NCBI GenBank assembly: GCA_021299555.1
Contig: JAJTGH010000043.1
Coordinates: forward strand, 1-55,674
Length of the DNA stretch: 55,674 nt
Direction of reading: 5' to 3'
From: Comamonadaceae bacterium
GTDB taxonomy: Bacteria; Pseudomonadota; Gammaproteobacteria; Burkholderiales; Burkholderiaceae_C
The position numbers were made by a program, and so were the translations under genes. Shown piece after piece: positions 1 to 55,674 of the stretch. Numbering within the stretch: the first letter of the stretch is position 1; the number at the start of each line of letters is the position of its first letter. Below the pieces are notes generated by a model, which was not told the DNA's origin, did no database searches, and was given only the letters and a program-made list of their open reading frames with translations.

Positions 1-690
1 AACGGCCACATCACCATACGCCACAAGGGCGGCGGTCACAAGCACCACTACCGTGTGGTGGACTTCCGTCGCAACAAGGACGCCATCCCGGCCAAGGTCG
101 AGCGCATCGAATACGACCCCAACCGCAGCGCCCACATTGCGCTGCTGTGCTATGCCGATGGCGAGCGCCGCTACATCATCGCCCCGCGCGGTGTGGAGGT
201 CGGCAGCACGCTGGTCAGTGGCTCGGAGGCACCAATCCGCGCCGGTAACACCTTGCCAATCCGCAACATCCCGGTGGGTTCGACCATTCACTGCATCGAG
301 ATGCAGCCGGGCAAGGGCGCACAAATTGCTCGCTCGGCCGGTGCTTCGGCCACCTTGCTTGCCCGTGAAGGCATTTACGCTCAGGTGCGTATGCGTTCGG
401 GTGAGGTGCGAAAAATCCACGTTGAATGCCGCGCCACCATCGGTGAAGTGGCCAACGAAGAGCACAGCCTGCGTCGCCTGGGCAAAGCCGGCGTCAAGCG
501 CTGGATGGGGATACGGCCCACCGTCCGCGGTGTGGTCATGAACCCGATCGACCACCCACACGGCGGTGGTGAGGGCAAGACCGGCGAAGGCCGTCACCCG
601 GTGGATCCATGGGGTAACCTGACCAAAGGCTACCGCACCCGCAACAACAAGCGCACGCAAGTGATGATTGTTTCGCGTCGCAAGAAGTAA
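1..690 (+). CDS. rplB: 50S ribosomal protein L2 (uL2), 5' end cut by window
   Basis: L2 binds 23S rRNA near the peptidyl-transferase centre and is needed for subunit association. The frame is open from base 1 ([18 protein letters not shown]) to the stop at 688-690, giving about 229 residues of a protein usually about 274 long, so roughly the first 45 residues lie outside the window. The C-terminal signature [13 protein letters not shown], with the conserved functional histidine, is intact, as is the basic end (VSRRKK). It is followed after 9 bases by rpsS, the normal S10-operon order. Family identity is certain; only the start is missing. Confidence 0.98.
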
Positions 691-699
691 GGCCAGGAC

Positions 700-978
700 A
701 TGACCCGCTCACTCAAAAAAGGTCCCTTCGTTGACCATCACCTGCTGGCCAAAGCCGACAAGGCTGTGACCACCAAGGACAAAAAGCCGATCAAGACCTG
801 GTCGCGCCGCTCCATGATCCTGCCCGAGTTCATCGGCTTGACCATCGCCGTGCACAACGGCAAGCAGCACGTGCCGGTCTACATCACCGACCAGATGGTC
901 GGGCACAAGCTTGGCGAGTTCGCGCTGACCCGTACTTTCAAGGGTCACCCGGCGGACAAGAAAGTGCAGAAGAAGTAA
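700..978 (+). CDS. rpsS: 30S ribosomal protein S19 (uS19)
   Basis: S19 sits in the head of the small subunit with S13 and contacts tRNA. The 92-residue product has the length of the E. coli protein and begins [15 protein letters not shown], the typical family start. The motif [16 protein letters not shown], shared by bacterial S19 proteins, is present near residues 68-83. It lies between rplB and rplV with short gaps and is co-transcribed with them. Confidence 0.98.
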
Positions 979-987
979 GGAATGACC

Positions 988-1317
988 ATGGAAACACGTG
1001 CAACCCTGCGGGGCGTTCGTCTGTCGGTCGACAAAGGCCGCCTGGTCGCAGATCTGATCCGCGGCAAGAAAGTCGATCAGGCCCTCAACATCCTGAACTT
1101 CACCCAAAAGAAGGCGGCTGTGATCATCAAGAAGGTGGTCGAGTCTGCCATTGCCAACGCCGAGCACAACGACGGTGCTGACATTGACGAGCTCAAAGTC
1201 AAGACCATCTATGTTGAGCAAGGCGCGACGCTCAAACGTTTTTCGGCCCGTGCCAAAGGCCGCGGCAATCGCATTAGCAAGCCCACGTGCCATGTGTACG
1301 TGACCGTCGGCAACTGA
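988..1317 (+). CDS. rplV: 50S ribosomal protein L22 (uL22)
   Basis: L22 lines the polypeptide exit tunnel. I chose the ATG at 988 ([13 protein letters not shown]) over the ATG at 982 because bacterial L22 proteins begin MET-; an AAGGA-like ribosome binding site at about 976-981 fits this start. The 109-residue product carries the core [11 protein letters not shown] and the block [16 protein letters not shown], and the tunnel-hairpin region ends in the usual [10 protein letters not shown]. It is part of the S10 operon between rpsS and rpsC. Confidence 0.97.
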
Positions 1318-1335
1318 AAGAGGAAGAAGCAGGAC

Positions 1336-2223
1336 ATGGGACAGAAAATCAACCCGACCGGTTTCCGCCTCGCGGTCAGCCGCAACTGGGCCAGCCGTTG
1401 GTATGCCAGCAACCGTGACTTCGCTGGCATGCTGGCCGAAGACATCAAGGTGCGCGAGTACCTCAAGACCAAACTCAAGAATGCCGCCGTCTCGCGCGTG
1501 CTGATCGAGCGACCCGCCAAGAACGCCCGCATCACCATTTTCTCGGCCCGTCCGGGCGTGGTGATCGGCAAAAAGGGCGAGGACATCGAGAACCTGAAGA
1601 AGGAATTGAGCAAGCAACTGGGCGTGCCCGTGGCGGTCAACATCGAGGAAGTGCGCAAGCCCGAAATCGATGCCAAACTCATTGCCGACTCGATCACGCA
1701 GCAGCTGGAAAAGCGCATCATGTTCCGTCGGGCCATGAAGCGCGCCATGCAAAACGCCATGCGTCTGGGCGCCCAGGGCATCAAGATCATGTCTTCGGGC
1801 CGTCTCAACGGCATCGAGATCGCGCGCTGCGAGTGGTACCGTGAAGGCCGTGTGCCGCTTCACACCCTGCGCGCCGACATCGATTACGGCACCTCTGAAG
1901 CCAAGACAACCTATGGTGTGATCGGTGTCAAGGTCTGGGTTTACAAGGGTGATACCTTGGGCCGTGGCGACTCGCCCGGCGCCCGTCTTGACGCGGCTCC
2001 GTCTGAGGAAGAGCGCAAGCCGCGCGGCCCGCGCCGAGATGGCCGTCCAGGCGGCGGTGAGCGTCCTGGCGCCCGCCGTGGCCCGCGCACCGCTGGTGCG
2101 CCCGCCGACGGCAGTGACAAGCCGGCAGAAGCCACCGCCGGTGGTGATGCCCCGAAAACCACCGTTAAGCGCGTTCGCAAAGCCGCGCCAGCTGCAGCAG
2201 CTGACGGTGCCAAGACCGAGTGA
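1336..2223 (+). CDS. rpsC: 30S ribosomal protein S3 (uS3) with long charged C-terminal tail
   Basis: S3 forms part of the mRNA entry site and has RNA-unwinding activity there. The type II KH motif VVIGKKGED lies at about residues 75-83. The conserved globular part ends near residue 210 ([11 protein letters not shown]). The protein continues to 295 residues, about 60 longer than E. coli S3, with a low-complexity Arg/Gly/Pro/Ala tail. Similar tails occur in Burkholderiales, so I read it as a lineage trait and not a fusion. An ATG at 1336 follows a purine-rich site (AGAGGAAGAAG) just after rplV. Confidence 0.97.
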
Positions 2224-2246
2224 TCGGTCTCATCAGGAGTTAAAAC

Positions 2247-2663
2247 ATGCTGCAACCTGCTCGCAGAAAATATCGCAAGGAGCAAAAGGGCCGTAACACC
2301 GGCGTTGCCACCCGTGGCAACTCGGTCGCTTTCGGCGATTTTGGTCTCAAGTGCACCGACCGCGGTCGTCTGACCGCGCGCCAGATCGAGGCCGCTCGCC
2401 GTGCGATCTCCCGCCATGTCAAGCGGGGTGGTCGCATCTGGATTCGCGTGTTCCCCGACAAGCCGATCTCCCAAAAACCTGCCGAGGTGCGTATGGGCAA
2501 CGGCAAGGGCAACCCGGAGTATTACGTGGCTGAAATCCAGCCTGGCAAGATCGTGTTTGAGATTGTCGGTGTGCCTGAAGAGCTGGCGCGTGAGGCGTTT
2601 CGCCTGGCTTCGGCCAAGCTGCCCCTGCGCACGACCTTCGTCAGCCGCATGATTGGCCAGTGA
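2247..2663 (+). CDS. rplP: 50S ribosomal protein L16 (uL16)
   Basis: L16 contacts tRNA in the A and P sites of the large subunit. The 138-residue product starts [17 protein letters not shown], as expected, and contains [20 protein letters not shown] and [14 protein letters not shown], both diagnostic. An AGGAG site lies at 2235-2239. Length matches the family (136-138). It is flanked by rpsC and rpmC in the usual order. Confidence 0.98.
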
Positions 2664-2681
2664 TCCAGGAGACAAAAGACC

Positions 2682-2885
2682 ATGAAAACTTCTGAACTGC
2701 GTCAAAAAGATGTGGACGGCCTGAAGGCCGAAGTCAAGGCGCTGCAAAAAGCCCACTTTGGCCTGCGCATGCAAAAAGCGACCCAGCAATTGAGCGATGC
2801 CTCCCAGCTTCGGTCTACCCGCCGTGCCATCGCAAGGGCCAAGACCATTCTGGCCGAGACCGTTGCCAAAGGAGCTGCCAAATGA
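2682..2885 (+). CDS. rpmC: 50S ribosomal protein L29 (uL29)
   Basis: L29 is a small helical hairpin protein at the exit-tunnel rim, near the docking site for trigger factor and SRP. The 67-residue product begins [10 protein letters not shown] and has the expected coiled segments ([20 protein letters not shown]), ending with the [11 protein letters not shown] helix. Its stop overlaps the start of rpsQ by four bases (ATGA), indicating translational coupling. Confidence 0.96.
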
Positions 2886-3148
2886 GCGACACGAAAAAAC
2901 TCACCCGCACCCTGATTGGCAAGGTTGTCAGCGACAAGCGCGCCAAGACCGTGACCGTGCTGGTGGAGCGCCGCGTCAAGCACGCGCTCTATGGCAAGAT
3001 CGTCTCCATGTCGAGCAAATACCACGCCCACGACGAAAAGGGTGAGTACCACCTGGGTGACATCATCGAGATCACCGAGAGCCGTCCGCTGTCCAAGACC
3101 AAAAACTGGGTGGTGACCAAGCTCGTTCAAAAAGCGGCCATCGTCTGA
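2882..3148 (+). CDS. rpsQ: 30S ribosomal protein S17 (uS17)
   Basis: S17 is an early-assembly OB-fold protein of the 30S subunit. The 88-residue product has [20 protein letters not shown] and [19 protein letters not shown], both family hallmarks. It starts inside the end of rpmC and is the last gene of the cluster: a strong terminator lies 29 bases after its stop. rplN, the first gene of the spc cluster, does not follow. Confidence 0.97.
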
Positions 3149-3177
3149 TCAGCCCAGATCCTTCTGGCGTTCTAAAA

Positions 3178-3201
3178 GGCCCACCTCGGTGGGCCTTTTT
3201 T
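3178..3201 (+). terminator. Intrinsic terminator of the S10 operon
   Basis: An 8-bp perfect stem (GGCCCACC with GGTGGGCC, 3178-3185 and 3188-3195) with a 2-base nominal loop, so at least one closing pair must open, is followed directly by six T residues (3196-3201). It lies 29 bases after the rpsQ stop and is the expected end of the ribosomal transcript. Confidence 0.93.
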
Positions 3202-3371
3202 ATAGGGCGGCGCGCAGCCGTTCATCCAGACCTGTACCTGGCTTTGTAGCGTGCATCGCCCCCGTGCGTGGATGTTTTGGGCTCTGAGCCCTGCGCTGTG
3301 CAATGTTTGGCAAAACCGCACACAATCGTGGTTCGCATTTTTTTCAGACCCCTACCTATTGAGGAGAACCC

Positions 3372-3878
3372 ATGATCAAAGTTGGAGACAGCCTGCCTGC
3401 CGCCACCCTGATGGAATACTCGGAAGTTGAAGGCAATGGCTGCAGCATAGGCCCCAACCCGGTCGATGTGGCCAAGGCCGCTGCCGGCAAGACCATTGCT
3501 CTGTTTGCCTTGCCCGGCGCATTCACACCCACTTGCTCGGCCAAGCATGTGCCCGGCTATGTGGAGAAGTTCAATGAACTCAAGGGCGCCGGTGTCGACG
3601 AGATCTGGTGCGTGAGCGTCAATGACGCGTTCGTGATGGGCGCCTGGGCGCGTGACCAAAAGACCGCAGGCAAGGTGCGCATGCTCGGTGATGGCAGTGC
3701 CGAATTTTCCAAAGCGGTCGGACTGACGCTGGACCTGACGGCCCGCGGCATGGGTGTGCGCAGCAACCGTTATTCCATGCTCATCAAGGACGGCAAGGTC
3801 GCCGCCCTCAATGTGGAAGGCCCCGGCAAGTTTGAGGTCAGCGACGCTGGCACCATGCTCGCTCAGGCCAAGGGCTAA
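3372..3878 (+). CDS. Peroxiredoxin of the Prx5/redoxin type
   Basis: The product should reduce hydrogen peroxide and alkyl peroxides in the cytoplasm using a thiol partner such as glutathione/glutaredoxin. It is 168 residues long, normal for bacterial Prx5. The active-site motif PGAFTPTCS (residues 48-56) places the peroxidatic cysteine at Cys55. A conserved Trp-Ala block (MGAWARDQ) and a C-terminal arginine region (RSNRYSMLI) also fit the family. The ATG at 3372 follows GAGGAG at 3360-3365. It has its own terminator, so it is probably monocistronic. Confidence 0.93.
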   Translation: MIKVGDSLPAATLMEYSEVEGNGCSIGPNPVDVAKAAAGKTIALFALPGAFTPTCSAKHVPGYVEKFNELKGAGVDEIWCVSVNDAFVMGAWARDQKTAGKVRMLGDGSAEFSKAVGLTLDLTARGMGVRSNRYSMLIKDGKVAALNVEGPGKFEVSDAGTMLAQAKG

Positions 3879-3896
3879 GTCACCGCCTGGCCCCTT

Positions 3897-3923
3897 GAAA
3901 AAACCGCCTCATGGGCGGTTTTT
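3897..3923 (+). terminator. Intrinsic terminator after peroxiredoxin gene
   Basis: Arms AAACCGCC (3901-3908) and GGCGGTTT (3914-3921) pair around a five-base loop, with T residues on the right and A residues on the left. It lies between the convergent peroxiredoxin and acetyltransferase genes and could act in both directions. Confidence 0.85.
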
Positions 3924-3950
3924 CACTTCAGTGCCCCGTTGCTGCCTGCT

Positions 3951-4439
3951 TCAGAGATCGACCTTGAGGTAGTGCGCCCCTGGCAGCGGGTTGTGGTAGT
4001 AGGGCTCGATCTCCTCGAAGCCAAGCTCTGCGTAAAGCTGCCGGGCTGCTTCCATGTCGTCGAGCGTGTCAAGCAGCACGCTGTGGTAGCCGGCAGCGCG
4101 GGCCGCATCCAAGATGGCTTCAGCCAGCTGTCGACCCAGGCCAAAGCGCCGAAACGGTTTGCGCACATACAGACGTTTCATTTCGGCAGCGTTTGGGTAA
4201 TCGGCCGTATCGAGCGGGCGCAGGGCGCAGCAGCCGACGACCTGCCCGTCTATCAGGGCCAGCAGCATTGCCCCGCGCGGTGGCGCGTATTCTCCCGGCA
4301 GAGTGCTCAGTTCCGCGGCAAAACCTTGGAAATCCAGATCAATGCCCAGCGCGTCGGCATACTCCTGAAAGATGATGCGGACTGCGGCCAACTCATGGTG
4401 CTGGCTGGGGCTGATCAGTTCGACTTCAGGATGGTTCAC
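3951..4439 (-). CDS. GNAT-family N-acetyltransferase
   Basis: A single GNAT domain that should transfer an acetyl group from acetyl-CoA to an amine; the substrate cannot be read from sequence. The acetyl-CoA-binding motif A is visible as KRLYVRKPFRRFGLGRQL, including R-x-x-G-x-G-like spacing. The C-terminal segment AARQLYAELGFEEIEPYY is typical motif B. I chose the GTG at 4439 because it overlaps the TGA of the upstream cytochrome b561 gene as GTGA, suggesting coupling. A GTG at 4463 is an alternative that adds 8 residues. Confidence 0.82.
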   Translation of the reverse strand: MNHPEVELISPSQHHELAAVRIIFQEYADALGIDLDFQGFAAELSTLPGEYAPPRGAMLLALIDGQVVGCCALRPLDTADYPNAAEMKRLYVRKPFRRFGLGRQLAEAILDAARAAGYHSVLLDTLDDMEAARQLYAELGFEEIEPYYHNPLPGAHYLKVDL

Positions 4440-5047
4440 GCGGCAAGGGGCTTGCAGGGGCACAGCTTGTACGAATGCAGGGCCTTGTCTCCGTGGAACA
4501 TGGCCCCGACGATGGCATGGCCCTTGAAGGAGTGCCAGGCGATGGCTATGAGATGCAGCAGCACCAGGGCGATCAGGATCAGCTTGCCGATCGTCTTGTG
4601 GTAAGCGCTGGCTGTGCTGACCGTAGCCCCCGATACCAGGTGAGTCAGGGGTCCGGCAAAGGCGATTTCGTCGTCGCTCATCAGGCCGCTGCCGACCTGG
4701 GCTAACAAGACCAGGCCGAAAGCGAGCACCGCCAAAGAACCCAGTGCGCCGTGGCCAGTTCGCAGTTGCACCGTGTTGCGGCCACGCACCTCATCGGCCA
4801 GCGCACGAGGTCGCAGTGGGAATGACGAAAACCGAGACCAATGGCCGCCCATGACACCCCACAGCAGGCGAAACATCAGCAGCGTCATGACCGCCTGGCC
4901 AAAGCGAAAATGCCAGAGCATGGCGGAACCGCCGATGTTGCCGCTGATCACCAAACCCACCACACAAAGCGCCAAAGCCCAGTGAAAGACCCGCGTAGGC
5001 AGGTCCCAGATGCGGGTGCGGTACGGATGGCTGGCTTCTTGATTCAT
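4436..5047 (-). CDS. Cytochrome b561-type membrane protein
   Basis: A 203-residue di-haem-type b cytochrome of the bacterial cytochrome b561/Ni-hydrogenase cytochrome b family, moving electrons between quinol and a periplasmic c-type cytochrome. Four hydrophobic helices are visible at about residues 20-40, 50-68, 100-121 and 153-171, with candidate haem-ligand histidines at 22, 46, 99 and 165. It is divergent from the cytochrome c' gene, a frequent pairing, so cytochrome c' is its likely redox partner. The gene is followed by an overlapping acetyltransferase. Confidence 0.88.
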   Translation of the reverse strand: MNQEASHPYRTRIWDLPTRVFHWALALCVVGLVISGNIGGSAMLWHFRFGQAVMTLLMFRLLWGVMGGHWSRFSSFPLRPRALADEVRGRNTVQLRTGHGALGSLAVLAFGLVLLAQVGSGLMSDDEIAFAGPLTHLVSGATVSTASAYHKTIGKLILIALVLLHLIAIAWHSFKGHAIVGAMFHGDKALHSYKLCPCKPLAA

Positions 5048-5220
5048 GTTGTGCTCCGGTCGGTGGGGTCAAGGCCTTGAAATAATTGTCAGCCAGGACG
5101 CTGTTTTGATGGATTTTGGGTGAGCGCTGCGCTGGAGTATTCGCAAGCCGCTAGACTACGCCGGCCCAGGCCTGTCGTCTGAGCGGGCTCCCGGTCTCTT
5201 CATTCTGCAAGGAAGCACCC

Positions 5221-5676
5221 ATGAAATTTTTCGTTCCTCTCGCATCGGCCTTCGCCCTGCTCGCCGTGAGCGCTCCGGCATCGGCCCAGTTTGCCAAGCC
5301 GGAAGACTCCATCCGCTATCGGCAGAGCTCCTTGTTCATCATGGGTCAGCATTTTGCGCGCATCGGCGCCATGGCCAACGGCCGGACGCCGTTTGACGCC
5401 AAAGTGGCGGCCGAAAACGCCGAAATCGTCGCGGCCATGGCCAAGCTGCCCTGGGCAGGTTTTGGTCCGGGCACCGACAAGGGCGCTGCGACCAAGGCCA
5501 AGCCTGAAATCTGGAGCGAGCAGGCCAAATTCCGTGAAGCCAGCGAAAAAGCCATGACCGAAACCGCCAAGCTTGCAGCGGCGGCCAAGACCGGCAACCT
5601 CGATGCAATGAAAGCCGCTTTTGGGGCCACGGCCGGCTCCTGCAAGGCCTGCCACGACGCTTACCGCGGTCAGTGA
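5221..5676 (+). CDS. Cytochrome c' (periplasmic, class II)
   Basis: Cytochromes c' are four-helix-bundle haem proteins that bind NO and CO and protect against nitrosative stress. A signal peptide of about 22 residues ends ASA-Q. The mature part has the helix containing RQSSLFIMGQHF, expected near the distal haem face, and a single C-terminal haem site CKACH at Cys141, Cys144 and His145, the class II position. Total length is 151, normal. An AAGGAAG site at 5209-5215 precedes the ATG. Confidence 0.93.
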   Translation: MKFFVPLASAFALLAVSAPASAQFAKPEDSIRYRQSSLFIMGQHFARIGAMANGRTPFDAKVAAENAEIVAAMAKLPWAGFGPGTDKGAATKAKPEIWSEQAKFREASEKAMTETAKLAAAAKTGNLDAMKAAFGATAGSCKACHDAYRGQ

Positions 5677-5689
5677 TGGGTCTGGGGGT

Positions 5690-5711
5690 GCGCCGGGCTC
5701 TGACCCGGCGC
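5690..5711. other. GC-rich perfect hairpin between convergent genes
   Basis: Eight-base perfect arms GCGCCGGG (5690-5697) and CCCGGCGC (5704-5711) with a six-base loop lie between the stop of the cytochrome c' gene and the stop of the convergent TlpA-like gene. No T run follows on either strand, so an intrinsic terminator is uncertain; it may be a transcript-end stabiliser. Confidence 0.5.
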
Positions 5712-5727
5712 CGCACAGGGCCTGCCC

Positions 5728-6240
5728 TTAACTTTCTGCCAGCAGTTTTTCGATCAGCTGGTGCATGGCTGCGAAGTCAGGTTCGCCCACGTACTGCTTG
5801 ACGATCTCGCCACGCTTGTTCACCAAAAAAGTGGTGGGGGTGATTTTGATGTCTCCCCAAGCCTTGGCCACTGCGCCGGTGTTGTCGATCGCCACCTTGA
5901 AGGGCAGTTGCCGGCTTTGGCTGAAGTTGACCACATAGGCGGGCGGGTCATAGCTCATGGCCACGGCCACCGTTTCATAGCCGCGCGGGTGGAATTGCTG
6001 GTGGGTCTGTATCAGTTTGGGCATCTCGGCCACGCAGGAGATACAGCTGGTGGCCCAGAAATTGACCAGCACCACCTTGCCTTTGAGGCCTTGCGTGCTG
6101 GTTTGGCTGCCGTCGAGTAGAACAAAACGGGTATCTGGTGCCGCCTGCTTCGTCGAGCAGCTGGTCAGCAGCAGGCCCACGGCCAGTGCCAGACCAGCCA
6201 TCCAAATGCGGTGGGAAACCTGACGAATCGAAGCACTCAT
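5728..6240 (-). CDS. TlpA/ResA-like thioredoxin-fold lipoprotein
   Basis: A membrane-anchored thiol-disulfide oxidoreductase acting outside the cytoplasm, possibly in cytochrome c maturation or protection of exported thiols. From the ATG at 6240 it is 170 residues. A lipobox LLTSC puts the lipidated cysteine at about residue 28. The thioredoxin fold follows with redox motif WATSCISC (C66 and C69 in this numbering) and a cis-proline segment ITPTTFLV. It is convergent with cytochrome c'. An upstream in-frame TTG would add two residues. The physiological partner is not known. Confidence 0.9.
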   Translation of the reverse strand: MSASIRQVSHRIWMAGLALAVGLLLTSCSTKQAAPDTRFVLLDGSQTSTQGLKGKVVLVNFWATSCISCVAEMPKLIQTHQQFHPRGYETVAVAMSYDPPAYVVNFSQSRQLPFKVAIDNTGAVAKAWGDIKITPTTFLVNKRGEIVKQYVGEPDFAAMHQLIEKLLAES

Positions 6241-6288
6241 GCGCAAAGTGTATCGGGCTCAGGCCGGTTCGGTGCAGACCCCATGCGC

Positions 6289-7533
6289 TCAGATGACTTT
6301 TTTCGCTTTGAGCCCGTTGAGTTTCTCAGCGTCCCAGCCTAGCACCGAGCCCAACACCTCGTCGGTGTGCTGACCCAGCAGGGGCGGCGGCAGGCCTTGT
6401 CCCGGCCCGCGCACCGGCGTGGCGCTCAGTTTCATGGGGCTGGCCACCAGGCTCAGGTCCTGGCGTGCCGGATGCTGCCAGTGGTTGATCATGCCCCGCT
6501 CGTTGACCTGCGGATCGGCGAACACCTCAGCCAAATTGTTGATCGCACCGCAAGGCACCTTGGCCGCTTCCAGGGCTGTCAGCCAGTCCGACTTGCGGCG
6601 GGTTTTCATGATCGCTTCGAGCATGGGTACCAGCTCGCTGCGGTTGACCACACGCTGCCTGTTGGTGGCAAAGCGTGGATCGCTGGCCAGATCGGGCCGG
6701 CCGGCAACCTCACAAAACTTTGCGTACTGTCCGTCATTGCCAACGGCCAGGATGAGATGGTCGCGGCTGTCATCATCGGCGGGCGCCACTTCAAACACCT
6801 GGTAGGGCACGATGTTCTGGTGCGCATTGCCAGCTCGGCCGGGTACCTTGCCGCTGACCAGGTAGTTGGCGCCCAGGTTGGCCAGCATGGCCACTTGGGT
6901 GTCGAGCAAGGCCATGTCGATGTGTTGGCCCTGGCCGCTGCGCTCGGCGTGACGCAGTGCCGCCAAAATGGAGACGGTGGCGTACATGCCGGTCATCAGG
7001 TCCGCCACGGCCACGCCTACTTTTTGGGGCCCACCACCGAGGTCGTCACGCTCGCCGGTGATGCTCATCAGGCCGCCCATCCCTTGAATCGCATAGTCGT
7101 AGCCGGCGCGCTCCGCGTACGGCCCGCTTTGGCCAAAACCGGTGATGGAACAGTACACCAGACGCGGGTTGATGGCTTGGAGCGACGCAAAGTCCAGGCC
7201 GTAGCGTGCCATGTCGCCAACCTTGAAGTTTTCCACGAACACGTCGCAATGGCGCACCAATTCGCGAATGAGCGCCTGCCCCTGTGGCTGGGCGATGTCG
7301 CAGGTCACCGAGCGCTTGTTGCGGTTGGCGCCCAGGTAGTAGGCCGCCTCGCGGGTTTCCTGGCCTTGGTCGTCGTGCAGAAACGGCGGGCCCCAGCCGC
7401 GCGTGTCATCGCCCTGGCCGGGCCGCTCGATCTTGATCACGTCAGCGCCCAGGTCGGCCAGGTTCTGGGTGCACCATGGACCGGCGAGCACGCGGGACAA
7501 GTCCAGGACACGGATGCCTTGCAAAGAGTTCAT
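6289..7533 (-). CDS. CaiB/BaiF-family (class III) CoA-transferase
   Basis: The enzyme moves CoA between acyl groups through an aspartyl-CoA thioester. From the ATG at 7533 (MNSLQGIRVLDLSRVLAGPW) it is 414 residues, normal for the family. The catalytic aspartate is in VGVAVADLMTG at Asp178. Other conserved blocks are ADLGADVIKIERP near residue 26 and GFGQSGPYAERAGYD near 132. The substrate cannot be named: formyl-, succinyl- or hydroxymethylglutaryl-CoA types all look alike here. Six extra N-terminal residues are possible from an upstream start at 7551. Confidence 0.92.
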   Translation of the reverse strand: MNSLQGIRVLDLSRVLAGPWCTQNLADLGADVIKIERPGQGDDTRGWGPPFLHDDQGQETREAAYYLGANRNKRSVTCDIAQPQGQALIRELVRHCDVFVENFKVGDMARYGLDFASLQAINPRLVYCSITGFGQSGPYAERAGYDYAIQGMGGLMSITGERDDLGGGPQKVGVAVADLMTGMYATVSILAALRHAERSGQGQHIDMALLDTQVAMLANLGANYLVSGKVPGRAGNAHQNIVPYQVFEVAPADDDSRDHLILAVGNDGQYAKFCEVAGRPDLASDPRFATNRQRVVNRSELVPMLEAIMKTRRKSDWLTALEAAKVPCGAINNLAEVFADPQVNERGMINHWQHPARQDLSLVASPMKLSATPVRGPGQGLPPPLLGQHTDEVLGSVLGWDAEKLNGLKAKKVI

Positions 7534-7634
7534 CGCAGCATTGTGGCGCACAGGCCATGCGTTTGCTGCGCATCAGGCTTAGCGGCCCGCTGCCTTGCGC
7601 AGGGGCGGACAGCGAATGCCTGTACAGTCCCGGG

Positions 7635-8162
7635 GTGCGACCGCTCCGTTTCTCCTTTCTGCTGACCGTTTTGGGCGGCTTGATGCTCGCCTGCAGTCCC
7701 ACCCTCAATTGGCGTGAGGTGCGCCCCGATGGTGTGAGCAGCATGACTCTCCTGCTGCCCTGCAAACCCGATCGGGCCAGCAAAACCGTACCCTTGGGCG
7801 GACGCCCGACCCGTCTGTCCATGACGGGCTGCGAGGCCGGGGGCGCCTTGTTTGCCCTGGCGGTGGCCGAGCTCGCCGATCCTGACCAGACGGCTCAGCT
7901 GCTCGATCAATGGCAGAGCTTGACCCTTGCTCACATGCGTGCTGCGCAATCGAGGTCTGAGCCAGTCCAGGTCAGCGGCGCGGACGCTCGAGTGCCGGCA
8001 TTGCATGTCTGGGCCCGAGGCACTCACCCCGATGGGCAGGCCATTGAAGGTCAGGCGCGTTACTTTGCCCGTGGCAGCCAGATGTTTCAGGCCGTGATCT
8101 ACGCCCCGCGCATAGCGCCCGAGGCTGCAGAAACCTTTTTTTCGAGTTTCAAGCTCCCATGA
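7635..8162 (+). CDS. Predicted lipoprotein of unknown function
   Basis: I do not recognise a family. From the GTG at 7635 the product is 175 residues and begins with a hydrophobic signal ending in a lipobox-like LMLAC, so it is probably lipidated and anchored in an envelope membrane. The rest is a small soluble domain with two further cysteines (LLPCKPD and MTGCEAGG). No strong ribosome binding site is visible, so the start is inferred from the signal peptide. Its stop overlaps the MFS start by four bases (ATGA), implying coupled expression. Confidence 0.7.
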   Translation: MRPLRFSFLLTVLGGLMLACSPTLNWREVRPDGVSSMTLLLPCKPDRASKTVPLGGRPTRLSMTGCEAGGALFALAVAELADPDQTAQLLDQWQSLTLAHMRAAQSRSEPVQVSGADARVPALHVWARGTHPDGQAIEGQARYFARGSQMFQAVIYAPRIAPEAAETFFSSFKLP

Positions 8163-9409
8163 GTGCAGCAAGCCCCGATTCGTTGGCGGACAGCGAGCGG
8201 CTTGTAGGCCGGGCGGCCGTGTTCGTGTTCCTGGCATTTGCCATGGGCTATTTCAGCTCGGCTGTGGTGCGCGCAGTCATTGCCACGCTCTCGCCCGTTC
8301 TCACGCAGGAGTTTGGTCTGACGGCAGCCGATCTGGGCTTGCTCGGCGGGGGCTTTTTCCTTGGCTTTGCCAGCACCCAGTTGCTGCTGGGCGCTTGGCT
8401 GGACAAGTACGGCCCGGGTCGCGTGGCGGTGTGTTTTCTGGCCGTTGCCGTGCTCGGCTGCCTGGCATTTCCCCTTTCGAACAACTTTGCCGCATTGCTG
8501 GCTTCGCGGGTGCTGCTGGGCGTCGGCGTGAGCGCCTGCCTGATGGCTCCGCTCACCGGCTTTCGCCGCTGGTACGAGCCGGCGCAGATGCTGCGCGCCA
8601 ACTCCTGGATGCTCATGGTGGGTTCCTTGGGCATGGTCTGCGCCACTTTGCCTGTGCAGTGGCTGTTACCTCTGGTGGGCTGGCGCCCTTTGTTCTGGGG
8701 AATGGCCGGTTTGTTGTTGGTGGCCATGGTGCTGACCGTCCGCCTGGTGCCTGGGCCCAGCACAGCGCCCCCTGATTCGACCCAGCCCGCCCCTGGCTAT
8801 GCGGCGGTTTGGCGCAGCCCGGCTTTTCGGCGTTTGTTGCCGGTGTCGTTTTTTATCAATGGCGGCTTGATCGCCCTGCAGACCTTGTGGCTGGGGCCTT
8901 GGTTGACACGGGTGGTGGGTCTCGATCCTTTGCAGGCTGCCGCGGGCTTGTTTTCCATCAACCTGGCGAGCCTGGTGGCGTTTTCTGTTTGGGGGCTGGT
9001 GATGCCCACCCTGAGCCGGCGCGGCTGGACGGCTGAGCGCTTGCTGCGATTGGGCATACCCCTGATGCTCTGTGTGCTGACCGTCAATCTGGCCCTGGGC
9101 AGTCACGCGGGTTGGCCGGCCTGGGCCGTGTTTGTTGCGCTGGCCAGTGTGGTTTCGCTGGCCCAGCCGGCATTGAGCATGACCTTTGCCCCCTCGCTGG
9201 CGGGCCGCGCTCTGTCGGCCTACAACCTGGTGTGTTTTCTGGGAATTTTTTTCCTGCAGTGGGGCATTGGGCTGGCCATCGATGGCTTGCTGGCTCTTGG
9301 CTGCACGCAAGCGACCAGCTTTCAGGGGGCGTTTGCGATTTATCTGTGCAGCGCCCTGGCTTCTTACATCCACTACGTGCGCGCCAAGGCGGATAATCTG
9401 CGGCCATGA
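8159..9409 (+). CDS. MFS-family transporter
   Basis: A 416-residue inner-membrane protein with about 12 hydrophobic segments. The cytoplasmic loop after helix 2 carries GAWLDKYGPGRV, the MFS loop 2-3 signature D-x-x-G-x-R type. The N-terminal half reads MGYFSSAVVRAVIATLSPVL, like anion/organic-acid MFS members. The substrate is unknown. It overlaps both neighbours: its ATG lies in the lipoprotein stop and its stop lies in the EIIA start (ATGA at 9406), so it appears to be part of the same transcript as the PTS genes. Confidence 0.88.
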   Translation: MSAASPDSLADSERLVGRAAVFVFLAFAMGYFSSAVVRAVIATLSPVLTQEFGLTAADLGLLGGGFFLGFASTQLLLGAWLDKYGPGRVAVCFLAVAVLGCLAFPLSNNFAALLASRVLLGVGVSACLMAPLTGFRRWYEPAQMLRANSWMLMVGSLGMVCATLPVQWLLPLVGWRPLFWGMAGLLLVAMVLTVRLVPGPSTAPPDSTQPAPGYAAVWRSPAFRRLLPVSFFINGGLIALQTLWLGPWLTRVVGLDPLQAAAGLFSINLASLVAFSVWGLVMPTLSRRGWTAERLLRLGIPLMLCVLTVNLALGSHAGWPAWAVFVALASVVSLAQPALSMTFAPSLAGRALSAYNLVCFLGIFFLQWGIGLAIDGLLALGCTQATSFQGAFAIYLCSALASYIHYVRAKADNLRP

Positions 9410-9849
9410 ACGGCATCCTGGTCATTGCGCACGCTCCTTTGGCCTCGGCCATGGAGCGCTGTATCTCGCATGTGTTCAGCGACCGGCCAGCTTGTTTCGC
9501 TGTGCTCGATGTCCAGCCCAATGTGCCGCCTGAAGAGACGCTGGCACAAGCGCGGCTGGTCATGCAGCAACTGGGCTGCCCGACCTGTTTGGTGATGACC
9601 GATATCTTTGGCGCCACCCCCTGTAATGTGGCGCAAAAACTGGTCGACGGCGTGCGCAGCAGGCTCGTTACCGGCCTGAATCTGCCCATGCTGCTGCGCG
9701 CTCTGTCCTACCGTGAGGACAGCCTCGATGCCCTGGTGGCCCGCACCTTGGCTGGCGCCAGCCAGGGGGTGATGCAAGTGGCGGCCACGGCACCGCAGAA
9801 TCAGAACCGACGAAGCCATGATCAAGACCAGCGTGACCATCAGCAATAA
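9406..9849 (+). CDS. PTS EIIA component, mannose (Man) type
   Basis: A phosphocarrier that accepts phosphate from HPr. The family's active-site histidine is at His9 in ILVIAHAPLA, and the conserved MTDIFGATPCN segment is at about residues 65-75. Length (147) fits a stand-alone Man-type EIIA. No EIIB, EIIC or EIID gene lies nearby, so it probably works in regulation, not in sugar uptake. The last 32 bases overlap the HPr gene in another frame; the tail after about residue 125 is polar, low in complexity and probably free of structure. Confidence 0.92.
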   Translation: MNGILVIAHAPLASAMERCISHVFSDRPACFAVLDVQPNVPPEETLAQARLVMQQLGCPTCLVMTDIFGATPCNVAQKLVDGVRSRLVTGLNLPMLLRALSYREDSLDALVARTLAGASQGVMQVAATAPQNQNRRSHDQDQRDHQQ

Positions 9850-10087
9850 GTTGGGCCTGCATGCCCGCGCTTCGGCCAAGCTGACCAAGCTTGCCGGCAG
9901 TTACCCTTGCGAGGTCTGGATGAGCCGCGGTGAGCGGCGGGTCAATGCCAAGAGCATCATGGGCGTGATGATGCTGGCCGCTGGTTTGGGCACCTCGGTG
10001 GAGCTCGAGACCGACGGCGAGCGCGAGCAGGAAGCCATGGACGCGCTGCTTGCCCTGATCAACGACAAGTTTGGCGAGGGGCAATGA
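9818..10087 (+). CDS. ptsH: Phosphocarrier protein HPr
   Basis: HPr passes phosphate from EI to EIIA proteins. The 89-residue protein has the EI-phosphorylated histidine at His15 (LGLHARASAK) and the regulatory serine at Ser46 (NAKSIMGVMML), the site used by HPr kinase/phosphorylase. It starts 32 bases inside the EIIA gene and its stop overlaps the EI start (ATGA), so translation is coupled along EIIA-HPr-EI. Confidence 0.96.
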   Translation: MIKTSVTISNKLGLHARASAKLTKLAGSYPCEVWMSRGERRVNAKSIMGVMMLAAGLGTSVELETDGEREQEAMDALLALINDKFGEGQ

Positions 10088-11841
10088 CTTTTTCCATCCA
10101 CGGTCTGGCGGTCTCGCGCGGCATTGCCATTGGGCGTGCGGTGCTGGTGGCCTCCAGCCGTGCGGATGTGGCGCACTACTTCATTGACCCCGATCAGGCC
10201 GAACAGGAGGTACAGCGCATCCGGGTGGCCCGAGACTCGGTGGTTGAGGAAATTACCCGCGTGCAGCGCGATCTGCCCAGCGATGCCCCCCCCGAGCTGG
10301 CCGCGCTGCTCGACGTGCACCTGATGCTGCTGCAAGATGAGCAACTGTCGGCCGGGGTCAAGCACTGGATTGCCGAGCGCAACTACAACGCTGAGTGGGC
10401 CATCACCACCCAATACGAGGCGCTGGCCAGGCAATTCGATGAAATGCAAGACCCATACTTGCGCGAGCGCAAGGCCGACCTCGAACAGGTGGTCGAGCGC
10501 TTGCTGCGCGCCCTCAAGGGAGCGGCCTCGCCCGTACAGCCTCAGGCCACGCGGCGCACTCCCCAGGGCGAGTTGTTGGGCGACTCCATGGACGTGCCGC
10601 TGGTGCTGGTGGCCCACGACCTGTCGCCGGCCGACATGCTGCAATTCAAGCAAAGTCTTTTTGTCGGCTTTGCAACTGACGTGGGCGGGCGTACCTCGCA
10701 CACGGCCATCGTGGCGCGCAGCATGGACATTCCGGCGGTGGTCGGTGCGCGCAGTGCCAGCAGCCTGATCGCGCAAGACGACTGGGTCATCATTGATGGC
10801 GACGCCGGCGTGCTCATCGTCGATCCCTCGCCCATCATCTTGGCCGAATACGGCTTCAAGCAGCGCCAGGGCGAGCTCGAGCGCGAGCGGCTCAATCGGC
10901 TGCGACACACGCCTGCGGTCACGCTCGACGGGCAAAAGATCGAGTTGCTGGCCAATATTGAACTGCCCCAAGACACTGCCGGCGCCCTGGCCGCCGGCGC
11001 CGTGGGCGTGGGCCTGTTCCGAAGCGAATTTTTGTTCATGGGCCGGGCTGGTCAGCTGCCCAATGAGGATGAGCAGTACCGCGCTTATCTGGCGGCTGTC
11101 GATGGCATGCAGGGCTTGCCCGTGACCATACGCACGGTAGACATCGGCGCTGACAAGCCGCTCGATCGCGGGGCGCGGGCCGACGACCATCTCAACCCCG
11201 CCCTGGGATTGCGGGCCATCCGCTGGAGCTTGGCCGACCCACCGATGTTCCTGACGCAGTTGCGCGCCATCTTGCGCGCGGCCGCCCACGGCCCGATCCA
11301 CCTGCTCGTGCCCATGCTGGCCCATGCGCGCGAAATCCGGCAAACCCTCTCGCTGATCGATCACGCCCGCGCCCAGCTCGACAACAAGGGATTGGCCTAC
11401 GGACCGGTCAAGCTCGGCGCCATGATCGAGGTGCCGGCCGCTGCGATCAATCTGGGGCCGTTCTTAAGGTATTTCGACTTTCTCTCGATCGGCACCAACG
11501 ACCTGATTCAGTACACCCTGGCCATCGACCGCGCCGACGAAGCGGTGGCGCACTTGTACGATCCCTTGCACCCAGCGGTGCTGCGCCTGCTGGCCGACAC
11601 CATTGGCCAGTGTCGCGCGCAGGGCCGCCCGGTCAGTGTGTGCGGCGAGATGGCGGGCGATCCGGCCATGACCCGGCTGTTGCTCGGCCTGGGATTGCGC
11701 TCGTTTTCCATGCACCCTTCACAGGTGCTGCTGGTCAAGCAGCAGGTGCTGCGTGCCGACGCGGGCAAGCTCGAGGCCTGGGCCCAGCAGGTGATCAGCA
11801 GCGATGATCCCGGTCAGGCGATGCAAGCTGCGCGGCAGTAA
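10084..11841 (+). CDS. ptsI: PTS enzyme I (phosphoenolpyruvate-protein phosphotransferase)
   Basis: EI takes phosphate from phosphoenolpyruvate and gives it to HPr. The 585-residue product has the phospho-histidine motif GGRTSHTAIVARSMDIPAVV with His206, the PEP-binding region FRSEFLFMGR, the segment DFLSIGTNDLIQYTLAIDR, and the C-terminal VCGEMAGDP with the active-site cysteine. All domains are complete. Together with the EIIA and HPr genes it forms a permease-less phosphorelay, as in other betaproteobacteria. Confidence 0.96.
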   Translation: MTFSIHGLAVSRGIAIGRAVLVASSRADVAHYFIDPDQAEQEVQRIRVARDSVVEEITRVQRDLPSDAPPELAALLDVHLMLLQDEQLSAGVKHWIAERNYNAEWAITTQYEALARQFDEMQDPYLRERKADLEQVVERLLRALKGAASPVQPQATRRTPQGELLGDSMDVPLVLVAHDLSPADMLQFKQSLFVGFATDVGGRTSHTAIVARSMDIPAVVGARSASSLIAQDDWVIIDGDAGVLIVDPSPIILAEYGFKQRQGELERERLNRLRHTPAVTLDGQKIELLANIELPQDTAGALAAGAVGVGLFRSEFLFMGRAGQLPNEDEQYRAYLAAVDGMQGLPVTIRTVDIGADKPLDRGARADDHLNPALGLRAIRWSLADPPMFLTQLRAILRAAAHGPIHLLVPMLAHAREIRQTLSLIDHARAQLDNKGLAYGPVKLGAMIEVPAAAINLGPFLRYFDFLSIGTNDLIQYTLAIDRADEAVAHLYDPLHPAVLRLLADTIGQCRAQGRPVSVCGEMAGDPAMTRLLLGLGLRSFSMHPSQVLLVKQQVLRADAGKLEAWAQQVISSDDPGQAMQAARQ

Positions 11842-11868
11842 ATGGCCGAACAGTTTTGGTGCAGCGGC

Positions 11869-12363
11869 CTAAATTCTCAATTCGTTACCCAGGCTGAGCC
11901 AGCCTGAGCCGAGCACCTGTGTGCGCAGGCCACCCCGGCCTTCAAAGGCGTCCTCAAAGCCTGTGTGTCCGCTCAGTTGCGCCGGGCGAGGGCAGGGTGT
12001 GCACAGCTCGATCCCGTAGCACTCGATGTCGCCCACCCAGAAGTTCTGGCCGACCAAGGCGTTCAGCCCCTGGGCCGACAGGCCGCGCAGCAGCACGTTG
12101 CGCCGCGTCTGGGCCATGGTGAAGCTGGGCAGGCCAGCGGCTTCCTGCCACTCGTTGGCTGTGGCAATGCCCTCTTCGGTGATCAGGCTCAGATGCCGGA
12201 TCTTGGGCGGTTCGGTGGCCGAGTAAGCGCCCTGACCGGTGGCGTAGCGGTCTCCTTCAAGGCCTTGCCCTGCGATCACCCGCAGTTGCTGCGCCTGACG
12301 CATCGGCTGACCCGCACTGGCACACCAGAACAGGCCGGAGATTTGCCCCAGGGAAGAGCTCAT
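11869..12363 (-). CDS. MOSC-domain protein
   Basis: MOSC domains occur at the C terminus of molybdenum-cofactor sulfurases and in stand-alone proteins that handle molybdenum cofactor or reduce N-hydroxylated bases. The 164-residue product shows GLEGDRYATGQGAYS near residue 34, LITEEGI, TRRNVLLRG, and the conserved cysteine block ELCTPCPRP, followed by RGGLRTQVLGSG. No N-terminal beta-barrel or ferredoxin domain is present. It lies just after the broken Bug gene on the same strand. The reaction is not known. Confidence 0.85.
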   Translation of the reverse strand: MSSSLGQISGLFWCASAGQPMRQAQQLRVIAGQGLEGDRYATGQGAYSATEPPKIRHLSLITEEGIATANEWQEAAGLPSFTMAQTRRNVLLRGLSAQGLNALVGQNFWVGDIECYGIELCTPCPRPAQLSGHTGFEDAFEGRGGLRTQVLGSGWLSLGNELRI

Positions 12364-12376
12364 GGCCGCTGCGAAC

Positions 12377-13242
12377 TCAGTCCAGCTTGAGTCCGGTATC
12401 GGCGGCGAGCTTGAGGTATTGCGGCAATTCGCGACCGACCACCGATGTCAGATCGGCCACAGAGCCCGGCAGAGGATCAATGCGATAGCTTTTGAGCCGC
12501 TCGATCACTTGGGCCGAGGCCAGCGATGCATTGAGCTGGGCATTTAGCCAGGCCACCTGATCGGCCGGCATGCGAGCCGGCCCGACCAGAGCGAACCACA
12601 GGCCCATGTGTACGTGATGCCCATCACGTTGACCGGGATCACCCCGCTCAGCGTGTCGGTCGTGCCTTGCCCGGAGTCCTTGTAGGCCACATGACTGAGG
12701 TTGATGCCGGCATTGCGCTTGAACAACTCGACCGTCAGGTGCGCAGCCGAGCCGAGCAGCGGCGAGGTGTAGTTGATCGGCGTGGGGCTGGCCTTGGCCT
12801 TGGCCACCAGATCCGCAATGTTGCGGATGCCGCTGGCCGCCGAGGCCACCAGCAGGTTGTCGCCCCGACCGACCATGCCGATCAGGGTGAAGTCGCCAGG
12901 TACCTTGTAGGGCACGCTGCGGTAGAGCGCCGGTGTGATGATGAAGTTGTTGGCCGTCAGCATCAGGGTGTAGCCATCGGGCGCTGCTTTGGCCGTGGCG
13001 TCCGTGCCGATGATGCCGCCGGCGCCTGGCCGGTTGTCGACCACCCAGCTCTGGCCGGTGCGTCGGCCCATGTCTTCAGCAATCACCCGGGCGACCGGGT
13101 CGGTCAGGCTGCCTGTGGCCGCCGGCACGATCACCCGCACGCTGCGCTGCGGATATCCCCCTGGTCCCGCCTGGGCGGCTGCCAGCAGCGGCGCCAGCAG
13201 CAGTGCCGCCAACACCTGACGTTTTCCAATTCCTGTGTGCAT
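12377..13242 (-). pseudogene. Bug/TctC-family periplasmic binding protein, internally deleted and frameshifted
   Basis: An intact gene would encode a periplasmic binding protein of about 320 residues for a carboxylate. The 5' part (ATG at 13242, MHTGIGKRQVLAALLLAP, signal peptide then PQRSVRVIVPAATGSLTDP) reads in frame to SGVIPVNVMGITYT near 12608. Family-like sequence resumes in another frame at GLWFALVGPA and runs to LKLAADTGLKLD. Compared with the intact Bug protein at 43831-44847, about 40 residues around the hinge are missing. The first frame continues as unrelated sequence. An adjacent LysR gene could have been its regulator. Confidence 0.88.
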
Positions 13243-13367
13243 GATGGCTTCTTTCTCGCAGCTTGTGCCCGGGATACCGGGCAAGGCTGTAAGGATAGGG
13301 ACTTCAGGCTGAGCTCGATAGCACAAAATTTTACGCACAGTGCTGCAAAAAATGCAGCACCCGGGCC

Positions 13368-14276
13368 TCAGTCGACCTGCCGCAGCTGCAACTGAGCAGC
13401 GGCCAACTGGCAAAACCGATCGATGGCGGGCGGCAGGCTGCGGCCTGCGCGCACATAGATGCCCAGCAGGGAGGGCATGGCTTTGCTCACTGGCAGGTGG
13501 ACCAGAGTGCCTTGCTTCAACTCGTCTTCAATGCCCAGCCGGTTGACAAATGCCACCCCATGACCCTGCTTGGCCATTTGCTTCATCAGCTCGAACGAGC
13601 TGGTCTGCATGATCACCTGCAGCGGGGCGCGGCAGGCGCGCAGCAAGGGCTCGAGCGCCTCGTAGATGGAGATTTCTGGCGAGGGCAGCACCAAGGGGTG
13701 CTGTGCGCACTGGTTGAAGGTCACGCTCTCCCGGCTGGCCAGAGGGTGATCGGGTGGTACCACCGCGCCGATTGCGAACGGTGCCACCGCCAGTTGCCGC
13801 AGTGCGCTGTCGCGCTGGTAGAGGAAGCTGATGGCCACATCGGCCGCGCCGCCGCTGACCTCCTCAGCCGCCTTGCGCGAGCCCGCGATGCGCACCGTGG
13901 TGCTCACTTTGGGGTAATGCCGGGCCATTTTTTGCAAGATGTCCGGCACGAAGGCGTGGGTCAGGGCTTCCACCGTGATCAGATCGACATGGCCGCTGTG
14001 CAGTCCCTCGAGCGCTTCGAGCTCTACGCTCATGCGCTGCGCGTCTTGCAGCACATGGATCACATGGCGTGCCAGCACTTCGCCGCTGGGCGTCAGGCGC
14101 AGGCCGCTGCTCAGGCGCTCAAACAGGGGCGCGCCGATCTGGCTTTCGAGTTCGAGCAATTGGCGGTTGAGCGCCGACGAGGACAAATGCAACTGCCGGG
14201 CCGCCTGCCGGATCGAGCCGCAGCGGCGTATGGTGTCAAAGTGGACCAGGGCTTTGGCGTGGATTTTTTGTGTCAT
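13368..14276 (-). CDS. LysR-family transcriptional regulator
   Basis: A 302-residue regulator of normal length. The N-terminal winged helix-turn-helix is visible in CGSIRQAARQLHLSSSALNRQLLELESQIGAPLF (split here: CGSIRQAARQ then LHLSSSALNRQLLELE), residues 19-53. The effector domain follows from about residue 92, with a dimerisation linker of usual length. It lies 125 bases upstream of, and on the same strand as, the broken Bug gene, whose transcription it might have controlled. The effector is unknown. Confidence 0.92.
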   Translation of the reverse strand: MTQKIHAKALVHFDTIRRCGSIRQAARQLHLSSSALNRQLLELESQIGAPLFERLSSGLRLTPSGEVLARHVIHVLQDAQRMSVELEALEGLHSGHVDLITVEALTHAFVPDILQKMARHYPKVSTTVRIAGSRKAAEEVSGGAADVAISFLYQRDSALRQLAVAPFAIGAVVPPDHPLASRESVTFNQCAQHPLVLPSPEISIYEALEPLLRACRAPLQVIMQTSSFELMKQMAKQGHGVAFVNRLGIEDELKQGTLVHLPVSKAMPSLLGIYVRAGRSLPPAIDRFCQLAAAQLQLRQVD

Positions 14277-14308
14277 GGCGGCGGTCCGGGCCTGTGGGCC
14301 GCGCCGGT

Positions 14309-15265
14309 TCAGCTCCCAAGGGCCTGCGCCGCCGCGTGGGCCTGCTGGTCGGCGTGATAGCTTGAGCGAACCATGGCACCGACGGCGGCATGTGAAAAGC
14401 CCATTTCGTAGGCTTTTTCTTCGAACATCTTGAAGGTGTCGGGGTGCACGTAGCGTCGCACCGGCAGGTGGCTGCTGCTGGGCGCCAGGTATTGGCCGAT
14501 GGTGAGCATCTCGATGTCGTGCTCGCGCATGTCGCGCATGGCTTGCAAGATTTCTTCATCGGTTTCGCCCAAGCCGACCATCAGGCCGCTCTTGGTTGGC
14601 ACGTTGGGAAAAAGTGCCTTGAATTTTTTGAGCAGATTCAAGGAAAAGGCGTAGTCTGAACCGGGCCGGGCCTGTTTGTATAGGCGCGGTACGGTCTCCA
14701 AGTTGTGGTTCATCACGTCAGGCGGCGCGGCCTGCAGGATGCTCAAGGCGCGGTCGTCACGGCCTCGGAAGTCGGGCACCAGCACCTCGATTTGTGTGTC
14801 TGGTGAGAGCTCGCGGGTCTTGCGGATGCACTCAACAAAATGCGCTGCACCCCCATCGCGCAGGTCGTCACGGTCAACGCTCGTGATCACCACATAGCTC
14901 AGCTTGAGCGCGGCAATGGTGCGCGCGAGGTTGTCGGGCTCTTGAGCGTTGTGTGGGTCGCGGGTGCATTTGTCACCCATGATCATGAAGGTGGCCGTGC
15001 CCTTGCCAAAGCATTCGCCGATGTTGGGGCAACTGGCTTCCTCGCACACGGTCACCAACTTGTTCTGGCGCAAGATGTCCTTGATTTCGTAGAAGCGGGT
15101 GCCGGCGCTGGCTGCCTTGACCCGGATCCAGTCGGGCTTTTTGAGCACCTCGGCCGGCTCAACCTTGACCGGTATGCGCGAGAGTTTGGCTGCGGCCTTC
15201 TGCTTGGCCAGAGGGTTGTATTGGTCGGCACTTTGTGCTTCGTGCACGGTGGGGTTGTTGCTCAT
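14309..15265 (-). CDS. lipA: Lipoyl synthase with radical-SAM cysteine segment deleted
   Basis: LipA inserts two sulfur atoms into protein-bound octanoyl groups. The 318-residue product carries the auxiliary-cluster cysteines Cys74, Cys79 and Cys85 ([12 protein letters not shown]) and the C-terminal serine in VRSSYH. Family members then read C-T-R-R-C-P-F-C; here Cys100-Thr-Arg is followed directly by [10 protein letters not shown]. About 12 residues are missing in frame at the junction 14959/14960, removing two of the three cysteines that hold the catalytic [4Fe-4S] cluster. The rest is well conserved ([29 protein letters not shown]). As read, the protein should be inactive. Same strand and 12 bases after lipB. 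Confidence 0.93.
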
Positions 15266-15277
15266 GGCAAGTCCTGG

Positions 15278-15946
15278 TCAGGGCGCGAGGCCGGCAGCGA
15301 GCTTGTGGCTCAGAAGGCTGGCGGCCTCGTCCCAGCTGATGGAAACGCCGATTGTAGAAAGATCAACGGTCTTTAGCCCTGCATAGCCGCAGGGGTTGAT
15401 TCGTTCGAAGGGTTCAAGGTCCATGGCCACGTTCAGGGCCAGGCCGTGATAGGTGCAATGGCGACTGACCTTGATGCCCAGCGCTGCGATCTTGCCCAGG
15501 CCGCGAAACGGATCGCTCGCCGGCCGGGGCCCCGTGAGGGACGCATGTGAACCCGGGTCGTCCAGGCGAACGTAGATGCCCGGCGAGCCGGCCACGCGGT
15601 GACCCGTGATGCCCAGATGGATCAAGGTGCGGATCACTGCCTCTTCAATCCTGTAGACGTATTCCTTGACGAAATACCCGGCGCGCTTGAGGTCCAGCAG
15701 CGGGTAGGCCACGACCTGGCCGGGGCCGTGGTAGGTCACTTGCCCACCTCGGTCGGTGGGCACGACGGCGATGTCGGCGGCATTGAGCACATGGCTGGCC
15801 TGTCCAGCCAGGCCCTGGGTGAAGACCGGCGGGTGCTGGCACAGCCACAGCTCATCTGCGGTGTCTGCCCCGCGGGCGGCCGTGAAGTCCTGCATGGCCT
15901 TGTAGGTGGGCAGGTAGGGGGTGAGCCCCAAGGCCTTGATCTTCAT
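15278..15946 (-). CDS. lipB: Octanoyl-[acyl-carrier-protein]:protein octanoyltransferase
   Basis: LipB moves octanoyl groups from acyl carrier protein to lipoyl domains, the step before LipA. From the ATG at 15946 the product is 222 residues. The motif [12 protein letters not shown] is at residues 66-77; the catalytic pair is Lys152 ([12 protein letters not shown]) and Cys186 (INPCGYAG). An in-frame TTG overlapping the ybeD stop would add four residues. It stands between ybeD and lipA on the minus strand, probably in one operon. Confidence 0.95.
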
Positions 15947-15954
15947 GGGGCCGG

Positions 15955-16227
15955 TCAAAGCACCACTTTGACCATGGGGTGGGTCGACAAGGTGCGGTAA
16001 AGCTCGTCGAGCTGTTCTCGGCTGGTGGCCGTCACGGTGATGGTCACGCCGAGGTAGCGGCCGCCCTTGCTTTCGCGCAATTCGATGGTGCGTGCGTCAA
16101 ACAGCGGGTCGAAGGCGTGGGCAACGGCGGTGATGGCCGGCACCAAACCTTCAGCCTTCTCGCCCATGACCTTGATCGGAAAGGCGCAGGGGTAGGTGAT
16201 CAGGGAGTCTGGGTTTGCTTGGGACAT
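15955..16227 (-). CDS. ybeD: YbeD-like DUF493 protein
   Basis: A 90-residue protein of the YbeD family, a small ACT-like fold of unknown function that is often found beside lipB. It shows [14 protein letters not shown] and [20 protein letters not shown], the typical core, and ends [10 protein letters not shown], like family members. It is the first gene of the ybeD-lipB-lipA block and is divergent from the atp operon. Confidence 0.9.
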
Positions 16228-16308
16228 GGCCGAAAGGGCGTTGATAAGGCGTGGTCGACCAGTTTAGACCTCCCATCGGTGAGCGCTGTTTGAGTGAGGA
16301 AAACGGGT

Positions 16309-16339
16309 TTGACAGGAACATGGTGTTGTTACTTATAAT
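16309..16339 (+). promoter_or_regulatory. Sigma-70-like promoter of the atp operon
   Basis: A consensus -35 box TTGACA (16309-16314) and consensus -10 box TATAAT (16334-16339) are separated by 19 bases, two longer than the optimum. It lies 132 bases upstream of the proposed atpI start and points into the atp operon, leaving a leader of about 125 bases. Confidence 0.75.
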
Positions 16340-16470
16340 GCAGGGCTACGTGGGTCGCGGCGTCTAAGTTTTTGAGCGCTGTAACTTCTGCGTAACTCTG
16401 ATCTTTTAACCTCTCGTTCTCCTGCTCCGAGCCGAGATGGCAAAGAGACGGGGCGGCGGCATCTGGCACT

Positions 16471-17007
16471 TTGAATACTTCGTCGTCATCCGGTGCCGGT
16501 GCTTCCAAAGACTCTGGTGGTTCTGTGCCAGACGGGGTTTCGGGTTGGCGCCGTTGGGACGATGATGCGGCGCCAGAGGCCGCGCGCCCCCTGACACGAG
16601 AGCAGGTGGTGCAGATGGGGCTGGACAGGGCCCAGGTGTCGGTCTGGCGGGTGCTGCTGTGGCAGGCTTTGACCGGGACAGGGGCGGCGGTCTTGGTGGG
16701 CTTGCTGTCGGGTCGGTTGGCGCTGGCAGTGTCGCTGCTTTATGGGGCGGCGGCGGTGGTTGTGCCGGGTTTGGTTTTTGCGCGCGGTTTGACCGGGCGT
16801 TTGTCCTCGATCAATCCGGGGACGGCAGTGATGGGCTTCTTTGTTTGGGAGTTCGTCAAGATCGGCCTGACGATTGCCATGTTGGTGGCAGCGCCCAGGT
16901 TGCTGACAGATTTGAGTTGGCCGGCCTTGTTGGCGGGTCTGGTGTTGACCATGAAGGTGGTCTGGTTGGCGGTGTGGTTCAAGTCCCGCCGTCGTCGGGC
17001 GATCTGA
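16471..17007 (+). CDS. atpI: ATP synthase accessory protein AtpI
   Basis: AtpI helps assemble the c-ring of the F1Fo ATP synthase. The 178-residue product has a polar N terminus and four hydrophobic helices, with [20 protein letters not shown] near residue 110 as the recognisable block. The only upstream in-frame start is a TTG at 16471; the ATG at 16437 is in another frame and is soon stopped. The start is therefore uncertain, but the body is clear. It is the first gene of the atp operon. Confidence 0.85.
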
Positions 17008-17032
17008 GGAACTTGGAAGAACGGGCAAGAAG

Positions 17033-18215
<1,183 letters not shown>

Positions 18216-18289
18216 TTGTTGCCGGCCCTCGTGCACAGACCCGGATTGCCAGGCCGTTGAGGCCGCAGGCGTCGGGGAAAGGAACCCAA

Positions 18290-18760
18290 GTGAGCATTAC
18301 CGGTACCCTCATCATCCAGATCATTGTTTTCTTGATTCTGGTGTGGTTTACGATGAAATTCGTTTGGCCCCCGATCACGGCGGCGCTGGACGAGCGTGCG
18401 CGCAAGATAGCCGACGGCTTGGCTGCTGCCGACAAGGCCAAGGCCGACTTGTCAGCTGCCAACCAGCGTGTGGAGCAGGAGCTCTCCAAGTCACGCAACG
18501 AGTCGGCGGTTCGGCTGGCTGAGGCCGAGCGACGCGCTCAGGCCATGATCGAAGAGGCCAAGGCCAAAGCCGCCGAAGAGGCGGCCAAGATCATTGCTGC
18601 TGCCCGCGCTGAAGCCGAGCAGCAGACGGTCAAGGCCCGCCAGACTCTGCGCGAAGAGGTCGCTGGGCTGGCCGTCAAGGGCGCAGAGCAGATCCTGCGT
18701 CGCGAGGTCAATGCCAGCGTCCATGCTGATCTGCTCTCCCGCCTGAAAGCCGAGCTCTGA
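18290..18760 (+). CDS. atpF: ATP synthase Fo subunit b
   Basis: Subunit b is the peripheral stalk linking Fo to delta/alpha. The GTG at 18290 gives 156 residues, the E. coli length, and is preceded by GGGGAAAGGA. An N-terminal membrane helix ([19 protein letters not shown]) is followed by a long charged helix ([20 protein letters not shown] onward), as expected. The gene lies three bases before atpH. Confidence 0.95.
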
Positions 18761-18763
18761 GCC

Positions 18764-19109
18764 ATGGCTGAACTTGCCACCATCGCACGGCCTTATGCCG
18801 AGGCTCTGTTCAAGAGCAGTGCGTCCGACCTCAAGGGCTCGCTGGCCTGGCTCGAAGAGCTCGCTGCCATCGCGGCCGACCCGCAGTTGCAGCAACTGGC
18901 CGACGACCCCAAAGTCACGGCCGAGCAGACGTACGGTGTCATGGCGGGCGTTTGCAAGACCGCTTTGTCGGACAAGGCGCGCAATTTCCTTCGGACCGTG
19001 GTCGACAACGGGCGCCTGTCGGCCTTGCCAGAGGTGGCGCGTCAGTTCCGCATTCTGGTCCTCGATCAAAGCCCGTTTGGAACAAATGAAAGTGGCGCTG
19101 ATCGCCTGA
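18764..19109 (+). pseudogene. atpH: ATP synthase subunit delta, internal deletion with frameshift
   Basis: Delta joins the b stalk to the top of alpha. The N-terminal helical domain is normal from [16 protein letters not shown] to [12 protein letters not shown] (about residue 107). The usual C-terminal end then appears in another frame as [15 protein letters not shown], with its stop at 19109. About 50 codons between these points are absent; the junction lies near 19060-19064. The original frame instead runs through unrelated residues to a stop at 19138. A protein from either frame lacks most of the C-terminal domain that binds subunit b. All other atp genes are full length. Confidence 0.9.
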
Positions 19110-19153
19110 GCCGCGGCGACGCTCACCAACCAACTTGAAAGAAGGAAAGAGTC

Positions 19154-20707
<1,554 letters not shown>

Positions 20708-20741
20708 AGCCTTCTCGCCCAGGAACCCTCTAGGAACTCAT

Positions 20742-21602
20742 ATGGCAGCAGGCAAGGAAATCCGCGGCAAGATCAAATCGGTGGAAAACACCAAGAAGAT
20801 CACCAAGGCCATGGAAATGGTGGCCGCCTCCAAGATGCGCAAGGCGCAGGAACGCATGCGCTCGGCCCGCCCCTACAGCGACAAGGTGCGCAACATTGCG
20901 GCCAACCTGAGTCAGGCCAACCCCGAGTACACCCACCCATTCATGCAGGTCAACGACGCCAAGGCCACCGGCTTTATCGTCGTCACCACGGACAAGGGCT
21001 TGTGTGGCGGCCTCAACACCAACGTGCTGCGCGCCGTCACGGGCAAGCTTCGCGAGGTGCAGTCGGCCGGACAGACGGTGCAGGCGGTGGCCATCGGGAC
21101 CAAGGGTTTGGGCTTTCTCAACCGCATCGGTGCTCCCGTCGTCTCGCATGTCACGCAGCTCGGTGACAAGCCCCACCTCGAAAAGCTGATCGGCCCGGTC
21201 AAGGTGCTGCTCGATGCTTATGCGCAGGGCAAGGTCAACTCGGTGTATCTGTGCTACACCAAGTTCATCAACACCATGCGCCAGGAGCCGGTGGTCGAGC
21301 AGTTGCTGCCGCTGGCCAAGCTCGAGGCCGACAAAGGCCACCACGGCTGGGATTACATCTACGAGCCTGACGCGCAGTCGGTCATCGACGACCTGCTGGT
21401 ACGTTATGTCGAGGCCCTGGTGTACCAGTCTGTGGCCGAGAACATGGCGTCGGAGCAGTCGGCCCGGATGGTGGCCATGAAAGCTGCGACCGACAACGCC
21501 GGCAATGTGATTTCGGAACTCAAGTTGGTTTACAACAAGACGCGCCAAGCGGCGATCACGAAAGAGCTTTCGGAGATCGTGGCCGGTGCAGCAGCCGTCT
21601 GA
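20742..21602 (+). CDS. atpG: ATP synthase F1 subunit gamma
   Basis: The rotor shaft of F1. The 286-residue product begins [20 protein letters not shown] and has the conserved [12 protein letters not shown] block and the C-terminal coiled-coil [16 protein letters not shown]...YNKTRQA. Length is normal. Confidence 0.97.
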
Positions 21603-21625
21603 GCCCGCGGGCCGACGTCGAATGA

Positions 21626-23059
<1,434 letters not shown>

Positions 23060-23068
23060 GGAACGCTC

Positions 23069-23485
23069 ATGAGCACCATCCTCGTGGATGTGGTCAGCGC
23101 CGAGGAGTCCATCTTCTCGGGTGAGGCCAAATTCGTGGCTCTGCCCGGCGAGGCCGGTGAACTGGGCATTTATCCGCGCCATACGCCCTTGATCACCCGC
23201 ATTCGTCCCGGTGCGGTGCGCATTGAAAAGACCGATGGCTCGGAAGAGTTCGTTTTCGTGGCAGGCGGCTTGCTTGAGGTTCAGCCCAACCATGTGACCG
23301 TGCTCAGTGACACGGCCATCCGAGGCAAAGACCTCGATGAGGCCAAGGCCAGCGAGGCACGCAAGGTCGCTGAAGAAGCGGTCAAGAATGCCAAGAGCGA
23401 CATCGATCTGGCCAAGGCGCAGTCTGAATTGGCCGTCATGGCCGCTCAGATTGCGGCATTGCGCAAGTACCGCCAAAAGCGCTAA
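23069..23485 (+). CDS. atpC: ATP synthase F1 subunit epsilon
   Basis: Epsilon is part of the rotor and an internal inhibitor of ATP hydrolysis. The 138-residue product has the beta-sandwich segment with [17 protein letters not shown] and a C-terminal pair of helices. It is nine bases after atpD and is followed by a strong terminator, so it closes the operon. Confidence 0.96.
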
Positions 23486-23500
23486 GCCATTTGCGCCCAT

Positions 23501-23531
23501 AAAAAAACCGGCCCTCGAGGCCGGTTTTTTT
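23501..23531 (+). terminator. Intrinsic terminator of the atp operon, bidirectional form
   Basis: Seven A residues plus CCGGCC (23501-23513) pair with GGCCGG plus seven T residues (23519-23531) around the loop CTCGA. It lies 15 bases after the atpC stop. The A and T flanks would let it also stop transcripts from the minus-strand aroE side. Confidence 0.93.
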
Positions 23532-23684
23532 ATGGGCTGTGGCCCCGGGCCCGGCTTGCACAGGCCGTTTCGTTGGCCTTGTTCCTGCCAGATCAAGCCG
23601 ATTCGCAAAGCGCCTGGGATCGAGAACGTGGCAACGCCGGTCGATCTTGGGAAGGTCGAGAAGTTTCACGGGGACGCACTCCCT

Positions 23685-24524
23685 TTAGAAGGTGGCCTGG
23701 ATCGCAGCGCGCAACTCGGGCGTGATCTCGGGCATGACCCCGAACCAAGCCTCGAAGGCTGGCCGTGCCTGGTTGAGCAACATGCCCAGCCCGTTGACCG
23801 TCCTGTGACCGCGCTCGCGTGCGGCGGTCAGCAAAGGGGTTTGCAGCGGGATGTAGATTGCGTCGGACACCATCGCCGTCTGCGGCAGGGCGTCGAGCCT
23901 GACATCGAGGGGGCCTTGACCGTGCATGCCCAACGTAGTCGTGTTGATCAACAGACTGATGCCCGCCATCGCTTCGTTGCGCTCGCTCCAGTCGACCACC
24001 GTGACCCGCGGTCCGAATTCATGCGCCAGCTCCAGCGCCTTGTCGCGCGTGCGGTTGGCCAGCCTGATTTCGGGCGCGCCCTCATCGAGCAGCGCCACCA
24101 CGATCGCTCGAGCCGCCCCACCGGAGCCCAAGACCAGCACCGGGCCTGTATCGCCCCGCCAAGCGGCGTCGGCGTCACGCAGACTTTGTACGTAGCCGGC
24201 GCCGTCGTTGTTCATGCCCAGCAAGCTGCCATCTTCACGCACAACGATGGTGTTGATCGCCTTCATGCGCTGGGCAACCGGGTGCAACTCGTCCATCCAG
24301 TGCATCGCCCGCACCTTGTGGGGCACGGTGACGTTACATCCAGCAAAACCCAGGGCCTTCAGTCCCCTGATCGCGTCTCCAAGCTGCTCGGGTTGTACGG
24401 ACAGCTGGACATAGGCGCCCTTGAGACCATGTTTGGCGATCCAGTGGTTGTGGATGACTGGCGAGCGGCTGTGAGCCACTGGCCAGCCCATGACACCGGC
24501 GAGGATGAAGCGTTGATTAGACAT
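23685..24524 (-). CDS. aroE: Shikimate dehydrogenase family protein
   Basis: The enzyme reduces 3-dehydroshikimate with NADPH in aromatic amino-acid synthesis. The 279-residue product has the substrate-site motifs AHSRSPVIHN, NVTVPHK (catalytic lysine), NTIV and NNDGAGY. The Rossmann loop GSGGAARAI is followed by NRT, suggesting NADPH. VNGLGMLLNQA is near the C terminus. The family also contains quinate/shikimate dehydrogenases (YdiB-type), so the assignment to AroE is likely but not proven. It lies ten bases after the eroded LivK-like gene. Confidence 0.88.
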   Translation of the reverse strand: MSNQRFILAGVMGWPVAHSRSPVIHNHWIAKHGLKGAYVQLSVQPEQLGDAIRGLKALGFAGCNVTVPHKVRAMHWMDELHPVAQRMKAINTIVVREDGSLLGMNNDGAGYVQSLRDADAAWRGDTGPVLVLGSGGAARAIVVALLDEGAPEIRLANRTRDKALELAHEFGPRVTVVDWSERNEAMAGISLLINTTTLGMHGQGPLDVRLDALPQTAMVSDAIYIPLQTPLLTAARERGHRTVNGLGMLLNQARPAFEAWFGVMPEITPELRAAIQATF

Positions 24525-24534
24525 GGTCAGGACT

Positions 24535-25179
24535 TCACACAGACAATTTTTTGCGCAGTGCGGGCAGGGTTTCGGCCACCACGACCTGACCGCAGCGAAC
24601 TTCTGTCATGAAGCTTTCGCGGTCGAGCTTGCCCACTCTTTCGATGGATGCCTTGAGAATATAAACAGCGGTATCGCCTTCGACGCCGTTGTGGTCAGAC
24701 ACCGAGTTGTAGACTGTTTGAGTGCTTTTGCCCCAGGCCTGCAACACGGGGGCCTTGACGGTCAAGCCCACGTGGGCCACGGCGCCATCTGCCGCATCGC
24801 CAGCGAGTTCGACCACCTTGGAGCTGGTCAGAACAGTCTCGCCGATGATCGGTTGACTCCAGCCCTGTCTGCGTAACCCGCGCAGCAAGCGGACCGAGAC
24901 CTCTTCATTGGTACAAGCAAAGATCGCATCGGCGCCCGATGGTTTGGCCTGGATCGGCGCCAAAAAAAATTCCACTTGCCTGGATGCGGTGGAGATCTCG
25001 GCGACGATCTGGGTGGGCGGGCCGGCCATCTCGCCGCCGTTTTTGAACATCGTGCCCGAGGTGGTTCCGGGGCCCGAGAGTTCGACAATGTTGGCAATTT
25101 TGATGTCTTGTGCCCGGGCAAGGCCCAGTGAGCTTGCCAAAGCGGCAGCTGCGGCAAGTGCGGACAGGATGTGTTTCAC
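24535..25179 (-). pseudogene. Branched-chain amino-acid-type (LivK-like) binding protein, eroded by internal deletions
   Basis: The GTG at 25179 begins a signal peptide (VKHILSALAAAAALASSLGLARA) followed by QDIKIANIVELSGPGTTSG, the usual LivK-type start. The frame stays open for 214 residues, while relatives have about 380. After GTMFKNG the text jumps to a segment normally about 120 residues later (IVAEISTASRQVEF), and after ASIERVGKL it jumps to DRESFMTEV, skipping about 30 more. The pieces that remain (ELAGDAADGAVAHVGLTV, VSDHNGVEGDTAVY) are recognisable. Both lobes of the binding fold are damaged, so binding is unlikely. No permease gene adjoins it. Confidence 0.8.
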
Positions 25180-25616
25180 AGGTGTCTTCTTGAGTGTGGT
25201 GGCCTCGTCCCGGCTTGCTGGCACGGATCGATGGATTGATGTGCAGGAGCTCGGGGGCGCCTCAACTGTAGACGATAGGGGCCAGATCAATACGCTGAGG
25301 TTTGGGTCCGTGGGCGCCGAGCGAACATAAATGGGTGATTGTCGATCGCTTTGGGGCTAACTCCTTGGCTCCTGTTTGTTCAGGAAGAGTGCTCACCCCA
25401 AGTGGGGCAGGCCGGGCAACTCGTCGTCGGTGCGCTGCTGCGGCCGTGGCAAGAGAGCCAGAAAAAATTTCGATGCGCGCAGGGTTCTATCCACTTCTCA
25501 GAGGTGGGGCCACAAGGTACACACTAACATACCGACTGCGCGCCCTGACCGAACAAGCGAGGCTTTTTGACGCAGGGCGCGTCCGACAAGCACCAACCAG
25601 CGTTTCTTATCAAGAC
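25180..25616. other. 437-base stretch with no recognised gene
   Basis: No gene, RNA, IS end or clear promoter can be supported here. Frames are open over part of it: the frame of the downstream SnoaL-like gene is open back to 25302, and another short frame runs 25339-25527, but neither translation resembles a family I know. A small dyad CCCC-AAGT-GGGG occurs near 25395-25406. It may be decayed sequence left with the neighbouring eroded binding-protein gene. Confidence 0.5.
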
Positions 25617-26063
25617 ATGGCCAAGCACAAGCATATACCGGCCCACGCGGGCAGCCCCGACGAGATCGAGGCGGCGTTTTACGAGGCCTTGCGAAGCGGC
25701 GATATCGACAAGCTCATGGCATGCTGGGCCGACGAAGATGAGGTCGTCTGCGTGCACCCGGGCGGCCCCCGATTGGTGGGTGTGGCCCAGATCCGCAGCA
25801 GCTTTGAGGCCCTGTTTGCCAACGGCACCATACAGGCCAGGCCCGAGCGGATTGCCCGTGTTCAGGGCCTGGGAGCGTGCATGCACAGCCTCATTGAACG
25901 GCTTGATATTTTGACGGCCGACGGTCCGGCGCAGGCGCTGGTCATGGCCACCAATGTCTATCACCAAGGCGTGCAGGGCTGGCGCATGGTGGCCCACCAT
26001 GCCAGCCCAGGCAGTGCCCTCGAGCCCGAGGCCGCTGCGGGCCCCGGGACCGTGCTGCACTGA
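25617..26063 (+). CDS. SnoaL-like/ketosteroid-isomerase-fold protein
   Basis: A 148-residue protein with the NTF2-like cone fold signature: an N-terminal helix (PDEIEAAFYEALRSGDIDKL) followed by MACWADEDEVVCVHPGGPRLVG, typical of the SnoaL_3/YybH group. A GWRMVAHHAS strand lies near the C terminus. The exact function is unknown; such proteins are often small enzymes or binding proteins. The ATG at 25617 is chosen because the homologous part begins there. It is followed after 13 bases by the hydrolase gene, so the two are probably co-transcribed. Confidence 0.82.
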   Translation: MAKHKHIPAHAGSPDEIEAAFYEALRSGDIDKLMACWADEDEVVCVHPGGPRLVGVAQIRSSFEALFANGTIQARPERIARVQGLGACMHSLIERLDILTADGPAQALVMATNVYHQGVQGWRMVAHHASPGSALEPEAAAGPGTVLH

Positions 26064-26076
26064 GGCATCGCTCGCA

Positions 26077-27066
26077 ATGGCGATGCAATACCGTGCCCCC
26101 TGGTGGTTGCCAGGCGGTCATCTACAGACCATCTGGGCCTCTGTGCGATCGCGGCGCATCGAAGCAGCGCCACCGCCATTGGAGCGCCAGCGCTGGAGCA
26201 CGCCAGACGGCGACTTTGTCGATGTGGACTGGCTGACCGGCCCCTGCGATGGAGGTGAGCAGACCCCCTTGCTGGTGCTCTTTCATGGCCTGGAAGGTTC
26301 TTCGCAAAGCCACTATGCCCAGGCCTTTGCCAGCCTTGCAAGACGGCGGAGCTGGCGCTTTGCCTTGCCGCACTTTCGCGGCTGCTCAGGCTCGGTCAAC
26401 TTGGCCGCGCGCGCCTATCACTCGGGCGATCACGAGGAGGTGCAGTGGCTGCTCGAACGCTTTAACGCTGTTCACCGAGGGCCGGTGCTGGTTGTGGGTG
26501 TCTCGCTCGGCGGCAACGCCTTGATGCGCTGGGCCGCAGAGCATGGCGAACAGGCGGCGCGCCGTGTGCGTGCCGTGGCCGCCGTGTGCGCGCCGCTTGA
26601 CCTCATGGCCAGTGGCCTGGCCATGGGGCGCGGACTCAACCGTCACATTTACACGCCTATGTTTCTCAAGACCATGATCCCCAAGGCCTTGGCCAAACTT
26701 GAACAATACCCGGGGCTGTTTGAGCGCGCGCGTCTTGAGCGAGCCCGCGACCTGTATGAATTCGATAACGTGTTCACTGCGCCCCTGCACGGCTTTGTCG
26801 ACACTGAAGACTATTGGCGCCGAGCTTCGGCCTTGCCGCAGCTTGCCGATGTTCGCGTGCCCGCTCTGGTGCTCAATGCGGTCAACGATCCGTTCATTCC
26901 AGCCTGGAGTCTGCCCAGGCCCGCGCAGGTCAGCGGGGCGATCACGCTCTGGCAGCCCAGCCAGGGCGGGCATGTGGGCTTTCCGGTCAGTGAACGCATT
27001 GGGCTGGGCACCAACGTGTTGGCCATGCCCGAGGCGGTCACCGACTTTCTGGCCCAAGCGTTGTGA
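26077..27066 (+). CDS. Alpha/beta hydrolase, YheT family
   Basis: A predicted esterase-type hydrolase of 329 residues. It begins APWWLPGGHLQTIWA, typical of YheT/EMB8 proteins. The oxyanion loop is FHGLEGSSQSHY, and the nucleophile serine lies in GVSLGGNAL (about residue 147). The acid and histidine are expected in NAVNDPFIP and GGHVGF, both present. The natural substrate is unknown. It follows the SnoaL-like gene closely. Confidence 0.9.
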   Translation: MAMQYRAPWWLPGGHLQTIWASVRSRRIEAAPPPLERQRWSTPDGDFVDVDWLTGPCDGGEQTPLLVLFHGLEGSSQSHYAQAFASLARRRSWRFALPHFRGCSGSVNLAARAYHSGDHEEVQWLLERFNAVHRGPVLVVGVSLGGNALMRWAAEHGEQAARRVRAVAAVCAPLDLMASGLAMGRGLNRHIYTPMFLKTMIPKALAKLEQYPGLFERARLERARDLYEFDNVFTAPLHGFVDTEDYWRRASALPQLADVRVPALVLNAVNDPFIPAWSLPRPAQVSGAITLWQPSQGGHVGFPVSERIGLGTNVLAMPEAVTDFLAQAL

Positions 27067-27144
27067 CCTTGTGCTGCGAGTGGGTGTATGGACATGACGC
27101 CCGCGTCACAATTGCGTGTGCGTCAAGCTTGAGGAGTGACACCC

Positions 27145-27711
27145 GTGGATGAGATCGTCAAGGCCGCCCTGGCCAAATGGCCGAACGTGCCCGCTTGCTA
27201 CGGCTGGTTGGGGCTGGACGCCAGGGGTCAGTGGTACATGCGCGATGACCGTGTGCAGGCGGCCGGACCGTTCTCTGGCGCCGGCAGTTCTCCGGTGAGC
27301 CGGGGTTCCATGCTCGCGCACGAAAAATTGATCGATTTCATCGCCCGCAACTATGAGTCCGATGAACAGGGCTGGTGGTTTTTTCAAAATGGGCCCCAGC
27401 GCGTGTACGTGGAGTTGCAGGCCACGCCCTGGATCTGGCGGATAGATCCCGATTTTTCGGTGCACGCCCACACGGGTCGAGCAGCCCGAATCCAGCGCAG
27501 CTGGATCGACGAGCAAGGGCGTCTTTACCTGGAAAGCGATATCGGTTTTGGCTTGGTGCACTCGCAAGACATGGTGCGCGCCAGCGATGCGGTCGAGCAA
27601 GGACTTTGGGTGCCTCAAGACGCCCTGGCCCGCCAGTTGCCCTCTCGGTTTGGCTATGTGAAGAGCCCGGCCTCACAGCGTGCATCGGTCGCTGGAGCAG
27701 CCGGGCAGTAA
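27145..27711 (+). CDS. Conserved protein of unknown function (about 190 residues)
   Basis: I do not assign a named function. The GTG at 27145 has a GAGGAG site at 27131-27136; an upstream GTG at 27136 overlaps that site and is less likely. The protein is soluble, with no signal or membrane helix, and rich in Trp (KWPNVPACYGWLGLDARG, QGWWFFQNGPQRVYVELQA, PWIWRIDP). Such text resembles a family common in Comamonadaceae. It ends with a strong bidirectional terminator two bases after the stop. Confidence 0.75.
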   Translation: MDEIVKAALAKWPNVPACYGWLGLDARGQWYMRDDRVQAAGPFSGAGSSPVSRGSMLAHEKLIDFIARNYESDEQGWWFFQNGPQRVYVELQATPWIWRIDPDFSVHAHTGRAARIQRSWIDEQGRLYLESDIGFGLVHSQDMVRASDAVEQGLWVPQDALARQLPSRFGYVKSPASQRASVAGAAGQ

Positions 27712-27712
27712 A

Positions 27713-27740
27713 AAAAGCCGGTCTTTAAAGACCGGCTTTT
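27713..27740. terminator. Bidirectional intrinsic terminator
   Basis: A perfect dyad: AAAAGCCGGTCTTT (27713-27726) pairs with AAAGACCGGCTTTT (27727-27740). It sits between the convergent conserved-protein and cytochrome c genes and has A and T flanks suited to both strands. Confidence 0.92.
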
Positions 27741-27763
27741 GGCCAGAGTCGCTTGTCTGGTGC

Positions 27764-28312
27764 TTATTTGGCGGGCGCAGCCGCGGCCTCTTCGGCCTTG
27801 GCCGGAGCCGCAGGCTCGGCAAATTTGCCGCCCGACTTGCCGGTCAGGTAGACCACAGCGCGTCCGATCTCGAGATCGCTGAAATCGCCGCCGCCTTGAG
27901 CGCCCATGGCCCCTTTGCCCTTGAGGGCCGAATTCCACAGCGCTTCGTAGCCAGTCTTGATGCGTGCTGCCCAAGCGGGCGCATCGCCCATCTTGGGAGC
28001 ACCAGCCGCGCCCGCATTGTGGCAAGCGGCGCATTGTGCGTTGTAAACCTCTTCTCCCGATTTGAGCGGGCGGTTGGCGTCGCGTATTTCAACCGAACCA
28101 ATTTTTTGTATCCGCGCAGCGATCGCTTTTTCCGAGTTGTCACCGCCGGCTTGGGGCTTGGGCGCCGAAACAACGAAGTAGACCAGCGCGATGATGGCAA
28201 AAACCGGGACCACGAAAGAATAAAACACAGTCAGCAGCAGCTGGCCAGGGGTCTTGACGGGGCCTGTGTGGCCTTCTTCGTGAGCCGAGTTGTGGTCGTT
28301 GTTAGCGCTCAT
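27764..28312 (-). CDS. Membrane-anchored class I cytochrome c (c5-like)
   Basis: An electron carrier tethered to the inner membrane and facing the periplasm. From the ATG at 28312 it is 182 residues. One hydrophobic helix (LLLTVFYSFVVPVFAIIALV) at about residues 25-44 is an uncleaved anchor. The single haem site is CAACH (YNAQCAACHNAG), and a candidate axial methionine lies in GAMGAQGGG. An Ala/Pro/Lys-rich tail follows. The family commonly donates electrons to oxidases. Confidence 0.9.
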   Translation of the reverse strand: MSANNDHNSAHEEGHTGPVKTPGQLLLTVFYSFVVPVFAIIALVYFVVSAPKPQAGGDNSEKAIAARIQKIGSVEIRDANRPLKSGEEVYNAQCAACHNAGAAGAPKMGDAPAWAARIKTGYEALWNSALKGKGAMGAQGGGDFSDLEIGRAVVYLTGKSGGKFAEPAAPAKAEEAAAAPAK

Positions 28313-28498
28313 GGCGTCCTCAAAAAACTTGTCCATCGGAAGGCCAACCTAGAGTGGTCGGCAACCTGACATTATAGACAGCCGACTGTCCGCTCACCGG
28401 CCTGCTACCTGGTCCTGCGAGGCTTTCACGACCCCCCCTGTTAGAATCAGGGCGGGTCTGTCGCAGTGCGAGTTGCGATCGCAGGCCGGTCACAGCAT

Positions 28499-28574
28499 GC
28501 GGCTGTAGCTCAGTGGATAGAGTATTGGCCTCCGAAGCCAAGGGTCGCTGGTTCGATTCCAGCCAGCCGCGCCA
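28499..28574 (+). tRNA. tRNA-Arg (anticodon CCG)
   Basis: A 76-base cloverleaf with encoded CCA. Acceptor arms GCGGCTG (28499-28505) and CAGCCGC (28564-28570) pair, followed by discriminator G and CCA. The D arm is GCTC/GAGT. The anticodon stem TTGGC/GCCAA encloses the loop CTCCGAA with anticodon CCG at 28532-28534, reading CGG. The T arm is GCTGG-TTCGATT-CCAGC. No integrase or att-like repeat is seen beside it. Confidence 0.97.
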
Positions 28575-28612
28575 ATCGCCACCCCCTCCGATCGCCCCCA
28601 AGCTGGCGCCAG

Positions 28613-29452
28613 CTAACGCAGTCCACGCGCCTGTGTTTCAAGGTGCCGGCCGAACACTTGCGCCACCGGAGACAGGCGCTTGCCTTTGTGCCAGACGATG
28701 TGCCACTGCGAGGGCACTGGAAAGCCTTCGACGGGCAGCACGGTCACCCGGTGCTGGGTCTTCGGGTTTGGACCCAGAGCGTGGGCCGATACCACCGACA
28801 CCCCCAGCCCAGCGGCCACCGCTTCTCGGATGGCCTCATTGCTGCCCAACTCCAGCCTCACGGCCGGCTTGAACTTTGCCCCCTTGAAGTGGGCATCGAC
28901 AGCCATGCGGGTGCCCGAGCCGCGCTCGCGCAGGATGAACAGGTCTTCACGCAGGTCGCGCAGAGCGATCGTTTTGCGCGCCACCATGCGGTGGTTCAGC
29001 GGTGCTATGACCACCAGGGGGTTGGACATGAATACCCTGTCTTCCAGCGCAATGTCCGTCGGTGGCATGGACATGATGTAGAGATCGTCCTGGTTTTCGC
29101 GCATGCGAGCGAGCACACCATCGCGGTTGAGCACCTGAAGCGCAACGTCGATGTTGGGGTGGCTTGCACACAGACTGCCCAGCAGCCGAGGAATGAAGTA
29201 TTGGGCGGTGCTGACCACCGCCAGCCGCAGGTACCCGCGGGTCAAGCCTTTGGCCAATTCCACGCCAGCATCTGTCAGATGAATCCGGCGGGCAATCAAT
29301 TCATAAAGCGGCAAGCCCACTGCCTCGGTGATTTCGCGCAACTGCATCGACGCGGTTGGCTGCGTCACGTGCATGACCCGCGCCGCACCGCTGACCGTCC
29401 CGGTCTCTGCCAGGGCCAGGAATAGACGCAACTGCCGAAAACTCACATTCAT
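28613..29452 (-). CDS. LysR-family regulator, CbbR-like, with shortened linker
   Basis: A 279-residue LysR protein whose effector domain resembles CbbR-type regulators of carbon fixation (AVVSTAQYFIPRLLG, DDLYIMSMPP, ILRERGSGTRMA). The N-terminal DNA-binding domain is complete (GTVSGAARVMHVTQPTASMQ). Relatives have about 20-25 more residues between LTDAGVEL and GLTRG; here the effector domain begins near residue 73 rather than about 95. The missing part is the dimerisation helix, with the junction near 29249. It is divergent from the bicarbonate-permease gene and is the likely regulator of it, if functional. Confidence 0.87.
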   Translation of the reverse strand: MNVSFRQLRLFLALAETGTVSGAARVMHVTQPTASMQLREITEAVGLPLYELIARRIHLTDAGVELAKGLTRGYLRLAVVSTAQYFIPRLLGSLCASHPNIDVALQVLNRDGVLARMRENQDDLYIMSMPPTDIALEDRVFMSNPLVVIAPLNHRMVARKTIALRDLREDLFILRERGSGTRMAVDAHFKGAKFKPAVRLELGSNEAIREAVAAGLGVSVVSAHALGPNPKTQHRVTVLPVEGFPVPSQWHIVWHKGKRLSPVAQVFGRHLETQARGLR

Positions 29453-29495
29453 AGATTTTTATCTATATATATAGCTGTGAATATCGATTTTACAG
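29451..29495. promoter_or_regulatory. Candidate operator cluster between LysR gene and sbtA-like gene
   Basis: Three dyads sit in the 85-base divergent gap: ATAGAT-TTTT-ATCTAT (29451-29466), the palindrome CTATATATATAG (29463-29474), and CTGTGAA...TTTACAG (29475-29495, one mismatch). They are AT-rich in a GC-rich region. Several suit the T-N11-A pattern of LysR sites. Function is inferred from position only. Confidence 0.5.
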
Positions 29496-29537
29496 ATCAT
29501 TGGGTCTCCTTTAGCATGCGGTCAAAAGGCTTTCCCG

Positions 29538-30545
29538 ATGAACAATCTGCTGGACCCGGCCATACTCTTTTTTGCAGTGGGAGTGCTGGCCGGCGCACTC
29601 AAATCCAACCTTGAGATTCCGCAGCCGATCTCGCGTTTTCTCTCGCTTTATCTGCTCATGGCCCTGGGTCTCAAGGGTGGCTTTGCTCTGGCCGAGTCCG
29701 GGCTGACCACGCATGTGGTCGGCGGCTTGCTGTGCGCACTGACCCTGGCCATCGCGGTGCCTGTTCTGGCCTTGCAACTGCTGCGCCGCTGGGTCGGACC
29801 CTATGATGCGGCCGCCCTGGCTGCGACCTACGGCTCGGTCAGCGCAGTCACATTCTTGACGGCCGTCCAATTCCTGGAAAGCCAGGGCATTGCTTACGGT
29901 GGGCACATGGCCGCGGCCATGGCCTTGATGGAGTCGCCCGCCATCATCATCGCGGTGCTGTTTGCCAATTCGCTCGGACAAAGGCAGTTGGTGGGTGTTG
30001 GCGGGGCTGCGGGTGCTGCCGTTTGGGCGCTGCCGACTGGGGCGGGCGCAAAGGTATCCATGCGCAAGATCTTGCACGAATCGTTCACCGAAGGGGCCCA
30101 GTTGCTGCTGCTCGGCTCCATGTTGGTTGGTTTGCTCACCGGAGAGCCGGGTCGCGTGGCCATGCAGCCTTTTTCTGGCGATCTTTTCAAGGGCATGCTC
30201 GCCTTCTTTTTGCTGGACATGGGCCTGCTGGCCGCGCGCAATCTCCCCCAACTCAAAGGCAAGTCTGCCTGGCTGCTCGCTTATGCGGTCATTGCCCCTG
30301 TGGTTCATGCCAGCTTGGCTTTGCTGATGGCCAGACTGGTGGGCTTGCCGCTGGGCGATACCATTTTGTTGATGGTTCTGGCCGCCAGCGCCTCGTATAT
30401 TGCCGTGCCGGCCGTTTTGCGCCACGCCATCCCACAGGCCAATCCCTCGCTTTATTTCGGCCTGTCTTTGGGTCTGACCTTCCCGCTGAACATCCTGTTG
30501 GGCATACCTGCTTACGCGGCGCTTGCCTCCTGGGTCATCGGCTAA
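29538..30545 (+). CDS. SbtA-type sodium-dependent bicarbonate permease
   Basis: A 335-residue inner-membrane protein with about ten hydrophobic segments in two inverted halves. It starts with LLDPAILFFAVGVLAGALKSN and has the block ALGLKGGFALAESG, characteristic of the SbtA (DUF897) family that imports bicarbonate with sodium in cyanobacteria. Homologues are spread in proteobacteria. Its divergent LysR neighbour is CbbR-like, supporting a role in inorganic-carbon supply. No carboxylase genes are in the window. The transported ion is inferred from family. Confidence 0.85.
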   Translation: MNNLLDPAILFFAVGVLAGALKSNLEIPQPISRFLSLYLLMALGLKGGFALAESGLTTHVVGGLLCALTLAIAVPVLALQLLRRWVGPYDAAALAATYGSVSAVTFLTAVQFLESQGIAYGGHMAAAMALMESPAIIIAVLFANSLGQRQLVGVGGAAGAAVWALPTGAGAKVSMRKILHESFTEGAQLLLLGSMLVGLLTGEPGRVAMQPFSGDLFKGMLAFFLLDMGLLAARNLPQLKGKSAWLLAYAVIAPVVHASLALLMARLVGLPLGDTILLMVLAASASYIAVPAVLRHAIPQANPSLYFGLSLGLTFPLNILLGIPAYAALASWVIG

Positions 30546-30703
30546 GTCGCGCCATCGATCTGGACCCGCCGGGCACGGCGGCCGGTCGGCTTGCGTCCGA
30601 GCATGCGTTTGGATACGATCTTTGACACTTTTTGACTTTTGGGCGAGTCCCTGGGTCCTCCGTGTCAATTCCTGCCTCCTCAGCTCTTGTCCCCGAGAAA
30701 AGC

Positions 30704-31255
30704 ATGGGCGATCCTGCGCAGCCTGGGCGGCGCCAGGGTTTTTGGCGTTTGCGCGGCGCGGCGGCCCTGATTGGCCTGATCTCTGTCTTGAGCGTTGTGG
30801 CCGCTTGGGCCGAGACGCTCAGTGGCCAAGTGATCTCGGTGGCCGATGGTGACACGGTGACGGTCAGGGATGCGGCGCAACAAGTGCACAAGATCAGGCT
30901 GGCCGGTATCGATGCTCCGGAGAGTCGGCAGCCCTATGGCCAGCGCGCCCGGCAGTCGCTTAGCGAGATGGTTGCCGGGCAATGGGTGGAGGTGGACTAT
31001 GACAAAGCCGACCGTTACGGCCGGCTGGTGGGCAAGGTGCAGGTCGATGGCGTGGATGTCAACTTGGAGCAGTTGCGCCGCGGTCTGGCCTGGCATTACA
31101 AGCGCTACGAGGAAGAGCAAAGTCCCGAGGATCGGCAGGTCTATGCCCAGGCCGAGCGACAGGCCCAGGCCGAGTACCTGGGTCTATGGCGAGACCGACA
31201 ACCCCAGGCACCCTGGGATTACCGCAAATTGCAGCGCACGACTCAGGAGCCTTAG
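30704..31255 (+). CDS. Secreted thermonuclease-like protein (SNase domain)
   Basis: A calcium-dependent nuclease of the staphylococcal-nuclease fold, exported. From the ATG at 30704 (MGDPAQPG) it is 183 residues with an N-terminal signal ending about AWA-E. The domain shows VADGDTVTVRD, RLAGIDAPESRQPYGQRAR and DRYGRLVGKV, holding the catalytic Arg/Glu/Arg set and acidic metal ligands. A longer TTG-started reading from 30632 is not needed. It is probably periplasmic. Monocistronic. Confidence 0.88.
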   Translation: MGDPAQPGRRQGFWRLRGAAALIGLISVLSVVAAWAETLSGQVISVADGDTVTVRDAAQQVHKIRLAGIDAPESRQPYGQRARQSLSEMVAGQWVEVDYDKADRYGRLVGKVQVDGVDVNLEQLRRGLAWHYKRYEEEQSPEDRQVYAQAERQAQAEYLGLWRDRQPQAPWDYRKLQRTTQEP

Positions 31256-31359
31256 GGCAGGTCCGAGGCGCGATCGCTGCCGATGGGCGTGTCGGCGTGC
31301 CGTCCAATTTCTGGCCAGCGCCTACCTGGGAACGCGCCAAAGTTCAGCCGCGCTGGGGT

Positions 31360-32253
31360 TCATGGGCGCTTGAGTGCCAGGGCCCGTTCGTAAAGTGCAT
31401 TGCGGGGTGCACCGGTGATCTCGGCGGCCAGCCTGACTGCAGTCTTCACGGGCAATTCGGTCAGCAGCAGCCCGAGCACCCGTTCGGCCTGCTGCTGACC
31501 TGGGTCGGCCACCTGCACCGAGTGCAGAACCAGTGCGAACTCGCCGCGCGTGCGCTGTGGGTCCTGACCCAGCCAGCCGGCCAGCTCGCCGGCCGCCAGA
31601 GTGACGATTTGCTCGAACTGCTTGGTCAGCTCCCGACCCACGGTGACCTGGCGATCGCCCAGGCGCTGGAGTTCGCGGGCCATGGCCTCGATCCGATGGG
31701 GCGCCTCCAGCAGGACCACCGCATGCGGTACGCTGGCCAGTTGCTCGACCGCCTGCTCCCGCTCGCCGGCCTTGGCCGGCAGAAAGCCGGCAAAAAGCAC
31801 AGGCCCGCCTTGGCTCAGGCCGGCCACGCTGAGCACTGCAGTCAGGCTGCTGGCTCCAGGCAAAGGAACGATGGTGGCACCGGCATGGCGCGCTGCTGCC
31901 ACCAGCCGGGCGCCCGGATCGCTGACCCCGGGGGTGCCTGCATCGCTGACATAGGCCAGGCGCTGCCCGGCTTGCAGGCGTTCGATGAGCGGTTCGGCCG
32001 CCTGCGCCTCATTGTGCTCATGGACGGGCAGCAAGGGCCGGGTGATGCCGTACTGCTTGAGCATGGCTTGCGTGTGGCGCGTATCCTCGCAGGCAATGGC
32101 GTCGACCATCCCGAGCACATGCAGGGCACGCAGGCTGATGTCGGCCAGGTTGCCTATCGGGGTGGCCACCACGTACAGTGTGCCTGCGGGGTGGTGTTGC
32201 AGGCCAGCGGCGTTGCGGGCGGCCTCTCGCGCCAGGTCGAAAGATGCGTTCAA
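31360..32253 (-). CDS. rsmI: 16S rRNA (cytidine(1402)-2'-O)-methyltransferase RsmI
   Basis: RsmI methylates the ribose of C1402 in the decoding centre. The 297-residue product is complete: TLYVVATPIGNLADIS, ACEDTRHTQAMLKQYGI, YVSDAGTPGVSDPG and LPGASSLTAVL. The start must be the TTG at 32253 or later, since an in-frame stop lies just upstream and no ATG or GTG precedes the conserved region. It is divergent from yraN, with the start regions overlapping. Confidence 0.95.
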   Translation of the reverse strand: MNASFDLAREAARNAAGLQHHPAGTLYVVATPIGNLADISLRALHVLGMVDAIACEDTRHTQAMLKQYGITRPLLPVHEHNEAQAAEPLIERLQAGQRLAYVSDAGTPGVSDPGARLVAAARHAGATIVPLPGASSLTAVLSVAGLSQGGPVLFAGFLPAKAGEREQAVEQLASVPHAVVLLEAPHRIEAMARELQRLGDRQVTVGRELTKQFEQIVTLAAGELAGWLGQDPQRTRGEFALVLHSVQVADPGQQQAERVLGLLLTELPVKTAVRLAAEITGAPRNALYERALALKRP

Positions 32254-32693
32254 TGCAAAAGTCCGGAAAGCAGATCAGCTCGGCAGTGGCTTGTGCGGCC
32301 GAGCCCAAGATCAAGCAGATTACCACCAAGGGCCGCGGCGACCAGGCCGAGGCGCTGGCTCGGCGGCACCTGGAGCGCCATGGCCTGCGCTGGATGGCTT
32401 CGAATTTTCGCACCCCCGGCCGAGGCGGGGGTGAAATCGATCTGATCATGCGCGATGCCGATGGCACGCTCGTTTTTGTGGAGGTGCGCCGGCGCAGTCG
32501 CGCCGATTACGGTGGGGCGGGCGCCAGCATTGTGGGTCTGAAGCAAAGGCGCATCGTTTTTGCTGCGCGTCACTACCTGATGAGGTGGCCCATTGCGCCA
32601 CCTTGTCGTTTTGATGTGGTGCTCTTCGATGCAAGTGCCGATTTGGCGCTGGCCGAGATCGTCTGGCTCAAGGCCGCATTCGACGCCTTTTGA
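32253..32693 (+). CDS. yraN: YraN/UPF0102 endonuclease-fold protein
   Basis: A 146-residue member of the UPF0102 family, a restriction-endonuclease-like fold of unknown role. The conserved core is KGRGDQAEALARRHLERHG, GGGEIDLIMRDADGTLVFVEV (the ED-EVK-like catalytic region, with GEIDLI and VFVEVRRR), and a final FDVVLFD. Starts at ATG 32244 or 32253 are both possible and I chose 32253. It is followed by the diaA-like gene, as in E. coli yraN-yraO-yraP. Confidence 0.88.
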   Translation: MQKSGKQISSAVACAAEPKIKQITTKGRGDQAEALARRHLERHGLRWMASNFRTPGRGGGEIDLIMRDADGTLVFVEVRRRSRADYGGAGASIVGLKQRRIVFAARHYLMRWPIAPPCRFDVVLFDASADLALAEIVWLKAAFDAF

Positions 32694-32715
32694 AAACCGC
32701 CTGGAGCCGCTATGA

Positions 32716-33941
<1,226 letters not shown>

Positions 33942-33985
33942 AGCGATCGGGTGAGCAAGGCCTCATTTGTTGGCCGCCCTGGCAT

Positions 33986-34894
33986 TCAGCGAAGCCGCTT
34001 GATCAGGCTCGAAGTGTCCCAGCGCCGGCCACCCATGGCTTGGACGTCGGCATAGAACTGATCGACCAGGGCCGTCACGGGTAACCGGGCTGCATTGCGC
34101 TTGGCCTCGTCCAACACCAGGCCAAGGTCCTTACGCATCCAGTCGACCGCGAAGCCAAAGTCAAACTGGTCGCGGGCCATGGTTTTGCCGCGGTTGTCCA
34201 TTTGCCAGCTTTGCGCAGCGCCCTTGCCGATCACATCGAGCACCAGGTCCAGGTCCAGCCCCGCCTTCTGACCAAAGGCAATGGCCTCGCTCAGGCCTTG
34301 AACCAGTCCGGCGATACAAATCTGATTGACCATCTTGGTCAACTGCCCTGCGCCCGATGCGCCCATGAGTGTGAACGCTTTGGAAAAGGCCATGCCCACG
34401 GGCTTGACCGCATCAAAGGCGCTGGCCTGTCCGCCGCACATGACGGTCAGCAGGCCGTTTTGAGCGCCGGCTTGACCGCCGGATACCGGTGCGTCGATGA
34501 ACTGCAGGCCGGCGCTCTGGGCCCGCGCGAACAATTCGCGCGCCACCTGTGCTGAGGCTGTGGTGTGGTCGACAAAGCAGGCGCCCGGTTTCATGCCGGC
34601 CAGCGCCCCGTCAGCGCCGAGCACGACCGATCGCAAGTCGTCGTCATTGCCCACGCAGCAAAAGACGATGTCGGCATTTTCCGCAGCCCCGCGCGGCGTG
34701 GCCGCGCTGCGGCCGCCGAATTCCTGCATCCAGCTCTGTGCCTTGCCTGCGCTGCGGTTGTAGACGGTGACCGAATGGCCGGCGCGCGCCAGATGGCCGG
34801 CCATTGGGTAGCCCATGACCCCCAGACCGAGAAAGGCCACCTTGCGAGGGGGGATACTGTCGTATGCGCGGGCGTTGACGGCTGCGTTGCTCAT
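33986..34894 (-). CDS. 3-hydroxyisobutyrate dehydrogenase family protein
   Basis: An NAD(P)-dependent beta-hydroxyacid dehydrogenase of 302 residues. The N-terminal Rossmann motif is FLGLGVMGYPMAGHLARAGH; the substrate-binding signature is DAPVSGGQAGAQNG; and the catalytic lysine is in GAGQLTKMVNQ. Alternative members (2-hydroxy-3-oxopropionate reductase, glyoxylate reductase) cannot be told apart here. It lies 11 bases downstream of the PilT-like gene on the same strand. Confidence 0.9.
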   Translation of the reverse strand: MSNAAVNARAYDSIPPRKVAFLGLGVMGYPMAGHLARAGHSVTVYNRSAGKAQSWMQEFGGRSAATPRGAAENADIVFCCVGNDDDLRSVVLGADGALAGMKPGACFVDHTTASAQVARELFARAQSAGLQFIDAPVSGGQAGAQNGLLTVMCGGQASAFDAVKPVGMAFSKAFTLMGASGAGQLTKMVNQICIAGLVQGLSEAIAFGQKAGLDLDLVLDVIGKGAAQSWQMDNRGKTMARDQFDFGFAVDWMRKDLGLVLDEAKRNAARLPVTALVDQFYADVQAMGGRRWDTSSLIKRLR

Positions 34895-34905
34895 GAAAAT
34901 GCCTC

Positions 34906-35850
34906 TCAGTGTTGGCCCTGCACGTGCGGAAAGACCATCACCGAGTAGAGCTGGGCCAACTTGTTTTCACGAATCAGAGTGCGAGCCGCCGCAGTGGCCA
35001 CCAGCACCTCGTAGGCGGCAACTCGGGTGCCGGATTTGCCTTCGCACAGCACCTGCGAGCCTATGGCCAGCAGCGATTCGGCCAGCATGCTGCGCACCAT
35101 CTCTTTGTCGCCTGCGGGGAAAGCATCGACCAGACGGTCGATGGTCTGCGCTGCCCCGGCGGTGTGCAAAGTGGCCAACACCAGGTGGCCGGTCTCTGCC
35201 GCTGTCAGTGCCAGCTGCATGGTCTCAAGATCGCGCAATTCGCCGACCATGATCACATCGGGATCTTCTCGCAGAGCCGCTCGCAGTGCTTGCCCGTAAC
35301 TGGCCGCGTGCATGCCCAGTTGCCGCTGATGGATCAGGCCCAGCGCGCTGTCATGGATGAATTCGATCGGATCCTCGATCGTGATCAGGTGGCAGGGCTG
35401 ATGTGCCATGAGGTGTTGCAGCAGCGCCGCCAGCGTGCTTGATTTGCCTGAACCGGTGGGGCCGGTGATCAGCAGCAAGCCTTTGGGCTTGAGAGCGAGC
35501 TCAGACAACACCGTCGGCGTGCCAAGTTGCGCAAGCGACGGGATGCGTGAGGCAATGTGCCGCAAGGCCAGGCTGGGGCCGCGCTCATGTGTGTAGGCAT
35601 TGAAGCGAAAACGCCCGACGCCGGGCTGCTCCCAGGCGCCATCGACATCGATCAGCGGTGTCCAGGTCTGGCGCTGATCGGGTGTCATCATCGATTCGGC
35701 CATTGTGCGAATCGCCTGCGCGGTCAGTGGGGCGTGGTCTTGGCGCTGCAGTTTGCCGTGGACTCTGAGCACCGGCGGCAAGCCGCTGGACAGGTGCAGG
35801 TCTGAGGCCTGTTGATCGATGGCCAGGGTCAGCAGTTCATTCAGTGTCAC
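34906..35850 (-). CDS. pilT: PilT-like type IV pilus retraction ATPase, shortened at C terminus
   Basis: A hexameric ATPase of the PilT/YggR group that powers pilus retraction. Walker A is GPTGSGKSS, the Asp box IEDPIEF, Walker B GELRDLE, and the His box LATLHTAGAAQT. The usual AIRNLIRE motif appears as AARTLIRE. The protein ends after AQLYSV with eight unrelated residues, giving 314 residues instead of about 345, so the final helices are missing. Motility function is uncertain. No pilU or other pilus gene follows. Divergent from yggS, a common arrangement. Confidence 0.85.
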   Translation of the reverse strand: MTLNELLTLAIDQQASDLHLSSGLPPVLRVHGKLQRQDHAPLTAQAIRTMAESMMTPDQRQTWTPLIDVDGAWEQPGVGRFRFNAYTHERGPSLALRHIASRIPSLAQLGTPTVLSELALKPKGLLLITGPTGSGKSSTLAALLQHLMAHQPCHLITIEDPIEFIHDSALGLIHQRQLGMHAASYGQALRAALREDPDVIMVGELRDLETMQLALTAAETGHLVLATLHTAGAAQTIDRLVDAFPAGDKEMVRSMLAESLLAIGSQVLCEGKSGTRVAAYEVLVATAAARTLIRENKLAQLYSVMVFPHVQGQH

Positions 35851-35887
35851 GGCAGTTCCTTTTTGGGTTCGAGGTTACAGTTTGCGG

Positions 35888-36616
35888 ATGTCATCCATCA
35901 CAACCGAGCTCGACCGTGTGCGCAAGCGCATTGACAAAGCATGTCAAGACGCGGGCCGTGAGCCACGATCTGTGACCTTGTTGGCGGTCTCCAAAACCTT
36001 CGGACCCGAGGCGGTGATGGAGGCCGTTAGCGGTGGGCAGCGCGATTTTGGGGAAAACTACGTGCAGGAGGGGCTCGAGAAGATCGCAGCCTTGAAGCTT
36101 TGGGCCCAGGGCCAGGCCCAGCCGCCGTCTCTGTGCTGGCACTGCATCGGACCGCTGCAGAGCAACAAGTCCCGCGCGGTGGCTGAGCATTTCGATTGGG
36201 TGCACAGCATCGACCGACTCAAGATCGCTCAGCGGCTGTCGGATCAGCGGCCAGCCCACTTGCCGCCGCTCCAGGTGTGTCTGCAGGTCAATATTGACGG
36301 TGGGCCCACCAAGTCAGGTGTTGCGCCAGAACAGGCGCTGGCTTTGGCGCAGGCGGTTCAGGGTTTGCCCGGTTTGGTGTTGCGTGGGCTGATGACCATA
36401 CCTGAGCCGGCGGCCGATGAGGCTACCGCGCTGGCGGTGCACCGCCGCACGCGCGAGCTGTTCGATGGTCTGAACGCCTCGGGTCGGTTGCTGCGACCCA
36501 TCGACACCCTGTCCATGGGTATGAGCGCAGACCTGGAGGCGGCCATTGCCGCTGGCAGCACCATGGTGCGTGTCGGGACAGCCATTTTCGGTGGACGATC
36601 TGTACCGAAGCCTTGA
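35888..36616 (+). CDS. yggS: Pyridoxal-phosphate homeostasis protein (YggS/PLPBP)
   Basis: A PLP-binding TIM-barrel protein of 242 residues that buffers cofactor levels. The Schiff-base lysine is Lys36 in [10 protein letters not shown]. The conserved [23 protein letters not shown] and [19 protein letters not shown] are all present. The ATG at 35888 is used; the frame upstream is non-homologous. It is divergent from the PilT-like gene. Confidence 0.95.
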
Positions 36617-36665
36617 GGCTGGGGTCGGCCCAGACGCCGGGCCCGGGCGTGCGAAAATCGCTGTC

Positions 36666-37997
36666 ATGAACGCTCCCGAAACGGCTGCGCAGCAGGCCGA
36701 CGCGCTTGTTGCGCTGATGACTCAGCTCGGTACCGATGCCAAAACGGCCTCGGCCGGGATGGCGCGCGCCTCGGCTGCCCAGAAAAACCAGGCCTTGCGC
36801 GGACTCGCTGCGATGCTGCGAGCCCAAGTTGGACCGCTGACGGAGGCCAACGCAAGCGATCTGAGCCGTGCCCGCGCCGCCGGTTTGAGCGGGCCCATGC
36901 TCGATCGGCTCAAGCTCGACCCCAAGACCATCGAGACCGTGGCCCAGGGCTGTGAACAGCTGGCCTCCATGGCCGATGTGATCGGAGAGATCGTCGGCAT
37001 GAAGCAGCAACCCAGCGGCATACGCGTCGGTCAGATGCGCGTGCCCATTGGTGTGTTTGGCATGATTTACGAGAGCCGGCCCAACGTGACCATAGAGGCC
37101 GCGTCGCTGGCCATCAAGAGCGGCAATGCCTGTATCTTGCGCGGCGGCTCGGAGGCCTTGCAATCCAACGCGGCGCTGGCGGCCCTCGTGCAGTCTGCCC
37201 TGGCCGACGCCGGCTTGCCGCCCAAGGCGGTGCAAGCGGTGCCCACGTCTGACCGGCAGGCCGTGGGTCTGCTCATCACCATGCCGCAGTACGTGGATGT
37301 GATCATTCCGCGCGGTGGCAAGGGATTGATCGAGCGCATCAGCCGTGAGGCCCGGGTACCGGTCATCAAGCATCTCGATGGCAACTGCCACGTGTATGTG
37401 GATGACCCTTGCGACATCGACATGGCCGTGACCGTGGCCGACAACGCCAAGACCCAAAAGTACAGCCCCTGTAATGCGGCCGAAAGTCTGTTGGTCGCTC
37501 GCAGTGTGGCGGCTGAGTTTCTACCCCGGATCGGCGCCATTTACGCCTCCAAGGGCGTGGAAATGCGCTGCGATCCCGAGTCCCTTGCGGTTTTGCAGCA
37601 GGCCCTCGGCGCTGACCCTGTGGCCGTCCGTCCCGCTCCAATGCTGCGCCTGGCCACGGAGCAAGATTGGTTTGAAGAGTATCTGGCTCCCATCATCAGC
37701 ATCAAAATGGTGAGGGATGTAGGCGAAGCAATCGCTCACATCAATACCTATTCCAGCCACCACACGGATGCCATCCTGACGCGTGACCATGTGCACGCGC
37801 AGCGGTTTTTGCGAGAGGTCGATTCGGCCAGCGTCATGGTCAATGCCAGCACCCGCTTTGCCGATGGTTTTGAGTACGGTCTGGGTGCTGAGATCGGTAT
37901 CTCGACCGATAAGTTTCACGCCCGTGGACCTGTGGGTATTGAGGGGCTGACCAGCCTGAAATACGTGGTTTTGGGGCAGGGCGAGGTTCGCTCCTGA
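36666..37997 (+). CDS. proA: Gamma-glutamyl phosphate reductase
   Basis: Second step of proline synthesis: NADPH reduction of glutamyl phosphate to glutamate semialdehyde. The 443-residue product is complete. The catalytic cysteine is Cys269 in KTQKYSPCN. Other markers are [24 protein letters not shown] and [13 protein letters not shown]. The proB gene is not in the window. The ATG at 36666 lies 50 bases after yggS. Confidence 0.95.
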
Positions 37998-38027
37998 ATT
38001 GCGCTTGTTAACGCCGAAAGTTGCTTC

Positions 38028-39323
38028 ATGGTTCCTCACCTGATCACTGCCCTCAATGGCCCCATCAACGAACTTGAGCAGCGGGTGCTCGATTCGACCC
38101 CGGCGATCGAGCGCTGGTTCCGTCTGGAGTGGATGGAACACACGCCGCCTTTTTATTGCTCGGTGGACATTCGAAACGCCGGCTTCAAGCTCGCACCGGT
38201 CGACACCAACCTGTTTCCTGGGGGCTGGAACAATCTGACCCCTGAAATGCTGCCGCTGGCGGTGCAGGCGGCCATGGCCGCCATCGAAAAAATATGCCCC
38301 GAGGCGCGCAATTTGCTGGTGGTGCCCGAGAACCACACCCGCAACACCTTTTATCTGAGCAACGTGGTCCAGCTCAAGCGCATCTTTCACCAAACCGGTT
38401 TGAATGTGCGCTTTGGCTCGCTCAGCCCGGAAATCAAGGAGCCGACCACCTACGATCTGCCCACCGGTGAGAGCATCACCATCGAGCCTTTGATACGCAG
38501 TGAGCGCAGGCTGGGTCTGAAGGATTTCGATCCCTGCACCATCTTGCTCAACAACGACCTGTCGGCCGGTGTCCCTGGCATCTTGGAAGATCTGCACGAG
38601 CAGCATCTGCTGCCGCCCCTGCACGCAGGCTGGTCGGTGCGGCGCAAATCGCGGCACTTTCAGACCTACGAGGAAGTGTGCAAGCGGTTTGCAAAGCTGC
38701 TTGGCATCGACCCCTGGCTGATCAACCCCATGTACACCAAATGCGGTGAGATCAACTTTGCCGAAGGTTTGGGGATGGACGCCCTGCAATCGCAGGTCGA
38801 TGCCTTGCTCACCAAGATCCGGCGCAAATACAAAGAGTACGGAATCAACGAAAAGCCATTTGTCGTGGTCAAGGCAGACAACGGGACCTATGGCATGGGC
38901 ATCATGACGGTGCGTGACGCCAAGGATTTGGACGCTGTCAATCGCAAAACCAAGAACAAGATGAGCGCCATCAAGGATGGACAAGCCCTGACCGAAGTCA
39001 TCATCCAAGAGGGCGTGTTGACCAACGAGCGGGTCAATGAGGCGGTGGCCGAGCCCGTGGTATACATGATGGACCGCTACGTTGTCGGTGGTTTTTACCG
39101 GATCCATGCAGAGCGCGGCATCGACGAGAACCTCAATGCTCCGGGGGCCAGCTTCGTGCCTCTGGCCTTTGCCGACAGCGGCCGTTTGCCCCAACCGGGC
39201 GAAAAACCAGGCTCGAGCAGCCCGAACCGGTTTTACATGTATGGTGTGATTGGCCGGCTGGCCCTGCTGGCGGCCAGCTACGAGCTTGAAAGCACCGACC
39301 CGCAGGCCGAGGTCTATGACTGA
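38028..39323 (+). CDS. gshA: Glutamate-cysteine ligase, proteobacterial (GshA_ferroox) type
   Basis: First step of glutathione synthesis, joining glutamate and cysteine with ATP. The 431-residue protein belongs to the Acidithiobacillus-type family, unrelated in sequence to E. coli GshA. Blocks such as HTPPFYCSVDIRNAGFKLAP, NLFPGGWNNL, KADNGTYGMGIMTVRD and YMMDRYVVGGFYR are present, with ATP-grasp-like features. It is followed by kup and then gshB. Confidence 0.93.
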   Translation: MVPHLITALNGPINELEQRVLDSTPAIERWFRLEWMEHTPPFYCSVDIRNAGFKLAPVDTNLFPGGWNNLTPEMLPLAVQAAMAAIEKICPEARNLLVVPENHTRNTFYLSNVVQLKRIFHQTGLNVRFGSLSPEIKEPTTYDLPTGESITIEPLIRSERRLGLKDFDPCTILLNNDLSAGVPGILEDLHEQHLLPPLHAGWSVRRKSRHFQTYEEVCKRFAKLLGIDPWLINPMYTKCGEINFAEGLGMDALQSQVDALLTKIRRKYKEYGINEKPFVVVKADNGTYGMGIMTVRDAKDLDAVNRKTKNKMSAIKDGQALTEVIIQEGVLTNERVNEAVAEPVVYMMDRYVVGGFYRIHAERGIDENLNAPGASFVPLAFADSGRLPQPGEKPGSSSPNRFYMYGVIGRLALLAASYELESTDPQAEVYD

Positions 39324-39486
39324 ATGGGCAGCACCGAGTTGCTGCGGTGCAACAAAAGTGGCTCCTTGGGGCCGCTGGGCGTCAGTCCACTTGCCAACGG
39401 CTGGAGCTGGCCGACAATAGGTTCCCCTTGAATTGACTTTCTGCTTGTGCGGGCGCCACCGGGTGCCTGCCGCAAAGCTCAAGCCC

Positions 39487-41355
39487 TTGTCTCAATCCTC
39501 TTCCTCCTTAGCCGCCTTGACCCTGGGCGCGATTGGCGTTGTCTACGGCGACATCGGCACCAGCGTGCTTTATGCGGTCAAGGAGGTGTTTGGCTCGGGG
39601 CACGTGCCCTTCACGCCGGCCAACGTTTACGGTGTTCTCTCGCTGTTCTTTTGGACCTTGACGACCATTGTGTCGCTCAAATACGTCGTGCTGGTGCTCA
39701 GGGCAGACAACCATGGCGAGGGTGGATTGGTGGCCATGCTGGCTCTGGCCTCGCAGGCGGTCAAGGACAAGCCCCGCATGCGTCAGATGCTGCTGCTGGT
39801 GGGTATTTTTGGCACCGCCCTTTTTTACGGGGACGGCGTCATCACGCCCGCCATCTCGGTGCTGTCGGCCGTCGAGGGCTTGGAGGTGATCGACCCGGCC
39901 TTCAAGCGGGCCGTGATTCCGGTGACCCTGCTCATTTTGTTCCTGCTGTTCTGGGTGCAAAAAAGGGGTACTGCAGGCATTGGCCAATTTTTCGGACCAC
40001 TGACACTGCTCTGGTTCTTGGCCATTGCTGTTCTCGGTGTTCATCAAATTGCCAGCTACCCCGGGATCCTGCTGGCCTTGAGTCCGCATTACGCCCTGGC
40101 TTTTATCTGGGCAAACCCGGGCACCACGTTCGTGATTTTGGGCGCTGTGGTGCTGTGCGTCACAGGTGCCGAAGCTCTGTACGCGGATCTGGGCCATTTT
40201 GGCAAGAAGCCGATCCGTCTGGCCTGGTTTGCGGTGGTCATGCCAGCCTTGACTTTGAACTATTTTGGCCAGGGGGCACTTTTGCTGCGCCAGCCTGAAG
40301 CGGTGAAGAATCCGTTTTACCTGATGGCCCCCGAGTGGGCCTTGATGCCTCTGGTGGTGCTTGCCACGGTGGCCTCTGTGATTGCTTCCCAGGCCCTTAT
40401 AACAGGTGCGTTCAGCGTGACCAAGCAAGTCATTCAGCTGGGCTATCTGCCGCGCTTGAGCATCTTGCACACCAGCGAGCGCGACACGGGGCAGATCTAC
40501 ATTCCGATGGTCAATTGGGGCTTGTTTGTCACCATCGTGCTGGCGGTGGTGATGTTTCGCTCTTCCAGCAACCTGGCCTCGGCCTATGGCATTGCCGTCA
40601 CTTTGGATATGTTGATCACGACTTTCCTGACCTTCTTCGTGATCCGCTACAGCTGGAACTATCCGCTGGCCCTTTGCCTGGCGGCAACCGGGGTATTTTT
40701 CCTGGTGGATTTGGCCTTTTTTGCTTCGAATCTGATGAAGTTTCTCGATGGAGGCTGGTTCCCGCTGATCATCGGCGGCTTTGTGTTTACCCTGATGCTC
40801 ACTTGGAAGGATGGCCGGCAGTTGCTCAACACCAAGATGCGGGCCGATTGGCTGGAGTTGGCTGCATTTTTGGACACCGTCTTTGTTTTGCCACCGGCCC
40901 GGGTCGAAGGAACGGCGGTTTTTCTGACCGCTGAAAAGGGCGCTGTTCCCAACGCCATGCTGCACAACCTCAAGCACAACAAAGTGCTGCACGAGCAAAA
41001 TTTGTTCGTCACGGTGATCAACCATGAGGTGCCTTGGATTGGCTTGGAGCAGCGTTTGGAGATTGAGGCGCTGGGCAACGAGTGCTGGCAAGTGCTGATT
41101 CACTACGGATTCAAAGACGATCCAGACATCCCCAAGGCCCTGGTGCCTCTTGCCTCGCATGGGTGCCGGGTCGATGCCATGAATACCAGCTATTTTCTGT
41201 CTCGCGATACCGTGATCCCCACCATCGGCGGGGGCATGGCGACCTGGCGCGAAAAGCTTTTCGCGCAGATGCACCTGAACGCCAGTGGCGCAGCCGACTT
41301 CCTCAAGCTGCCCAATAACTCGGTGGTCGAGTTGGGATCGAAGATTGAAATTTGA
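39487..41355 (+). CDS. kup: Kup-family potassium uptake protein
   Basis: A potassium/proton symporter of the inner membrane. From TTG 39487 it is 622 residues ([20 protein letters not shown]). GTG 39463 and TTG 39433 are alternatives; the chosen start is the closest to homologues. About 12 hydrophobic helices precede a cytoplasmic C-terminal domain of about 180 residues. Signature text is [18 protein letters not shown] and [17 protein letters not shown]. It lies between gshA and gshB. Confidence 0.92.
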
Positions 41356-41367
41356 AGCGCCCCGACC

Positions 41368-42324
41368 ATGCACCTGCTCGTCATTGCCGATCCGCTCGAG
41401 TCCTTCAAGATCTACAAGGACAGCACCTTTGCCATGATGCGCGAGGCACAAAAGCGCGGGCATCGCATCAGTGTGTGTGAGCCCAAGGACTTGCTCTGGC
41501 AGAGCGGTCAAAGTGTGACCGGCTATGTGCGCGATATCCGACTGACCGGTGAGCAGACAAACTGGTTTGAAGCCCAGCAGCAAGCGCCCAATGAGCGCCC
41601 CCAGGCACTCAGGGATTTTGATGCAGTTCTCATGCGCAAGGATCCACCCTTTAACAGCGAGTACTTTTACGCCACCCACCTGCTCGAGCAGGCCGAGCGT
41701 GAGGGCGCGCGGGTGTTTAACAGGCCGCGGGCCTTGCGAGATCATCCGGAAAAGCTCGCCATCATGGAATTTTCCAAGTTCATCGCGCCCACCTTGGTCA
41801 CGCGCGATGCGGCCGACATTCGGCGCTTTCATGACGAGCACCGCGACATCATCCTCAAGCCACTCGACGGCATGGGCGGCATGGGCATTTTCCGGGTCAA
41901 GGATGATGGACTGAACTTGGGCGCCATCATTGAGACGCTCAATTGCCACGGCGCTCAAACCGTCATGGTGCAACGGTTTTTGCCGGCCATTGCCCAAGGC
42001 GACAAGCGGGTCTTGGTCATAGGTGGCAAGAGCGTGCCCTTTTGTCTGGCGCGCATTCCGCAAGGCGGGGAGGTGCGTGGCAACTTGGCTGCCGGTGGGG
42101 TGGGCGTGGCCCAGGCTTTGTCGGCGCGTGACTTGGAGATCGCCCAAGCCATAGGCCCCGTACTGGCCCAGCGCGGCTTGCTGCTGGTGGGCATCGACGT
42201 GATCGGTGACTGCGTGACCGAGATCAACGTCACAAGCCCGACCTGCTTTCAGGAAATCACCGATCAGACAGGTTTTGATGTGGCTGCGATGTACATCGAT
42301 GCCCTGGAGGCGGCGCTGGCTTGA
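41368..42324 (+). CDS. gshB: Glutathione synthetase
   Basis: Second step of glutathione synthesis, adding glycine to gamma-glutamylcysteine. The 318-residue ATP-grasp protein has FAMMREAQKRGHR, RKDPPFNSEYFYATHLLEQA, ILKPLDGMGGMGIFRV and the final EINVTSPTCFQEI. Length matches the family. It starts 12 bases after kup and is convergent with the broken amidotransferase gene. Confidence 0.96.
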   Translation: MHLLVIADPLESFKIYKDSTFAMMREAQKRGHRISVCEPKDLLWQSGQSVTGYVRDIRLTGEQTNWFEAQQQAPNERPQALRDFDAVLMRKDPPFNSEYFYATHLLEQAEREGARVFNRPRALRDHPEKLAIMEFSKFIAPTLVTRDAADIRRFHDEHRDIILKPLDGMGGMGIFRVKDDGLNLGAIIETLNCHGAQTVMVQRFLPAIAQGDKRVLVIGGKSVPFCLARIPQGGEVRGNLAAGGVGVAQALSARDLEIAQAIGPVLAQRGLLLVGIDVIGDCVTEINVTSPTCFQEITDQTGFDVAAMYIDALEAALA

Positions 42325-42347
42325 TCACGCAGCGCAGTGCCGGTCCC

Positions 42348-43047
42348 TCAAACCGCCTGCCCGTCAACAAAGACTTTCAGGGTGTGCGGTGCAAAAGCTT
42401 GCCAGTCTTCATTGGTGGTCAGCGGTGCCGTCACCACAACGGCTATCTTGTCACCCGGCTGGTTGTGCTGTGCAAAGTTGATGCTCAGCTCTTCGTCGCG
42501 AAGCTGAGCGTGTGCGAAAGGGTGACTGCGCTCGACATAGTGCAAATGGGTCGAAGCGTGCGCCCAAAGCGCCAACCCATTGCCCATCAGGAAGTTGAAG
42601 GTGCCGTGGCCAGCCAGTTGCGCCGCCAGTTCGCGCAGGGTTCGCGTCATTTCATCGAGTTGCGGCAGACCTGCGTGTGATTTGGCCAGCTCTTGCATGA
42701 TCCAGCAAAAAGCCAGTTCGCTGTCGGTGCTGCCAACGGGCTGAAATCCTGCATGCAGCTTGATGGCAGTTTTCCAGTGCAACTGCCCCCAGGGTTGCCT
42801 TTCGAACGTGGGCAATGACGTTGCGGCTGCGTATGGGGTAATTGCGCACGAATTGCGCCATGGGCGAGTCGCAAGCGGGCTGAACGTCGACAAAATGCCG
42901 CAGGCCTTTGTCATGTCCGCCCTCGAAGAAGGCAATCCCCCAGCCGTCTTTGTGCTCATCGGTGCGGCCGCCGCGCTGCGCAAAGCCGGTGAAACTAAAA
43001 CCCACGTCGGTCGGTGAGTTGCAATTGAGACCCAGCAGTTGGCACAT
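42348..43047 (-). pseudogene. Class II glutamine amidotransferase (YafJ type), internal deletion with frameshift
   Basis: The intact family is an N-terminal-nucleophile amidotransferase of about 260 residues. The 5' part (MCQLLGLNCNSPTDVGFSF, with nucleophile Cys2) reads to IAHVRKATLGAVALENCH. Family-like text resumes in another frame as KLHAGFQPVGSTDSELAFCW and continues to FVDGQAV. About 25 residues, including the glutamine-site AHNGDL block, are missing; the junction lies near 42760-42768. The first frame stops at 42652. Neither frame can give a full enzyme. Confidence 0.88.
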
Positions 43048-43089
43048 GGCGGGTGTGAGTCTGCAGGATGTTCCCGTTTGGGACGCTCT

Positions 43090-43281
43090 TTAGTTTCGGG
43101 GCTCGGACCAGAGCTTTCCGCCCGTGGCCCAGTTCTCGCGCTTGATGTCGGTGATGATGATATCGACCGCCTCGGGCGAGCCGCCGAGCACTTGCACGGT
43201 GACGCGGGTGATTTCTTCAACCAACTTTTTTTTCTGCTCGGGCGTGCGGCCCTCAAACATCTCGATGTGGTAGGTGGGCAT
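43090..43281 (-). CDS. 4-oxalocrotonate tautomerase-family protein
   Basis: A small tautomerase of 63 residues. After Met removal, Pro2 would be the catalytic base (MPTYHIEMFEGRTPEQKKKL). The C-terminal VDIIITDIKRENWATGGKL with the Arg-Glu-Asn-Trp text is typical. The substrate is unknown; the family includes enzymes of aromatic degradation and dehalogenation. It stands alone 42 bases upstream of the broken amidotransferase on the same strand. Confidence 0.88.
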   Translation of the reverse strand: MPTYHIEMFEGRTPEQKKKLVEEITRVTVQVLGGSPEAVDIIITDIKRENWATGGKLWSEPRN

Positions 43282-43476
43282 GGTTCAAAAATTCAAAGTT
43301 TGCTGCTGAGCGCCATCATACGACCACGCATGACCGGTCAAATTTTTCGGAGATCCGCAAGGCCGCCATCTTTGATGAAAGTGGCGTTTGGCTGACAAGT
43401 GGTGCCCTGGGGCCGGACCATAATCGCCGGTGGTTGGCGCAAAGCGTTCAGCGCCGCAGCAGTTGAGGGGCTTGAG

Positions 43477-43803
43477 ATGCTTTACAGATTCAAATCCAGG
43501 AATGCGGGCGATGTGATCATGCTCGAGCCCAATGGCAGGCAGGTGCTCGAGATCATCGGCAAGGAGCCGGCGGCCCAGGGCATTGTGCTGGTCGAGCAAA
43601 TGCCTCAGGCCATGGCCGCCCTGCGCGCTGCGGTGGCGCAGGAAGAGTTGGCGTTCGCTCAAGCCAAGGCCGCTTTCGAAGCGGGCCAGAGCCGAGAGTC
43701 GCCGGAGGGTGAGGGCGTCAACTTGCGCCAGCGCACCCTACCTTTCCTGGAACTGCTCAGAATCAGTCACCAGCACGGCGATCCAGTGGTGTGGGGGGTT
43801 TGA
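43477..43803 (+). CDS. DUF1840 family protein
   Basis: A 108-residue protein of unknown function found widely in betaproteobacteria. It begins MLYRFKSRNAGDVIMLEPNG and ends NLRQRTLPFLELLRISHQHG, typical of the family; the middle is helical and Ala/Glu-rich. The ATG at 43477 is selected because homologues start MLYKFKS-like. It is convergent with the Bug gene downstream. Confidence 0.87.
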   Translation: MLYRFKSRNAGDVIMLEPNGRQVLEIIGKEPAAQGIVLVEQMPQAMAALRAAVAQEELAFAQAKAAFEAGQSRESPEGEGVNLRQRTLPFLELLRISHQHGDPVVWGV

Positions 43804-43830
43804 AACGCCCCACACCTGAGGCCGGCAACC

Positions 43831-44847
43831 TCAATCGGCCTTAGCGCCAGAGGCCTTGACCACCTGGGCCCACTTGCTGTGTTCGCTGTCTATCAGTCGA
43901 ACAAACTCCTGCGGGGTCATGCCACTGGGAATGGCCCCTTGAGCCTGCATTTTTTCTTTGATGCCGGGGTCGCTCAACGCACGTGCCACTTCACGTTGAA
44001 TCCGGTTGACGATGTCGGCAGAGGTGCCGGCAGGCGCCAGCAACCCAAACCAACTGCTCGCCTCAAACCCCTTGAGCCTGCCCGCTTCTTCCACCGTTGG
44101 AATATCGGGCAATGCAGACGAGCGTTGCCCGCTGGTCACTGCAAACGCCTTGAGCTTGCCCGATCGAATGTGCTGCATGGACGAGGGCAGGTTGTCAAAC
44201 ATCACATCCATATTGCCCGAAATCAGGTCTAGCAGTGCAGGGCTTGATCCCCTGTACGGGACATGAACCATGGACACGCCGGCCTGGGTTTTGAACAGTT
44301 CACCGGCCAAATGAATGGACGTTCCGCTGCCGCTGGAGGCCATGTTGAGCTTGTCGGGCCTGGCCTTGGCGTAATTGATGAAATCTTGCACGCTGTTGAT
44401 GCCCATGGAGCGTGCTTTTTCTGTGTTCATGACCATCACGTTGGGTACGGAGGCCACCAAGGTGATGGGCGCGAAGTCCTTGATCGGGTCGTAGGGCAGC
44501 TTCTCGTACAGCGCGCGGTTGATGCCGTGCGTGCCCACCGTGCCCATGAGCAGCGTGTAGCCGTCATTGGCCGATTTGGCCACGATCTCGGTCCCCACGT
44601 TTCCGCCGGCACCGCCCTTGTTATCGATGATGAACGACTGACCAAAGGCTTTACCGAGCTCCGGTGCGATGGCACGGGCCAGGATGTCGGTGGTACCTCC
44701 TGGCGGGAAGGGCACGACGATGCGCACGGGTTTGTTGGGCCAAGCGCTGCTTTGGGCCCAGACTGGTACAGCGGCCAGGCAGGCAGCCAGTGTGATTACG
44801 GCGTGATTGAGCAGGCGTCGACCGATGCGGTGAGTGTATTTTTTCAT
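43831..44847 (-). CDS. Bug/TctC-family periplasmic substrate-binding protein
   Basis: A periplasmic carboxylate-binding protein of the Bug family, abundant in Burkholderiales. The 338-residue product has a signal peptide ending VWA-Q, then [20 protein letters not shown] (binding-site loop), [18 protein letters not shown], and the hinge block [20 protein letters not shown]. It is complete and serves as an internal reference for the broken Bug gene at 12377-13242. No membrane TctA/TctB partner is nearby. ATG 44856 is an alternative start. Confidence 0.92.
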
Positions 44848-45046
44848 GGTGTGCATATTTCAGACAATTGCAAACAAGCTCCAGTCAGGTGTGAGGGCCG
44901 ACGAGGCCGTTGCAGTCAATGGGGTTGAACGTGACCGGGGCGAGCGAGTCGATGGATAAGCCTCTCTTTTAGAGCAAATCAACGGCCAACGCCATAGGGC
45001 AAGTCATGAGGCTCGACACGGCGAGCGCCCGCCTGCTGGGGGCACA

Positions 45047-45077
45047 AAAGAAAAAAGCTGCCGTATCCAGCAGCTTT
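45047..45077 (-). terminator. Intrinsic terminator of the Bug gene at 45101-46087
   Basis: Read on the minus strand, arms AAAGCTGC and GCAGCTTT (45070-45077 and 45054-45061) form an eight-base stem with an eight-base loop, followed by a T run (TTTCTTTT at 45046-45053). It lies 24 bases after the Bug stop. Confidence 0.88.
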
Positions 45078-45100
45078 GGGACTCCTGGTACAGGCTGGCG

Positions 45101-46087
45101 TTAGTCGGCGTAAGCCTTGGCCGCCTCAAACACGGGGCGGATGCGGTCGATCTCAGCGGCCACGAAAGCCTTGTGACCTTCTGGAGTGACTCGCTTATCA
45201 GTCACGAGCAGCGCGCCAAGAGCCTCTTGTTTTTTAACGAATTCCGGGTCCTTGAGGGCACGCTGCAAGGCTTCGTTGAGTTGCTTGGTGATCGCCGCCG
45301 GCGTTCCTTTGGGCGCATACATGCCGTGCCAAATGGTCAGGTTGAAGTTCTTCAGGCCCATCTCTGCCAGGGTCGGGTAATCCTTTAGGAGCTTGTGGCT
45401 GGACATGGGGCGTGCCGTGGTCACGGCAAAGCCCTTGACGCGCCCACCCTCGATCTGGCCGGTGGTCGAGGTGGTCTGGTCACACATGACATCCACCTGG
45501 CCTCCGAGCAACGCGTTCATGGCCGGTCCCGTGCCGTTGAAGGGGATGGTGGTCATGCTTTCACTGAGCTTGATGGCCGACTGCCACATCAGGCCGCACA
45601 GGTGCGACGCAGACCCCAGTCCGGCGTGCGCCAAGTTCAGTTTTCCAGCATTGGCCCGGATGTAGTTCTCAAAATCGCGGTATGTGTTGGCCGGCAGCTG
45701 GGGCTTGCCGATCAGCGTCATCGGCACATCGTTGATCATGCCAAGGTACTCAAAGTCCTCAAGGGGCTTGTAGCTGAGCTTGCGGTACATGATGGGCGTT
45801 GTGGCCATGCCCACGTGCCAGACCAGCAAGGTGTGACCGTCTGGTGCAGCCTTGGCAACCCGGATTGCGCCGAGGGTTCCACCGGCTCCCACGGTGTTTT
45901 CGACCACGAAATTGGATCCCGGTATTTGCTTGTTCATCGCAACAGCCAGATCTCGTGCCACCCGGTCGGTCGGGCCGCCTGCAGCAAACGGCACGACCAG
46001 CGCAATGGGCTTGTTGCCAGGATACGACTGCGCTTGCGCAGTGAAGGCAGCGGCCGCCAGCAGTGCGAGGGTTAAGAGCTTGTTCAT
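45101..46087 (-). CDS. Bug/TctC-family periplasmic substrate-binding protein
   Basis: A second intact Bug protein of 328 residues. The signal peptide MNKLLTLALLAAAAFTAQAQ is followed by KPIALVVPFAAGGPTDRVA and VVENTVGAGGTLGAIRVA. An AAGGAG ribosome binding site five bases before ATG 46087 supports this start over the adjacent ATG at 46090. It lies 96 bases downstream of the PaaK-like gene and ends in a terminator; it may be co-expressed with the CoA-ligase/ABC operon. The ligand is unknown. Confidence 0.92.
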   Translation of the reverse strand: MNKLLTLALLAAAAFTAQAQSYPGNKPIALVVPFAAGGPTDRVARDLAVAMNKQIPGSNFVVENTVGAGGTLGAIRVAKAAPDGHTLLVWHVGMATTPIMYRKLSYKPLEDFEYLGMINDVPMTLIGKPQLPANTYRDFENYIRANAGKLNLAHAGLGSASHLCGLMWQSAIKLSESMTTIPFNGTGPAMNALLGGQVDVMCDQTTSTTGQIEGGRVKGFAVTTARPMSSHKLLKDYPTLAEMGLKNFNLTIWHGMYAPKGTPAAITKQLNEALQRALKDPEFVKKQEALGALLVTDKRVTPEGHKAFVAAEIDRIRPVFEAAKAYAD

Positions 46088-46183
46088 CATGTCTCCTTGG
46101 AAAAGATGAGCCATTTTATGGGTGGGCGCCCCTGCACCCAGAAGGAAATCCCTTATCCTTAATTTTGAACAAGGATTTGGCAC

Positions 46184-47431
46184 TCATTTGTAGCTTCTGG
46201 CGTCTTCGATCACCTTGCCGTCATTGGGCAGACTGCCCGGTGCGACCAGTTCGATCACGCCGCGCAGTTTGGTGACGTCGCGCACGGCCTCCCCGATGCG
46301 GTCAGTCAGGCCGACCACCGCCTGCGCTGCTTCAACCCTGAGGGTCATTTGGTCGTTGGCCATCTCGCCGGTGACCACCAGACGCATGCGCCCGACCTCT
46401 GGAAAGCGCCGAGCCACCTCGGCCACTTGGCCGGGATGGACAAACATTCCCTTGATTTTGGTCGTCTGGTCGGCCCGGCCCATCCAGCCCTTGATGCGTT
46501 GATTGCTTCGTCCAGTGGGACACGAGCCGGGCAAGACGGCCGACAAGTCCCCCGTGCCAAAGCGCACCAGCGGATAGTGCGGGTTCAGTGTGGTCACCAC
46601 CAATTCGCCAACTTCTCCCTCGGGCACAGGGTCGCCCGTGCCGGGGCGTACGATTTCTACGATCACGCCCTCGTCGACCACCAGGCCTTCGCGCGATGCG
46701 GTCTCGTAGGCAATCAGGCCCAGATCGGCTGTTGCGTAGCACTGATAAACCGTCACTGCCTGGTCGCTGAACCAGTCTCGCAGGCTCGGTGGGCACGCTT
46801 CTCCGGTGACCAGGCCCTTTTTGAGGCAGGACACATCGATTCCGCCTTCCTGCGCCTTCTCCAGCAAGATGCGCAAAAAGCTGGGTGTGCCGCTGTAACC
46901 GTCTGGGCGCAGGTCGGCGATGGCTGCCAGCTGCTGTTCGGTTTGGCCGGTGCCGGCGGGAAACACGGTGCAGCCAATGGCGTGGGCGCCCGACTCCATC
47001 ATGAAGGCGCCCGGTGTCATGTGGTAGCTAAATGCGTTGTGGACCAGATCGCCGGATCGAAAGCCGGCTGCATAGATGGCACGCCCAACGCGCCAGTAAT
47101 CGCGCGCAGACACATCGGGCTCGTAAATGGGCCCGGGCGAGGCAAAGATACGCGCCATTTGGGGCCCGCGCAGCACGGCTGCAAAGCCGCCGAAGGAGTC
47201 GGCTGGTCGGCTTGCTTTTTGCAGCTCGAGCAGTTCGCTTTTGCGCGTCACAGGCAGGCGTGCCAATGCTTCGCGCGAGTCGACGGCCGCCGCATCAACT
47301 TCCCGCAGGATGCGGCCCATGGCTGCGCTGTGCTTTTGGGCCTGCCTGATTTGCTCGGGCAGGGCAAGGCGGATGGCCTGTTCGCGCTCTGCGGCAGAGC
47401 GGGTTTCCAGGGAATCGAAGTAGCTGCTCAT
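46184..47431 (-). CDS. PaaK-like AMP-forming CoA ligase (phenylacetate-CoA ligase family)
   Basis: A 415-residue adenylate-forming enzyme that probably makes an aryl-CoA. It contains the PaaK-type features ASPGPIYEPDVSARDYWRVG, GYSGTPSFLRILL, YATADLGLIAYET and the RFGTGDLS and GRADQTTKIKGMFVHPGQVAE C-terminal blocks, the last holding the hinge. The substrate acid is not fixed by sequence. It is ten bases after livF, closing the ABC operon, so its substrate is probably the acid imported by that transporter. Confidence 0.88.
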   Translation of the reverse strand: MSSYFDSLETRSAAEREQAIRLALPEQIRQAQKHSAAMGRILREVDAAAVDSREALARLPVTRKSELLELQKASRPADSFGGFAAVLRGPQMARIFASPGPIYEPDVSARDYWRVGRAIYAAGFRSGDLVHNAFSYHMTPGAFMMESGAHAIGCTVFPAGTGQTEQQLAAIADLRPDGYSGTPSFLRILLEKAQEGGIDVSCLKKGLVTGEACPPSLRDWFSDQAVTVYQCYATADLGLIAYETASREGLVVDEGVIVEIVRPGTGDPVPEGEVGELVVTTLNPHYPLVRFGTGDLSAVLPGSCPTGRSNQRIKGWMGRADQTTKIKGMFVHPGQVAEVARRFPEVGRMRLVVTGEMANDQMTLRVEAAQAVVGLTDRIGEAVRDVTKLRGVIELVAPGSLPNDGKVIEDARSYK

Positions 47432-47441
47432 GGACCAACCT

Positions 47442-48251
47442 TCAGGCCAGCCAGCGCTTGCGGCGCCTGTAGCTCTTCACGTCCTTGAAGCTCTTGCGCT
47501 CTCCTCCACCCATGCCAAGGTAAAACTCCTTGACGTCTTCGTTGCTGGCCAGATCGGCCGCTGCGCCATCCATCACAATGCGCCCACTTTCCATGATGTA
47601 GCCATAGTCTGCATAGCGCAGAGCCATATTGGTGTTTTGCTCGGCCAACAGGAAGGTGACTTTTTCCTTTTGGTTCAGGTCTTTGACGATTTCGAACACC
47701 TCCTCCACGATCTGCGGCGCCAAGCCCATGGAGGGCTCATCGAGCAAGACCATGTTCGGACTGGCCATCAGGGCGCGTCCGATGGCGCACATCTGCTGCT
47801 CGCCGCCGGAGGTGTAGGCAGCCTGCGAGTGACGCCGGGTCTTGATGCGGGGAAAGTAGGTGTAGACCTTATCGAGGTTGGCCGCAATCTCGCCCTTGTC
47901 CTTGCGGGTATAGGCGCCGGTCAGCAGGTTCTCTTCGATGGTCAGGTGGGCAAAGCAATGGCGTCCCTCCATCACCTGCACCACACCACGGTTGACCAGA
48001 TCGGCCGGCGAGAGGTTCTCAATTCGCTCTCCACGCAGTTCGATGCTGCCCTTGGTGACCTCTCCGCGCTCACCTTTGAGTAGGTTGGAGATCGCTCGCA
48101 AAGTGGTGGTCTTGCCCGCGCCATTACCGCCCAGGATCGCTACGATGCCTTGCTCCGGCACCTGCAGGGACACGCCTTTTAGCACCAGGATGACATGGTT
48201 ATAGATGACCTCAATGCCATTGACATTGAGAACGATATTGGGCTTGCTCAT
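47442..48251 (-). CDS. livF: ABC transporter ATP-binding protein, LivF type
   Basis: An ATPase of a branched-chain-type (HAAT) ABC importer. The 269-residue protein has Walker A GGNGAGKTT, a Q-loop in ..GVVQVMEGRHCF, a signature SGGEQQM and Walker B MVLLDEPSMGL. The C-terminal KSYRRRKRWLA extension is basic. It lies 155 bases after the binding-protein gene, in a gap full of hairpins, and ten bases before the PaaK-like gene. Confidence 0.93.
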   Translation of the reverse strand: MSKPNIVLNVNGIEVIYNHVILVLKGVSLQVPEQGIVAILGGNGAGKTTTLRAISNLLKGERGEVTKGSIELRGERIENLSPADLVNRGVVQVMEGRHCFAHLTIEENLLTGAYTRKDKGEIAANLDKVYTYFPRIKTRRHSQAAYTSGGEQQMCAIGRALMASPNMVLLDEPSMGLAPQIVEEVFEIVKDLNQKEKVTFLLAEQNTNMALRYADYGYIMESGRIVMDGAAADLASNEDVKEFYLGMGGGERKSFKDVKSYRRRKRWLA

Positions 48252-48269
48252 ATTCGATTCCGTTCAAAA

Positions 48270-48397
48270 CCACTGCCAAGCGCAGCGCGCTGCGTTTGGC
48301 AGTGGGGGTTGCAAGCAACCTCCTCGTATCCGGTGCCCTGGCGCAGGTTGGCACCGGAAAGAGCCCCGAGCCGCATGCCGTGAGGCCGGGCTCGGGG
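48270..48397. repeat. Cluster of four hairpins between binding-protein and livF genes
   Basis: Four inverted repeats fill most of the gap: 48270-48305 (18-base arms, one mismatch, no spacer, so a real loop of about four bases); 48307-48320 (GGTTGC/GCAACC); 48330-48357 (CCGGTGCC/GGCACCGG, 12-base loop); 48364-48397 (CCCCGAGCC/GGCTCGGGG, 16-base loop). The last begins ten bases after the binding-protein stop on the minus strand. They have no T runs and look like mRNA-processing, stabilising or attenuating structures. Confidence 0.8.
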
Positions 48398-48406
48398 TGT
48401 ACTCGA

Positions 48407-49744
48407 TCAGGATTGGCAATCCTTGGGATCGCGCCGGGCCTGCTTCTTGTCGGTCAGGTATTTGTCGGCGGATGCCTTGATCATCGGCTTGATGATGGAC
48501 TGGTCGGCCTCAATCCAGTTGGATGTAAAGTTCCACTTGCTGCCGTCCCAAGTGTGTATGCGCGCCCAAGTCGATCCGCGGTGGTCGGCGCAGCTGGTAG
48601 AGATGGGACGCATCACGCCCTTGAAGCCCAGGCCATCGAGTTTGGCCTGCGTCAGGTTCAGGTTTTCATAGCCCCAGCGAGCCTGTTCTCCATTCATCCG
48701 CTTGCCCTTGCCGTAGCGATCCTGGGCTGCACGCACCCCTTCAACCGCCAGCATCGCGGCTACCAGTCCGCGCATGTAGAGAACCTGTCCGACCTCTTCC
48801 TTGGGACCGGTTCCCTGACCTTTGGCGTGAATTTTGCTCAGCACTTCCTTGACGACGGCCGAATTGGGCTCTGCGCCATGTTGGAGTGCCAACGCGTTGT
48901 AGCCTTTGGCACCGTCACCGACGTCCTTCACATCAGGCTCGGCGCCTGCCCACCACACGCCATACATGCGATCGCGCGGAAAGCCGGTGGCCACCGCCTC
49001 CTTCAGCGAGGTGCTGTTCATCACGCCCCAGCCCCAGAGAAACAGATAGTCCGGGCGGTTTTGCCGGATCTGCAGCCAGGTCGCCTTTTGCTCGACGCCA
49101 GGATGTGCGACGGGCAGCAGCGTCAGCTGAAAGTCGTGCATGGCTGCGCGCTCTTGGAGCAGGGGAATCGGCTCTTTACCGTAGGGGCTGTCATGGTAGA
49201 CCAGGGCGATTTTCTTGCCCTTGAGTTTGTCAAAGCCGCCCTCTTTGCCCGCCACGTGCTGCACCAGAATGTCGGCGGCGTCCCAGTAAGTTCCGGTCAG
49301 AGGGAAGCTCCATTTGAAGGCCATTCCGTCTGTCGTGTCGCTGCGGCCGTAGCCTGCAGTGATAAGAGGAATCTTGTCGCCAGGGGCTTTTTCTGTCAGG
49401 GCAAAGGTGATGCCTGTTGACAACGGCTGGAACACCGTGGCGCCCCCGTTCTTGCCTTTGAGACGCTCGTAGCACTCGACGCCGCGGTCCGTGGCATAGC
49501 CGGTCTCACACTCTTCCCAGCTGACTTTGATGCCATTGATGCCGCCTCGCGCATTGGTGAGTTTGAGGTAATCAACATAGCCGTTGGCAAACGGCACACC
49601 GTTGGGTGCATAGGCGCCCGTCCGGTACACGAGCACCGGAAAGAACTGCTCGCCGGCCTGGGCCGAAGCCAGCGATGGTGCCAGGCCCGCTGTCAGGCCG
49701 GAGGCGGCCACGGTAAGAGCGAGTGCGAACTGTCTAAGTTTCAT
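48407..49744 (-). CDS. ABC transporter substrate-binding protein (LivK-like family)
   Basis: The periplasmic receptor of the HAAT transporter: 445 residues, with a signal peptide ending SLASA-Q. It has the two-lobe type I fold text (YDYLKLTN-like VDYLKLTNARGGING, VFQPLSTGITFALTEKAPGD, KIALVYHDSPYGKEPIPLLQ). The length is longer than amino-acid receptors and fits the group found with CoA-ligase genes. ATG 49744 follows AAGGAGACAC, a good site. The ligand is unknown, probably an organic acid. Confidence 0.9.
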   Translation of the reverse strand: MKLRQFALALTVAASGLTAGLAPSLASAQAGEQFFPVLVYRTGAYAPNGVPFANGYVDYLKLTNARGGINGIKVSWEECETGYATDRGVECYERLKGKNGGATVFQPLSTGITFALTEKAPGDKIPLITAGYGRSDTTDGMAFKWSFPLTGTYWDAADILVQHVAGKEGGFDKLKGKKIALVYHDSPYGKEPIPLLQERAAMHDFQLTLLPVAHPGVEQKATWLQIRQNRPDYLFLWGWGVMNSTSLKEAVATGFPRDRMYGVWWAGAEPDVKDVGDGAKGYNALALQHGAEPNSAVVKEVLSKIHAKGQGTGPKEEVGQVLYMRGLVAAMLAVEGVRAAQDRYGKGKRMNGEQARWGYENLNLTQAKLDGLGFKGVMRPISTSCADHRGSTWARIHTWDGSKWNFTSNWIEADQSIIKPMIKASADKYLTDKKQARRDPKDCQS

Positions 49745-49854
49745 GTCGTGTCTCCTTTTTGAACAATAAAACGCAGAACGGAACTGGGTAACGATAGCGG
49801 TAATCTTCAATCCACGAAAAGAGCAAGGGCATCGGGATATTGCAGGGATGGGGT

Positions 49855-50931
49855 TCAGTGTGGGAAGGGCCAGATTCTGAGTTTTTGCTTGGCCACACTC
49901 CACAGACGGGCCAGCCCATGCGGCTCGACGATGAGAAACCAGACGATCAAGGCGCCAAAAATCATGAACTCGGCGTGCGAGACGAAGGCGGTGGTGATTT
50001 CGACGCCTACCGCGCTGCCGAGTACGGGCAGGGCCTGATTCAGAAAGATGGGCAGCAAGGTAATGAAAGCCGCGCCAAAGATGCTGCCCATGATGGATCC
50101 CATGCCGCCGATGATCACCATGAACAGCAGCTGGAAGGAACGATCGACGGAGAAAGCGGCTGGCTCCCAGCCGCCCAGATGTACAAAGCCCCACAGCGCT
50201 CCTGCCACGCCGACGATAAAGGAGCTGACCGCGAAGGCGCTGAGCTTGGCGTACATCGGCCGGATGCCGATCACTGCCGCCGCCACGTCCATGTCGCGGA
50301 TGGCCATCCATTCACGACCGATCGCACCGCGGACGAGGTTTTTTGCCAGCAGCCCAAACACCACCAGAAAGGCCAGGCAGAAAAGGTATTTGTCGGCGGG
50401 ATCCTTGATGGCCCAGCCCATCATCGACAGATCAGCCACCTGCACCGAGCCCGATGGGGCGTAGTTGGTGAACCATTTGATGCGCAGGAAGGCCCAGTCC
50501 CAGAAGAATTGGGCCGCCAGGGTAGCGACGGCCAGGTACAGTCCCCGTACCCGCAGACTGGGGATGCCAAAGACGATCCCGGTCAGGGTGGCGAAGAAGC
50601 CACCCCCAAGCAGCGCCAGTACCAGAGGAATGCCATCGACTCGGATGAACAGGTTGTAGGCCGCGTAAGCTCCTACGGCCATGAAAGCTCCAGAGCCCAG
50701 TGAAATCTGACCGCAGTAGCCCACCAGGATGTTCACCCCGATCGCCGCCAGGGACAGGATCAGGAAGGGGATCAGGATCGCCTTGAACATGTAGGTGCTG
50801 GCGACCATCGGCACCGCAATGGCTGCGAGGGCGATGATGGCCAGAATCACCCACCGGTCTTGCGCGATCGGGAAGATCTGCGAGTCGGCGGCATAAGTGG
50901 TCTTGAATTGACCGTTTTCGCGATAGAACAT
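49855..50931 (-). CDS. livM: ABC transporter permease, LivM type
   Basis: One of two inner-membrane permeases of the HAAT importer. It has 358 residues and about nine helices, with a polar N-terminal extension of about 25 residues. The signature region is GYCGQISLGSGAFMAVGAYA, and the coupling segment is GREWMAIRDMDVAAAVIGI. It follows livH by 18 bases. Complete. Confidence 0.92.
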   Translation of the reverse strand: MFYRENGQFKTTYAADSQIFPIAQDRWVILAIIALAAIAVPMVASTYMFKAILIPFLILSLAAIGVNILVGYCGQISLGSGAFMAVGAYAAYNLFIRVDGIPLVLALLGGGFFATLTGIVFGIPSLRVRGLYLAVATLAAQFFWDWAFLRIKWFTNYAPSGSVQVADLSMMGWAIKDPADKYLFCLAFLVVFGLLAKNLVRGAIGREWMAIRDMDVAAAVIGIRPMYAKLSAFAVSSFIVGVAGALWGFVHLGGWEPAAFSVDRSFQLLFMVIIGGMGSIMGSIFGAAFITLLPIFLNQALPVLGSAVGVEITTAFVSHAEFMIFGALIVWFLIVEPHGLARLWSVAKQKLRIWPFPH

Positions 50932-50949
50932 GTTTTTTGCCCTGGCAGA

Positions 50950-51879
50950 TCAGACGCGATCGATGATTTTTTCGCCGAACAGGCCTTGCGGCCTGAAAAG
51001 CAGGAAGACCAGCGCCAAAACGTAGGCAAACCAGATCTCGATACCGCCACCGACCATGGGACCGATGTAGATCTCAGACATCTTTTCTCCCACGCCAATG
51101 ATGAGGCCCCCGATGATGGCGCCCGGCACCGAGGTCAGCCCGCCCAGGATCACCACCGGAAGTGCCCGCAGGGCCACAGTGGTCAGTGAAAATTGAACCC
51201 CGAGCTTGGAGCCCCAGATCATCCCGGCCACCAGGGCTACCACCCCGGCAACGCACCAGACAATGATCCAGATCCGGTTGAGCGGGATGCCAATGGACTG
51301 CGCCGCCTGATGGTCGTCGGCCACGGCCCGCAGAGCCCGGCCTGTGGTCGTCTTTTGAAAGAACAAGGTCAGCGCAATCACCAGCAAGGCAGCGATAACG
51401 GCCGCATAAAGATCCTCTTTGCTGACCAGCACGCCGCCCTGAAAAACGTTTTCCCAGATGAACAGCGGCTCTTTGGGCATGCCGACATCGATCTTGTAGA
51501 TGTCGCTGCCGAAGACTGTTTGTCCTGCTCCATCAAGGAAATAAGTTATTCCCAAGGTTGCCATCAGCAAAACGGCGCCATCTTGATTGACCAGGTGACG
51601 CAACACCAGGCGTTCGACCAGCCAGGCCACAGCAAACATCAGGATGCCGGCCAGCACGAAAGCCAGTAGGTTGGCCACAATCTTGTTGTTAAAGCCCAGC
51701 CATTGGGGCAGCCATTCAGCAAAGCGGGCCATAGCCAGGGCGGCAAAGAGCACCATCGCCCCCTGCGCAAAATTGAAGACGCCTGAAGCCTTGAAAATCA
51801 GCACAAAGCCCAGTGCCACCAACGAATAGAGCATGCCTGTCATCAGGCCACCGAAAAGAGTTTCCAGAAAAAAGCCCAT
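50950..51879 (-). CDS. livH: ABC transporter permease, LivH type
   Basis: The partner permease, 309 residues with eight or nine helices. Typical text is GMLYSLVALGFVLIFKASGV and NFAQGAMVLFAALA, and the coupling motif GRALRAVADDHQAAQSIGI. It follows livG by 10 bases in the same operon. Confidence 0.92.
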   Translation of the reverse strand: MGFFLETLFGGLMTGMLYSLVALGFVLIFKASGVFNFAQGAMVLFAALAMARFAEWLPQWLGFNNKIVANLLAFVLAGILMFAVAWLVERLVLRHLVNQDGAVLLMATLGITYFLDGAGQTVFGSDIYKIDVGMPKEPLFIWENVFQGGVLVSKEDLYAAVIAALLVIALTLFFQKTTTGRALRAVADDHQAAQSIGIPLNRIWIIVWCVAGVVALVAGMIWGSKLGVQFSLTTVALRALPVVILGGLTSVPGAIIGGLIIGVGEKMSEIYIGPMVGGGIEIWFAYVLALVFLLFRPQGLFGEKIIDRV

Positions 51880-51889
51880 ATGCTTGTCC

Positions 51890-52675
51890 TCAGTGCGACG
51901 TGCCGAGATAGGCGCTGATCACTTCTTCGTTATTGCGCACCTCATCGGGGGTGCCGTCGCCGATTTTTTTGCCGTAGTCCAGTACCACCACGCGGTCAGA
52001 GATGTCCATGACGACGCCCATATCGTGCTCGATGAGCACGATCGTGGTACCAAACTCGTCGTTGACGTCCAGCACGAAGCGGCACATGTCCTGCTTCTCT
52101 TCTACATTCATGCCAGCCATGGGCTCGTCGAGCAGCAACACCTGCGGCTCCATGGCCAGTGCACGGGCGAGATCGACCCGCTTTTGCAGACCGTAGGGCA
52201 GCTGGCCCACCGGGGTCTTGCGGTAGGGCTGTATCTCTAGAAAGTCGATGATGCGCTCGACAAAAGCGCGGTGCTCAAATTCCTCGCGCTGGGCCGGTCC
52301 GATGCGCAGCGCCTGCATGAACAGATTGCTCTTGATCTTGAGGTTGCGCCCGGACATGATGTTGTCGAGCACGCTCATCCCTTTGAACAAGGCCAGGTTC
52401 TGGAAGGTGCGCGCCACGCCCATGACCGCCACCTCATGGCTGTTCATGTGCTTGAAAGTGGTGCCGCGAAAGGTGATGGAGCCTTCCTGGGGCTTGTAGA
52501 CGCCGTTGATGCAGTTGAGCATGGAGCTCTTGCCCGCACCGTTGGGGCCGATGATGGCGCGGATCTCATGCTCCTTGACGTTAAAGGAGATGTCGCTCAG
52601 GGCCTTGACGCCCCCGAAACTCAGCGAGATGTTCTTGACGTCCAGGATGACGTCGCCGATTTTTTTTTGTGTCAT
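51890..52675 (-). CDS. livG: ABC transporter ATP-binding protein, LivG type
   Basis: A 261-residue ATPase. Walker A is GPNGAGKSS, the Q-loop lies in MGVARTFQNLALF, and Walker B is VLLLDEPMAGM. The LivG insertion before the signature is present. The usual LSGGQQ signature is replaced by LPYGLQKRVDLARAL, common in this subgroup. It is 23 bases after the acyl-CoA synthetase gene. Confidence 0.92.
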   Translation of the reverse strand: MTQKKIGDVILDVKNISLSFGGVKALSDISFNVKEHEIRAIIGPNGAGKSSMLNCINGVYKPQEGSITFRGTTFKHMNSHEVAVMGVARTFQNLALFKGMSVLDNIMSGRNLKIKSNLFMQALRIGPAQREEFEHRAFVERIIDFLEIQPYRKTPVGQLPYGLQKRVDLARALAMEPQVLLLDEPMAGMNVEEKQDMCRFVLDVNDEFGTTIVLIEHDMGVVMDISDRVVVLDYGKKIGDGTPDEVRNNEEVISAYLGTSH

Positions 52676-52698
52676 GGTCGGGGTGTGCTGCGTCGGGG

Positions 52699-54645
52699 TC
52701 AGGCGGCGGCCTTGACGGCCTGGAAGGTCTTGGCATCGCCCAGTTTGAGCGTGGCGTTGACGCTGCCACCGCGGCCGTCTTCGAACTTGACCGCAGTCTC
52801 AATGTATTGTTCCTCTTTGCCCGAGTACAGAGCATCGACCAGAGGCTGGTATTTCTCGGCAATGAATCCGCGCCTGACCTTGTTGGTGCGTGTCAGTTCA
52901 CCATCGTCGGCGTCGAGCTCCTTGTGCAGAACCAGGAAGCGGCTGATTTGTGAGCCGGCGAGCAGTTGGTCGGCGGCCAAGTCTGCGTTGACCTGTTCGA
53001 CACAGTCTCTGATCATCTCGTAGACCTCAGGCTTGCCGGCCAGATCGTTATAGCCCGCGTATGGCAGGTTGCGTCGCTCGGCCCAGTTGCCCACCGCATC
53101 GAAGTCGATGTTGATCATCACGCAGACCTTGTCACGGCCGTCGCCAAAGGCCACTGCCTCCTTGATGAAGGGAAAGAACTTGAGCTTGTTCTCGACGTAC
53201 TTGGGGGCGAATATCGCGCCGTCGTTGGGGCCGCCCTTGATGCGGCCGACGTCCTTGACGCGATCGATGATCTTCAGATGCCCATGGGAATCAATGAAAC
53301 CGGCGTCGCTGGTGTGATACCAGCCGTCGGCAGTCAACACCTCTTGTGTCGCCTTCGGATTCTTGTAGTACCCCTTGAGCAGGCCAGCGGACTTGACCAG
53401 AATCTCCCCGTTGTCGGCCACTTTGATCTCGACCCCCCTTATTGGTACTCCCACGGTGTCGGGGCGCACCTCGTGGTCAGGCTGCAGGCATACAAAGACG
53501 GCAGTTTCGGTCGAGCCGTAGAGCTGTTTGAGGTTGATGCCAATCGATCGGTAAAAGATGAACAGATCCGGGCCTATGGCTTCGCCGGCGGTGTAGGCCA
53601 CCCGCACCCGTGAAAAGCCCAAACTGTTACGCAGCGGTCCGTAAACCAGCAGGTCCCCCAGCGCGTACAGCAGCTGATCGCTCAGACTCAGGGCCTTACC
53701 GTCCATGCGCTGCGGCCCGACCCGCTTGGCCAGCGCCATGAAGGACTTGAACAGGCTGCGCTTGAGGCTGCTGGCGTCTTCCATGCGAATCATGACGCTG
53801 GTGAGCATGCCCTCAAATACCCGCGGCGGTGCAAAGTAGTAGGTCGGCCCCACTTCCTTGAGATCAATGGAGACGGTGCCTGCGTTTTCCGGGCAGTTGA
53901 CCACATAGCCACAGACCAGCCATTGGGCGTAGCTGAAGATGTTTTGACCGATCCAGGCCGGCGGCAGATAGGCCAGCACCTCCTCGCGCTCACTGAGCTT
54001 GTCAAATTCAGCGCCAGCTTGTGCACGGTCCATCAGGGTGCTGTGGGTGTGCACCACGCCCTTGGGGTTGCCGGTCGTGCCAGAGGTAAAGAACATCGCT
54101 GCCACGTCCCCGGCCTGGCCCAGGCCGACCTGCTCGGCGAAAAACCCAGGGTGTTGGGCGGCCCTGGCGGCGCCCTGCTCGAGCACCTGGTCCAAAGCCG
54201 TCAGCCCGGGGGTGTCGTAGTTGCGCAGACCTCGCGGGTTGTCGTAGATGATGTTTGCCAACTGCGGGCAGCGGTCGCGAATTTCCAGCAGCTTGTCCAC
54301 TTGCTCCTGATCTTCCACCAACGCAAGCTGCACCTCGGCGTTGGTGATCGGGAACACGCATTCAGCGCCTACCGCATCCTGATAAAGCGGCACTGGGATC
54401 GCCCCCAGTGACTGGGCGGCCAGCATGGCCGCAGACAGGCGAGGCCGGTTGGCGCCGATCACCACCATGTGCTGGCCGCGCTGCAACCCGAGCAGGTGCA
54501 TGCCGCAGGCCATGTGCTCAACCAGCTTGGCCAGATCGGCCCAGCTCAGGGCCTGCCAGATGCCATACTCCTTCTCGCGCAGGGCCGGGGCCTGGGGGCG
54601 CTTGGCGGCATGCTCGAGCATGAGCTTGGGAAACGTGGTCTGCAT
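52699..54645 (-). CDS. AMP-forming long-chain acyl-CoA synthetase-like protein
   Basis: A 648-residue acyl- or aryl-CoA ligase. The AMP-binding motif FTSGTTGNPKGVVHTH lies near residue 190, followed by a long FadD15-type middle and the hinge DRVKDVGRIKGGPNDGAIF. It is the first gene of the operon CoA synthetase-livG-livH-livM-binding protein-livF-paaK-like. Combined with a transporter, it probably activates the imported acid. The substrate range (fatty or aromatic) is unknown. Confidence 0.9.
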   Translation of the reverse strand: MQTTFPKLMLEHAAKRPQAPALREKEYGIWQALSWADLAKLVEHMACGMHLLGLQRGQHMVVIGANRPRLSAAMLAAQSLGAIPVPLYQDAVGAECVFPITNAEVQLALVEDQEQVDKLLEIRDRCPQLANIIYDNPRGLRNYDTPGLTALDQVLEQGAARAAQHPGFFAEQVGLGQAGDVAAMFFTSGTTGNPKGVVHTHSTLMDRAQAGAEFDKLSEREEVLAYLPPAWIGQNIFSYAQWLVCGYVVNCPENAGTVSIDLKEVGPTYYFAPPRVFEGMLTSVMIRMEDASSLKRSLFKSFMALAKRVGPQRMDGKALSLSDQLLYALGDLLVYGPLRNSLGFSRVRVAYTAGEAIGPDLFIFYRSIGINLKQLYGSTETAVFVCLQPDHEVRPDTVGVPIRGVEIKVADNGEILVKSAGLLKGYYKNPKATQEVLTADGWYHTSDAGFIDSHGHLKIIDRVKDVGRIKGGPNDGAIFAPKYVENKLKFFPFIKEAVAFGDGRDKVCVMINIDFDAVGNWAERRNLPYAGYNDLAGKPEVYEMIRDCVEQVNADLAADQLLAGSQISRFLVLHKELDADDGELTRTNKVRRGFIAEKYQPLVDALYSGKEEQYIETAVKFEDGRGGSVNATLKLGDAKTFQAVKAAA

Positions 54646-54823
54646 GAAGTACCTTTGAGGGAGCTTGGGTGAGCGGCTCGCAGTCGCTTTGGTTACTTGC
54701 TATGCTATGTCGGACTTTGACGTTGTTTTGTCATTGCGACGACAATTTAGGGTCTTTATGGGCTGGGATTTACCCTAGTCTGAATGAAATGCTTAAAAGT
54801 TACGAGTCAGCCGGGCTCATTTC

Positions 54824-55537
54824 ATGACGAGCGAGTCTTCTCTCTATCAGCGACGCAGAGCTCTGAGCGATATGGAGTTCGAAGGCATTCCCTGGCTGGG
54901 CTTGCTGCTGCCGGCCGAGCGGCAGCGGGCGGTGGCTGAGCTGGTGGTCAGTCAGGCGGTGCCGGGCGACCATATTTGCCGGGCTGGCAGGCCGGTGACT
55001 TACTGGTTCGGTGTGGTTGATGGTTTGCTCAAGATGAGCAGCGACAACGCGCAGGGGGAGACCATGACGTTCACCGGCTTGCCGCCTGGAGGCTGGTTTG
55101 GCGAGGGCACGGCGCTCAAGCGAGAGCCTTACCGCTACAACGTCCTGGCGCTGCGTCGCAGCCTGGTAGCGGGCTTGCCGGTGGCCACTTTTGATTGGCT
55201 GCTTGACCATTCAATAGGCTTCAATCGCTTTGTGATGCGCCAGCTCAACGAGAGACTGGCCCAATTCATTGCAGCGCGCGAGATCGATCGCCTGAGCAAC
55301 CCGGATTTGCGGGTGGCGCGCAATTTGGCGGCACTGTTCAACCCGGCTTTGTTTCCGGGCGTCGGCCAGGTCTTGCGCATCACCCAGCAGGAACTGGCCT
55401 ACCTGGTGGGGCTGTCGCGCCAGCGGGTCAACGAGGCATTGCGAACCCTGGAGCGCCACGGCGTGATTCGGGTGGAATACGGCGGCCTTCGGGTGCTCGA
55501 TTTGCCGCGCCTGCGCAGCGCAATTTTTGTGGACTGA
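54824..55537 (+). CDS. Crp/Fnr-family transcriptional regulator
   Basis: A 237-residue regulator with an N-terminal cyclic-nucleotide-binding fold (VTYWFGVVDGLLKMSS, PPGGWFGEGTAL) and a C-terminal winged helix (ITQQELAYLVGLSRQRVNEA). It lacks the N-terminal cysteine cluster of Fnr, so no [4Fe-4S] oxygen sensor is present; the ligand is unknown. It is divergent from the CoA-ligase/ABC operon, sharing a 178-base gap, and is the likely regulator of it. Confidence 0.9.
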   Translation: MTSESSLYQRRRALSDMEFEGIPWLGLLLPAERQRAVAELVVSQAVPGDHICRAGRPVTYWFGVVDGLLKMSSDNAQGETMTFTGLPPGGWFGEGTALKREPYRYNVLALRRSLVAGLPVATFDWLLDHSIGFNRFVMRQLNERLAQFIAAREIDRLSNPDLRVARNLAALFNPALFPGVGQVLRITQQELAYLVGLSRQRVNEALRTLERHGVIRVEYGGLRVLDLPRLRSAIFVD

Positions 55538-55546
55538 ACGCGACGA

Positions 55547-55674
55547 TGGTCCACCCCAAGCGCCCGCCCGGCAGCCCAGACACCCAGCCAGCCTTGTGCC
55601 GAACCGCGGCCGTTCGTGACCCTGCTGCGGCTGTGGGCCCGGCTGCATCGCTGCGCTTGAACAAACGCATGGCC
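55547..55674 (+). CDS. Start of a further gene, possibly an S4-domain pseudouridine synthase
   Basis: An ATG at 55547 opens a frame that runs to the window edge (42 residues). It begins with low-complexity Pro/Ala text and ends LRLNKRMA, a short string that commonly opens the S4 domain of RluB/RluF/RsuA-type pseudouridine synthases. The evidence is too short for a firm call. Confidence 0.4.

Follow-up and report, generated by a model that had tools for sequence, protein, structure and literature searches.

A frameshifting deletion in atpH of a Comamonadaceae draft genome is most likely a local assembly error

The F1Fo ATP synthase genes of this Comamonadaceae bacterium stand in a single operon in which one gene, atpH, is broken. 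The window, i.e., the whole stretch of DNA that was analysed, is 55,674 bases long and corresponds to the entire contig C101 of draft genome G000. This genome is a bin of 217 contigs totalling 2,974,055 bases, with a completeness of 82.85% and a contamination of 4.15%. The locus raises a simple question: has the organism lost an intact F1 delta subunit, or is the deposited sequence wrong at this point? The deletion is true of the deposited sequence and is most likely not a biological feature.

The lesion in atpH

The initial annotation, made from the letters of the window, described a frameshifting deletion inside an otherwise complete atp operon, where the N-terminal domain stops at QFRILV and the C terminus continues in another frame. 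Alignment confirms this description for the deposited sequence. The relatives chosen for the alignment of atpH were L064 (a Comamonadaceae bin, JAIXWZ010000038.1), L065, G012, and G021; the gene is intact in all four, with a protein length of 176 aa. Against each of them, G000 is 185 nt short at a single junction (Table 1). This length is not divisible by 3 and removes ~62 codons. The annotation had put the loss at ~50 codons and the normal gene at ~178 codons, and both figures give way to those of the alignment. The bases 3' of the junction, stop codon included, are conserved but lie in a different frame.

The retained 5' part is well preserved. Codons 1-99 are 94% identical to L064 at the amino acid level, and the remaining stretch contains zero stops. 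The family library, run for two genes of the window (atpH and lipA), recognizes the N-terminal domain with PF00213 at 69 bits (cut-off 22.3). The C-terminal domain is not in the same frame, and TIGR01145, which has a cut-off of 57.5 bits, scores only 54.7. Compared with the bacterial F1 delta subunit (PF00213 / OSCP), the N-terminal domain, the place in the operon, and the C-terminal end are alike, whereas most of the C-terminal part is absent in this assembly. The C-terminal part of delta is described as contacting subunit b (PMC6131620).

The rest of the operon is unaffected. Its eight other genes, whose names in Table 1 are those presumed for the neighbours of atpH, align end to end with relatives and are complete; the ends of atpI differ slightly in length. 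Collapse of a repeat at atpH was considered and rejected, as the microhomology is just 1 nt and the window has no direct repeats of at least 20 nt within 500 nt. The junction itself is clean and contains no N.

Table 1. Features of the atp operon, lipA, and the other interrupted genes of the bin (window positions unless a contig is named)
Feature	Position	Strand	Description
lipA	14309..15265	-	36-nt in-frame deletion at 14960/14961; 12 residues lost
atpI, atpB, atpE, atpF	16471..18760	+	complete; upstream of atpH
atpH open reading frame	18764-19138	+	124 aa; N-terminal match to QFRILV, then residues that do not match relatives
atpH, intact N-terminal part	18764..19060	+	codons 1-99 (relatives: 176); PF00213 positions 1-98; stop-free
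atpH junction	19060..19061	+	185 nt absent vs the four compared relatives; 1 nt microhomology
atpH 3' end, including stop	19062..19109	+	conserved; out of frame with the 5' part
atpA, atpG, atpD, atpC	19154..23485	+	complete; downstream of atpH
hisS, ispG, sucA, mreC, mreB, HAD gene	L163 (G000:C120) 1205, 1671, 17447; L160 14190, 15151; L159 13798		junctions with missing sequence or frame switch

The delta subunit in relatives and elsewhere in the bin

PF00213 is matched in 55 of the 61 genomes searched, G000 included, and in 39 of the 39 high-quality genomes (completeness of 90% or more, contamination of 5% or less). No PF00213 match was found in six genus members (G005, G015, G020, G022, G030, and G033), each 74-88% complete. 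Besides G000, a partial best match occurs only in G002, and there the match stops at the contig end. Loss common to the genus, or a pseudogene of the lineage, was rejected on the match in all high-quality relatives and the stop-free atpH remainder.

The annotation had also proposed to look for another atpH copy. The PF00213 search of the bin returned one match only, i.e., no second atpH. The missing atpH segment is likewise not recognizable elsewhere in the bin, where the best match to a relative's segment has an E value of 0.278. Because the bin is incomplete, it could lack a second atpH or the missing segment. A search of a plasmid collection gave no match, and a literature search on atpH deletions and atpH mutants found nothing relevant.

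A real, recent, and private deletion would leave F1 and Fo uncoupled. The cell would then live without oxidative phosphorylation or would carry an intact copy in the missing part of the genome. The clean, N-free junction with its 1 nt of microhomology agrees with such an event, a stop-free remainder is what a very recent one should leave, and a bin that is just 82.85% complete has room for an intact copy. Nevertheless, a real deletion is very improbable, given the single PF00213 match in the bin, the family's presence in every high-quality relative, and the company that the atpH lesion keeps: similar lesions lie in hisS, ispG, sucA, lipA, and mreC of the same bin, two of which (hisS and ispG) are considered indispensable.

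Deletions in other genes of the same bin

The nearest of these lesions is in lipA, ~4 kb from atpH on the opposite strand. The gene is 36 nt short compared with G012 and L065. When the protein is aligned with those of G012, L064, and L065, the residues lost are RCPFCDVGHGRP, which follow GDKCTR and include two cysteines of CTRRCPFC, a stretch that we take to be the radical-SAM motif of lipA. Against L064, the DNA filter described below reports atpH alone.

Deletions were counted with a filter for clean events: the two sequences had to differ by a net 30 nt or more, the shortened side could retain -15 to +10 nt, and the flanks had to share at least 65% identity over 40 nt. The sample comprised 20 further contigs of the bin, five of which were searched against G012. 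Four of these five (L159, L160, L161, and L163) were compared; L162 was left out since it matched G012 and G021 over ~1.6 kb only. The other 15 contigs were counted for N only.

Comparison of G000 with the same-genus G012 over 97,904 aligned nt yielded seven clean deletions (36, 94, 113, 117, 128, 156, and 185 nt), and the reverse direction yielded one (32 nt). The window contains two of the seven, L163 three, and L159 and L160 one apiece; L161 has none. Against G021 (46,691 nt), there are two clean deletions, both among the seven, vs one in reverse. The control pair G021/G012 has zero either way over 35,379 nt, a pair in which fewer events are expected because the two genomes are mutually closer.

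All seven clean deletions fall inside genes: lipA, atpH, hisS, ispG, sucA, mreC, and a HAD-type hydrolase. Bacteria of this kind are generally regarded as unable to do without hisS (histidyl-tRNA synthetase) or ispG (isoprenoid precursors). The single ispG match in the bin is the broken copy; the second-copy search covered atpH and ispG. The doubt that the annotation had cast on real gene loss is supported. Its treatment of atpH as the one damaged gene is too narrow, as six other genes of this bin carry comparable deletions. Frame switches also occur in four further genes that are split or shortened, namely mreB, an rluB-like gene, a 3-hydroxybenzoate 6-monooxygenase gene, and a THUMP-type methyltransferase gene; these four did not pass the filter and are excluded from the count of seven.

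The lesions are scattered across unrelated genes irrespective of reading frame. Three of the seven lengths are divisible by 3. True indels in conserved genes would nearly all have lengths that are multiples of 3. The five junctions measured (atpH, lipA, hisS, ispG, and sucA) have 0-1 nt of microhomology, so these junctions are not collapsed repeats. The matched stretches of lipA, atpH, hisS, ispG, sucA, mreB, and mreC are stop-free, and there is thus little sign of gradual decay in them. One stop each is found in the HAD gene, in a weakly matching stretch, and in the methyltransferase gene.

Looser comparisons give a less distinct picture. Gene-wise DNA alignment of G000 with G012, with gaps of at least 15 nt and no flank filter, reports 7 gaps in the window and 16 in the other contigs. 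The reverse direction has 11 and 14 and the two controls 1 and 11, and most of these have poor flanks. A cruder protein scan flags 10/53 and 14/39 genes in G000, 7/51 and 9/39 in reverse, and 5/41 and 7/37 in the controls; in every direction, many of the flags are stops in overlapping frames. Because gaps and flags abound in the reverse and control comparisons, the numerical excess of deletions in G000 over the reverse is only moderate, and it is unclear when flanks are unfiltered. What carries the argument is the identity of the affected genes, together with the disregard for reading frame.

Two of the reverse gaps have good flanks (112 and 66 nt), and both sit at a tandem repeat in L161 (G000:C100). 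At 17619-17879, this contig carries a GC-rich 87-nt repeat in three tandem copies, which are 100, 87, and 64% alike, and the matching stretch of G012 is shorter. Overlapping ends left unmerged were considered as the source of the two extra stretches. Their position at a tandem repeat makes them evidence neither way.

Two further genes of the window, both on the minus strand, were kept out of the damage count as uncertain. A substrate-binding protein gene of the branched-chain amino-acid type (24535-25290) is strongly shortened compared with G021, with a 34-residue gap and an N-terminal half that matches poorly. Further assembly loss or true decay may have shortened it. In a PilT/PilU-type ATPase gene (34895-35850, also delimited as 34936-35850), the last 41 residues of relatives are absent, and the adjoining stretch is altered too.

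Origin of the junctions

The comparison with relatives and the identity of the genes hit make it highly probable that the atpH lesion arose through local misassembly of a metagenome-type draft bin and is not a gene loss. Two pieces that truly lie 185 nt apart in atpH would have been joined directly, without filler Ns. The join may date from scaffolding or gap closing, or the assembler may have made it locally without support. In the organism itself, atpH is most likely a normal gene of ~176 codons and the F1Fo ATP synthase likewise normal. The lesions look like a property of the assembly because lipA, hisS, ispG, sucA, mreC, and the HAD gene of the same bin are also hit. Joining by software accounts better than a biological process for lengths that take no account of the reading frame, for the 0-1 nt of microhomology at the five junctions measured, and for the scatter across unrelated genes.

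Several observations run against an assembly error. Pieces that do not overlap can be joined only where some read or scaffold links them. Among the four contigs outside the window that were compared with G012, L161 has no clean deletion. Ns persist at other places in the bin, the missing atpH piece was not found in the rest of the bin, and the count against G021 is two vs one.

The first of these observations bears on another explanation, in which a minority variant or chimeric reads entered the consensus. The deletion would then exist in some molecules, with the main population free of it. An overlap-free join requires a supporting molecule or link, and 0-1 nt of microhomology would suit end-joined or chimeric molecules. 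This origin is nonetheless very improbable, as it would have to occur independently seven times in ~98 kb. It is more improbable still that the deletions are real throughout. That reading calls for frequent non-homologous deletions of 36-185 nt in the population, with the broken essential genes complemented by many genome copies per cell or by neighbours.

Assembly error, the favoured explanation, has precedent. Local assembly errors and scaffold-gap errors occur in metagenome-assembled genomes and spread incomplete or incorrect protein-coding sequences into public databases (PMC7111523). The present case resembles the errors described there in its scattered points within a draft bin and in the damaged protein genes that reach databases. 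The means of detection differ: there, errors are detected by missing read support, and here by comparison with relatives and by the genes hit (PMC7111523).

The bin contains five N-runs of 24-63 nt within the 287,629 nt sampled. It was probably scaffolded, and the N-runs probably stem from that step; some could in principle be masks set by operators. A general removal of all Ns was rejected, because the N-runs that survive elsewhere in the bin show that not every gap was stripped. GC dropout was also rejected, as the lost segments range from the 23rd to the 93rd GC percentile with no clear pattern. In L167 (G000:C160), a run of 52 Ns at 9568-9619 has TCAACCT on both sides, like overlapping ends split by Ns, a pattern consistent with a scaffolding gap.

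If this bin were annotated as it stands, damage would be falsely recorded in the ATP synthase delta subunit, the active site of lipoyl synthase, histidyl-tRNA synthetase, and IspG, among others. Caution is advised with claims of gene loss in draft bins, for which the rate of like lesions in the indispensable genes of that bin should be checked.

One contig of the bin shows a different irregularity. In L160 (G000:C90), a block of ~9 kb (2287-11330) is 94-96% identical to the whole of contig C330 (3716 nt) and 5.5 kb of C83 of G021, and the DNA beyond this block is ~80-83% identical. The high-identity block possibly represents cross-binned contigs or a recent transfer.
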